Source: Brachionus koreanus
Taxonomy: Eukaryota; Rotifera; Eurotatoria; Ploima; Brachionidae
Assembly (NCBI GenBank): GCA_016987375.1
Contig: PJRA01000453.1
Coordinates: forward strand, 214,718-278,717
Length of the DNA stretch: 64,000 bases
Direction of reading: 5' to 3'
The stretch's first letter is position 1. Every line of letters begins with the position of its first letter. The notes beneath the pieces are model-generated. The model ran no database searches. It saw nothing but the letters and a program-made list of their open reading frames with translations, and was not told where the DNA came from. Below are positions 1-64,000 of this stretch, one piece after another. Made by a program: the position numbers and the translations under genes.

Positions 1-895
1 ATTTTAAATTTTTGTTTCAAATTTCACAAAGCCTATAAATCGAAATACAATTTTTCAATTTTATGATAAAGTGCTTAATTTATTTAAATTAAAATTAGGC
101 CTCATAGGCAAGTTAAAAAAAAAAATAAAAAAATAGTTCATATAAAACAACAAGATGTTTTCAGACTGTAATTTAGTGTATCAATATGTCTTTTTTATTT
201 AAACTTTGTAATTGTTAACTAAATGAGACATTTTTCTGGTAAAAGAACTTATAATTTTTTCAAAAAAAAAATTACCGTATTTCATGAAATAAAAGAAAGT
301 TCGGTCATTAAAGTTTTTCTTCTACTCGAAAATATTTAAGTCTAAAAAAGTGATTCAAATAAAAGAAATTTATTCATTTTTTTCTTTTGCAAACAAGAAA
401 ATACATTTTTTTAGCAACTCAAATACTTGCAAATTTCTTCTTTTTGTGTTTACTTGTATTTGATGAAATACGGTAAATCATTATACATTTTACTTTGACG
501 TAGTTTGTTTTGAGCAGTAGATCTTTTGTTTCAAGTCTATTTGTTCAGCTGTCTCAACTTTTACAGCTTAATAGATTTTATATAAGACAAAATTTATTAC
601 TTAAAAAATTTATTTCTAATTGTGCGTAGTTACAGAGGTTTTTTCATATTTCTAGCACATCTCTGGCACATTTTTTTTGGTCTTTGTTGCGCAAGTTTTT
701 TCGGATATCTTTTTTAACAACTCATGGCTAATAACAAGGATTTACATAATTTTTTGCAACTAAGATTGTAATTTTTTAATCAAATTTTTTTCAAACATGC
801 TCGGCTAAATAATTTTAAAATCTCAATATTTAAAATAAAATAAATTTTTAAATCATAATTAGCAGTAGCTGTAAAATATTTAGAATAATAATTAC
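1..895. other. MCTP intron or flank, no coding signal
   Basis: After the GTAATT donor at 895 no further C2 exon was found, so this should be the start of a long intron. It holds one small inverted-repeat element (273-475). Otherwise it is featureless AT-rich sequence. Confidence 0.5.
273..475. mobile_element. MITE, TA-flanked, CCGTATTT inverted repeats
   Basis: The left end CCGTATTTCATGAAATA and the right end are reverse complements over 17 bp with one mismatch, and each is bounded by TA. It is about 200 bp and noncoding. TA duplication fits Tc1/mariner/pogo-type elements. A larger element with the same CCGTATTT start lies at 18177-18890. Confidence 0.6.
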
Positions 896-3800
896 TTTAG
901 ATCGATATCGTTCATTTTCAAGACGAAACTTAACATATGGATCTGAGAAACCATTTGAGTCCATGGCTAATAAATTATTGCATTCAATCAAAACTACATT
1001 TACCACACACTGCCAAAGTTGATAAGGAGCACGTTTACTTCTTATTAAAACTGGCGTGCTAGCCGAACTTGATAATTTTGAAAGAGAAAAATTCTAAAAA
1101 AAAACAGGAATAATTTCTTAATAATTCAATTAATCAAATTTCCTTGCATCTTTATTTTCTGTTTCTTCAGACACAAATTTTGGCACAAGCATCATATCAA
1201 GAGTTATTAGACCAAGATATTCATCTCTACTTAGTTTTTCATCTTCGAGCTCAATTTCCAATGTTTCCTCACTAAGTCAATAAAAAAAAAGCTCATCAAT
1301 TTATCCAAAATAAAAATCTAACTTACATATTTTCTTTCAAAAATGTTAAATCAATTACTGAATAGCCGATTAGATCATCACTCAAAAATCCCCGATCATA
1401 GTCATATATAAACATTTTTAGCTTAAATTTAGACAAAAAAGACTCTAATGGTTCTTCGATGTTGCTATTTTCAGCATTTTGTGTAGCACTTTGAATGCTA
1501 TTTGAACGTTTGGTTTTATTAAAAAAAATCGAAGGTGTAAGCTTAATGCTAAACTCTTCATTCCATTCAGGATTCAAATTTTTGAAGATAATCTTTGATT
1601 TATAAACATTAATTCCATTGAGAACAAATTTGGCATAGGGATCACTAGATCCGCCAAAATCCCTGATTGCTAAATTTTGTCCATTTATCAATTTTAATTT
1701 CAACTCATAGTAAGAAGGACTGGAAGTTCTTGTGTTCAAATAAGACGAGAGAGTATGACTTGTTTGTGGCTCAGAAGAAAAACTTGATTGCTTGACTAAT
1801 TTTCGACTCGAGTCGACTGAAAATTCTGGCAAGTCATCAATCAAATCAAGCCTTTCATTGGACTCGTTTGCAACAAATTCTACTTGATTCTTAATTTCTT
1901 CATTTTTTTCACTTTTGGAAATAGTTAAATTTGTGAAAATTTCAGTATTTTGAGTTGCTGGCAAATTTTGGTTCAAGTTAAAATTCGTTGAATCCAAATT
2001 ATCTTGATCAACTTTGCTAGTGTCCATATTGTTATCAGTATTTGTCTCATCGTTCAAATTTTTTATGTAATACGAAGACAATTGACTCTTTTGATAAAAA
2101 AATATTTTAATTTTTAAATTTTTTTAAATAAAAATTTTTATTTCAAATATATATATTTAACTATATCATTAAAAAAAAAAATTTTTTTTGAATTAAAAAA
2201 TGACAAGATCCGTTTAGTTAAATTAATGTCAATTTTTATCTTACTTTTTTCAACTTGAATATACAACACTTAAAGCTCATTTTTTATATCAAATCATCAA
2301 TCATTTTAAATGCATTAAATAAACCAAAAATTTTCTCACTGCACTTTAATGCTAAATAAAACTTGAATTTAAATGTTCGACAGCAAAACTGGTTAATAGT
2401 TCTGAAAACTGTTTAATACCGTGATTTATTAGAAACAATAGTCGTCTAAAAGAAAAAATTTTCATTTAAATATTTATGTGTTCAACAAAGTATTCTATTA
2501 CGCAATTTAATCAATAATTTCCTCAAGTTAAATTTCGTGATGTGAAACAATGTCTATAGGGAGTAGAAAACATGCCAATTTTTTCATACAACACCAAATC
2601 GATTAAATAATACTAATTAATTTATAATTTAAGTTGAATTTCTTAAATGTTATTTATCCTAATCATCGCTGATTTTTTCATATTTGCCGATCAAACAAGC
2701 AAAAATTAAATTCATTAAATATTAAAATCAAATTTTTTACTTCAAAAATCTAAATTTGCTCTCAATTGTTGTTGAACATTTTGACAGAAGAAAAAAATTA
2801 GAAAAATATTCTCAATTTGTTCCAGACAAAAATTTTCTAGTCATAGAATTTTTTATTTTTAAAATTAATTCTTATTTCGTAGCTTAAAACTAAAATTTAA
2901 TAAAACAAATCGATAAATTTTATTAGTTTTTTTTTTTTGGAGATAAATAATCAGTGTTTAATTAAACTTTTTTAAATTTATTTGGCGAAAACAATTTTTT
3001 TTAATAAACTATAATTTCGCTCTTAACTTTGATTGAATTATCCATGCACAATTGATTAACTTATTTTAAAAAAAAGAGAAATAAAACCTCATTTAAATTA
3101 TGATAAAAAAAATGCTTGTTTATTTAGTTTCTATTTTATAAATTTATGTGTTTGTTGTTTTTATTTGTTTGTAAAAGAACGGAAAATAGAAGACAAAAAA
3201 ATAATCTACTACGAAAAAATTCCCTACCAAAAGACAAGTCTCTTAAAACAACGTGATAAACAAAATTTTTTTATCCCTTAATACAAAAATATCGATTTTT
3301 TTATTTTAGAAAAATTATCTTAAATTTAAAAGACTTGATTGTATCATAGCTCTCTGTCTAAAGATTTGAGTAGTTCTAAAGCGGGAAGGCTTAAGCTGAA
3401 CACATAATAAACATTTCTAATTTGAAATATATTTTTTAAATTTATTAGATGACGGATCTTGTCAATTAAACAAAGCCTAAAAATATAATTAATCTTATTA
3501 ATTACTCTAAATTATCTAATTTTTAGAAAATTATTGAAGAATATATTTTAAGTACATACACATACACACTCATTATTTAAAATTTACATTTTTAATTGAT
3601 TTTTTATAACTTTTTATTGATTGATTTGGAGTGTTGGATCCGACATTTCTGTCAAGAATTGCTTGGTTCTTGTAAACACGACTCGATGATATATCTGATA
3701 ACGAATTTGAATTTTTAATTTTTTGCGACAATTCATCACTATTGTGCTGATTGGTTTTTCCCTTGTTAACGCTCTTGCGCAAACCGGATACCAGACTATT

Positions 3801-3917
3801 AAAAGACTTGCTGATGTTTTTTTTAATAGATAATTTCCTATTCAAATTGGATGTCTTATTTTCATTTGTTTCAGCAGTAGGCAAAGACGCTGGCTTCTTT
3901 TTCGACTTGCTAAACAT
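896..3917 (-). CDS. MCTP: MCTP-type multiple C2 and transmembrane domain protein, 5' part (incomplete at left edge)
   Basis: Four exons are visible: 3588-3917, 1327-2087, 1148-1271 and 896-1093 (about 471 codons). The start at 3917 opens a basic, Ser/Lys-rich N-terminus. The first exon ends at a GTAAAT donor and joins in phase 0 to an acidic linker. The linker leads into a C2 domain (NLAIRDFGGSSDPYAKF, then VYKSKIIFKNLNPEWNEEF), which resembles C2A of MCTP1/2. Exon 4 begins the second C2 domain (LWQCVVNVVLIECNNLLAMD, SDPYVKF). Known MCTPs are ER/endosomal membrane proteins with three C2 domains and two C-terminal membrane spans; those parts would lie beyond base 1. The exon 3/4 junction is ambiguous: a GC-AG intron (1094-1147) or a GT donor at 1174; both keep frame. 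Joining of exon 1 rests on phase and order only. Confidence 0.8.
2088..3587. other. MCTP intron 1 (predicted)
   Basis: About 1.5 kb of AT-rich sequence between the proposed first exon and the C2A exon. I see no coding signal or repeat. Confidence 0.45.
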
Positions 3918-5417
3918 TTTTCTATATTTTGACCATAATTTACGCAGAAATTTTCTAAGCTAAAATAAATTAATTTTGCAAAAATAAAGTCCTAAGTATT
4001 TTAAATCTTAAATAACTATTTTATTGAATAATTGTTCATTTAAAATTATGCAAATTTAAATATTTAATTTTTAAAGACCAGATTGTGCTAGTTCAAATTT
4101 TTCAAGAGTCGATTATTTCATTAACTTTTGAACATACATTTGGCACAAAAAAACAACAATTAGCAGTTCAATCAGATAGTTTTTAGTTGAGAAATTAGTT
4201 TTCTATTATTTATAGATAAATTAATACAAAAAAAATATTTAAAACAAAAAATAATTCCATTAAATGAATCACTTGTCAATTTGGTTACCTTATTTTTTGG
4301 CTTTAAATTCCTGTAATTTAATCTAGTTCCGCTGAAAAAAGACTATGTGATAAAAATTGAATTATCTTTGATATTTAAAATATATTTTTTTAGACTTATT
4401 TATGAAAATAGTTAATGACTATCTTAATGATGATAATAATTTCTGTAATGAGATCAGTCTTGTAATACATTAGTAATAAAAACCAGCTTCAGTTTTTGAA
4501 ACTCTCTTGGGTTTTGTTTCATAAAAACATACTTGTATAAAATTAGGAACTTGAGAAAAAAAAATTTTTTCTACTTTTTTAAATTTACATATTAATTAAA
4601 TAAAAGTACCATAATTAGTAGTGAGCGAAAATTTTTTATTTTCGATATAAAACTTAAAATGGCGCATATCTTATATTCTTTCTAACTTATGATTCAAATT
4701 AGCTCAATCATTTAGAAAACTTGAAATCGCTTTAAAAATAAAAAGATATGGAAATTTAATTTTCATAATATTGCAAGCTGATTTCGAGAAAACAAATGAT
4801 AAAACTTTTGTTTCAAGTATTCACGAGTAAACAAGAAAATTTTCATTTTCAATAAATTCAAATAGATGTTGCCTGGATGAATAACAAGAATCAACTAATT
4901 TAACTTATAAATTTGACACATTGAAAAATGAATAGAAATCAACACTTTACAATTTAAAATTCAATTCGAATATATTAAGATCATAATCACTTCAATTTAT
5001 GCTCAAATTCATCATACAATAAAAAACCAAGCATTCGAAAATTGAAATTATTATTTTTTTCTTAAAATTAATTAAAACATTTATTTGGTTTAAATATAAA
5101 TTTTGATAAATTAAAAAAATAAATAATTAAATTTGAAAAATTTAAAAAATAGAATTTTTACTTATTTTTTTATTTTGCTTAAAACATTGTAACCTTAAAG
5201 TTAAATTTAAAAAATCGATTTAATTAAACTTTCAATGAGTAGTTTAGGGAATAATGGCTTAAAAATAAAGTTTGCCACTTGACAAAAAAAATTAAATTTA
5301 TTTTTGAAATTGATTATTCTAAACCGAAAAAAAAAGTTGATGCTAAAAATTTATTTCAAAAAATTTTATTTGTAACAAGTTAGATTTTTAGTTAAATTAA
5401 ATAGTTAAAGCTATAAA
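3918..5417. other. Intergenic, nothing recognised
   Basis: AT-rich sequence between the MCTP start and the MATCAP stop codon. No coding frame with protein character on either strand. Confidence 0.5.
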
Positions 5418-8400
5418 TTAAATTATGATGCATAATGATGAATTATTATCTGTAACTTCTGGTCTATGTTCTACTGTATTTTTAGTTTTAGAGACAATTT
5501 CTCTATTAATATATCTTTTTATTTCAATTGAAGTTAAACTACTTTCTTTAAAATTAATGGGTAAAATTTCTCTTTGATTTTTATCAATGTGAGAGATTTT
5601 CTCAACAATAACAGATCCCTTTTTGAGTTTTTCATTCGGCTTTGGTTCAATGATTCCGTTAATAATTCCAATTGTTCGCAATTTTTCTTTATACGATTGC
5701 ATATCTTTCATAAATTTTGGAATTTTCAAAGAATTTACACGAGCGATTCTTTTAATTCGATCACATTCGTCAAGACATATTTTCCCACTCATCAAAGTCA
5801 CAAAATCCACATTGTCTAAATTTTGCAAAATATCTATGGCTCCATGGAAATAGCTTTGATCACGAGAATATGAGCCTATTTTATAGGGGTCAGATATTCC
5901 TCGTTTGACTCGAGTGACTAGCTTCCATCGTTCCTCAGGTATTTCTATATACTTTTCCATGTGATTATACAATTGTTCAAAGGTCATTCTGTCAGCAACA
6001 CAAGCCATATCTTAAGGTAAAAATTCAGCTTCAAATAATCAAACTTATTTGTTCTGTTACAATAGAGTAAAGCCGGCAAAAACAAATATTTTAGATTGGC
6101 GTTTATTAGAGTGTTTAGTGCTGCCAGACCTTCTTCAGTTTGAAGCAATTCAACCGAGTTTGTTGTTCTTAAACCAAATTTTTTTCTCTCATTGAACCAA
6201 ATTTGAAGACCTTTATTCAATAATTTTTAGAATTCTAATTAGAAAAAAAAAATTCAAATAGATCTGGTTAATATTTTTAATTTTATGCTTAATCTCTTTC
6301 AAGTCCATGAAGCTAATTGTACAGTTAAGAAATCACATCAGAATATTAGATTTTATAACTTTTTTACCGAAGAAACTTAATAAAATAAAATCAAATAAAA
6401 TCTATTGACTAGCACACATCATCGATCCCATGCAAAAAAATATTTAAACTAATTAAATATGCTTCAGTCTAAATTAAACTTCACTCTCTTCATTAAATTT
6501 TCATGAAAATTTCAGTTTAATCTAATAAATTTAATTTATGAAGTCATTTGAAAAAAGTGTCATTTTCAAAAATCACAAATTTTTAGTCAGAATTTTTGAA
6601 TAAAAAAAATTCAGAAAAAATCATTTTTTGAATAATTTTTGTTTTATTAAAAAAAATAATCTTTCTAATTATTTTTCAAAATTTTAGTTTTCAAAAGTGA
6701 GCACTAAATAAATTTTTCTTGTTTTAAAAAAGACGGATATTAACTTAATTAATCTAAGAAAAGTAAATTAAAATTGTAATAATCAGAGTTAAATTTTTCT
6801 TAAAATTTTAGAATAAATTTTTTGAATGATTTTGGTATTTTTGAAAAATAATTTTTCTCTATTTTTAAATTAATTCTATGTGGCAAAAATAGAAAAAAAT
6901 ATTTCTATAATCAGTGATAAACCAGAAAAACAGAATAATTCTTATAAATTTAATGAAGTATTTTTTGTTTTGATGGAATGATATTTTTGTTTTTGTGAAA
7001 TTTGGTACAAATTAAAAAAATTGAACAAAAATTAATAATAAAAAAGCCTATAGCTTTTTTTTCTAATGGCTTTTAATTAGTTCTGTAAGTGCAACAAACT
7101 TAGTTGCACCAAAAATCAAACTCTGCTAATGATGTACAAAGTCTGTGCAAAATGCACTTTTGTTCAAATTTTAATTATACTAAGTTTGCAGAGTTTTTCC
7201 AGATTTTTCATAAATGTGCAACTTTGAATGTTGCACCATGTTGTATTTACCGAACTTGCTTTTGACTTTTAAAGTTAATTTAAAAGAATTTTTAACTTTT
7301 TCCTGTTCTATTGTACTAAATTTCACAAGACTGATATTTTGATTAATTGAAAAAAATTTCAGTAAATATTTTTTAATCTCATTTTTTTTAATGAAAAAAA
7401 AGTTTCCTAAAACAAATCTAGTTTTTAAAAAACTAATTTAACAATAAAAAAATTGTTGTTTCAGCACGATATCAAAGCGAAATTTATTAAACAAACTTGA
7501 AAATACACTGAAAAATAATTTTTGTCTGTAATTTTAAGTTTCTAATCATTCTTAAATATTCAATTTGACTTTTTATTAATTTAATATACAAACTAACATA
7601 ATTATATGAAAAATATTCTCAAGTTTGATTTTCAATTTTTTTAAAATAATTTAGACTAAATATAACAAAAAAAAATTCAAACAAGTATTTTTATCTTCTG
7701 TTAAAAATAAACTACTGTTACCTTGATTTAAACATAAAAACATTTTTTAAATCAAATACTTGAAAAAAAAGATTAAATACTAAATGTTTGAGATTACAGA
7801 AAACAGTTATGGTTACTTTTGAATGTAATTATGCAAAATTAAAATTAAAATATTACCATCATTATAAGATCTAAAGTAATGAGTGCCAATTTCGTGATCA
7901 CATAGTGAAATAATGCCGTCTTTTCTTAAAAATTGATTCTCTTCTCCATCATTAATCCAAATAGAAAATTTTCTAGTCGACGGATCATTTTTGTTCTGCA
8001 TGTATGAGGTAATTCTGCCTGAACAAGTCAAGCCTAGAGAAAAACATTTGATTAATTAATTTTTTAAAAATTAAAATTTTTTTTTTAAAAACTAAAATAA
8101 AAATAAACTAAAAAATTTTTGAATTAAAAATTTTCTTTATTCTTCTATTATTTAATAAATAAAATGTTTAAGAAAATACCTGGCGCAAAGCTTATTGTTA
8201 AATCGCCACTTATTTTATTTTCACCAAGGTACTTGCCGATCAGATCTACACATTTAATTGATGTTATCTTTTGTCCAAAATTAGCCTCATAATAATTGAT
8301 CAAATTCGGATATTTTGACTTGACTGTATCGAGAATGCTTTTAGCTTTAAAAAAATGCTCAAAATTAGTCTTGCTATGTTTGTTTACAATATTTTTAATA

Positions 8401-8804
8401 GAACGTTCGTCAGCCTTGAATTTCAATACGGGAGGAATTTTTTGTTCAATAAATTTTTTTTTAACTTCATCTTGATTAGTGATATGCAATGGTGGCATGT
8501 GCTGAGTAGGAACACTGTTATACATGCGAATGGGAGTTTGATTTTTCAAATAAGTTTTAATTAAACTAGTGTCATCTATTAAACGAGAGCTTTTAGATTT
8601 GAACAAATTAGAGCTGGCAAAATCAAGTGAATCAGCATCTCTGTTTAGTTTAGATTCGCTAGAACTTCGTTTCAGCTTTTGCTTTGCCGAATTTCTCTTA
8701 TCCGTCTTTTGTTTTAGATTTAGTTTGAGGTCTGATATTTCTTTCCTTACATTTCGATCAAGCTTTGTCATTGACTCTTTGCTACCAACATCTATTTTTG
8801 TCAT
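5418..8804 (-). CDS. MATCAP: MATCAP/KIAA0895-family tyrosine carboxypeptidase
   Basis: Four exons, 8180-8804, 7857-8033, 6061-6210 and 5418-6010, give 514 aa. Known family: zinc metalloproteases of the DUF1704 type that remove the C-terminal tyrosine of alpha-tubulin. Seen here: a basic disordered N-terminus (about 1-120), then YYEANFGQKI, LTCSGRITSYM, the catalytic HEIGTHYFRSYNDG (HExxxH zinc motif), TEEGLAALNT (the glutamate expected as third zinc ligand) and the conserved C-terminal stretch RWKLVTRVKRGISDP with RDQSYFHGA. All junctions keep phase and restore family motifs, for example NDG|LQIWF across the 1.6-kb intron and ALLY|YMACVADRM across a 50-nt intron. The start is the first ATG; a possible acceptor just upstream leaves room for a 5' exon. 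Length is close to the vertebrate proteins (about 470 aa). Confidence 0.9.
6211..7856. other. MATCAP intron, with a small foldback
   Basis: Long intron between the HEIGTH exon and the TEEGLA exon. The only structure seen is the inverted-repeat segment at about 7085-7238. Confidence 0.7.
7085..7238. repeat. Small imperfect inverted-repeat element (MITE-like)
   Basis: The two ends carry GTTGCAC/GTGCAAC hairpins (around 7088-7109 and 7216-7236) and inward-facing ACTCTGC/GCAGAGT motifs. The arms pair imperfectly. Probably an old nonautonomous transposon. Confidence 0.4.
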
Positions 8805-9786
8805 TAAACTTCTCTCTTCTAAAACAGATTTTTTAGTTTAAGTCTTTGATCGCGAATTTTAAATGTAATTAGGCTTAAACTAGGAAAAAAAGTTTAAAAA
8901 TTTTTCTTATTTAAACAAATATTTTCCAATTTCCAAATGAATTTTCTAGTTGCCATAGAACTTGGATTATTTTCACTTTCTAAATGAACTAAATATTAAT
9001 GATTTTATCATTATCTGTCTAATCTAATTTATTTAAAATAATAAACACTTATATTTTTTAAAATAAAATTAAATTTTATTATCAATTAAGCATTGTAAAA
9101 TAAAAATAATTATGAAACACGAATTTATATTAAAAAAAATTCAAATCCTAATCCTCATTAATTTTGATAAAATTTAAAGAGAAAATTGTCGTTTGAAACG
9201 AACTTGTAATTAGTAAAAAAAGAATCTAATTATTTTAAATTTTTATAAAAAAGGGAATTTAAAAACGATCTATTATATTTAAATACAGAAGATGTCTGAG
9301 CATATTTTTAGTTTAACATTATTAAGTAAACAGTGAAAAAAATATTTAATTTGACACCTTGGAAACTATCATTTAATTCGACAAGTAATTAATAGTTGAT
9401 ATTTTAATAAAATTTGATGTTATTTAAGGCTTCAAAATTTGGGTTTAGAATTTTTTTTTAATTTTAGCAGAAACCATTTAAATAGTTTTGAATAAAATAT
9501 TTTGAACTAGTTAGCTTTGTGTCTAAAGCGCAGTATCAAGTGGGAAATTAAATAAAAAGAAAAAAAATATCAAATTTTATTTTATTATTATTTAGCAACC
9601 GGCTCAACAAACTAAAAAATTCTTAATTATTGATGTTTATTTAATAAAATTAAAAGAAAACAGCTTACGTAATTTGATTTTATTCAATATTTTGTTTGTG
9701 TTTTATTTTTGTCAAAAAAAAAAAAGAAAAATTAAAATAAAATTTTAATAAATAACAAACATTAATTGAAAATTTATGCAATGAGA
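8805..9786. other. Intergenic, nothing recognised
   Basis: AT-rich spacer between MATCAP and the downstream end of the ankyrin-armadillo gene. No feature seen. Confidence 0.5.
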
Positions 9787-12700
9787 CTAAAATTTGGTCT
9801 TTCTATTTCTGTCCGTGTGAAAAACAATTTTTTTCTTTGCTGATTCATCCATTTCCTTAAAATGTTTCCATTGCATGAGCATATCGGCATTCACATGTTC
9901 ATTGTAATAATCCAACACTTCCATAATGTTCGGATGCTCTCTTGCCAATCGAAGCATTATTCGCCTAGCCTCAGCCTTAATATCAGTAAAAAATCCAATT
10001 GTTATCGCGGCACATCCTGTTTCCGTATTTCCCACCAGTTGAATTTCGTTCTCATTCTTATTTTCAGTGAGAGAAAAAACTAGAGTTTCGATCACATTTA
10101 TGCTCAACAGAGACTCGATCAGACAATCATTGTAGCTTGCCAATCTTCCGATAAAATCACAAGCAATTGATCTCAAATATGTGTTCCCACTTTTGGGCAC
10201 AGTGTTGACCAATATTTGCATTCCAATCGCTCTTGGATCTTGATCTGCCTCTGTGATCAAATTATGCAAAGCAGTCGCCAAAAATCCAAACAAACACTTC
10301 AATCTTTCACATTCAAAATAAAATTCTTTTTTTTTCAAACCTATTTTTTCCTTGCATTTGTCAATATTTCGTAAAATCTCCCAAAAAAAATGCCATCTTA
10401 TCCTTCCAATGTTCATTATAATATTTCTAATAAAATCATCGTTTTTGTAGCTAAACGCACAAATGGCCAAACCACATGTTATTTTTGTATCAATTAATTC
10501 TAATGTATTTTCCAGAGTGTCTGCTTCATTGAACTCATTTTTTATAGTCAATGAGATCAATTCTTGTACAAACATGTCCATTTTTGTTCCAAGAAAATTT
10601 CTCATAGTTCTTCTATTGTTTGAATTGTTGAAGCATATCGCTGCCAAGCTATTAAAAGCTTCGCTTTTAAGTCTATCTTTCACATTTTTTTTCAGCACAA
10701 TGTCCACAATTTGGCTAATGGCTCCAAGTTTTTCTAGTTGAGTTTGATTTCTGACTGAATGGTGGTATCCTATAGAAACGCACATGGCTGATATGGTTCG
10801 TAGACATGCCAGCAAAATTGAATTATTCTGGGTCTTGAGAATTCTGATTATGGCCGAAGCAGCATGTACTTGGGCCAAATCGTCCTGTGTATGTACTAGT
10901 TTGTTTGAATCAGTTTCTCTATAGGGCGGTGAATTGCATATACAAGTTAGAGCCTCGAGACATATCAAAATCAACTGATCATCAGTGTCGAACAGAGTGT
11001 CGACAAATTTCTGGGCACCTACTGCTCGATAAATGATACTCTTGCGGTCAAAACAGTCTTGGTAGTTTTTTTCACCAGTAAGAGACCACAGACAAAGCAT
11101 AGCTGATGTTCGGATGGAATTGTGCGAGCTTTTGCGCAAAAAATTGCGAAAATTGTTAACCAAAGAGGAACTAAATGCACTGTTAATGTGAATTAGACGA
11201 TTTTGCATTTGAGGATCATCGTCAACTAGAAAGCGAATGAATTCAAGCACTTTCAGTTGATATTCTCTGTCAATAAAAGTAATTGCATCAAGATAAGAAA
11301 TTAAAGATTTTATAAATTTAATTGTACACAAAACCCAATTGTTTATTTCACTTTTTTGTATAAAGTTTGAATTTGTAAAATAATGCACATCAGATGGAAA
11401 TATGTAGATTTTTTTCAGCTCACTATTGTGATAAAATATTTTACCAATGCATTCAATAATGGTCATTTTTAAATTTTTAACCAAAATAGGAGAAATTAAG
11501 TCAATTACTTTGTTAACGTAGTTTAATTTTGAGCTATTTGTACCTTCATTTGAGAGGATTGAATTAAGTAATGATTCTGTGTCTTCATTGACAAATGCAT
11601 TTTGATAATTGGACACACTAGATTGATCTGAGTATTCATTGAACGATAATAATGAACTGTCTGATGCAAAATAGCTCAATTTGTTAACACCACTTTGTTT
11701 CTTTGAATTTTTTCTAGTCAATAGGCTAATTTGATTCCAAAAGTTGAGAATTAACTCAATCAAGTTATTGGCAAGTATTAATTTTTTATTTGCTTTGTTT
11801 GAATGGGCCAGACTTGCCAAGCAAGACATATAGCCACCGATAAACTGTTCAAAAATAATATCATTGTCAACTTTGCTCAATACATCTGCCACCTCTCTAT
11901 AGGCCATTTCTTCACTATTCATTAGTTCAATATTTCTGCGAAAATTAGTATAATCAAACAAAGTTCTAACATAGTCTATTATTATTTCATTAAATAAATT
12001 TCTATTAGAAAATTCCAAGCAATCGTCATGTTTGAACAAAGCATCAAGTGCCTGTCCAATTGACGCACAATCAATCCAACTTGATTTTTGCTCATAATTA
12101 AGTTCAAAGCTTTGTATGGAATTGGTCTCTAATTCGCCAAAATCATCTAAAGAATCGGACAAAAATTTCTCGTCTTTATTTGTTTGCTTGCGCAAAACAA
12201 GCAAACAATAGCTTAATGTAGTGCGTAGTTTTTTTCTATGATTGTCAACAAAATTGATTGTATATTTGAGACCATTAGAGTTTAAAAATTGCTTTCTAAT
12301 AGCACCATTTTCAGCTATATTGACCAAAGTAAGCATACAACTTGTAATGGCATCTTGATTGTTTTCGTTTAGACTCAAAAATTTTGCCAAATATGAGCCA
12401 ATATCATCTGAATTGAAAAGTCTGTAGGAAATTATTTTGTCTTTATCAAACAAATAAGTCAATCGATTTTCATGTGTTTCTGGTTTGAATTTTGAAAGCC
12501 TTTTCATAACCACTGAGTAGCCGCGAGACAAAGTTTCTATGGTCCGGCCAATTGAAGCTTTTGTTTCGTTGTCAAATTTGTCGCACGTAAGCAGCTTTTT
12601 TATACGAATGGCAATATCGGGAAAGTGATCGTACATGAAAACAAGCAGATCTATGTGTTGTCTGATACACGCGACCTCGATGATTCCGTGCGTTGAATCT

Positions 12701-13007
12701 TGGAAGTTAAGTTGAGCATTGAAATCTGCACCATTTTTGACCAAAAGTTCGACAACTTCCAAGTGACCGCCAAGTGCTGCGATTATAATTGGCGTTGTTT
12801 CATAGTCGTCAATGGTCCGCTGTTCGATAAGATTTTTGCCTGTCTCTCGAGCATAGTCCAAGAAACGCGTTATGGCATTCGTGTATCCTTTGTAACAGGC
12901 CTCATGCAAAGCAGACCAACCTATTTAGTTTATTTTGTTTTTTTATTAAAATAATTAATTTAAAAATTAAATAAAGGATTAATACCATAAATGTTATACT
13001 CTTCCAT
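9787..13007 (-). CDS. Ankyrin-armadillo repeat protein
   Basis: Two exons, 12986-13007 and 9787-12920, give 1051 aa. The short first exon supplies MEEYNIY and the spliced codon completes an ankyrin repeat, GWSALHEACYKGY. A second clear ankyrin repeat follows (TPIIIAALGGHLEVVELLVK, then NGADFNAQ, about residues 50-80). From about residue 170 to the end the chain is alpha-helical with armadillo/HEAT-like repeats, for example CMLTLVNIAENGAIRKQFL, AMLCLWSLTGEKNY, ACLRTISAMCVSIGYHHS and LNSLAAICFNNSNNRR-like blocks. No catalytic motif or membrane span is seen. The architecture recalls ANKAR (ankyrin and armadillo repeat-containing protein), but I do not claim orthology. Such solenoids are usually binding scaffolds. 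Only one 65-nt intron interrupts it, unlike its neighbours. Confidence 0.85.
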
Positions 13008-13629
13008 TTTTTAAAGCCAAAAAATAAATAGGCTTTTTTCATCATCATTTTTTTTCACTATTTTTCTTAAAATTTTATGCACACAACACATTGTAAGGCA
13101 TCCTATTTTATTACCCATATCATTAAAACAGTGGGTTTCTGAATTCGGTTGAATTAGTGCCACTAGAAGGGTCTAATGGATTTTTATTTAATTAAAAAAA
13201 GTTACAGGTAGCATTGTAAATAAATCAAAGTGACTATTTGTAGTCTTCTGTTTGCATTGCCTAGCAATATTATTTTGACTTCCAATTTAAATAAGAAAAT
13301 CTTAATTGAAAAAAATTCAAATTAATTAATTCTAACAAGAAAGTTTAAAATTATTTTAGTTTTATTTTACTAATTGTATTAAAAATTAAAAAAAAAATGA
13401 TCTTGGACAGACAATATTTTTAATATAAATAAATAGCTTTTTTTAGCGCCAAGTTAATGAATATAAAACAGAAAATTTAGAGTTGTTCCTTACTGGATTT
13501 TCAATTTTATTGATGGAATAATAATTAATTAATTAGTTTATCAGACTTTTTCTATTTTTTTTCAATAAAAACTTTGTAATTTTTTTTCTCTAATAAAAAT
13601 ATTCTCTAATTAATTGACACATTTTTTTC

Positions 13630-14451
13630 AGGTTATACCTAAAAAGCGGAATGCGGAACGCGGAATGCGGAATTATTATGCGGAATTCCGCAAAGGTTTT
13701 TAGCATTTTATTCCGCAAAATGACCTACTAAAATGCGGAATTCCGCTTTTTAGTATTAATATTTTTTTTTGTGGAATTTTTTTGCGGAATATGCGGAATG
13801 AAACATTTTTTTTCTCAAAAACTACTTTATTATTTTAATATTTTTAATAAAATCATAATAAAGTTTAATTAAATGTAGTCTTACATACTCAAATATGCGG
13901 AATGAAACATAGAATTTGTTAGATTAATTTTGAAAATAAAATTAAAAATAAGAACCTCCTTTTATTTATCCCTATAAATTTTATTTTTTCGAAAAATACA
14001 TGGAAAAAAATTCAAAAATTAATTGACCAAAAAATCGACCATTGTACGTGTCCAGTTTGCCAAGAATTTTGTTTGGATAATTCTATTGAATGTGACGACT
14101 GCAAATATTGGTATCATTTTAAATGTGCTAAAGTAAGCGTTTATCATCGAAAAGGTAAAAGTAAGTCTTGGTCGTGTTCTAAATATGACCAAGTATGTAA
14201 GACTACATTTAATTAAACTTTATTATGATTTTATTAAAAATATTAAAATAATAAAGTAGATTTTGAGAAAAAAAATGTTTCATTCCGCATATTCCGCAAA
14301 AAAATTCCACAAAAAAAAATATTAATACTAAAAAGCGGAATTCCGCATTTTAGTAGGTCATTTTGCGGAATAAAATGCTAAAAACCTTTGCGGAATTCCG
14401 CATAATAATTCCGCATTCCGCGTTCCGCATTCCGCTTTTTAGGTATAACCT
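13630..14451. mobile_element. Nonautonomous DNA transposon with 259-bp inverted repeats, enclosing a PHD-finger fragment
   Basis: Arms 13630-13888 and 14193-14451 are near-perfect reverse complements starting AGGTTATACCTAAAAAGCGG, rich in GCGGAAT repeats. The unique centre is about 300 bp and encodes a PHD-like zinc finger on the plus strand. No transposase motif is visible and a target duplication is not obvious. Superfamily unassigned. Confidence 0.8.
13923..14215 (+). pseudogene. PHD zinc-finger fragment inside the transposon
   Basis: A frame open from 13923 to the stop at 14215, without an ATG before the domain, reads HCTCPVCQEFC, then IECDDCKYWYHFKC, then SKSWSCSKY. Spacing matches the C4HC3 PHD finger (CxxC, CxxC, HxxC, WxCxxC). 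The last expected cysteine is tyrosine (TAT where TGT would give Cys). The reading frame runs into the right inverted repeat. PHD fingers of this kind occur in some invertebrate retroelement and transposon proteins; here it looks like a captured, decaying piece. Confidence 0.6.
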
Positions 14452-16144
14452 TTTTTTCACTATAAATTTTTCTCTAATATAGCTATTCTCTAAAAATTTA
14501 TTTCTCTATTTTGATCGTTTACCTATCTATGATAAGGAAAGCGTTAGGAATCATAAATCGATCATTCTCCGTTTCCAGTTAATGATTAGACAAAAAAAAG
14601 TATTTTTACCACAAATAAAATAAAATATAACTAATCATGTATTTATTTATTAAATCGAGTTTTTTTCTTCTTTTTATTATTATCAACAAAATTAATTATT
14701 ATTAGATAAAGTTATTTATCCTATAAAGTTAAGCTTCAATTTTTCAAATCATTTATAATGCCTTTTTTTGACTACTGTCTATCGTTATCTATTTACTTTA
14801 CGAAAAGATCAATTCTTTTAGTTAACTACTTAATATTCGACCGAGTATTTTGTGCAATAGTTATTTTAACATTCTAAATAACAGATTAAATGAGTTTAAT
14901 ATTGACTTTTTTTAACACAGAATTATCAAGCGTCTTGCCTAATTTGCTCATAAAATTTTTATTTTTCAAACCAAATTGTCTAAAAAATAGACTAATCAGA
15001 AACTGTACAATTAAAACTCAATATGCTCTAAGGAATGTTAATGATTACCTTGTTCCTTCGAAAGGAAAATTTGATTATTTTTTTTTCTAATTTTATCAAC
15101 CAATTCCTAATTGATGATCTCCAGTTTAATCTTTCATTTTTTAAGCGTAGAATTAGCAATAATATTAATTCAATTTTTTTAAAATTTTGTACTATTTTTT
15201 ATAACTTTGATAAAAATTTCAGAATTTAATATTTTAATTGTTTTTTCTTTTTTTATTATATTCAATATTGTATTTTTTTCTTATAAATAAATGAGCTCAA
15301 TCATCCCACTATTGGGTTGGATCTTTGGTATTTTTGATTAAGTTGAAATATAGATAAAATAAAATGTTTTAAAAATAAAGTTTAAATTTTTTTGCATGCG
15401 AGTTTTGAGATTGGATTTGCGACATAAGCTTCGATTAGTTGCAAACTCCGATTTACATTTAATCAAAGATTTACTACATAAGCCAAATAAGACTGCTTTG
15501 TTGTTATTGTTGAACACTTGTAAAATATTTTGTTTAATAATGATATTACGATTCAAATTTTGTGTTATACAGCTCTAAATGAATTTATTTTTTTATATAA
15601 TAATAAAATAATTATACTTAATTTATTTTTATATATTTTTTCTATCTTATTCCAGTTTTGTAATATTCAATCAGTATGAAATGCACAATCAATTGCAAAT
15701 TTTTTTAATTAAATTTTAATCTTCTACTCTTAATTAAATTTAGTCAAAAACTTGGCCATTTTTCTCTTAAATTTTATTTCCTACTAAAGTTTTAAAAATA
15801 AATATTATTCATAAGCTATCATTTAACTAATTTTTAATTATTAATAGAGGAAACTCTGAAATTAATTTAAAATTACTGATGGCTAAAATTTTATTTTAAG
15901 ATTGTTTTGGTATAAACGTTTATTTTAAAATTTGTTGTTAATAAGAAAAATACATAATTGAAAAGTTCTTTAGAAATTTTCAAAATCAAAATCTCAATTC
16001 TTATTTATTCCCATTAATTCTATATTGATTAGGCCATTAATAAAAAAATATTTAATTTTTTTTACTGTTTTTGAAATAAAACAAAAAATTTTTTTAACTA
16101 TTTATTAATCAATTTCAACAAAAAAAAAAAAATACTTCAAAATT

Positions 16145-17167
16145 TCAAAAATACTTTGAATAGACAAAGTTGTCAAAAAATTTTGGTTCTGTTAATGGAC
16201 TTAATAAATATAAAAAAGAAATAAGTCCAAAAAAATACATTGTAAGAAGAAAAATTCTGGTCTTTCCTTTAAACTCATTGATTAGGCCGTCAAAGTCCGG
16301 AAAACCCATCAGATTGCAAAAAGAATGTGCCAAAAATGATGCAAAAAAGCTTCCAGTTCTTAAAAATAAATAGGACGAATAGACACCAAAACTGTAAGTG
16401 TAACCAAATTGGAAAAAATGACGGAAAAGTAAAATTTTTAAATCTATTTCTTTAGACTTGTAACCTTCGTATATATGATGTAAATGAGCAGTGCCAAAAA
16501 ATAATGGTGTCAGCAAAATGCTATTTTTCCATGTCATATGTCCGATTAATAAAGGAAGCATACAACTTCTAAAAACAAATTCTTCTGTTAGTGTACTAAT
16601 AACATAATTCCTTAAAAAGTGTAAATCAAAAAATTTGCTTAAAATACTATTTAACTTTAGATTATAAATTAAAGAAATAAATAAACTTCTAATAAAACAA
16701 ACAAAGCTCTTCATCCGATCTATTTTATTCTCATTCAATTTTGAACTTTGATTATTTTTTGTTCTATTCTCATAATATAAATCATCTAAATAATCGTAGT
16801 ATTCTGTAAGACAAACTTGAAAAATAGGTCCTATGAACAAAACTGATGTGAGGCACAATGAAACCACTGTTGAAAAAAATAAGTTAGAAAAATCAAAACG
16901 AAGCCCGGTCCATTCATCTATGCTGTAGCTATTAGAGTTGTAGCCAGACGTTGATAGAGCATAAATAACTATTAAACTGATGATTGACGATAATACTACA
17001 CTTATAAAACGACGCTTAATTACACCTGGTTCGTTTCGTTTGTAGCGGTTTTTTTGGCTCCAAAAGTAAAGACTAATGACGTAGAATGAGGCCAGAAAAA
17101 GACAGACTAGAGTACTTGAAATTAAATTTAAATTTTGGAAATTTATCTTTTCTTTGAAAAAAATCAT
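16145..17167 (-). CDS. RCE1: CAAX prenyl protease 2 (RCE1)
   Basis: A single-exon gene of 340 aa. RCE1 is the ER-membrane endoprotease that removes the last three residues of prenylated CAAX proteins such as Ras. Seen here: several hydrophobic spans, then the catalytic block LRNYVISTLTEEFVFRSCML (EE of the EExxxR motif, around residue 195), FFGTAHLHH (first conserved histidine region) and LAHSFCNLMGFPD (second histidine/asparagine region). These match the CPBP/ABI family. Length agrees with animal RCE1 (about 300-330 aa). It lies 88 bp downstream of the MRPS24 stop on the same strand. I see no AG in the roughly 50 bases before its ATG. Confidence 0.93.
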   Translation of the reverse strand: MIFFKEKINFQNLNLISSTLVCLFLASFYVISLYFWSQKNRYKRNEPGVIKRRFISVVLSSIISLIVIYALSTSGYNSNSYSIDEWTGLRFDFSNLFFSTVVSLCLTSVLFIGPIFQVCLTEYYDYLDDLYYENRTKNNQSSKLNENKIDRMKSFVCFIRSLFISLIYNLKLNSILSKFFDLHFLRNYVISTLTEEFVFRSCMLPLLIGHMTWKNSILLTPLFFGTAHLHHIYEGYKSKEIDLKILLFRHFFQFGYTYSFGVYSSYLFLRTGSFFASFLAHSFCNLMGFPDFDGLINEFKGKTRIFLLTMYFFGLISFLYLLSPLTEPKFFDNFVYSKYF

Positions 17168-17255
17168 TTTTTTTTTGTGTTGTTAATAAAAGTAATAAAT
17201 TTAATTGTTGAATTTTTTTTTTTTGATGTTAATTTATTTATGAAAAAACATTTTT

Positions 17256-19824
17256 CTACCAAGTTCTGAAAATAAGATCATTTTTGTTGTAAATTGTTTG
17301 AACTTGGATTTTAACAGCGCATTTGAGCCAGCTGGACAAAAGCTCTTCGGCGTATCCAACTAGAAAATAAACTTTTTGCGTATAATTTAGTTTTGGAAGC
17401 TTTATTAGAAATCCGATGTTAATGGTGTTGAATCTTCGCTTTATTAGAATCTCGGATGCGAATAACCCGTGAAATGTGCCGTATAAAAATTTTCGAATTA
17501 GAGCGTCGTCGGCTGCACTCTCTGCTGGTCGTTTTCCGTCCAAAAGATTAGCTAAATTGAAAAAATTTTACCAATTTTGGAATTATAATTATTTAAAATA
17601 TCTATTAGAAACAAACTATTTTAAAATATACACATTGGTTTATGCAAATTTATTTTAAAGTTAACTTAATTTTTTAATTGTTAGTTTTATTTGTTTTCTA
17701 AAAAAATATTTTTCAATATAAAATTTAAATTTTCTTAAATTTCTAAAAAAAAATTCTTTCTCAAAAAATCTCTAAAATATATTGCTATTGTTGAGAATTA
17801 AATTATCTTAATTTTGATTCCATTTAAATATGTTGTGATCTCAAATTTGGACCCAAAAATGCATTAAAAAATATTTTTAATTTCAGTTTTACACAAACAG
17901 GTTTTTGAATTTATTATAAAAAATTCCAAAATTTGGACCCTAGACCATGTTTAATTAATTTGTGGAATTAAAAAAAATAGAGCATTTAATTCTCAACAAA
18001 TTCAGTTAATTTCTGAGTGAGTTGAAAATCTTGTCGATCCAAAAATTTTGCAAAACCGACCGCTCATTTTTATTAAATTTGAAATTTTTTAATTTAATAA
18101 TAAATATGATTTATGGCAAATTTAATTAAAAAAATGATTAAAATTAGAATTGAATTTTAAGTAAAAAAAATGTCTCTACCGTATTTTCTCGCGTAATATC
18201 CTTGGGATATTAAGCAGGACATGTCTTTAAAGCCCATGGGTAATTATATGAAATTATTGCTTTTTTAAAGCTTTAATAACCCTCGAACATTAGATGAAAC
18301 GGATATATTTTTTTATTTATTATTTGATTAAAAAAATATATTCTTAATTATTTAATTGATATTTGAAAAGTTTTTATTAACAAAAAATTATACATTAATT
18401 ATAAAAAAAATGGACTTATCTATTTAAAATAAAATTAAAAAACAATATTTTCAAATCACGAAAATATTTAAAGACAAGATAAAACAGCACAAAAAAAACG
18501 AGTTCGAGTTCTACCCATTTTAACAGATTAAATTTTAAAATTTAACACATTCATTTATTTATCATTATATATACTAATGGTTTCAAAGTTCAATGACGCT
18601 TAAAAAATATAACTGTTTGTATGAGACTAAAGAAATAAAATTCTTTTATAAGAGATTAATTTAAAAAGATTAACTGAATCAAAATGACTGAGCTTCAACC
18701 ACGCCTGAACATAAAGTTCAATGTTGTTCAAAATTTCAGAGTAAAATAACCTTGTTTCACTTAATGTTTCATATAATGTACAGGGGTTATTATTATTGCA
18801 AAAATTGCTTACTTTCATATAATTTCTTAGAGACATTAGATCATGTCTCATTTAAGTTCCCAGTGGGATATTACGCGAGAAAATACGGTACTTTAATAAT
18901 TAGTGATTAGTTAGAAAATTTTAAAAGGATAATGGTACGCTAAATAATATTTTTTATTTGAATTATTTTGTCTATATTCCATATATTAAACGAAAGCTTA
19001 GTCAATATGGAACAAAACTAGATATATGTATTTTTTATCAATTACCATTAAGTAAAGTTATTGAGCCTCTTAGATAACTAATCTAAAAGCTCTCTTTTTA
19101 GTTTTGTAAATAATTTTAAAATATTGAATTATTTATTTCATCAAATAAATATTATTCAAAAAACTTCTTTCCTCTAAGAGATAGAAGAAAAATGAGAATA
19201 TTTATCCCTTAATAATTTAATTAAATTTAAAAGGAAAAACAAAACTTAATTTTTTTTTTCATTACATCACCTTCTCGATGTTAACTGAATAAATATTATT
19301 ATTATTAGAAACAAAATTTACTAAAATAAAAAACATTTAATAAAAAGTACATTTTTTTTTTTATTTAAAATATTTTTTCTTATGTAACAAAGAAGGAAAA
19401 AAACTAAAGCATCAATAAGATTGATTTAATTCTCTAAAATAAAAGTTTTATTTTAGATAAAAAAGCCAAATGTTTCATATTTTAGTAAATTTTAATTTAT
19501 CAAAAATTAAGATTTCAAAAAAATATATTTTAATTTAGAATAATTATGCTCACAAGTGTTCCACGAATTCCAGCTTTTGGTGACACCAATTTTTTCAGCA
19601 AACTGACTTTGCTCGTAATTGAGCACTATTGAATGATCAGTTGTTTTCTTGGGACGAGTTGCTCGTCTATACTTGACAAGCTTGTTGTTTAAATTAAAAG
19701 TATAATTGGTACGAATCGGCGGGCTATTGATCAAAATTGGTTGCTGCTTCAGAATAGCAATTTCGATTTTTGGTCTAAAGAGCAAAGAACTCGGAATTTT
19801 ACTGATTTTTAATAATGTATTCAT
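17256..19824 (-). CDS. MRPS24: Mitochondrial small-subunit ribosomal protein S24
   Basis: Two exons, 19554-19824 and 17256-17551, give 188 aa. Exon 1 has a basic mitochondrial-targeting-like N-terminus and ends KSWNSWNT. A GTGAGC donor joins in phase to SNLLDGKRPAESAADDALIR, then KFLYGTFHGLFASEILIKRR, and ends with YFLVGYAEELLSSWLKCAV, all characteristic of bS24m-type proteins (uS3-like, animal MRPS24). The 2.0-kb intron contains a transposon (18177-18890). A good acceptor (TTTTTTAG) sits 8 bases before the ATG and could accept a leader exon or a trans-spliced leader. Confidence 0.9.
17552..19553. other. MRPS24 intron
   Basis: A 2002-nt intron. Apart from the TA-flanked element at 18177-18890, it is AT-rich and noncoding. 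Confidence 0.8.
18177..18890. mobile_element. TA-flanked DNA transposon, CCGTATTTTCTCGCG inverted repeats
   Basis: Perfect 23-bp terminal inverted repeats (begin CCGTATTTTCTCGCGTAATA) bounded by TA on both sides, 714 bp including one TA at each end. The 74-codon minus-strand frame at 18627-18851 starts next to the right repeat and has no recognisable transposase motif. Insertion lies inside the MRPS24 intron. The intact repeats suggest a fairly recent insertion. Confidence 0.8.
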
Positions 19825-19907
19825 TAGTAGACTAAAAAATTAATTTAAAAAGCCTAACAGTCTGAATAAACTTTCTTGTTTTATAAATAAATGCTCACCT
19901 TTTATTA

Positions 19908-20273
19908 TCAATGTTTCTCTTCCACAAACAAACGTGTTAGTATTAGCTTTTTGAATGATTTTCCAAAGTATTCGTGTTCGGCTTTTTGCTCTTGTGATTT
20001 CTTTTCCTCAAAATATAAATAAGTTCCAATATTATTTTGATATTGACCTTGATAAAGCCTATTTCCTATTTGAATAATTGGATTTGGTTTTGTGATCTCA
20101 ATCGATTTAAACTGGTTGCTAAATTTTTCACAATATTTTGCGTCGTCTAAATCTGTAAACTGAATGAGAACTAAACTTTCTTGTTCAATGTCTTCTTTTT
20201 CTTCTTCTGAATTAATAATTTGCTGATTGTTTGCTGTTATATGGTCTGAATTTTCATTTAAATTCTGGTTCAT
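19908..20273 (-). CDS. GTF3C6: General transcription factor 3C subunit 6 (TFIIIC)
   Basis: A single exon of 121 aa. GTF3C6 is a small TFIIIC subunit needed for RNA polymerase III transcription of tRNA genes. After an acidic N-terminus (about 1-33) the triple-barrel core reads LVLIQFTDLDDAKYCEKF, then NPIIQIGNRLYQGQYQNNIG, TYLYFEE and SFKKLILTRLFVEEK. This matches the order and spacing of the animal protein. The acidic C-terminal extension of the human protein (213 aa) is missing, so this may be a minimal form. The stop codon is 83 bp before the MRPS24 start on the same strand. Confidence 0.85.
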   Translation of the reverse strand: MNQNLNENSDHITANNQQIINSEEEKEDIEQESLVLIQFTDLDDAKYCEKFSNQFKSIEITKPNPIIQIGNRLYQGQYQNNIGTYLYFEEKKSQEQKAEHEYFGKSFKKLILTRLFVEEKH

Positions 20274-21847
20274 TTAAAATTATAAGTTTTTTTCTTCAAA
20301 GAAACTGCATATATTTTTGAGCGTTGTTTTAAATTTTGCACAAAAAAATTTTCTTTTGCATTTAATTTATTGTTTAGTTTTAAATTTTGTCTTTATTTCT
20401 TTAAAAATATTATAAGATTTAAATAAGGTTGATATGATAAATTTAAGCTATAAAAAAAAAAGAAAAAAAATGTTTGTTAAATTATTTTTATTCAAATATA
20501 TTAGCATTCACTTTCAAAGTTTTGGCACTACAACCTGAAAATTGACATTCAAGCAAAATCCATTATTTTTGGCATTCAAATATTTTTCAAACTAGATTTT
20601 ATGACAAAAAAAAATTAATAATAATTTTTTGAATACTTGAGCTTATTGATGAGAAATGCTAAAAAATCAGCTCAGCAGAAAATTCAAAAGCCTACAGAGG
20701 GAAGAAAATAAAAAGTCTGCCTTCCAATATTTATTGTTTTAACAGATAGGATATTCAAAAATTGAAACAAGTTGCCAGGAGATATTGTGAACCCAAAAAG
20801 TTCAGATAATTTTAATGCAAATCTTGGTGCTTGAATGCTGAACTTGTAAACTAAATTGTAAACGACTACTGTTAGTCGTTTGGGTTTTTCTTTGACACTG
20901 CTCCAAGTGCTTTTATAAAAAATTAAAAATTAGTAGATCCACTTATTTTTAATTTTTTAATTATTGAAAATTTTCATTTATTGTCAATAACATCATAAAA
21001 ATTTATTATGTTTGTACTTAGTGTAATATTGCCCTGTCTCCTTTTATTAGAATTTTATATTTTGGTTAGCTTACTATGGTTAACTGAAAATTATTGAATA
21101 AATTTGTATCGTGTAACCAGCCTAGACCATTGTTAACACTCAAAAACCGGAGGGGTCTTTTGAACCCCTTTTGTAACTTCCTTTATTTGTTTCTTATTCA
21201 ATAAATTTAATCATTTTTTTATAATTTTTTTTTCAATCATATTTTAAATCAAAAATATTATAAAATTATTTAATTTTTTCTATAAAAAAATTTTATTTTC
21301 ATTGAAAAAAAGTATAAAAAAAGATTTAAATAAAACGGTCAAAAAAGTCATCCGGTTTTTGAGTGTTAACATTAGTAGTGGAATTTTATAGACTATAAAT
21401 AGTGGAATTTTAACATACCAAACGAACCTTTATTTTAATAAAGTAAGTTAAATTAATATTTAGTTTTATTTAGTGATTTCCCCTTCTCCTATTAAAATTT
21501 ACTTTAACATAAAAGATTTATTCATGTATACTATATGGAAAATTATTGAATAAAACGTTTAATATATCAAACTAAATAAAGTTACCCATTAAACTAACCA
21601 TAGTTGAACTTTTAAAAACGTTTTTGAAATTTTCATTATTTATGTTTCCATTAGTTTTTTTTAAACTAATTAATTTTAGATTTTTTTTAAGAAATATTAA
21701 TTTTTTTAAAAACCGAAATTTTTAGTCCAGAAATAAAATAACTATTTAAAGATAAATAAATAAATTATATATTTTTAGAAAAATTTTTATTGATGATTAG
21801 ATTAAAATCGATACTTAAATTTATACTAAACAAAAAAATATAGAGAA
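20274..21847. other. Intergenic with one MITE
   Basis: The piggyBac-like element at 21133-21369 is the only feature seen between GTF3C6 and the first neuropeptide gene. Confidence 0.5.
21133..21369. mobile_element. piggyBac-like MITE, copy A
   Basis: Perfect 15-bp inverted repeats CACTCAAAAACCGGA, immediately flanked by TTAA on both sides, 237 bp in all. TTAA duplication and a C-rich start are typical of piggyBac elements. It is related to copy B at 41876-42111 (shared CACTCAAAA...GGAGGGGT start). Confidence 0.75.
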
Positions 21848-22442
21848 TTATATGTGAAAGTATTCGATTAATTTAGACTGAGCAATTGAGTCTTCGGTTG
21901 ATTCAATTTGGTCATTTGATCTTTTTCCTCTTAAAAAAAAATTATTTTCAAAAATTAGAACTTAAAAAATTTCTAAATTTACATTTGATCAAAATCAAAT
22001 CTTCCATGGCCTGGTAGAGATTCTTGGAACCTAGTTAGGAATAGCAATATAATGTCTAACTTAATTCATTTAGTCTAAAGGAGTAGTTACATTTTTTTTA
22101 GAAGAATTTTAGCTTGTATTTCCATTAATCTAGCATCAACATCGCTTCTTTTATTTCTTTTAAGAAAAAAAAATTTAAATTTAATCCAAATAAAATTATC
22201 TTGTAAATTTACACTCTCGAATGGGTCATCATATCCAAAATTTTCTGGCTATAAAAATATTTCATTTTTTAAAAATTAAAAAAAAAAGTGAATATTTACT
22301 CAAGATCTTTTTCAAACTCGCCCAATTCATCCAAAAACACTTGCTTTCTTATTTCTTTAGAAAGCTTTGGGAAAGCCATTGTATTCACTGCACATGCTGC
22401 CACTATAACAAGCATAAAAATTGTTTGCATCGAAGCTCTCAT
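21848..22442 (-). CDS. Amidated neuropeptide precursor 1
   Basis: Five exons, 22300-22442, 22213-22248, 22091-22156, 21983-22030 and 21848-21929, give 124 aa. All introns are 52-62 nt and phase 2. Residues 1 to about 22 are a signal peptide (hydrophobic core IFMLVIVAACAV). A spacer ends VNKR, a dibasic cleavage site. The predicted mature peptide begins SDVDARLMEIQAKILLKK, continues MFQESLP and ends GHGRFDFDQI followed by GKR, the signal for C-terminal amidation and cleavage: 35 residues, no cysteine. A divergent tail (SNDQIES...) follows. It is the first of three tandem paralogues. A secreted peptide hormone role is inferred from precursor layout. I cannot name the family. Confidence 0.8.
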
Positions 22443-22978
22443 TTTGATTACTTGATTATTTTTGTTTTTAAAATTCGAAAATCAATCCTATTTATATCCA
22501 TTAGAAGTCATTCTGGATTAGACAACTTTAATTTTTACCATCAAAAACAAACTTTTGTTTAAATGCAAATTTTAAAGTTTGGCTAAATTGAATTTTTTAT
22601 TCGATTTGATTTACAATAAAACTTTCTAATAAATGAATAATCATATATTTTTTTGAATAGCAAGTTTGGCACTTATGCCTCAGTCACGAAATATGCGTCA
22701 CATATTCTCGATATTGATAAAAACCATTCAAATAAAAATGCAAATACCTTTGATAAAACATTCATTTTTATTATTCATTTATTTATATGGAATAATTCTG
22801 AAAACATTTTTTATAATCATCCTACTCTTGAAAATTTTTATCAATAAAGCCAAAATTTTTTAAAAATATTCAAATGAAAAGACAAAATTAAAATAAAATA
22901 ACAAATTTTTATTTAATATTAGGGTTCACAAAAAAAACATTATGTTCATTAATGAAAAAAAAAGAAATTCAATAATAT

Positions 22979-23577
22979 TCATTGATTTTGTATATTATTT
23001 ACATTTTCAAAATAAGTTTGATCAGCTGACCGTTTGCCTCTTAAAAAAATTGAAAAATTTAAAAAAAAAAAATTAATTAAAAATTTACAATTCATCAAAA
23101 TCAAATCTTCCATAACCTAGAAAAACATATTTTGGTTAGTTTTCTTTTTTATAAATATTTTTTTTTTTAGAAATTAAATTTACCAACTGGCATTTCAGCT
23201 AATCTATAAAAGAAAAATTTTATTTTAACTTTTCTATTATTCGAAAATTTTAAATATTTACGCTTTAGCTAACAGTATTTTAGCTTGTAATTCTAACAAT
23301 CTCGCTTCAACATCATTTCTTTTGGATCTTGGCAGAAGATAATGAACAATTTTGATTTAAATTTTTTTTTTTATTTTTACTTATGAAGATCAACATTTGA
23401 ATAAGATCGTTTGTTAAGTAAATGTTTTAGGTCTTTATTTGTTTTTCTATTAGGAAATAAAAAAGTTTAATTTTTTAATTTTGTTTGTTTAGATTACATT
23501 TCGATTGACCAAACACTTTGACAAACCATTGCCATCAAAGCAATACTGACTATTAATTTTGTCACAAAAAATCTCAT
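22979..23577 (-). CDS. Amidated neuropeptide precursor 2
   Basis: Six exons, 23498-23577, 23381-23446, 23262-23327, 23184-23203, 23089-23116 and 22979-23039, give 106 aa. The signal peptide is MRFFVTKLIVSIALMAMVCQ onward, cleaved near VWS. Two dibasic sites precede the main peptide: LLNKR and KSKR, so a short extra peptide (SYSNVDLH) could be released. The main peptide is again exactly 35 residues: NDVEARLLELQAKILLAKAL, AEMPV, then GYGRFDFDEL, followed by GKR. A tail (SADQTYF...) ends the precursor. The exon that is single in precursors 1 and 3 is split here by an intron at MPVG|Y (20 + 28 = 48 nt, equal to the 48 nt of precursor 1), so an intron was gained here or lost in the others. Confidence 0.8.
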
Positions 23578-24277
23578 GTTTCTCTAATTTATTTTTATTT
23601 TTAATGAATAATAATTAAAAAAAAAATATTTTTAATTTCCATAGATTTTTAGTCAATTTATACTCAAATTTCTTAATATAAACTGATAAATATTTGAATT
23701 TTATTCCTAAATTAGATTTTTTTTTATAAATTAACGTCATGTTTTTGTGAAAGTATTTCACATCGAATAGGCGAATAATTCACTTGGTAAATAAAAAACA
23801 AGACAAGTCACTTGACTTAACTCAAATTCTCACTCGGCTTTGCTGCAATATTTATTCAATTATTTATTTTAGGAATAATCGAACTTCTTTATTTTTATTC
23901 GCCTCGTTAGAATTCATGATTACATAAACTTTTTTTATTTTTTTTTTCATGACACGAATCTTTTAATTAGTTTTTAATTTTGATAATTTTTTCCTTTTTA
24001 AATATTTATTTTAGTCAATTCAATAGCTTATCTAAATATTGCAAATTTAAATCTGATACAATCACGGTGCTTAATTCATTTCGTTTTTCGAACAAATATT
24101 CATTCATTCTAAGTTTTTCAATTAAGGAAAAAAAATTAAATAAAAATTTTTAAAATTTTTTTATTAATAATCATTCATTAAACACATACTAGAATATATC
24201 TAAGTATTGATTTAATTGAATACGGTTCGAGTGCAAGGAAACGGTGACTAAAACCATTGCAAATAGTTAATAAATAC

Positions 24278-24872
24278 TTAAGAATTTTGATCTGCAAATT
24301 TTAATGGATCTATGGATCGTTTACCACTTAAATAAGACAACATGTGAAAATTGCTCATTTGTAGAAAGAGAAAAAAATTACATTTTTTCAAAATCAAATT
24401 GGCCATGTCCAGCTGGCATTTGTTGATAAGCTACAAAAAAAAATTAATTTTTTTTTCTTAATTTTGACAACAAATATTATAAACCTTTAACAAGGTCTAT
24501 TTTAGCTTGAAGTTCCATCAATCGAGAGTCGATATCACTTCTTTTATTTCTTAAAAATAATTGATTTTTTTAAAATTTTGCAAGACAATTTTTAAAGTCA
24601 TACCTTTGATTGCTAAATATTTGGTTGATTATTTCTTCACTAGGAGAAAATTTTAAAATAATTGGAATAATTATTTAAAAAATTACTTAAGTTTTTTATC
24701 TAATCGGTCTATTTCCAGTAATAAGTCATGCTGTTTGATCATTTTTTGATCATATCTTAAACATTTAGTTTTAATTAAAAACAATTTTTTTTAATTTTGT
24801 TTCTTACTTATCAATGTATTTAGTTGTCACACATGAAACCACTAGACAAAATAATAGTATTTTTTTGAGCAT
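24278..24872 (-). CDS. Amidated neuropeptide precursor 3
   Basis: Six exons, 24808-24872, 24687-24755, 24604-24639, 24485-24549, 24382-24430 and 24278-24326, give 110 aa. The signal peptide begins MLKKILLFCLVVSCVTT. The spacer (KMIKQHDLLLEIDRLDKK) is helical and ends RNKR. The mature peptide is 35 residues: SDIDSRLMELQAKIDLVKAY, QQMPA, then GHGQFDFEKI, followed by GKR; a tail (SIDPLKFADQNS) completes it. The 36-nt exon before the peptide matches the 36-nt second exon of precursor 1, supporting common descent. One internal junction is phase 1 rather than phase 2, but the peptide length is preserved. Conserved residues across the three copies are concentrated in RL-E-QAKI and G-FDF plus the C-terminal aliphatic residue. 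Confidence 0.8.
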
Positions 24873-26660
24873 TTTAAATTCTTCTATCTAGAATAAAAAT
24901 TAAATAATTTTTTTTTTATCCCAAACACACTTATTAAGTTTTTGATTTATTTTTTTAATTAAATGTAGCTTTTTTAAACTAAAAAAAAAAGAAAAAATTT
25001 TCTTTTATTGTTCAATTTATGGAAATTTATTTAATTCCAAATTGAAATTAAAAATTCTAATTAAATAAAAAGAAAAAGAAAGTGTTAGTGTTGTTTATTT
25101 GTACGAAATTCAATAAATCAATTTAAATTTTGGCTTTTTTTCTATAATCCTGTTTCAATTAGAAATAAAGCATTTATAAAAGGACTAGCCATAAATTATT
25201 TATATAAAATAGCAATTTTTTAAATAATAAATTGAATTGGCTGTTTAAACAAGTTTATGCTAGGTAAATCTGTAGGTACATGTTTTGAAAAAAAGTGAAT
25301 TGATTTCAAAATTATAAAAAATTTAGCTAAAGGGAATATTTTTTTTCAAATATAAACTAAATTTAAGCTCAGATAACTAAAAAACCTTAATTTAAATTGT
25401 CTTTTTAATTAAAATCTTTAATAACCTTTATTATATCCTGTTATATTTTATTCTAATCAGGAAAAAAAATTATTTTGACATTTTCCAGTATTCAATCAAG
25501 CTACATTTTTAATTTATCTAGACAATTTAAGTATCTAAAACTTGTTTACATTGATAAAATTTTTGTATTTGAATAGAAATTTTAATTTTTATAACCCAGA
25601 CGGAAGCTATTTTAAATTGAAATAATTTAAATTTAAATTAATTCGTCTAAAAAATTTTCTTTATCTAAATTTTTTGAATTCTAATCACACAAATAAAATA
25701 TATCTATGTTTTAAAAAACATTTTTTTTTCTATCTTCAATTGAGAATAACTATAGAAAAAAGTTAAGCTAAATTGTATTTCAAATTGAGAAATTTCAGCA
25801 AGCCATACTTTTTTAATTTATAATATCACAAAAAGTCTATTAGGAAATAAAAAAAATAATCTCAAACTTAATCATTTGTAATTATTTATCGATTACTTAA
25901 TTAAAGATTGTACAAAAAAAATGCCAATGCGTCTAAAATTAATTTCAATTCATTTTTATATTATTTATGGCTTGTTTAACTCGACAATATCGAAATTTTT
26001 TCAATTACGAAAAAAAATCCGAGTTTAGCATGGATAAAATTATGAGTCTTTAATTAAATTAATTAAAATCTAATTCAAATATTTGGTAGGAATAATTAAA
26101 AAAAAACTAGCTCGAGACCAACCTGTATTTTAATTTAGATTTTTTTTATAAAATTAAAATCATAATATCTAACTGATTAATAATCAATAAATAAAAAATT
26201 ATTTTCAACAAAAACCTTGAAAAATAATTATCAAAAATCGGATAATTATGCATATATTTGAATAGCTAGAAATTAATTTTTGCCAAATAAACTAAATTTT
26301 TAAATAAAATGAATTGTTTTATTATATCAAATTGAGGAATCAATTATTTAAATGAATAGATTATTTTAACTATAAAAAAAAGTTAATTTTAGATCATAAA
26401 AAGTTGTACTTATTTTTATGCTTTTCAGTCTTGAAAGGCATTTATTCAGTTTAGTAAATTTTGCAAAAAAATTAATTAATTTTATTAGAAAAAATCTCTA
26501 AGATGTTTTCTTTAAGAGTTTATTTTTTCCAACAATAAAATAAGCTCTTTTTACTGACAAGCTTAACATTTGTTTTGGAAGCTTAAAAATAACAGCGCAT
26601 ATATCAGAAAAATTTTGACATTTAAACATAAGAAAGATGATAAACTGAATAATTTAGTTT
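24873..26660. other. Intergenic, nothing recognised
   Basis: AT-rich. I searched for a fourth neuropeptide copy (QAKI or GRFDF-like exons) and saw none up to the assembly gap. Confidence 0.5.
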
Positions 26661-27086
26661 NNNNNNNNNNNNNNNNNNNNNNNNNNNNNNNNNNNNNNNN
26701 NNNNNNNNNNNNNNNNNNNNNNNNNNNNNNNNNNNNNNNNNNNNNNNNNNNNNNNNNNNNNNNNNNNNNNNNNNNNNNNNNNNNNNNNNNNNNNNNNNNN
26801 NNNNNNNNNNNNNNNNNNNNNNNNNNNNNNNNNNNNNNNNNNNNNNNNNNNNNNNNNNNNNNNNNNNNNNNNNNNNNNNNNNNNNNNNNNNNNNNNNNNN
26901 NNNNNNNNNNNNNNNNNNNNNNNNNNNNNNNNNNNNNNNNNNNNNNNNNNNNNNNNNNNNNNNNNNNNNNNNNNNNNNNNNNNNNNNNNNNNNNNNNNNN
27001 NNNNNNNNNNNNNNNNNNNNNNNNNNNNNNNNNNNNNNNNNNNNNNNNNNNNNNNNNNNNNNNNNNNNNNNNNNNNNNNNNNNNNN
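26661..27086. other. Assembly gap (426 N)
   Basis: Run of N. Open frames crossing it are artefacts. Confidence 1.
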
Positions 27087-27288
27087 TTTTAGGCCATCTT
27101 GAATGGGTCATATACGGCATTTAAAAAAGCAAGAAAAATTTCAATATTTAAAGGAAAATAAGCGAGAAATTGAAAAAAAAAATTTATTTTTTTTTGTATT
27201 TGTTGTTATGTTGTTGTTGTTGTATTAAGACAAAAAAATAAGTTCATGTGTATATGTAAAGAACTCAGATCGCGGAACAAAAATGTGT

Positions 27289-28454
27289 TTAGAATTTTCC
27301 CGGATTAACTAAGTTATTGTTGGTGCTGATTAGATGCTGAGGTGCTATTTGTTGTATGGCGGAGCCGGATGAATTGTTTACCAGGGCTGTTTGCTGACGA
27401 GCTGGAGCCATTACGGCCGAGCTTGGCTGACGCTGAGCGCCTGCATTATTCGCCTGATTTTGTTCGCCATTTGTCTCCTGATTGGACTTGTTAGCATTCG
27501 AATTATTTGCCTAATTAATTAATTAATCTTGAATAAAAAAATTTTTTTTTTTTTATTTTTCTAAATTACAAATTTAAGGTTGTTCCAGTCGAACATGAAA
27601 TCGTAGGTAAAACCTTGACGATGAAACAAATTTCGGAATAGTTGTCTTAAGTATTGATAGTCGGGTCGATCGTCGAATCGCAACGAGCGGCAATAGCCGA
27701 GATAATTGCAAAATTCGGTGGGAAAGCCCTTGCAGAGCTCTTCGACACTTGTTGCCATTTTTTTCTCGCTTATTCTCTCGTACTTTTGACGCTTTGTCTG
27801 AGCTTTGAGGCCCTGCCAGGGCAGCGAGCCTCGATTGAAGTACATGAAAACGTAGCCTAGCGACTCGAGATCGTCTCGGCGGCTTTGTTCTACACCCATA
27901 TGGGTGTTGATGGATGCGTAGCGAGCAGTTCCGGTCAAATTTTTGTTTTCACGGTAAGCAATGTGCTGGTGAGTGCGCGGATCGCGAAATTTTTTTGCCA
28001 AACCAAAATCGATTATGTACACTAAATTTCCTTTTTTTGCCAGGCCCATAAGAAAGTTGTCGGGCTTGATGTCCCGATGAATGAAGTTTTTCGAGTGGAT
28101 GTATTCGATGCGGCTGATGGTCTGATCAGCCAGCAGCAGCACGGTCTTCAAGCTGAATTTGCGCGAGCAAAAGTTGAACAAGTCCTCGAGACTGGGCCCG
28201 AGCAGCTCCATGACCATCACGTTGTAGTCGCCCTCGCCGCCGCACCACTTGAGCGCGGGTATGCCCACTCCGCCCTGCAGCAGCCTGTATATTTTACTCT
28301 CTATGTGCAATTGCGGGTGCTTGGTCTTCGTGCATTCCAGTTTTATGCCCACTTCTTCATTGGTCACTATGTTGTAGCCCAAGTAGATATCTCCGAATGA
28401 GCCACTGCCGATCTTGCGGCCTAAACGGTACTTTTGACCAACCCGAAGTTCCAT
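27289..28454 (-). CDS. CSNK1D: Casein kinase 1 delta/epsilon (Doubletime type)
   Basis: Two exons, 27570-28454 and 27289-27510, give 368 aa. CK1 delta/epsilon is a monomeric Ser/Thr kinase acting in circadian clock, Wnt and vesicle pathways. The kinase domain (about 1-295) starts [20 protein letters not shown], has [17 protein letters not shown] and the CK1-specific SIN ([11 protein letters not shown]) in place of APE, and [11 protein letters not shown]. It ends at FDWNNLKF, where a GTAATTTAG donor (an in-frame stop if unspliced) joins a 59-nt intron. Exon 2 is a disordered Asn/Gln-rich tail ending [10 protein letters not shown]. The usual VAIK is VGIK here, with the lysine kept. The exon is notably GC-richer than its surroundings. 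Confidence 0.95.
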
Positions 28455-30840
28455 TTACCAAAAAAAACAAATCTAAAATTTTCAAAAAAATAACAAATTT
28501 TTTTCCTCTAGTTTCATATTAACTCTTTATTTTCATCAATTCAATAGAATAAAATATTTATATTATATGCTTTCTATACGACTTTATCGATTGACTACTA
28601 TCTTTGGATAAATTATTCGCAAAATATATTGCAAGGCATTTGAAGAGAAATACACACAGAAACAAGAAAAAATCTATTTTATAAAAGGGTTAAGTATCAT
28701 ATATATATAAATTTATAATATGCATATTAAAATGTATATATCTCAAGAAATATATGTATGTATGAATGCAGCTAGATGCACGTATACACACTAAAAATAA
28801 AGAATTTTAAAATTATAGAGAAATTTTAATTATTTTTGTTTTTTGCTCTTTCTGTTCTAAATAGAGAGAAAAAATTTTTTCTCTATTATTTTTTTTATTT
28901 CGTTTTATGCTAATAGCATTGAAATAAAAATATATGATCATTTCTAGCTAAGCTTTTTAGAGTCTTGTTTATTTTAATTAATGCAAACAAAATAAATTCA
29001 ACGAATCGACTCGATGCTTGTCTTCGGGGTTTCCTAGTAACACTCACTAACTCGTTCGACTTCGGTCTTCTGCTTTAGCTCACAAAATAAAAAAACAAGA
29101 TAATTGGCAATTGTTTTATTAGTACTTTTAAAATAAATTATCCCAAAAATGAAAAAAAAATATTCGGCTAACTTTCTCTAATCTCAAAAAAATATTGCTT
29201 GCAAACACTACTGTAATCCATAGAAATTCAGCTTAGTTTAGCACAAAAAAAAATTTAATTTTTGAAAAAAAAAAAAAAAATTATTTATTACCCATACTAA
29301 GTTTTATGCTAATTTAAATTAAAAAAACAAAAATTAGAATAGCAAAATTGCCCTCAGTTTGTTTGCTAATTGCATGAGTTTTTTATTTAAATCAATAAAA
29401 TAATGATTTATCTTTTTCCGTCTTTGGAAAAAGGAATGTTTTATCATTGTCTATCCACCCATTATAAATTTATGTCAAACAAAAGTGTTTATTTTCAATT
29501 TAGCTCTCATAGATAAAAAAAAATAATAAATTTTTATCTGACATATAACGGTATTTTAGGGATGAAAAAAAATCATTTTTCTTAAAATTCATTCAAATCT
29601 AAATTCCATTATTAAGATAAACAATAAATGCTTGACCTAGAGTCGCACAAAATTGACGCATTTAAAACCAAATTAGCTTTAAATGACGAATTTAATTTAG
29701 AAAATGCTTAATGAGAAAAATGAAAAAAAAACTCATCTATTCAAAAACACATTGCCATTTGAATAAAAAACATATTTTCCATGCACCTACACAAGTCAAG
29801 TCTTAGAAAAATACCTTTTTTTTCTCTTCTAAAAAAAATATCTCTTTCATAAACCCATAGCCAAATAAAAATATTTTACTCAATTTTTTTTTTATCATTT
29901 TTTACTATAAATTATTTGAAGAAAAATAATTTGGAAATTTAGAAAAAAAAACAGAATATTTTTCAGACTAATTTATTATTTTAAATTTTTCTAAATTTTC
30001 AAGAGCTAGTTTTTTACATATGCTAAGTCGACAATAAAAATACAGTTTTTGTTTTTTCAAAATTAAAAAAAAAAAATTCATCTAAAAAGCAAAACTTTTG
30101 GCCAACAATATCTCTTAACGCTTGATAAATTTAAAAATAAGATAAAATACCTTAGATATCTGATCATCTTTAATAAAAATTTGAATAAAAATTTATTTTA
30201 CTAGAAAATTCTTTATTGTTTAGTGAAAAATATAAATTGAGTGGCCAAATTTATTTATTTGCCAATAAGCTAAAATAGATGCAAAATTAAAAAAGTTAAA
30301 GAGAAACTTTAAAATAAGGCCTATTCAATTTAGAATTTTGAAAACATAATTTTATTAATGTAAAAAAATTAAAGCATAAGCTTATTAAATACTTGATTTC
30401 AGGATACTCAACGTGTTGAAGTGATTTTGTTTATATTGAATTGAATTTCTTAGAAAAAGAGTCAAATTGTTGCCCGAAATTGCGTTTAGTTTTCATAATT
30501 TCAAAATGGTTGCCTAGGAATCAATGAAGAAAATTTTCATTTTTGATATTAGAACAAAAAAATGTGAATAAAAATTCGATAGGTATTTTATGGATGCACA
30601 GTGAATTTGTGAAAATTTGCAAATTTTTTTAATTGAAATAATATTAGTATTAGTATACTAAGTCACTTGTGTGATAAAAATAATGGCGCATTTAATAGAA
30701 AGTTCTAAGAAGTTTTTTTTTAAAACTAAGTTATAAAGAAAAAAATTTTTTTTTTAATAATTTAGATTGGTTTAGTGTAAAATTTCGACTTCGACTGTGG
30801 GTCAAAGTTGTCTTTTTATTTTGCTAACTCCAAACAAACC
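28455..30840. other. Intergenic between CK1 and SERF
   Basis: AT-rich, with a locally richer stretch at about 28995-29085 that could be a CK1 5' untranslated exon or promoter; no direct support. Confidence 0.4.
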
Positions 30841-31041
30841 ATGACTAGAGGAAATCAACGTGAGCTTGCCCGAGAAAAAAATCTCAAAAATCAGTCGGGC
30901 AAAGGCACCAAACAATCGGAAACCGACGCCAACAAGGGTCTCTCTTTGGAAGAAAGAAAGCGACGCGACGCGGAACGCATGAAACTGAAACAAAAACTAG
31001 CAGAAGAAAAAAAAGCAGCCGCTGTTGAGGGTAAAAAATAG
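30841..31041 (+). CDS. SERF: SERF family small EDRK-rich factor
   Basis: A single exon of 66 aa. The ATG at 30841 gives the family-defining start [18 protein letters not shown]. The rest is highly charged and disordered ([19 protein letters not shown], then AEEKKAAA). SERF proteins are small, charged, cytosolic/nucleolar proteins known as modifiers of amyloid aggregation. An open frame continues 11 codons upstream, but no ATG is there, and the family starts at MTRGNQRE. Confidence 0.93.
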
Positions 31042-32529
31042 ATAAATTATGATGTCTGTTATTTTTTTTTTAATTTTAAAATTAATAAATAAAAATTTAA
31101 AGTAGAATTTTGTCTTTGTTTCAAAAAAGATTAAAATTAAGGCAATTTTCCTTTTAATTTAAAAAAAGTTAGTTCTTTTTAAAATCTATTTTATTGAAAT
31201 AAGCATAAAATAGTGTTTTTTTTTTGTTTAAATGAACCTAGCAGCTGAAATTCAATATTTTTTTATTACCTACAAAATGCTCAAATATTCTTAGTAAATA
31301 AATTTCCAATAGCATTTATTTCAAATTTTTACTGAAACAAAGCCATAATTTAAAAATTTTAAATTCACATTAAATATGCCAAATTACGTTACTTGGGAAC
31401 CTCTTTGAAAATAAACTAATGCTTTAATTTGAGTACAAAATCAACTTGATATCCAATTACTTGTAAACTCTATGGTCAATTCTTATCTTAATAAGGACCG
31501 ACTTTTTGACCTAAATAGCTTCTATCAATTCACACAGTAAATATTAATCAAGTTAATTTAGTTTAATTTAAAATTAGTCTGACAAAAATGAAATACGACC
31601 TCTTTTCTCAAAGATTTATTTGTAAAATTTGTAAAATCTCTTCTATTTTTATCTAATTCTAATCTTAATTTCATTATTTATTATAATTTTGTCATAAATA
31701 ATAAAAATTAAAAAATAATCACGTTTTAAAGCTTAAGAATTTCAAAAAGTCTAAATCATTAATATTTGAAATTGAGACTAAAAAAGAATTTATTTGAATT
31801 GAAAATGATTTTATGTAATTTTAAAATTTAAAAAATAAAATATTATCAGAATAATGAAGTATTTTATCCATGAAAAAGTTTTATTTAATTTTTTTCTCTC
31901 AATTTTCTATTCATATCTGCTTTATTTGGTTAAATTTTAAAAAAAATTTCATTATTTATTGCGGATATTTTTAATTAAATTTTACATTTTGAACGATTTT
32001 GAATTAAAAAATCTTCTTTAAAAGAACATTTATTTTAAAATATTTTCAATATTAAAAAAATATGACAGAAATTATTTACGAAATTTTAAAATGGCTGTTT
32101 GTGTGTGTATGTGTGTCGGTTTTTTATTTTTTTATTTTTTTATTTTTTTAAACTAAAAATTAAAGCTAAACAAAAAATAAACTAAACAAAAAAAAATAAT
32201 ATTGAAAAAAAAAATTGCCCAACTTGTATTGTTTTAAACATCACAAATTATAAAAATTTATGTCACTCACCATAAAATAAATATTAGAAAAGTATTAGTG
32301 GTATTGCCGAAATGGGCTGACGGCATTCATACACTACGAGGCCACAATACCATTGAATTGACAGCCTCATTCCGGCTTTACAACATACGACCAACAAACA
32401 AAATTTAAATAAATATTTTTTATTCGATAAAAATTTAAATTAAAGAAAAAAAAAACAAAAAATCTAATTCAAACAAGTCGAAATAAAATAACACTCTTAT
32501 TAGCTTACTTGTTAAGTAACCTCAGGTTC

Positions 32530-32560
<31 letters not shown>

Positions 32561-32898
32561 CAAACCAGAACTTCATAAAAATATCCTCATGAAAATGATC
32601 ACCATGAATAATAATGGAAATTTTGCAGTCATAAATTGCAAACATATTGCAATTTTTTTCTCTGGCACAAATAAATACTGAACAAAAAAAAATTAAAGAG
32701 GAGAACAATTTTTATCGCCTGATCTACCTTTCCTATTGTTTGACTTGACCGCGTCATTTTATTTTTTAAACACCAATTCAAAGCAGTCAACAATAGAAAA
32801 AAAAAATAAAAACAAAATAAACATTTACAAAAATAAATCCCCAAATATATGAAAAAAGTACGTAGGTAGGTAAAAAAAAAAGAAAAGAAATTATCAGT
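31042..32898. other. Intergenic between SERF and CREB3-like
   Basis: Convergent genes flank it. It contains a short TG tract (32098-32118), the structured-looking island at 32290-32395 and a run of about 24 A at 32538. Nothing else seen. Confidence 0.5.
32290..32395. other. GC-richer, foldable island (possible structured RNA)
   Basis: About 105 bases with much higher GC than the flanks. TAGTGGTATTG (32296-32306) can pair along 11 positions with CAATACCATTG (32345-32355), with two wobbles. Directly inside, CCG (32307-32309) pairs CGG (32321-32323). GCCTCATTCCGGC (32364-32376) can form a further small hairpin. Both strands also have a short open frame, so a coding exon cannot be excluded. No match to an RNA family I know. 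Confidence 0.35.
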
Positions 32899-35845
32899 CT
32901 AAGAAGAGCTTAGTTTAATGACAGCTTGATTAAGCGGATTGAAATTGCTTGGATTAGAGTTTGAAATAAGCCGAAATCTAGTAGGAACTTTGGCCGTATT
33001 TGGTGTAGAGTTAACCACTCGAATGTTGTTCATTTGTTTAGGTATGTCTGATGTTTGACCATTGGCCAAATTAAGAATGATCACTTGTCCATCTTCATTG
33101 GTCTGATTAACAACGAGCTGATAGTCGCCTTGAGGCGCTGTTTGATTTGTCTGAATAGTCTTTGAAATTATGGGAGGAGAATTTTTGCCTATGTTGGATA
33201 TTTTTCCAATAAAGGGTCTCACTTTGGTTAGCTCGACAGTAGTGCCAGTTTTGCTGCGCGCCATCGAGCTATTCGCTTGAGCGCCAACTAGCTCGACGGC
33301 CGCCTCGTCCACATCGGACAATTTCCTCTTCAAACTGGGCACATTATCATCATAAATAATTTGTCTAATTGATTGTTTTGGCTCATCGGCTTGTTGTTCG
33401 CCTTTGGCAGTGGCAGTGGCGGCAGCAGCAGCTGTGGCCACAGCAACTACGGCCACTGATGAAGCTGTTGTCGTCGATTGAGATCTAGTTAGGCCAGTGG
33501 CGGCCGCCGGTACCGAGTTAGTCAGCTGATCTTTGGTAATTAATGGCGACCATATGCCAAATACAACTGTAAAGAACAGTACCAATACTAATATCAATGT
33601 ACTAAACTGATTTGTGTTATTTGCTTGCTGTTGTTGCTGTTGAGATTGTAGATTTATATCATTTATTGTCTGATTATTTGTTTGAATTGATTGAGAACTA
33701 TCGCTCATGGACAATGAAATTTTCATTTTTTCTAATTCTAAGAGCAAATTTTTGTTATTCAATTCCAAGTCTTCGAGTCTTTTTTTGAGCTCATGATTTT
33801 CATTTATGTAATTTTGCATTTTTCGCTCCAACGAGTCGACATACTCTTTCTTCTTGCGTCTGCTCTCCTGGGCCGATATTTTATTTTTAATTTTTCGCCG
33901 AATTTTTTTCAATATTTTCTCCTCGGACTTGCTCAGTGGCAATTGTGTAGGCACTTGATGACCCTCTTGAATTAGAGTGCGTTTTTCCTCTTCTGTCAAT
34001 AAAATCGGTCCGGAAGAAGGCAATTTCTAAACAAGAAAAATAAATTAGAAAAAAATTTTTTTTTTTTTTAAATATTTATTACACTTAGACTGACAAAAAA
34101 CGGCCAACAATCGTCATCCGAATTGTTTAGACTAGATTTAGAATTAGCATTGATCGATTTGCATTTGGATGATTTTGTTTGAAACGAGTGTCCTTTGTTT
34201 TGTTTGAGGGCAGCATGTTTTGAAGAATTCTTGGTCTTTGAGAGAGCAGTACTAGCTGAGGCAAGACCATTGGACACCGATTGGCACGATTGATTGCTTT
34301 CGCTGTCCGAGCCGAACGAGCTGGGCGGACTCGGCGGCAAAACCGAACTTTTAATCTTGGTCTTGTCCATGCTGATTAGATTGGCTTTGACGGACGCATT
34401 TTGAACAGGCTGTATGTGTAATAATTGACCGGGGTTTTGGGACGGTGATGGCAGAGTGGAGCTAGCGGTCGAGCTACCCGACGAGTCTAGGTCGTACTTG
34501 CCTGTCTCGTTCTCTAGGCCGACACTAAGCAAATTGGAAGTGGCCGACAAGTCGACTTGTTCTTGCAAAATGTAAGGAACAAAGTCAAATGATTCTACAT
34601 GGTTATCGGGAGACACACTTGGCGAAGAGCTGTAGTCAAAATTTTCCTCTTGAAAATTAGTCTTTAAATTGGTGTCCAAACTGTTTATTAAATCATTTGG
34701 GCAAATGGAAGAAAAGCAACAGTCCATGTCCAAATTTTCCTCTTTTATGTCGTCTTTGATTGTTTGGTTGAGGTTTTCGTCTGAGAAAAAATTGTAGCCA
34801 TTCCACATGTCCATGTCGTTTGGCGACAATGTGTCTATCAATGCTGACGGGTCCATGTATGGTTTAAACTTAAAAATAATTTTATATTAAAATGATAATT
34901 AAAATTTTTTCGTTTTAATAGTACGCGGACCACTAACAACAACAAAATAAAAAGAGAGAGAGAGAGAGAGATAAGAAAATAGAGGGTTTATGGCCAAGTG
35001 TGTAAAACAAGTGATTACGGGCTAAAGTGAATTATCTTTGAAATTAAACCGGGTCGTTTAAAACCAATTTGAGCTGATAGGATATTTTGAAGAAAAAAAG
35101 AAAAACGAAAGAAAAAGAGGCCAGACCTAACAAAATGTGCATGGGATATTTGAATAAATGAATGAATGAGATATGGTCATTTTTGTTTGTCAAAGGTAAA
35201 CACGGAAATTTAGATCTAAACTAAATATTTTTTTATACATAAAAAAAAATTTTTTTTTTTTTTTGTTTATTCTAAGATTAACCTCGGCCTTAAATATTAG
35301 TAAATTTTTGTTGACTAGCGAAACGATCTATTCAAGCTAGTTGAAAAAAAAAATTCCGTTCTAGTTTTTCTCATTTTATTTTATTATATTTTTATTTTTG
35401 AGCAAATGAGAAATCAATCATTTATCTTATCTTATCTATTAGTTGATGCTCGATTAGTATTCCGTTTTTAGACAAATAAACCAAGACCCCCTGACGATTG
35501 GATGACATTTCAAAAGGTTGATAGCAAAAAATCTTATTATTTTTGTGAGTGTGTGAGCGCGTCTAATTGTTCGCAAATTATTAAATAAATTTGATTTAAA
35601 TACATAAAAAGTAATTAAATTTTTTTTGATTAAAAAAAAAATAGAAAAATAATTTGCAAATCTAATTTGGAACGAACAAATTGGCGGGATATTTGCAAAC
35701 ATTTGTTTTTACAGTGCTCAAAGTTTAAGCTAATTGACCTTAGAAAATATTTGACCGAACGGCACGAAGCCGGCAAAAACTAAAATAGCAAAAATTAACT
35801 CAAATTGCTTACATCCAAATCATCGAAGTCACTAAAACCGGGCAT
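32899..35845 (-). CDS. CREB3L: CREB3-like/CrebA membrane-bound bZIP transcription factor
   Basis: Three exons, 35813-35845, 34083-34868 and 32899-34026, give 648 aa. CREB3-family factors are ER-anchored. Cleavage frees the N-terminal part to activate secretory-pathway genes. Exon 1 encodes only [11 protein letters not shown], then phase 0 to [14 protein letters not shown]; exon 2 is an acidic, Ser-rich activation region. Exon 3 opens with the family signature [18 protein letters not shown] and the basic region [20 protein letters not shown] (about 305-330), then a leucine zipper, a poly-Gln stretch and a single membrane span ([19 protein letters not shown], about 412-435). The lumenal tail is Ala/Thr-rich. 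No RxxL site-1-protease motif is obvious next to the span; one RFRL lies near the C-terminus. Confidence 0.93.
34869..35812. other. CREB3-like intron 1 with a GA microsatellite
   Basis: Intron of 944 nt separating an 11-codon first exon from the rest. It contains an AG dinucleotide run at about 34951-34971. Confidence 0.75.
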
Positions 35846-38800
35846 TGTTCAATTGTTGATTTAGAAATATATTTTCATAAGTTGTACTTGGTTGATTATA
35901 CGTGTGGATTAAATTTATTGTTACACAAATTTAAATTGAATTTTTTTTTTTTTTATTTTAAAGCAAATATTTGCTTTATCTAATCTAAAATTGAACAAAT
36001 TTAAATTTAAATGACCCTTTTTTTTTTTTAATAAAAAATAAAAATTAATCTATGTGATGCTTTTATTCTTGTGGGCTAATTAGAAGACAGTCTAATCAGA
36101 GCAACAGAACATTTTCTCATCAAGACATATGTGCCACTGCATCGACAGCACCAGATTTAGTACAAGTGCTCGTTAATTCCAAATAACTAGTCGGAAAAAT
36201 ATTTGTGAAAAAAAAATATATTATAATTATTTCAAAAGTGAATGCAATGTACAGCTTTGAGCTCTCACTTTTTAAAAAAATATGCATTTACTAGTCAAGG
36301 CTTTTGTTAGATGATGATTGCTCGTGCAAGTCATAATTTGAAGCGTATGCCGACATAATCTAAGCCATTATAGGAAAACATTTATCTCGATTCATTAAAA
36401 AAATTTAGAACTTTGATTCTAAACACGTAAGTCTTAGCACTGTACTTGAGTTAATATTCTCTCTTATCGCAAATATTTCAAATAGATAAAATTCAAGTGA
36501 ATATTTTAAAATAATTTCTTGATTTTTATTTATAATAATAGACATGATAATCTTACATGAATGCCTTTAAGTAATGAATTTGTCTTATTAGCTAAGTTAA
36601 TTTGAATCAATGCTCTATATGCGAACACACTATGCTCCAATTAATTCAAAACTATTCTATGCCGAACTCTAAGATTTATTCGGACAATCGGCCAAATTCG
36701 GTCAAGCACATTGCTAAGCCTTCACGTTTTTTTTTTATCACCTACAAATTATTTTGAGCAGTATTCTTCTAAATTTTAAAAGAAAAGCATTTTTAAACGT
36801 GTCATATAATTTAATAATAATTTCATACCTTTACAATTGCAACAAAAAATATAAAAAAAAAAAATTGAAACCTAATATTATATCATAATACATGATTATT
36901 GTTGTTCTGTGCTATTTCTCATTTAAATTTTAGATTGAGTCAATTTTTTTCAAGGTGCTTCAATTTTTTAAAAATAAAAAAAAAAGAAAAAATGATTTTA
37001 AAACTAGCATAAAATTATATAATTTTTCATAATTTTTTTTTTAATTAAATCATGAATTTTAAATTATTACCGCTTATTAAAAAAATAAAAATTATTGCTA
37101 GTTGACTATTCAACAAAATGAAATACATTCAATTTTTAAGTCTGTTGTTAATTTAAATATTGAAGTGACTACAAAATTACAAAGAGAATTGTTTTAACCT
37201 CGACTGATTGCTTTTTTTCTAGAAAAAAAATTCTTTCTATCTTAAAAAATAAAATTTAGCATTTTAGAAAATGACTATTGTTAAATATTGCTATTATATA
37301 TGCATTATTTTTTTCATTTTTTTGATTAATACTAGCTAGAACCTTAGGCTAATTATTGCGAAGCTGGCTCAATTAAATTTAGAAGACAAAGTCATTTGGT
37401 TCACATAAATTTCTCCTAAGTACGTAGTTGTTGTCACGTGATTTTTGTTTTTGTTGCTCAGAGATTTAGTTTTCAATCAGAAAATCGAGCTAATAGGACC
37501 ATATTAAATTTTTAACATTTTTAATTTATTTTTTTGACAAATATTGAAATACTGAGATGAAAAAAGTCGATTTAAAATCACAAAAAATAAAATAAAAGTG
37601 AAACTTAATACACTCTAGATTTGTTTTGAAAAAGCAGTTAAATTTCTAGGTACTCAAACGAATAGAAACAAAAATAAAAAAACTATTTTAATCGTTTTAA
37701 GACTAATGAATAATTATAATTAAAGAAGTATGTTTTAAAGAAGTTGTTAGTATAGAAATAATTTATTTTGTGTTTATGGCATTTTATAAAAAAAGGAACT
37801 AAATAAATTGTCATTGAAGCTTAAAATTTTTAATAATTAATAACTAAATTTAAATTTGATTTTATGCTCTTGGTCATTTTAAAACATAAATTGTTCAATT
37901 TTAACAATATGAAACTATTTTCATCTAGTTTTGAGCTCAAGTCTTAAAAAAAAAAATTAGAAATTTTGTGTAGTACGAACGAGCCAAGACTAGACAATGC
38001 AATTAGAATACAACCAAGAGCAAATTTTTTTTATTTAATAGCCTACTTAAATTAGCGGACTTTACAAATTATTTATAAGTTTAGCCAACAAAAAAAAATT
38101 GTATAATATCATTCCAATAATAGTTAAATAATTAAATAATTTGCCAGTGGCAATAATTAAACTAGTTATTGCTTTAGATTTTTTGTTTCCAAATCTCCAA
38201 GGTGAATGTAAGACGCCAGAGAAGAACAGAAATAAAAAGCTGTTTATAAACTAATATGTCAAAAATTGTTTGACGTAAGAGAGCTCAGTAAATAAGTTTT
38301 TTTTCTCTTTGGGACAAAATAAATTTTGTTTTAGGATTGATGAAAATATTAAATTAGAACACCTACACACTTGAAAAGAATAGATTCCATTTTAAAAATA
38401 ATTTTCATAATGAAAAAATTTCATTCCCTTTTCTGATGTTGCCTTTAGAACATTTGCTTCAAAATCGATTTCGTTCTTGATTATCATAAATAATTTAAAA
38501 ATCACTCAAAGCTTATAGGAAACTAAATTTCAAAAATATAAATTTAAAAGCGAAAAGAAAATCTTGCGTCATATGTAAACACTATTTTTATCATTTCAAA
38601 CCTACCTATTAATTTACAACAAATAGTTTTAGTAGTAGTTTATTTTACTTGGTGAGAGTTTTAAATATGGTAGAAAAAGAAGATTCACCAAAAATTGGGT
38701 GCGCTCTCTATAAATTTGAAAAAAAAAATTCAATCTGAATAAAAAATTTAAATTAAATTTTTCTTAATCTTAAGCAAAATTTGATACCTAACTTGCTGTT

Positions 38801-40313
38801 TGATGCCAAAGTTAAAAACTAAAAAAAATTTTTTTTTAATTAATTCACAAAACCAAAATAAATATTAAGTTGAATAAAAAAATCGATTCTTTATCCTTGG
38901 AGATTGAGAACTTTAAACAAATTTATTAAGGATTTTAATGTGTTTTTTTTTTTGTTTTTTTTGAAAATTAATTAAAGGTAGATTTCATGTTTTAGGGGTC
39001 TTTTTAGTTCAAATAACATTTCCCAAACTAATTTTGGCTTGAACAAAAAATTTTATTTTTCAAAATAGCCTTAGTCCAAAATTTATAGGAATAAAAACTT
39101 TAGACACAGCATACTGGTCAGTTTAAAATTTAAAGCTCTCATTATTTTTACTCTTATTTTAAGCCATAAATTGTACGAAAATTTTTTCTTATTTTATAGT
39201 AAATACTTGGAAAATAAACACTAAAAAAAATAATTGGCATCTTTTCTGAAATCATAAATGCGAACTCTTAGAAAAGTCATTCAAGTTTTTATTTATTCAC
39301 GAAAAACATTTTTCCATTTTGAGAAAAAAAAATCAAATATCAGAAAAATAAGCTTAAAAATAAAAGCTTGACTTTTTAAACAAAGGATTGTTTAATTATG
39401 CTTTGCTATTTAAGTCGCCGAAAGCGGAAATTAGTTTGAAATTTGAAATCTATCTGAAACTAAATTTTTAAAAAGTTTTCTTTCACTTTATTTTATAAGA
39501 GATTGATTAGTGCTAAGTCACTGAAACGCATGAAATATTTTCCTAGAAAATTACCAAAAAATTAGTTTTATCTAATTTCTTGATTGTTTTTGATCTAGGA
39601 ATATTCAAATAGGTTTTTATTCTCTAAATCATTAGTCATTCTCTTTCTTCTAATAAATTTAATAAACACAGTTTCAATCAGTCAACAATCCTATGCCTGA
39701 TTTATTAATTATATGAAAAATTAAAATTCAATTAGCTTGCTTTAATTTTAAATGTTTCAGGTATTGCATATAAATTATGTTTCTTTTAAATTTTGGAGAA
39801 AAAAAAATCATTAATTTTTAAGTATAGCAAAACGACTGCTTTAAGATATTTAAAAAAAAAATTTAATAGAGAAACATCAGAAAGTTAACTTTTAATCATC
39901 TTTTAGAAAAAATATTTGATTTTTTAGTTGAAATTCGCTTATATATGCTCTAACTAGAAACTAATTTTAAAAAATCTTGATATGAAACAAATAGACGTTA
40001 TTAATTTGAATTTAAGAAAAAAAATAAATAAAATTAATTGCTAATCTTGAAAATTTACTCTTTGAGTATTTGTGGTACATTTTTTTTTATTTTAGAAAAA
40101 AAAAATTTAAAAATGAAAAATATAAAAAAAAATCTTAAATAGAATAAACAAAGCAATCTAAGAATAAAATAATCTAATGTAAAAAATGAGCTATAATTTT
40201 TTTTTTTCATGGGACATTTATACTTTTCGCATCATAAAGAATCATAATTTTGAATAACTTTTTTATTTTATTTCAAAGATCACAATTTTAATGTATTTTT
40301 TTTCTATACTAAT
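35846..40313. other. Long intergenic region, nothing coding recognised
   Basis: About 4.5 kb upstream of CREB3-like and downstream of MRPL42. Somewhat richer patches at 36060-36180 and 36655-36730 could be untranslated exons or enhancers. A TCACGTGA palindrome lies near 37434. No frame has protein character. Confidence 0.4.
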
Positions 40314-41074
40314 TTAAATTGACTTTCTATTTGGTCTGATTGGATTGACTTTTTCCAAAAATCTTTTTATTCTTTGCTCACGATTTCTAAAATTAAAATG
40401 TTTTAAATAAAATGCATTAATACATTTTTGATGATTCATTTTACGCCCTTCTGAATATAATCGGGTGTTCATTAAACGTTTTAGACAGCCTGATAGCGTC
40501 TACCCAGTGATCGCGTGGATTCAACGCTGGCTTATTGTCGAATCTTTTCAAATAAAGATTGGAATATTCTTCCTTTAGAACAGATTCATTCTAAACAAAT
40601 AAATTATTAAAAATCTTATTTTTCTTTGAAATAAATTGAAAAGAAATTTTCACCTCGATTTTTCTTTCAATAGGCTAAAAAAAAATTATTTAATAAGATT
40701 ATACAAAATAATTTAAGTCATAAATCAATGTTTCTAAAATTGTCTAGACATTAGAAGAGTAAAATTTAATTTTTAAGTTTAGAATTTTTATAGTTGTTTT
40801 AAAAGTAATTTTCAAACATTAATTTTAGCATTTAAAATTCATTTAAAATACTTTTGTGAATTCATATGGATGATCAGGTTCAGGGTGATAGCACAATATG
40901 TGTTTTGAATCATTGCACATTATAACTGTTGGATTAGGTAATGAACTTTAGTTTAACACATGGCTTTTAGTAAAGATATTTGGTTTAGAGAAAAATTTAC
41001 CTCTTAGAAGCATTTCTTTTGATCAATGGATAAAAATTTTTTACAAAATTGATATTACCTGAAAATTTTAACAT
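40314..41074 (-). CDS. MRPL42: Mitochondrial large-subunit ribosomal protein L42
   Basis: Five exons, 41001-41074, 40852-40945, 40654-40674, 40445-40590 and 40314-40386, give 135 aa (human protein 142 aa). The diagnostic block is VIMCNDSKHILCYHPEPDHP followed by YEFTKPIERK, matching the CYHP...PYEHTKPIPR region of MRPL42. The N-terminus MLKFSGNINFVKNFYPLIKR is basic and suits mitochondrial import. The third exon is only 21 nt and encodes PIERKIE. The C-terminus is basic (FLEKVNPIRPNRKSI). All four junctions keep frame. No exon is long enough to stand out alone. It lies head-to-head with the galactosyltransferase gene, 367 bp between start codons. Confidence 0.85.
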
Positions 41075-41441
41075 TTTTTTAAATTATTTTTAATTAATCT
41101 TTTTTAAAAAATAACATAATTTAAAGCTAGTACATGAAAATTTTTAAATTTATCCAAGCTTTTATTATTTTTGCCATGCTCTTTTTGTTGTCTTATCTCA
41201 ATAAGCTCAAAAAAAAGAAAAATAAAATTGAAAAAAAAATTTTAGTTTTTTTTTGTTAAATTTTTTTTTTTGTTAATTAAAATTAATAAGACAAAATTGA
41301 AAGCCATTTTAATTAATTTTATTAAAATAGAAATAGTTTTAAAAATTCTTAATAAATAAAATAATTTATGCCCACATTATTTTTTCGATTAGTAATAAAT
41401 GAAATACTATTTTTTTTGGTTGTAAAGTCTGAATAAATGAA
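41075..41441. promoter_or_regulatory. Shared intergenic region of divergent MRPL42 and galactosyltransferase genes
   Basis: The 367 bp between two divergently oriented start codons must hold both promoters and 5' untranslated regions. It is AT-rich and no specific motif could be identified. Confidence 0.45.
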
Positions 41442-43123
41442 ATGGTTTCAAAGACTAGAATTAAACATCTATTGGTCAAAGAGATAATAAAATTTATTTT
41501 TCTGGGATTGATTACAATATTTATAATATCCATATTACAGACACGATCGGAAATGATCGCAAATCAATTTGATTTGAACGATGAAACTCAATTAATTTAT
41601 AAAAAAAACTTTTCTCATATCAGTAATCAGCAAGCTGTTTGTCCTTTGTACCCAAAGGAGTTAGGTAAGATATGATAATTTAAAAAAAAATCAAAATTAA
41701 TTAAGTTCAATTCGAAAAAAAAATTTTTTTGATTTTATATATTTTATGTAAAAAATAATTAGATTAAATTTTTGAATATTCAAGAAGGTCTCTTTAATGT
41801 CGATTTGTCAATTATACCCTCATTAGACGATTTGAAAAAACAAATACCAAATTTAGATGAAGGTAGAATTTTTTTTTAACACTCAAAATCTGGAGGGGTT
41901 CTTTTGACGCTTGATGTTACATATTTTCTTTGTCTCCAGTTAAAAAAATATAATAATTTTTTAAAATTTTGTTTCAATCAAAAATCTAAAATCAAAAAAA
42001 TAAAAATGAATTAATTTTTGTTGTAAAGTATGCTTATTTTCATGGAATAAAAAGTAAAAAGAAAAAGTAAAACAAAGGGTCGAAAAAAACCCTTCGGGTT
42101 TTGAGGGTTAAAAAAAAGCTTTAATTAAATATGTTATTTGATTGATTGTTCAAGATGGATCATATAGGCCCAAGTCTTGTATTCATAGAGAAAAGTTGGC
42201 TATAATTATTCCCTATAGAGACAGGCTGACAAATTTGGTTCTTCTTTTAAAGTATTTACATCCAATGCTTCAGAAACAGTCCAGATACTATAGGATTTTT
42301 TTAGTCGAACAAGTATTTTTTTAAACAAAAAAAAATCTCCAAAATTAAACTTATGCATCAAAGTTTGGAAATGATGTTTTTAATAAAGGACGTATAATGA
42401 ATATTGCTGTAAATGAAGCACTAAAGCTAGATAATTTTGATTGTTTTATATTTCATGATGTTGATTTGATTCCAGAAAATGATAAAAATATATATGAATG
42501 CTATATTCATCCGCGACATTTGAGTATTGCTATAGATGAATTGCGATACAAGTAATTTTTCAAAAATTTTAATATAATATAATATTTAGTTGAATTTTTT
42601 CTAATTAATTTTAGTTTGATGTATTTTAACTTAGTTGGTGGAGTTCTTGCACTAAATTTGGACCAGTTGAATAGAACAAACGGGTATTCAAATTTGTATT
42701 GGGGATGGGGAGCTGAGGATGATGATATGAGCATGAGGTAAATAATCATTTTTATAACACAAATAGATTAAATTTTTTAAAGAATTTTGGACAATGGTTA
42801 TGAGATAATGCGTCCTACAAACAAAGTCGGAAGATACAAAATGATTCTACATGGTAAAAGATCAAGAGCAATCAATAGGTTTTAAAAATTAGTACTTTTT
42901 TTTATACATTTAACTAATTTTTCTTTGTTAAAGATTCGAATTATTGGAATATTGGAAAAGGTACAACAAAGATGGCTTAAATTCACTCAAAGATTTGAAA
43001 TATGAAATCAAATCTATTCAATCTGATTATTTATATACAAAAATTATTGTTGATATAGGCCCAGCCGTAACTGAAATTGTAGACAAGAAAAAAATTGTAC
43101 ATTCTAAATTTAATTTTTTTTAA
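41442..43123 (+). CDS. B4GALT: Beta-1,4-galactosyltransferase family (GT7) enzyme
   Basis: Seven exons, 41442-41664, 41788-41862, 42155-42312, 42364-42551, 42615-42737, 42783-42878 and 42934-43123, give 350 aa. Type II Golgi membrane protein: a short cytosolic tail, signal anchor (about 17-35, FIFLGLITIFIISIL), stem, then the catalytic domain. Motifs in order: AIIIPYRDR, FHDVDLIPEN (DxD-type metal/nucleotide-sugar site, about 185), VGGVLALN, WGWGAEDDDM (about 245) and RPTNKVGRYKMILH. Family members transfer galactose, or GalNAc in some invertebrate enzymes, from the UDP-sugar to GlcNAc acceptors. The usual WGWGGEDDD has Ala for the second Gly of the GG pair. Intron 2 (41863-42154) contains a piggyBac-like MITE. 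Confidence 0.92.
41876..42111. mobile_element. piggyBac-like MITE, copy B
   Basis: Flanked by TTAA on both sides. The left end CACTCAAAATCTGGAGGGGT and right end (reverse complement CCCTCAAAACCCGAAGGGT) pair imperfectly. About 236 bp. It is related to copy A at 21133-21369 and makes up most of intron 2 of the galactosyltransferase gene. Confidence 0.7.
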
Positions 43124-43568
43124 TAAATGGATTAATTATTTGTATAACATTTTTATGTTGAATAAAGTTTTTTTTTAAAAAGCATAATTTCTAAAAGACT
43201 ATATGGCGTACATCTAAATAGTTTACTACTGTATTTATTCCTATAAATTAGTTAAATTGGTTCAAAAATTAAATCTAAATTGTAATTAATTTTAAATTTT
43301 ATTTTCAATTTTGGAAAATAAATAATTAATTTTACTAATACAAATAGATGTCCTTTATTTTTTAAATTTCAAATGTTTTAATTATTTTTTTGAGACTTCG
43401 CAACGTGTAACGTCAAAATCCGTTGTGTTAAATGATTTTTGAGAGCTTTTTTTACATTTTCTATCATTTTTTTAAATTAAAAATTTTATTAAAATTCATA
43501 TAATGCTTGTAAACTTTGGTGACCAGCTAGAAGTAGTTTATTTGATCATATTTTAAGTGACCAGTGTT

Positions 43569-43682
43569 GGTTACATACAGACTTGTTTTTAAGTCACAAG
43601 TCCTAAGTCAAGTCAATTCATAACTCTGACTTAGTTTTTTGACTTAATACTGTGACTTATAAACAAGTCTGGTCACATAACC
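43569..43682. repeat. Foldback element
   Basis: The two arms begin GGTTA and share AGACTTGTTTtTAAGTCACA in inverted orientation, with small differences between them. Length is 114 bp. The spacer carries further AAGTC/GACTT repeats. MITE-like. Confidence 0.5.
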
Positions 43683-44643
43683 AGTCGAACCCAAAATAAC
43701 TAATCGTATTTATATTATTTTTAAAAAATAATGTTTTAAAATAAAGAGATGTTCTGCTTAATTTATTTCATATCACAATCACACGAAATATTGTACATTC
43801 TATTAAATTTATTACCAATCTAAAAAACACAAATTTACAAAAATTTTACGTATATTATTCTAAAATCAAAAATTTACAAAAATAGTGTCTTTTTTGGACC
43901 CAAGTTTTTGGAAATTTTGGTTTTACAATAATCTTCTTAAAATTTAATAAATTTACGGCAAATAGAAGTTTATGATCAAAATTTAATGCTGCTTTAAAGT
44001 AGCTTTTTAATTGAAAAATTAGATGAAGAAACAATTTACATATGTTTATGCAGCAAATTTTTTGCTGAAAAAAATATAAAACTTTTTTGTATGATAATTT
44101 TTGTACATAAACTTCAATTTGGCTTAATTTACCTTATTTTAGATTAATATTGGTTTGAATAAAAACAAAAAGCAAAGCATCAATGTAAATAAATATCATT
44201 TAATACAAAAAAATTTTGGAATTAAAATTTGAGAATCAAACTTGAATTAAGGTAAAAAAACAAAAGTTATAAAATTTTTTGATTATTGTAGTGGAATTTT
44301 TGTATGAAATTTCACAATGCTAAAATGCAAAAAATACAGTTTTTTAATTTAATAATATAATTTTAAGATGAATTTTAACAAAAATATCAATGAAAATATT
44401 GAAGAAGAGCATTTTTTTAGAAATTTTTAAATAAATAATTCAATTTATGCAAAAGTCTTAGTTTTATGTAACAAAAAATAAATTTTTTTTATGAAAAACT
44501 TAAATACTATAATATTTATTTAGATTTAGGAATTATTTTGATCATAATAGGTATGTTAATAGACCAGTTTCAGTCGATTTTCAACCTACAATGTCTAGTT
44601 TCAAGCCAGATTTAACTAAATTGAATAAAAAATCATATTCAAC

Positions 44644-44955
44644 ATGATCTAACTCATTTTTGAAAAAAAAATTGAATTTGAATTTCTGGCCAAGTAAAAT
44701 TTTTGATCAAATTTCATTTTTCAAAATGAACTAAACATTTTAAAATGTGCAATTAAATTTCAATGCAATTTTAGAAATTAAAATCCTTTTTCAAAAATAT
44801 AACTTTGAAATTTTTACAAAAATTCAGAAATCTGAGATAAAATTTAATTGCGCATTTAAAATGACTAGTTCATTTTGAAAAATGAAATTTGATCAAAAAT
44901 TTTACTTGGCCAGAAATTCAAATTCAATTTTTTTTTCAAAAATGAGTTAGATCAT
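44644..44955. repeat. Long inverted repeat (312 bp)
   Basis: Arms of about 115 bp (44644-44759 and 44841-44955) are nearly exact reverse complements, starting ATGATCTAACTCATTTTTGA. The spacer is about 80 bp. Transcribed, it would form a long hairpin. Most likely a foldback transposon. Confidence 0.75.
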
Positions 44956-45698
44956 TTCTTAAAGCTTTTTTTACTTTGCCTTATTTTAGCTCTTCTAGAT
45001 GGTTTTACTAAATAAAACAAATTAAGTTTACTACATTTAATAATATAAACTATTTCAATAGATTTTCAATTTGAGTAACTCCAGAATTGAATGTAGAATT
45101 TTTTATTTTCAAACAAAATTTTTTTTGGTAAATTTAAAGCTAAATTTTTCTAATTTTTATTAAACATCATTAAATCTTAATATCTTTTTCATCTTTTTCT
45201 AAAAACTAGATTCCATTTTTTATCTTTGAAAAGAATCTTTAACAATTAAATTAAGCTCTGAAATATTTTTATCAAATATATTGAAAAATTTAATTTAAAC
45301 GTTAAAAACAAAATAAATTTTTTTTGTGAAGGTATTCACTTCTCCTTTTAACTTAATTTTCTGAGAAAAACCTCTAATAAGCTGCCAAAATGAGGCTGGT
45401 AGCGTATTTTTATACGCGTTTTCATACGTGCCGATAGGTATGTTTATTTATTGTGAGATGCGATTTGACTTTATTGAAGTTGTTAATGGTGTTCACTAAC
45501 AATAGTGAAGGTAAGGTTTCTTTCTCTATTTGAGAAAACTGCATTCTTGTGCTTACAAAGGCATAAAAATCGTTAAAATATTGTTTAAAAGTTAATCTTT
45601 AAGCTCTGATTCTCTTTGTCTGTTTGTTGATGATGCTCCTTCAGGTATAATACTGTTTAATACTTCTACTAAATATTATATCATATTTTAGAGACATT

Positions 45699-45923
45699 AT
45701 GAAAACAATCAAAGAAATACAGGATGAAAAAAAAGCTATGTCAAAGAATGGTATAACTGACTCAATAAAAACATGTCTCACAATGATTAACAGAAAGGAT
45801 GAAAATGGAAAAATACTACTTAACTTAATTGAAAAAGCTTATTAAAATTTTAATGAAGAAAACAAAAAAAAGAGGATAATTAAAAGATTTAATTTCGATT
45901 ATGCTAGATATTATGTAGATTAA
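45699..45923 (+). pseudogene. Degenerate reading frame of unknown origin
   Basis: An ATG-started frame, MKTIKEIQDEKKAMSKNG, continues 48 codons to a stop at 45843-45845, then stays open for a further 25 codons (NFNEENKKKRIIKRFNFDYA) to a second stop. The Lys/Glu-rich, protein-like composition on both sides of the stop suggests a decayed coding sequence. I do not recognise the family. Confidence 0.3.
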
Positions 45924-46215
45924 ATCTTGTGGATACTTATACCTTCTCTTATGAAAAACTAATTTGACTAAAACAATAATTCAATCCTTTGAAAATTTCA
46001 TATTTTTATAAAATTTTAATTTATTTTATCTCGTCAAAATATGGCAATAACTGAATTAAATAAATAAATATATCATATCTCCTTTTTTTCCTTCCTTTAG
46101 CTGTAATGTTCATAAGCACAAGACGACCTTTATAATTCATGGTTAGCTAATTTTGTGACTGACTCTTGGTTAAACTTTGTCAATTAAATTAATTCAATCC
46201 AAGTTTGAAGATTCT

Positions 46216-46326
46216 ATGGGAGATATTGCGGATTTAAGTAGCAGTCTAACAAATGTGGTAAAAGATCTTTTTCAAAGCTTAGTGTCACAACTTTCAAAAA
46301 GTTATTATAGTTTGATTTGCTTTTGA
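46216..46326 (+). pseudogene. Short protein-like frame, unknown
   Basis: A 36-residue frame, MGDIADLSSSLTNVVKDLFQ, then SLVSQLSKSYYS, with an amphipathic character unlike random AT-rich translation. It has no flanking splice signals I could join confidently. It may belong with the degenerate frame about 300 bp upstream. Confidence 0.25.
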
Positions 46327-48254
46327 AATTTTCGTTTCCAGATGTTTTTCCATGTCACTTTGTGCAAGCAAATGAGTTGTTGCCTAAGTTTATTTCCATT
46401 CACCACTCAATACTAATTTTTTCTATTGTTTTGAAGTTAATAGACTTGAGATTTGTGAACAAAGTTTAGATTACAGATGAAAATGGATTTTTGTTTTTAA
46501 TTTTAGTTTTAGTTTTTCAAGTTTTAAATTTTTCATTTAATAAAACAAAAATAAACAACTTTCAACAATATTTAAAATATCTACCAAATATCCCAAAAAA
46601 AAAAAAAAAAAAAAACTTTTGAAGCATTTGTTAAAATATTAAGACACAATTAAAACTATATTCTAAACTAAAAGATTAATAGGTTATTTAAAAGACAAGA
46701 AAAAATAAATTAAAGCTAAGTATGACCATTGACGTATTTTGTGTGATATTCTTGATTCAATAAATCCTTGGCCATAGATCACAGTAATTAGAAAAAAAAA
46801 TAAAAAGGAGCAAAAATAATTATGTAACCAAAGTTATCTAAATATCTAGTAGTTATCTTGTCATTGAAAGACTAATCTCCACATTTTGAAATATTATTGA
46901 AATTTTGTTTTTTTAGCGCCCATTTGATAAACTCGATCAAACAAAAGCAAGCCAAGATTGTTATTTGAGTGAAAAGTTTGTCATAAGTTTAATCCGGCAC
47001 TTTTCACATGCCAGTATTCTATTTCAACATATATCTACTCATTTTGTGCTAGATAACCAGCTGAAAGACTTTAGTTTACGTAAAAAAGCAAACAATTAGT
47101 ATGTGACTTACTGAAACGAATAGAACAAGAGGGCAAATATTTAGAAATAAAGTCTAAAACGGAACAGAACTTTTCTTAATGTTTTTAAAATGTTTAGTAA
47201 AGGAAAGAAATTAACTACCTTTCGTAACATAATCGTTTCCTTGTTTAAACATTTTAATTGACTTGGCTAATGGACAAATATTTAAGAAAATCATTCTAGA
47301 GGAAAGATATTTTCATTCAAATTTTGTTTGAATCTAGAAAAGCAAACACTGTGAGGTAAACTACATGATTTTGGCGTCGTTTTCTTAAATCTACTGATTT
47401 TAGTTGTTTGAACAGGTCGTAGCCAATCGAAAAATTTCTACAATAATTTGAGCTTTTTAAAGAATCGATTAATCAAAATATCTATTAGTTTAGAGAATTT
47501 GAAAAATTTTTGTTGGCTGATAAGATGTTAGATGGGACTAGATCGCTGGTATACCTACTCCTCGATTAAGCCTTTAATTACAAATATTAAATCGATTTAT
47601 TTCTCATTTACTCATGTTCTGCACACACAAATCAATTATTTGGTTTTGGTATTTTTAGCTTTCAAACAATTAGTAAGAAATTAAATAAGCATTTGGTTTT
47701 TTTTTCTTTTTCTTTTTTTTTTTTATGCTAAGCATAAAGCAAAATAAAGCGTCGGTCAATCGATATTTAGCTCAAAGTTTAAAAAACCTTCTAAACTAAA
47801 TATTTTTAAAATAAAAACCAAACGACCACCAAAGGTGAATTTGTTTTTTAGTTATTTTCATTTTTTTTTCTTTTAATGTTGACAATTTATCAATAAATGC
47901 TATGACAATACAATTTAGGATATTTGGTTTTTGAATATGACAGAATTGTTATTTGCTGTTAAGCTATCATTGACAGCAGTTGGAATTTTGAAAAAGAAAA
48001 TAAAGAATTTATTAATTTAATTTTACTTTTAGTGATTTTGTATGTCTCTTTTATCTTAAGCGCGTTCATGACATATTCAAAAGTTTTGAATTCAACCTTC
48101 CGCTTGATAAATACTTTTATCAACAAATAGCTTGTTTTTTTTTCTAAGTTAATTTTTTTATTCATTAATTACAAATAGGTTAAGTTAAATTTTATTTATT
48201 AAATTCCATTTTTTTTTCTAGATTTAAAAAACAGACTGTCTCAAACAAATTTTG

Positions 48255-48432
48255 GTATTTTCTCTTTTTCTTCCTTATTCGCTCCTTGTGGAACACAGGG
48301 TAATTTGATTTCGTTGGACGGTGGGGCATAGTTAGCCCTGTGAACGCGCTTCTAACCGTAACTGAGTGGGGATTTGAACCCTCGACCTCCTTGTTGATGT
48401 CGGGTATTCGAACCACTTCACCACAGGACCGA
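48255..48432 (-). mobile_element. tRNA-derived SINE
   Basis: On the minus strand, an A-box-like TGGTGAAGTGGTT (48411-48423) and a B box GGTTCAAATC (48371-48380) have the spacing of an RNA polymerase III internal promoter. A GC-richer unrelated body follows (to about 48285), then an A/G-rich tail. The sequence cannot fold a proper acceptor stem, so it is not a working tRNA gene. It stands out sharply from the AT-rich flanks. Confidence 0.7.
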
Positions 48433-51073
48433 CAAAGCTACTTTTTGATGAAATGGAAATTTAAATTTTTTTTTCTTTTCAAAAACAGGAAGAAAATTGA
48501 CATTTTTTATTAAAATAATTAAAAAATAGAAATTTTAGGACGCATAGTTTGGAATGGTCATTTACCTTCCTTTTCAGTTTTGTGTTGAAATAAAGTGAAC
48601 AATAATTAAATTTAATTTAAAAGACCTTAGTTTTAAATAGTATTTTTTATTTTGGAAAGAATGAATTTTTCGTTCTCAACTATATGCTTTATATAATATC
48701 TTTAGCATCAAGCTCTTTGTGGAATACAAAAGATCATTTTGTACTTGAATGTAGCCTTTTTTAAAAATGTTCAGATTCTCAAATAAATCAAACACATGTA
48801 AAGCTATTTTTAGGAATTTTGCAAAATAATTTAGGGCTTGTGAGAACAATTCAATTTATGTCTTGTATCAATGATTTTTTTGTTTTGTTTGTTAGATTGT
48901 AAAAGATTGAAATTATTAATTTTTTATTTTATTTTAAAATAATTTAGGAAAAGTTTTTCGAGGGCAGTTCCGAATGGCAGCGCCTTCTTTTCAGTCCTCA
49001 TTCATATTCGAATCTTATTAGAAAAAAAATTAAAATTTATTTGTATTTATGTACAATTAGAGAAGGAAATAGATAATCATATTGGATAAACATTACAAAA
49101 TTAAATTTTTTATCAGTTTGATGTGGTTGGGATTGAGTCCAAAGGGTTTTTGTTGTTGGGACTTTGAAGAATAAAATTCTCGATCTTGAATTTTTTATTC
49201 TGAATTTATTGATAGTAAATGCCTCTCATCGGCGAAATCATGCTCTTCATTTTTTGTTAACTGTCCAACTTGGTGTTTATAAAAAAAATATTTTTTTATT
49301 TAGAATTTAAGCTAGAAATTAGATTAATTATTTAAAAGAAAAATAATGAGTACATAGAATCAGAAGAAAAATTTGAATATGTTAAATATTGGAACAAGGG
49401 TTTAGTATGAAAAAGATACAGTTTTTGTGACAATCAATTTAAAAAAAGATTAAAAGCTATCTAATTTCATTGTTTAAAACACAAAGTTAAATTGTTTGGT
49501 AAAAAGATAGTTTCATTGTTGCCATCATGATATCAACTCATCGCAAAGTTATTTCGGCTTTTTAACAAGGAACCAAATATTTCGTTAGCTTAAGCTAAAT
49601 TTTTTTCCAAAATTAAAATATTTTCTTTCTTTTCTATTTTTATTGTTCTTTTTTTCGACAACAAATTGACTTGAAATATAATGAAATAAACATGTTTACT
49701 TTACATGACAATAAAACTAAAATTTTAAATATATCGAAATTTTTATTTTATTTTTTTTTTTTCTTTTAAATTTATAAAAAATTAACGAGTACAAATTACT
49801 GATATCAACAAATATTAAAATTTTATTTTTTTTTTATTTTTGTTATGAGACGACTAAATAAAGAAAAAAAAACAATAATAGTAATAATAATAATTTATCA
49901 TTTGTTAAATTTTGACTAATCAAAAATTATAAATATTTTGCATCCAATCAAGTTATATTTTAAGTTAACTTTTTTGATTAAGACAACGTGATTGCTTCGA
50001 TATTAAGAGTAAACAATGCCACATATGATAAATATAATTAAAGTTTTAGCCAAAGGTTGATATTAGTGCAAAGATTAGGATAATACCTGCTGTTTGGCTC
50101 TTTCTTAAATAGCACAAGTTCGACTATGTCTTTAATCGATAGTATGCTAACTAAGGCACATAGCAGGAAAATATCTTTAGTTCCATTTTGGCTTAAGTTA
50201 ACGCAAAAATGTGATGCAATCTGGCAGAGAAACTTAAATTAAAATAAGAAAAAAAAATTAAATAGTTTATTATTATTAAAAATAAGGCTGGTATAAGATA
50301 TTTAGAAAGGGAATAGTTAATAAACTCTTTGGCATGTAAGGAAGTTTTTTGACTTTTATTGTTAACTATTGGGCTCTCAAAAAAATGTCTCTTGATGGAA
50401 TGATATGTTCGATCACTTATTGATAACTTGTTGGGTTAATTGGAAAGTTTTCTATGTGTGTTGTGCTGGCACGCTAATTGAATCACTTTAAATTAATGGA
50501 TTTCAACCGATATTCGATATCTCAAACATGCCAAATGAGATTTATTGGCAAAATATCTGATTCTATTCGAATCAAGCGATTTAAAAAAGGAAAAAGCCAA
50601 AATAATTTGGATTATTTGATTTGTAATTTGTATCTTTTGTATATATTTGATAAACGTGCCTGTAAAACAATTGCTAAATGTAGGGTCACTTTTTTGTCTG
50701 TATAGCATCTTTGAATAAGCCTAATAGATTCGATTATTGGCTCAATTTTTCTCTTGCATTTATATTTATATCTAGTTTTGTTCTTTTCTTTATTTATTAA
50801 AAAACAAAATTTAGGAACATGTTTTTTTGCTAACAAGGCTAAATTAATTAAGATCCTTATTGCTTGTTTTTCAGATAAAGCACCAAGAATATTAAGTTTA
50901 TAATGAGCGGAAAAAGTTGGATGAATTCAATTTTCTGATTTTCACAAAGAAAAACAACCACAAAAGTTATTAAAATCTTAGAGCGAACGCGATCTATTGC
51001 AACAAATCCCCAGTTAATACAAACAAGACGCGTCTTAAACCGCTAAAATCGACTTTTTGCACGCAAATCAATA

Positions 51074-54000
51074 ATGATGCTGATTGGAAACTCTAATTTG
51101 GCCGAACAAACAAAAGACGACTTCGACAGGTTTTGATTTTTTTATTTCTATTATTATTTTTTCATTATTCTAGATCTGGATTTCGAGTAGTTCAGAAATC
51201 TTAGATGAATAGAAACAAAACAATTGAGAGAAAAAGAAAAAAAAAAGTGAAAACTTTTATCTAATTTTTACCTTTGCGAGAACAATAATAACAAGAAAAT
51301 ATTTGCTCTAGCCACCGAATAAACTCCAATTCTCATGAGCAGCTATTCTGCATAAGAAAAGAGCCGAAGATTGATCTTTATTAAATTTTAGGACCTCCAC
51401 CCTGAACTAAACTTACTCATAGAACAAAAAAAAACACCTTTTTGTTTTCTGAAACATATTGCTAAATCAATGTTTTTTGCTTTGAAATATGATACCGACA
51501 AAATATAATTTTCCACCACTTTAAAAAAAAAAAAAACTATATAAAAATTGAACTAATTATCTTAATTATAAAATTTGAAAAAATATTTTAATAGGCAGCA
51601 TGAGTGGAATATTTTTAGCTGCAAACAAATTGCAGCAAAAAATCATAGTCACGCAGTTCCAATTAAAAATATTGATTCAGGAAAAGAAAGAAAAAAAAGG
51701 AGAAAAATTCCAAAATTTGATGCTCTTTTCTTTTTTTTCTCTAGCTTATTATTTAAATGTTAAATTTAAATAATAATATTTTGTTTAAATGGCTCATTTG
51801 TGAAGATAAGATAGCATTGTATTGAGACCGGGTCGGTTTAAGACAGGTGAAGCGTGTCTAATTAGGCAAGCGTTGATCTAAAAATTAAAAAAAAATAGAA
51901 AAAAAAAGTTCTACCTTTTTCTTTTTTCCAATTGTGTTTTTCTAGGCTAATAACTTAATAGATAAGATAAACATTTTAAATTTTATATACAGTTAAAATT
52001 CAGTCTCTTTTTCTTTCTTTTTTTTTTCAAAATCCGATTGTAAATAAACTGAACAAAGTATATGATTAAAACTATCTCTGAATATTTTTTTTTATATTTT
52101 ATTTCGAAAATTGAAAAAATTTATTCACCTAAAATAGAATTATCATTTATTTAACCTTAATTTTGACGAAAAAAAATTTAAATTTTTAAGGGTGTTAAAT
52201 AGTTTTTCATTGTTTTTCTAAATGTGTGTGTGTGTGTCTCTATATCTCTCTATCACTGTCAATCACATACACTGAGCTCTATTTGCATAAAGATTTTCTC
52301 TCGTTTAGATCAATCGATCGATTTAAAAAAAAATTCAATATTAAATTTCTTAAACATTATCATTCAAAGTAGCCTATGCTCAGCACTACCTAAGACATTT
52401 GATAAGCTTATAGCTAGATTAATTTCTTAAAATTCAATTTTCTAAATTTTAAACACTTTTAAATACGGATTTAGATCGCGGCAACATACACACAAAAACA
52501 CACTCAAACACGGTGATTTGTTTGAGCCTTCTTAGCTTTCAAAAGCCAGTCTGTCAACTCTAAGGCCCTAAAATGTTTCTATTCAGAGCCTACTAAATCG
52601 CTTAAGTTCATTTCCAAAAGCGCTTATTGAACATTCAATTTAGAAAGGCTAATAAAATGTTACAGATCGTAAAATTTGCCACGGATCATAGGACATCAAA
52701 CGAATTAGTAATGATGTAACTGTTTGATATTGAAAAAACAGAGATTGCTAGATAGAACAAAATTTGAAGGATAATTAACAAATTTTTTTTTTCTAATATT
52801 TGTATTAAGTAATGATAAGCTTTTGTTTCTTTTGATTATTATCATTAAGATATAAATATTTTAGCTCTATTTTACGAAGGTAATATTACAATTTTGTGTC
52901 TAGGTATTTAGAAAACATAAAGGATTATTAAGATTAGTCAGTTTGAATTAAATAGTCTCTATCGAAAAATTTTTGAAATTTAGATTCAAATATATTTGAA
53001 AAAAAAAATATTTTAGTCGAGGTTATCTAATATACTTAGGCTTAAACTATTAATAATTACTTTGTTAATGAAAAATTAGTTATTTGTATTTTTTGTGTGT
53101 TTTTTTTTTTTTTTATTTAGTTTCAAAGTTGGGCCTTGAGTTTGTATAAGGCTTTAAAATTTATTCACAATAAATTAGTGGCACATGTTTTAACATATAG
53201 TTAATAATATTTTCGGCTTAATGCCGAATTCAGGATGTTTTTCTTAATTATAAAGTAAAAAAAAAAGTTCCATTTGTTTAGCGATGAGCTCAGAATTCCC
53301 TAGAATGCTCATTTGAAAGTCTAAGAATCCAAAAGTCAAACAGAAATATTACAATTTACCGTCATACTACTCTAAATTATTAAATCCGGTCTCTCAGCTA
53401 TATTTAGAAAATATTTTTCTTTAATTAAAATTTGGTCCAATCGAACAAATTTTGATCAATAGAAATAAATCCAATTTAGTCAATATATCGATGACCAATA
53501 AACTATTTCTATTCTAATTATTTATTCACCAATTCAAATTTTTTTCTCTCTATTTTAGAATAAATATTTCGTAAATAGATGCTAAATTTTATCTATAATC
53601 ACTCTTGGACATTTTCGTTATCTCATTTTCTCTCTTTTTCTTACTGCATTCGTTTTTTTTTTCTCTCACTGTTTATGCTTATTTTCAAATTTAATCACAC
53701 TCTTTTTGATTATCGATTCGTGCAAGTAATTTTGACAAGATTAGATAAAAAAAAAATCAAGACCAATTTTCTAGTTTTTGTATAAAAACATTTTTATTTT
53801 TTTTAATTTTGAATAATATAATTTTATTTATTATTTTTTTTTAAATTAAATTAACAGCAAATTAGAAGCAATGAAAGAAAAGTCTAAGAACGCTGCCCGC
53901 ACCCGGCGCGAAAAAGAAAACGCCGAGTTTTACGAGCTGGCCCGGTTGCTTCCACTGCCAAGTGCCATCACCACACAGCTGGACAAAGCCTCGGTCATTC

Positions 54001-57000
54001 GTCTCACTACTAGCTATTTGCGCATGAGATACGTATTCCCAGAAGGTAATAATTGCGTTTTCTTTATTAATTTTGATTTCCGTCAGAAAAAGACCTAAGT
54101 CACGTAGAACAAACAAGGACTACTTAGTAAAACAAAAAATTTGTCGAACATGCTCAAATTTAGGTGACGTACACTCAAATTCCAATTGTGTTTATTTAGC
54201 ATGGTTTTCCAAACAATCAATTAATCGATCACTTTTTTTCTTTTTTTCTTTTTGCTTAGAAAAGCCGAGCATTTTCAAATAGGAAGTGCTCTTTTTCTTC
54301 GTTTCTCTTTGTCATCCATTTGAACTCTATTGCGTAAGCGAAAAGTCAAAAAACCTCAAACATCCTTTACAAAATAGAAAATTCGTTTCTTTGAAATTCT
54401 ATTTACACTTTTAGCTACTCAAACAATCAAATAACAAACAAATATTATCTAAAATTTTTTTTTCTAAATTAATTAATTAAAATAGTCTATGCTATTTTAA
54501 TTAATTTATTATATTATATTTTAATTAGTTCGAAGACTTCTCTAGCTATAATTGATCATTTATTTATTGAAGAAAATTGTGGTCTAGTTGATTCAGTGAA
54601 GTTTATTGTTTCCCAAATCAAATTAAATATGGAATTAAGCCTGACCTACTACTATAACTTTTTTTATTTATTAAATGATCTGCTAAAGATAGATTTTTAT
54701 ATATAATTGTGTCTGACTTTAATATATCTTTCTCTAAGGTATAAACTCATCTAGTTAAATTAATAATTGAAAAAAAGACTTTTATTTGATTATAATTTTT
54801 TTTCTATATATATCATACTTCAATTTGTCCATGGGACTTAAACTTTAAATAAATAAATAAACTAAGAAATTTTTTATTTTAGGCCTAAGTGAAACATGGG
54901 GTACATTGAACAGCACATTGACTCCAATCGAACGAGAGATCGGCTCGCATTTACTTCAAGTAAGCACATCAATAAATTAAATAATCTACAAATAAATCTA
55001 ATTTTATTTTGTTTGCAGACTTTGGACGGCTTTTTGTTTGTGATCGATAAAGATGGCAAAATAATGTACATATCGGAGACGGCTTCGGTGCATTTGGGTT
55101 TGTCGCAAGTCGAGCTTACGGGCAACAGCGTGTACGAGTATGTCCATCCGGCCGACCATGAGGAGCTCAACCAACTGCTTAATTTGGCGCCGCCACCACA
55201 ATACTTGAATCCGAATCTGAGACAAGACATTGAAATAGAAAAGTCATTTTTCATTCGAATGAAATGTGTGCTGGCGAAGCGAAACGCTGGCTTGACCAAT
55301 GCTGGCTACAAAGTCATACACTGTAGCGGCTATTACAAAGTGCCATTTCAGAGTCTGGACCAATCTTCATACGAATCCGGCTATTCAACGCCCTATCTAG
55401 TCGCCTTCGGACACTCACTGCCTTCTAGTTCTATTACCGAAGTCAAAATGAACAATAACATGTTCATGTTCAGATCTAGTCTTGATTTAAAATTAATATT
55501 TCTTGACTCGAGAGTTTATCAATTGACCGGCTATGAACCACAGGATTTAATTGAAAAAACTCTCTACCAATACATACACATGCAGGATTTGCCAAGTATT
55601 AAACTTGCTCATCAGACATGTAAGTCATTTTTTATTGTTCTGTTAAAGATATAAAAAATTTTATTTAATCAAATCAAACATCAATTTAAATCATTTTTTT
55701 TAGTGTTGTCAAAAGGCCAGGTTACTACCAAGTACTACAGATTCATGACCAAAGATGGTGGATGGATATGGATGCAGAGCTGTGCAACAATAGTTCATAA
55801 TAGTCGTTCGTCTCGTCCACATTGTATAGTAAGCGTAAACTATGTTATTACTGATACAGAGGCGAACAACTTGGTTCTCTCAGTCGAACAGACCATGACC
55901 AGAGATTCAATATTGGCTAGTCGAAAAGGTGATGATGACGGAGAGGAGCGAAGCTCGAAGCGATTCAAAACTAGCTTTGAATATGAAGAGGAGAACGATG
56001 ACGATTATTACAACTCAGATCAAGAGGACCAACAAGCCGAAATGAGCACCTATCCAAATGATTATTACAGCTTTGATCCGAACAATTTCAAAGCATTCTC
56101 GAGCTCTTCCTCTTCGTCTGATACTTCAATAACAAAAAATACCAAAAATCTATCGCTTTCTTCATCTTCGTCGTCGCTCTCGTCCAGTTTCATTGACAAT
56201 TCAAATTCGGCCAAAAAATTGGACTTGTGCAAAGCGGAGCCAATTGTACTAAAGCCCGAGTCAAAGCTAAAAGCTTGTGATATGAACAAAAAAATGGAAA
56301 ATAGCAAAAATTTAAAAGCTTTAAAATTAGATTTGAAACAAAAACGAAAATTGTCATCAAGTGATCTAAAAACCGGTATTAAGCCAAATTCAAAAAATTC
56401 AATTGGCGAAAACAAATCTAAAGATAAGCTTAAGCGCAACAAAAGCGATCTAGCTTCTAATCAAGACACCAATTTTGTATCACCGCCCGATCATTACAAT
56501 TTTCCATCATCAGTCTATCCGGACTCTTACCAGTCCGCATACTTGAACCCAGAATACTATCAGTCAACTGGTCATTTAGCTGGACATTCTCAGTTCAATT
56601 CATACAATTATCAATCAGCTTATGCGGGACACATAAATCCATATACTACCTCAACTAGTTACAACTACTATCAGCAATTTGCAGCCAGTGAGACCAACAA
56701 TTTGAATGCTGATTATCAATCGAATGGGTACAGTTCCACGTCGGCCGTCGCAGCAGCTGCAGTGGCAGCCGCGGCGGCAGCGGCCTTGGCAAATAATAGC
56801 GGAACATACGAGCATAATTATCAATCAAGTTCCGGTTTTAAATCAAACTTGTATCCAAATGATCAAAATTTGTCCTATTATTACAATACAAACGGCTCAG
56901 CTAATTCTAATTTTTACAATATAAACAATCCATCATTGAGCTCTGCATACTACTTATCCGCATCGTCCTCTACATCACCATCGGCTATTTCATCTGTTTC

Positions 57001-57130
57001 ATCCATATCATCAACAACTACGACCATATCACCTTTATCAAATGAATCGACTTCAAATCAAACATTTTTGCCCAATAACAACAATAACTCAGCCAAACAT
57101 CCGCAATATCAACATCAAGTCGTTTGCTAA
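51074..57130 (+). CDS. sim: Single-minded, bHLH-PAS transcription factor
   Basis: Core exons 53871-54045 (part of an exon from 53858), 54883-54959, 55019-55619 and 55704-57130 give 759 aa from the ATG at 53871. A possible upstream coding exon (51074-51129, [18 protein letters not shown]) joins in phase across 2.7 kb. Single-minded dimerises with ARNT/Tango and specifies midline and other neurons. The bHLH starts [20 protein letters not shown] and ends [15 protein letters not shown], followed by PAS-A ([35 protein letters not shown]), PAS-B ([20 protein letters not shown]) and the PAC-like [22 protein letters not shown] after the bHLH separates it from Trachealess/NPAS. The C-terminal 400 residues are disordered: acidic, SKRFK basic stretch, poly-Ser, Tyr/Asn-rich, and a poly-Ala run at about 56746-56793. 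Confidence 0.95.
51130..53857. other. Putative single-minded 5' intron
   Basis: AT-rich, with a TG/TC simple-sequence tract at about 52222-52255. A T-rich acceptor ending AACAG lies at 53857. No other coding sequence seen. Confidence 0.4.
54046..54882. other. single-minded intron after the bHLH exon
   Basis: Intron of 837 nt at the position VFPE|GL. It is much longer than the 59- and 84-nt introns that follow. No coding sequence seen. Confidence 0.8.
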
Positions 57131-57866
57131 ATGCCTGCTTGATTGTTACATGTTGGTTCGAAAGTATTCCGAGCCCAAAATTAGTCAAATAAATGAATGT
57201 ACTTTTTTTTTTCCTTATCTCAAACACATATACATATATAAATATAAATATATAAATATTTAGGATATTATTTATTTCTTTTAAGTGTATTTTGTTTCAT
57301 TTATTTTATTTTATTTTATTTTTTTTGTCGCCTTTCTTATTTGTAAGTTAATCTCAAAGAATTTTTTTATAAATAAAATTTTTTTTAATTCTTTTGAATT
57401 TTAATAGTTTTTTTTTTGTTTTTTGTTGGACATTTTTTTTTATTTTTCATAATAAAGCAACCCATGTATTTAATTCGTTTTAGTAAAATGCTAAAAGTGA
57501 ATTTGAATAAAATTTATCGGCAAAATAGCCTAGAAATTAAAATTTTTTTTTTTAAATTATTAATTAAAATAAAATTATTAAATGATTTTTTTATGAGGCT
57601 TCATCAGGCTTTAAGAACAAATTTATTTGTGATTTTTTTCAATAAACACTTTTATGTTTTATTTTTATTAAAATTCTTTTTCCATTTTTTTTCGTTACTG
57701 GCAGCAGTCAACTTTTTTTGTTTATTCGCTTATATTAAAACCAGTATTTGATTATCAAATTTTATTTAAATAAGCATTATGAAAAATAATTAAATTGTTA
57801 ATTGTTATAAACCTTAATTTATGTTTCTATTTATTTCCTTTTATGATCTGATAGTTCTTGATTATT

Positions 57867-58016
57867 GTGATATAGCGACATTTGTGTCGATATCACTGGA
57901 TTAGTTAACTAACTAAACCTTGAGCGTTTAATGTAGAATGGAGCATTAATAGATGCACCTAAACGTCTAACGAGAAGATCGGATAGACGGGCCCAAGGGT
58001 ACTAATGTAAACATTA
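57867..58016. other. Cluster of hairpins (possible structured RNA or element end)
   Basis: Four potential stems in 150 bases: GTGATAT...CGACA with TGTCG...ATATCAC (57867-57896), GCGTTTA with TAAACGT (57924-57966), CGTCTA with TAGACG (57964-57989; shares bases with the previous stem), and TAATGT with ACATTA (58003-58016). The GC content is above the flanks. It lies 0.7 kb after the sim stop codon. Confidence 0.3.
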
Positions 58017-58738
58017 CAGTTTTAACCCAAGATAATAAAGAAGTTAGATGATAGAACAAACTTTATTAATAAATGGTTACAAATATTAAAGAAAACAAAA
58101 ACCGGAAATGAAAATAATAAAAAAATAATAATCAATAAGTTTCAAATACCAAAAAATCTAATATTTTAAACAGTTTTAATAAGCTGGTCTAAAATAAAAA
58201 GTAAATTTTTTTTTTCTCTTTGACACAAAAAACTAAGAAAAAAAATAAATTACGTTAAAGTTTAATTGTTTAGCGCCAAAATATTAATTATTAATTTCGG
58301 ATGTTGTTCCTGTTCAACTCCTAAATATTATAACTAAATTTACGAAATTTGCTTCGATCAAAAAACCCTATTGCGGATCTGAACGAAAACCACAGCTTTT
58401 GTTTTCATTATTGGTTAAGCCTAAAAGAACTGTGTATTGCATGGGGCACAAAAGAAAAACAAATTGACGAAAGAAGAAGAGCTAGAAACAAAAAGCATTC
58501 TGAGAGGCCTCTGCTTAGAAAATTAAGAAGCAAAGCGTCAACACAAACAGCTAAACTATCAACCCAGGCATAACCGTTCCTACCGTTTTTTTTCTTATAC
58601 ATTTAATCATTTAATTCAATTTAAAAGAATATATATTCACAGACATAGTACTGTTAACAACGGTGTATGTCATCTACTGTGCCATTTATATTTATTCAAA
58701 AAAACTAAACTAAGCTTAACTAAATACTTTTGCAAGGT

Positions 58739-58897
58739 GATGTGAGATTGCCAGATTACGCAAATGTCATCAACTGGGTATCCAAAATTTGGAGTGACTT
58801 TGATGAAAATTTGATAAAAAATAGATTCGACAATTGTGGTCTTGTAGAAAACTCAGATATGCATTCAGTTTTGGACAAGTTGATTCACGAAAAATAG
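58739..58897 (+). pseudogene. Pogo/Tigger-type transposase C-terminal fragment
   Basis: The frame DVRLPDYANVINWVSKIWSD, then NLIKNRFDNCGLVENSD, has the pattern W-x(3)-W-x(6)-IKNxFxxCG seen at the C-terminus of pogo/Tigger/jerky-like DDE transposases. It stops at TAG, and acidic codons follow in another frame. The catalytic DDE domain is absent. A Lys/Arg-rich frame at 58349-58573 may be another piece of the same relic. Confidence 0.6.
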
Positions 58898-59209
58898 TCA
58901 TGAATCAGTATCTTGAAGATGAAGAGGATGATTCCAATTAGCTTTTGCAGAATTACAAAACTAATTTTGCCTCAAACAAATCTTTTTTTTTAATAATTGA
59001 AAATGAGGCTTAATTTGATCATTTAAAGTAGTCTTTTGAAAAGTTGAGTTAGCAGATAATAATGTAGGGTTTTTAATCAAAAACTGATTTAAAAATATGT
59101 TAAGAAACTTATGGTGTAGTAAACTAATGAGTTAGACCCAAAACTTGAATAATTTTTATTTTAAAATTCTTCTTTAATCTAAAAATAAAATAAAAAAAAT
59201 TTAACCAAA

Positions 59210-60118
59210 ATGAATTTTGCTGATTATTCCAAATTAGTCGACTTTTCAGTGAACAAAAAAAAAACTCTGATTTGTTTAACCATTGCTTCATCAATAACCT
59301 TGATTTACATTTACAAAAATAGAAACAGCGATTCTATCAAAGGTAAAAAAAATTCATTCAAAAAAGCTTCATTTAAGATTGAAAGATCTATTTAAGATAA
59401 TGAAGGGGATAATATAATAAGAGGAAAGCAGACTATTGTAGAGATTAAAGTACCAAGTGAATGCGCAGGACAATTAATCGGACCTCAAGGACAAAATATT
59501 AAAGAAGTAAAATTTTATTTAAATAATGACAGAAAAAGTTGACTAAGAAAAAAATTAAGCTTCAAAAAAAAACCAACACCAGAATGAATTTTAAAGATAA
59601 AATATCTTCTATTGATAATCTAAATCCTCAAACGGATAAAAATTCATGTGAGATAATTTCAGAAAATTCAGACCGCATATTAGTAATTAGAGGATCGAAC
59701 AAAAACGTGCAAAATGCTGAATATGAAATAAAAAAATTGATTCTTGACTATCCCATATTGGTTACTAAAGAGTACTATGTTCCTCAATATGCATGTGGAA
59801 GAATAATTGGAAAAGGCGGCTCTTCGATAAAAGAAATGTCCAGAGCATCGAATTGTAAAATTTCTCTAATAGATGCTAGAGACAGTGAAGACAATTCAAA
59901 CATTGAACAATTAAATGGTTCTTCTAAAGATTTTCTAAAGATTGTTCGAATAAAAGGATCAAGCGAAAAGATTTCATTTGCCGAAGTAATTAATAAAAAT
60001 TCAAAGATTTAAAAAATTTAATTTTAATTTTTTATTTTATTAAAAGGAATTAATCAAGTCTAAGATTAAAGAAGAAGAAGCATTAAAAGAAAAAAAGCAA
60101 AGAGTCAAGTTTCAATAA
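59210..60118 (+). CDS. TDRKH: TDRKH/Papi-like KH protein, without Tudor domain
   Basis: Four exons, 59210-59342, 59397-59506, 59560-59985 and 60047-60118, give 246 aa. TDRKH/Papi is a mitochondrial outer-membrane protein that binds piRNA-pathway partners during piRNA 3' trimming. Seen here: an N-terminal membrane anchor (LICLTIASSITLIYIY, about 21-36), KH1 (VEIKVPSECAGQLIGPQGQN, joined to IKELQKKTNTRM) and KH2 (YYVPQYACGRIIGKGGSSIK), both with GxxG loops, then a charged helix (ELIKSKIKEEEALKEKKQRV) and a stop. The order and spacing of anchor, KH1 and KH2 match TDRKH, but the Tudor domain (human protein 561 aa) is absent. The three introns are 53-61 nt, and one contains an in-frame stop that would otherwise look like a pseudogene lesion. 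Confidence 0.82.
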
Positions 60119-60604
60119 AAAAATTAAAAAATTATTATTAAATTTTCTATTTGATATGAAGAAAAATTTGCCATTAAAAATTATTTTGTTATAAAAGCCG
60201 AATTTTGAACCAAATAAAATCAGCTTATTACAGCTTAAACAAAAACTTAGTTTCTAATTGAATTAAATGTTTAGTTAAAAAATCAAAAAAAATTGTTTTC
60301 CAATAATTTTTAAAAAATAAATTCAAATTTATAAAATAAAATAATTGTTTTTGTATTCAATTACTTTTCTATTAAATTTGATCAGTTGAAATTAAATACA
60401 TCTATTCGATCTGTTTGAATAACTAATATTGAAAAACTTTAGAATCTTATTTTTGAATTGCTTAATTTAAAAAAAAAAACTATTTTTAAAGTAATATTTT
60501 ATTACATCAAAATTTCAAAATCGGTTTTGTCTAAAATTATGTTAAAAAAATCAAAAAAGTCATTCGGATAAAAAAAAAATGAAAATCAACTAAAAAAAAA
60601 ATCT
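60119..60604. other. Intergenic between convergent genes
   Basis: 486 bp of AT-rich sequence between the TDRKH-like and SGSM stop codons. No Tudor-coding exon is visible here. Confidence 0.55.
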
Positions 60605-63600
60605 TCAAATAAATTTTTCCTTTATCAGGTCCTGAAGTCTTTTGACTAATTCACGAGCCAACTCAATTGCCTCATTTATATCATGTTTTTCCGACATCTC
60701 TGAAACAAAAATTAAATTTTAAAATGTTATATTTTTTTGATTTTGTTTTTTATACTACCATTGAAAAATTTGATTATATCCGTGAAGTCCATACGATTTT
60801 CTAGAATTATGTCGCGATATATTTCAATTAGGGCCAGAGCAAAAAATAGAGAAAAGCATTCTGATTTCAAATAGAACCTTGATGACCATATGGTCTCCCA
60901 GACGCCAAAAATGTCTTTGTACAACAGTTCCCTTTTAAAATCAAGCAAAAACCATCTGTACGTAAAATAAAATTGACTCTGATCTCCACGACTATTCAAA
61001 TAATCAAAAAGCTCTTTGTCCAATATTTGAACCAACGAGCGCAAGTTGGAAAAATTTTTATCCATTTGTACATTTGACAAAAAATTAGGAGACATTCTTT
61101 CCATCAACTTTTTAAAGCATTCGTAAACTATGGCCTCTTCAAAAAAAGCATGAAATTAAAATTTTTTTTAATTTTTTTTTCTCTTCATAAAATAATTAAT
61201 TTTAAACTTTTTTTTTACAAATTAAAACAAAAATTTTCACATTTCAATTAAAAATTTAATTGGAATCAAATTACCATTATCAAAAACAACCAAAATTGGA
61301 GCTATTAAATCACACATTCCTTGTATGTAGCCAATTTCAATTGTTTCCCATACATATCTACATATTTTAGAAAATATTTAAGTATTTTTTGTTCTACTAT
61401 GAGAGAAAATTACGTGTAAATAATATTTTTAAGTTTGTTTAAATTTTCCATTGAAGTAAAATACCAAAAATTACGGTCACATCTCAATACATCCTTGTCA
61501 ATGCGATGCATATTGAGAGCAAATGCATCGTAGAGTTCTTTGTTCAAATACTTGTCACCAAAAATGTGATTGCTAGCTGAAGAACTAAGAGACAAAGGAG
61601 AAGCAATGCCAAGCATGTCATTTTTTGTTTTTTCCGTTTCAGCAGTAATGGGAGAGAGAAGGTCAATGGACTTTGTCTTATCGTGATCAATTGTAAAACG
61701 AACACTGCAGTCTGACTCGATTGAGTGTCGAGCTTTTAAAATTGCATTTGAAACCAACATTTGAGCTAGTTCATGGTAAATTTCGTCTCTGGTCAAATTG
61801 TGTTTTGACCTATTAGTCAAACTTTTGGGAGATTCCTCTTCACTTTGATCTAATAAATTCTCACTAGTTGATTGTTTTATAATTTTAGATAAAAAATTTT
61901 TTGCTTTTAACTTATAAAAATAAATTCCCTTATCTTCAAAGTGTCTTAAATTGTACAAATCAGTCCTTGAGTCGTAGCGTTTGCTGGCTTCGGCTGAACC
62001 TATTTCTGCTAACAATGGAGTTTGGTTTTGTTTGGCTCTAAATTTTCCAAAAAAGCGTTTAGCTTCGGTTGTCGACGACTTTCTAGGCGTATTGCTCATA
62101 ATTATCGAATTTTCAGATATGACTGACATTGATGTTACATCAGAACAAAATCCACTGTCATCCGAAGGTGTACACTGTGTTTGGCTGATATTGAGCTTTT
62201 TATCGGCAAATTGCCGGGCGTGTTCTTCATATGGCTTCCATTCGGATATCAAATTTTGATAATTTTTGGCCGCTGACTTATTTTTTGCTTCAATTTGATC
62301 CAAATTCATGTCAAATGTGTATATACCAAGCAAATAGGGCCATATCAATTTACGCAAATCGTTATTTTGAATGCCGTGTGTATACACAATTTTGTAAAAT
62401 AAATCTTGATTAAAACTTTGGCTTTGTTCTATTTTTGACCATAGGCTTTCATCAATTTTAAGTTTTTTGTCCAAATATTGTTGCATTAATTCATCAATTG
62501 GACTTGGATTTAAAGCTTCATTTGTCTCACTTGGTTCCATATTCAAAAGTCTAATCAAATGCTTATTGATTACTTTTGTTTCCCGGTGATAATTAAGCCA
62601 TCCGTTAAAAGCTCTGGACAAAATTTTAAACTCAATATCACTACAGATACTTTTTATTTCAATTTTGTCATTTCGATTTTGATCTTCATTAGCCGGCTTA
62701 TAAACGGTTTTGGATTGTTGGCAAATAGCTATTTTTTTGATTATTAAAGGCATTTTGTTTTGATTTACACAATCCTGCCAGTCATTTGGATCAAATTTGT
62801 ATGCAGGCCTAAAAGCACTTTCTACACTCTTGAGGAAATGAGCAAGACTTGGCGAATCAGCGAACTGAATTGGTGGATACTGAGCGCCATCTTGACCCAC
62901 GAATATTACATCAAACACTCTTGCATTTTGGCTGTGACAGTGCAAAAAAGATACTGTATCTAGTTCAATGTAAATAATTAGCTCGTTTAAATTAGGTATC
63001 TTTGATTTGGACGGCTCGTCGTAGTCTGAATAAGAGCCGTTCAAAATTTCATTAGGGGTCCAGTTTAAAATCAAGCCATTTGTGTTCAAATGAAGTGACA
63101 AGTAGCCAGCATATGATTTTTCTTTCTAAAAATTTCAGAAAATTTAATTTTTTTTGTTAAATTAATTTAGAAAAATTTTAAATAAAATCAAATATTTTTT
63201 CTTTAAAAAAAAAAATTTACTAACTTGATTAACAATGACATGATTTTTGCCATAAACCAACTGAGAGCTTGTATTTTGGTGTAGAGACTCGACAAATTCT
63301 CTAATATTGTCAGCACTGAATTTTTTCGAACTATTTGTTTCATTTAAGCCAAGAGATTGAAGTCGTGATTTGGCACTTAGACATGGTGAACGATTCGGCG
63401 TTACCAAGTGCATTTTGTGCCGCCGAATCAGTTCATCGGCGTCCGGATCTGCGTTTTCAATAGTCTTAAGACGTGTGTACTTGTCAAACGAGCAAGGACC
63501 GGCTATTAATGAAACTAAAATTCCACTCTCCAAAGAACTAGCCATCAGTGCATGGGAATGATAAAATTTAGAACTATTTTTTATTATGAAGTTTACAATA

Positions 63601-63949
63601 TCATTAAAACATTTTCTCATAATGGCTATTTTTACCCACAAAATTTTGATATGAGCCAAATTTGAAAAATATAATGGAACATAATGGCTTATTGTTTCTG
63701 TGCTAATGCTGCCATGCGATTTGCCAGACCAAAAAAATTTTGAAAAAATTCCGTTCTTTTGACTCTCTTTGTTTGCTATAGTAGAATTTAGTTGATTGTT
63801 ATTTAAATTTTTTTCCAATTCAGTAAAAATTTTAACTATTTCCTCGGCTGATTTGCACTCTGAGCTAATTTTTTTGATCAACTCGTAGCTAGACGATTTG
63901 TTTAGATATTCACTCTTTAGTCCATAAAGCATACAATTGTCTATAGCAC
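60605..63949 (-). CDS. SGSM: Small G protein signalling modulator (RUN-TBC Rab-GAP), incomplete at 5' end
   Basis: Visible exons 63225-63949, 61414-63125, 61275-61357, 60759-61136 and 60605-60699 give about 996 residues; the gene continues past the right edge. SGSM proteins combine a RUN domain, a Rab-binding PH-like region and a TBC GAP domain. The first exon holds the end of RUN ([10 protein letters not shown]) and the SGSM-specific VGPC-like [29 protein letters not shown] and [20 protein letters not shown]. The next holds [10 protein letters not shown] and [15 protein letters not shown] motifs: [31 protein letters not shown] (IxxDxxR arginine finger), GYIQGMCDL (YxQ glutamine finger), [16 protein letters not shown] and VWETIW. 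Both catalytic fingers are present, so GAP activity is expected. A long Ser-rich insertion separates the two halves of the TBC domain. Confidence 0.93.
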
Positions 63950-64000
63950 CTAATAGAGAAATAAGATACCTTCATTAGAATAAGATAATCATAAATTTAT

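Follow-up and report, generated by a model that had tools for sequence, protein, structure and literature searches.

Three tandem genes of the rotifer Brachionus koreanus probably encode members of the protostome parathyroid hormone-type peptide family

Introduction

To which hormone family, if any, do three neighboring peptide genes of the rotifer Brachionus koreanus belong? On the minus strand of the window, i.e., the whole 64,000-nucleotide stretch of contig PJRA01000453.1 that was analyzed, exon joining and translation give three successive neuropeptide-type genes within about 3 kb. An earlier note on this DNA placed their peptides in no family that its author recognized. Peptides of the protostome PTH-type family go by several names, iPTH (insect parathyroid hormone) in insects, PXXXamide in cuttlefish and oyster, and QSGamide in annelids and others. 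PXXXamide/QSGamide peptides are recorded from molluscs, annelids, nemerteans, brachiopods, and phoronids (PMC8398477, PMC8557429, PMC3890597), and they are held to be related to or orthologous with iPTH (PMC8398477, PMC8557429). In 2021, the Gnathifera, rotifers included, were called the next frontier for neuropeptide studies on spiralians (PMC8557429). Here, we report that the trio most probably represents rotifer members of this iPTH/PXXXamide/QSGamide family. We put this reading, which is drawn from sequence comparison, at a rough probability of 0.87, because of the C-terminal match to iPTH, the precursor layout, the N-terminal SD, the PTH-type receptors in the same genome, and the absence of a match to any other family.

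Although the family itself is already known, no description appears to exist, in the literature searched, of members from rotifers, of their triplication, or of the wide set of relatives presented below. Neither the peptide strings nor a locus-tag stem occurred in the papers searched. Among the matches listed for rotifer neuropeptides (titles and abstract starts), the PTH-type family was not reported in rotifers, and among those listed for the family names there were four relevant papers, none on rotifers, although S1 Table of PMC7224569 could list a rotifer sequence.

Three precursors, each with one peptide of 35 residues

Gene copy 1 lies at 24872-24278 on the minus strand (exons 24872-24808, 24755-24687, 24639-24604, 24549-24485, 24430-24382, and 24326-24278) and translates, when the exons are joined, into a precursor of 110 amino acids. 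Gene copy 2, at 23577-22979 on the same strand (exons 23577-23498, 23446-23381, 23327-23262, 23203-23184, 23116-23089, and 23039-22979), gives one of 106 amino acids, and gene copy 3, at 22442-21848, likewise minus (exons 22442-22300, 22248-22213, 22156-22091, 22030-21983, and 21929-21848), one of 124. The introns used in the three genes begin with GT and end with AG in 14 of 14 cases, and none of the joined coding sequences is interrupted between its ATG and its stop codon. All three precursors have the same order of parts, i.e., a signal-like N terminus, a spacer, Lys-Arg, a 35-residue peptide, Gly-Lys-Arg, and a tail; the signal peptide was judged from hydrophobicity only, with maximal Kyte-Doolittle nine-residue means of 3.2, 2.8, and 3.3 in the three precursors. 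These exon joins and translations reproduce the range, the precursor lengths, and the signal-spacer-KR-GKR-tail anatomy that the earlier note had proposed.

Mature peptide 1, SDIDSRLMELQAKIDLVKAYQQMPAGHGQFDFEKI-amide, is encoded on the minus strand by 24539-24485, 24430-24382, and 24326; mature peptide 2, NDVEARLLELQAKILLAKALAEMPVGYGRFDFDEL-amide, by 23317-23262, 23203-23184, 23116-23089, and 23039; and mature peptide 3, SDVDARLMEIQAKILLKKMFQESLPGHGRFDFDQI-amide, by 22146-22091, 22030-21983, and 21929. Each is followed by GKR, and the amide is predicted. The codon of residue 35 is split by the last intron in copies 1, 2, and 3, and copy 2 carries one extra intron within the mature-peptide region, at the Gly26 codon. 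Between KR and GKR, the peptides are each 35 residues long and without cysteine, so that the exact length, the amidation site, and the cysteine-free composition claimed at the outset agree with the translations. Fifteen of the 35 positions are identical across all three. The N-terminal half of the rotifer peptides follows the pattern SD[IV][DE]xRLxELQAKI, the mature N terminus being ND in copy 2 and SD in the other two copies. Mature peptide 3 contains an internal Lys-Lys.

Relatives and conservation

When the database was searched for relatives of the three precursors, 18 proteins came out at E <= 1, three of them hypothetical proteins of Brachionus plicatilis; since the relatives reach an E value of 1.7e-45, the gene trio is beyond chance. 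In the pooled searches, 66 proteins had E <= 3e-5 (P0001-P0066) and one, P0067, had E 0.046; five matches at E 1.6-7.5 (P0068, P0069, P0070, P0071, and P0072) were dropped, P0068 and P0071 looking like one and the same bacterial protein. All species-named relatives belong to Brachionus, namely B. plicatilis (three) and B. calyciflorus (P0025 and P0059); the other 61 are likely of rotifer origin as well. In the animal's own genome (83.3 Mb, 92 contigs), single-protein searches with the best candidates scored found no copy outside the cluster: the matches at E < 0.1 are all within it, and the single further match, at E 1.35, falls within an open frame of 748 residues. A scan of viral contigs found no relative of the rotifer peptides, and the sole match of a genome-contig scan, L056 on an Acidobacteriaceae contig of 55.6% GC, is taken as chance.

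The orthologs in B. plicatilis are P0002 for copy 1, P0006 for copy 2, and P0001 for copy 3, the last of which also has the ortholog P0059 in B. calyciflorus. The B. plicatilis relatives are annotated as the hypothetical proteins BpHYR1_011966, _011964, and _011976, and since the longest contig listed has 47,770 bases for all three, the genes seem to have stayed side by side in this second species. The tandem duplications that gave rise to the three copies are old and predate the split from B. plicatilis. Between copies, dN is 0.26-0.32 and dS is 0.91 and 1.12 for two pairs and not computable for the third, values that are unreliable with 38 codons.

Against B. plicatilis, the mature region is identical at 34/35 positions in copy 1, 35/35 in copy 2, and 35/35 in copy 3. 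The corresponding figures are 37/58, 11/50, and 48/61 for the part upstream and 7/12, 7/16, and 21/23 for the tail. Since P0006 lacks a signal peptide, the part upstream of its mature region probably stems from a wrong gene model. The alignments suggest that the constraint is mainly on the peptide, though the tail of copy 3 is nearly as conserved; the earlier picture of a conserved peptide between diverged spacers and tails thus holds for the spacers and fails for that tail. With P0059 of B. calyciflorus, mature peptide 3 shares 18 of 35 residues.

Alternatively, the genes might encode an antimicrobial or structural peptide that is secreted and amidated but is not a receptor ligand. The signal-like N terminus, the lack of cysteine, and the tandem copies would suit such a product; the net charges (-2, -3, and -1 for copies 1, 2, and 3), the near-complete peptide identity with B. 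plicatilis, and the match to iPTH described below speak against it, and we regard it as very improbable. A peptide hormone of the PTH type is the reading that we follow here.

The window copies and the database relatives together hold 72 copies of the motif, of which 60 allow the upstream dibasic site to be measured; two of the other 12 are the dropped bacterial-looking proteins. The spacing from the dibasic site to the conserved GHG is 25 residues in 52 of the 60, 26 in four, 24 in three, and 28 in one. SD stands at the N terminus in 21 of the 30 rows of the relatives' alignment A7. Among 66 proteins with the C-terminal motif (P0067 counted, the two bacterial-looking proteins left out), nine continue into GKR as expected, 48 end at residue 35, and nine differ. 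Met is the last residue in 44 of the 48 proteins that end exactly there, which, we infer, is what a genomic frame running into a GTAA intron start would give. P0003, P0005, and P0007 (longest contigs of 814, 922, and 1229 bases) are uninterrupted from the signal-like start through GKR, as would be expected from spliced RNA or an intronless gene. P0058 has an in-frame insertion before GKR at the site of the last intron, and the similar P0007 is without it. Two peptide units occur within one open frame in P0026.

C-terminal likeness to insect parathyroid hormone

The last 14 residues of Tribolium iPTH, TMPVGGGRIDPGRI-amide, are printed in the antibody methods of PMC7224569; the leading Cys of the printed immunogen was taken as added for coupling, and 14 residues remain without it. 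In an ungapped, amide-anchored comparison over the last 14 residues with this one iPTH fragment, which was picked after reading the family description, the number of identical positions is 7 of 14 for the C terminus of copy 2 (EMPVGYGRFDFDEL), 6 for that of copy 1 (QMPAGHGQFDFEKI), and 5 for that of copy 3 (ESLPGHGRFDFDQI). Shuffled 14-mers reached the observed score in 1/200,000 cases for copy 1, 0/200,000 for copy 2, and 362/200,000 for copy 3; the counts of copies 1 and 2 are low enough to survive the post hoc choice of the family. Seven of nine rotifer peptides, which are mutually related and not independent, gave 0 or 1 of 200,000 shuffles, the weak matches being copy 3 (score 14) and P0059 of B. 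calyciflorus (score 10; 928/200,000). The best rotifer-iPTH score is 34, compared with at most 14 for the C termini (11-14 residues) of 12 other hormones. The score of copy 3 equals the best control score (cerebrin with P0004, 14), and copy 3 and P0059 may be regarded as tied to the iPTH family via copies 1 and 2. In view of the 6 and 7 identities of copies 1 and 2, the initial impression of a peptide without a recognizable family has to give way to a match with a described hormone family, an outcome that the earlier note had itself named as refuting, as far as one iPTH fragment allows.

The precursors point in the same direction. According to the Tribolium report, iPTH precursors are marked by KR, by an SD at the N terminus of the peptide that is highly conserved, by an amidation and dibasic signal whose conservation is strict, and by a C-terminal extension, and Pro at position -4 is only mildly conserved (PMC7224569). 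KR, GKR, and the tail are present in three of three rotifer copies, the signal by hydrophobicity only. Tribolium iPTH and the trio have in common a signal peptide, KR, a single mature peptide, an amidation and dibasic site, a C-terminal extension, and the N-terminal SD, as well as a C-terminal MPxGxGR[FI]Dxxx[IL]-amide, to which copy 2 comes closest. They differ in that all three rotifer copies have Phe at -4 and not the Pro of the original PXXXamide mark, in the His or Tyr within GxG, and in the presence of three tandem genes. Receptor activation has been demonstrated in Tribolium (PMC7224569), whereas for the rotifer peptides it is a prediction. Oyster PXXXamide likewise has several genes, and also splice forms.

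It could be argued that the trio is a rotifer-specific hormone family without relatives elsewhere and that its likeness to iPTH is a convergence of a short amidated motif. The SD[IV][DE]xRLxELQAKI half lies outside the iPTH comparison, which covered the last 14 residues; the database relatives are either named as Brachionus or carry no species name; and the iPTH score of copy 3, taken alone, does not exceed that of the best control. These points are outweighed, in our opinion, by the seven ungapped identities at the amide, by shuffle counts of at most 1/200,000 for copies 1 and 2, by the N-terminal SD and the precursor layout common with iPTH, and by the PTH-type receptors in the genome; moreover, the protein search tool requires shared exact five-residue words and would miss a divergent iPTH. 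We therefore hold a family confined to rotifers to be unlikely and membership in the PTH-type family to be the better explanation.

Other hormone families

The length and the helical first half had led the earlier note to lean toward CRF/DH44/ELH-type hormones, and the end of copy 3 toward PDF/cerebrin. CRF/DH44, ELH, and PDF/cerebrin peptides are amidated and cysteine-free, and CRF/DH44 and ELH are of similar length to the rotifer peptides. An amidated Ile or Leu end and the N-terminal helix predicted by AlphaFold2 add to this likeness, and cerebrin is the best of the 12 control C termini, with up to 5 of 14 identities. Profile searches did not bear these leanings out. At E up to 10, no hormone model of Pfam was matched by six sequences and 19 members of the relatives' alignment A3, and no hormone family in Pfam, NCBIfam (bacterial and archaeal library), or PDB was matched by the rotifer peptides. 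With 60 column shuffles each, hhalign did not support CRF/DH44, PTH, glucagon/PACAP, calcitonin/DH31, PDF, ELH, NPY, or orexin; the probabilities were 0.09-1.37% for these eight hormone groups versus 90% for a control of vertebrate CRF against insect DH44. Column shuffles reached the hhalign score in 0/60 cases for ELH, 5/60 for orexin, and 8/60 for PDF. ELH has the top score, yet over 10 columns only, in which the rotifer N terminus is set against the ELH C terminus at a probability of 1.4%, so that no profile similarity runs along the peptide. CRF/DH44 was rejected with no match to Pfam CRF (PF00473) and no hhalign profile similarity, and PDF/cerebrin with no match to Pfam Pigment_DH and, again, no such similarity.

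Across the whole genome, the CRF model is matched once, just below the cut-off (21.2 versus 22.1 bits) and within a 4482-residue open frame. Pigment_DH has five matches, all below the cut-off, and the three inspected, in one frame, do not resemble precursors; divergent members may be missed by both models. Taken together, these results make membership in the CRF/DH44, ELH, or PDF/cerebrin families highly improbable, and the PTH-type assignment is retained.

Vertebrate PTH itself was the best of 14 hormone N termini in comparison with the rotifer N terminus. The score was equalled in 806/20,000 column shuffles, and the resemblance is not significant across 14 tests. Vertebrate PTH is not known to be amidated, unlike the predicted rotifer peptides. 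The receptors of vertebrate PTH and PTHrP belong to the orthologous group (PMC8557429).

Candidate receptors and a possible mode of action

In the same genome, the class B seven-helix model is matched 33 times and the hormone-binding domain 11 times. At six of nine loci, receptor genes were labeled from rough exon joins by their best match among solved (PDB) receptors, which is not a tree. Two neighboring genes on contig C3 are PTH1R-like: the first matches PTH1R best at E 2.1e-45, against 1.9e-40 for the secretin receptor as the best non-PTH match, and the second at E 4e-17, against 3.9e-14 for the GHRH receptor. A gene on contig C1 matches the glucagon receptor best (1.9e-51), with PTH1R at 1.5e-46, and would be an alternative partner for the peptides. 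The best matches are the CGRP and calcitonin receptors for the gene on C70, the CRF receptors for that on C28, and the calcitonin receptor, followed by the secretin receptor, for that on C21. Cu2_monoox_C domains, of the amidating-enzyme type, have 15 genome matches (best 9.4e-57).

Thiel 2021 regards QSGamide and iPTH as orthologous, and the pairing of QSGamide with the PTH receptor as likely, though unproven in lophotrochozoans (PMC8557429). It is quite likely, in our judgment, that the rotifer peptides pair with one or more PTH-type receptors. The precursor would be secreted and cut after KR and at GKR, the C terminus of the peptide would be amidated, and the amidated peptide would then act as a hormone or neuromodulator on PTH-type class B1 receptor(s). 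By analogy with class B1 receptors in general, the conserved N-terminal half may be the part that inserts into the receptor core, with the GHGxFDFDxI-amide part binding the extracellular domain.

A further-reaching idea, which we consider doubtful, is that rotifers expanded as well as diversified PTH-type signaling, with three conserved paralogs facing duplicated receptors (perhaps also the glucagon-receptor-like one), each with its own receptor preference and role, and with a strongly conserved N-terminal half that retains a trace of the N terminus of vertebrate PTH. If true, this trace would bridge two ligands so far held unrelated in sequence. The assignment of the trio would in any case extend PTH-type ligands to the rotifers, a group with few neuropeptide surveys, and provides dozens of relatives for a profile. 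With ligands and candidate receptors in one laboratory animal, the activation of PTH-type receptors by lophotrochozoan QSGamide-type peptides becomes open to direct test. In Tribolium, the iPTH system affects cuticle formation and egg numbers (PMC7224569); a reproductive role in rotifers would be an obvious question.

Predicted structure of the mature peptide

AlphaFold2 predicts a helix to about mature residue 21-22, followed by a break at MPAGHG. With seven sequences (pTM 0.28), the helix continued that of the signal peptide without a break, an unspecific result, and a second, short helix was of low confidence; with 42 sequences, pTM was 0.42, and pLDDT was about 90 within the helix but about 62 beyond it. 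By hydrophobic moment over residues 3-22, the classic amphipathic alpha-helix that was expected was not found, the moment at 100 degrees being equalled or exceeded by 97, 96, and 65% of shuffles for copies 1, 2, and 3, respectively. In this, the rotifer peptides depart from the simple picture of a class B ligand, their hydrophobic residues lacking an alpha-helical period. The helical first half suggested earlier is backed by the AlphaFold2 prediction, but its hydrophobic residues are not patterned as in a classic amphipathic helix. The family-average hydrophobic moment peaks near 150-160 degrees.

Candidate receptors and peptide copies

Two class B1 receptor genes, L063 (856463-858961) and L064 (866293-867229 and beyond), adjoin each other on contig C3 of G000, the assembly that contains the window, and for both the best relatives of known structure are PTH receptors; we consider this pair the natural candidate partners of the probable PTH-type peptides. 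Another class B1 receptor gene of the assembly, L057 (C1, 4436148-4437018), has the glucagon receptor as its best solved match (E 1.9e-51). Elsewhere, receptor loci L062 (C28) and L061 (C60) are very similar to each other, as are L058 (C39) and L059 (C70), each pair being split between separate contigs; such pairs would stem either from recent duplication or from haplotypes that the assembly failed to merge.

On the peptide side, mature residues 17-18 of copy 3 are an internal Lys-Lys (within window 22091-22156), which could be an extra cleavage site yielding a shorter amidated C-terminal peptide. A single open frame encodes two peptide units in the database protein P0026, and P0047 contains portions of two, so more than one peptide copy per gene occurs in some relatives.

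Other features of the window

About 1.8 kb past copy 1 lies a block of 426 N bases (26661-27086). A gene for a PAS-domain protein is located on the plus strand at 54893-57130 (PAS, PAS_3 and PAS_11 matches). Consecutive minus-strand open frames at 60727-63971 match RabGAP-TBC, Rab-binding PH and RUN domains, and are possibly a single RabGAP-type gene close to the window end.
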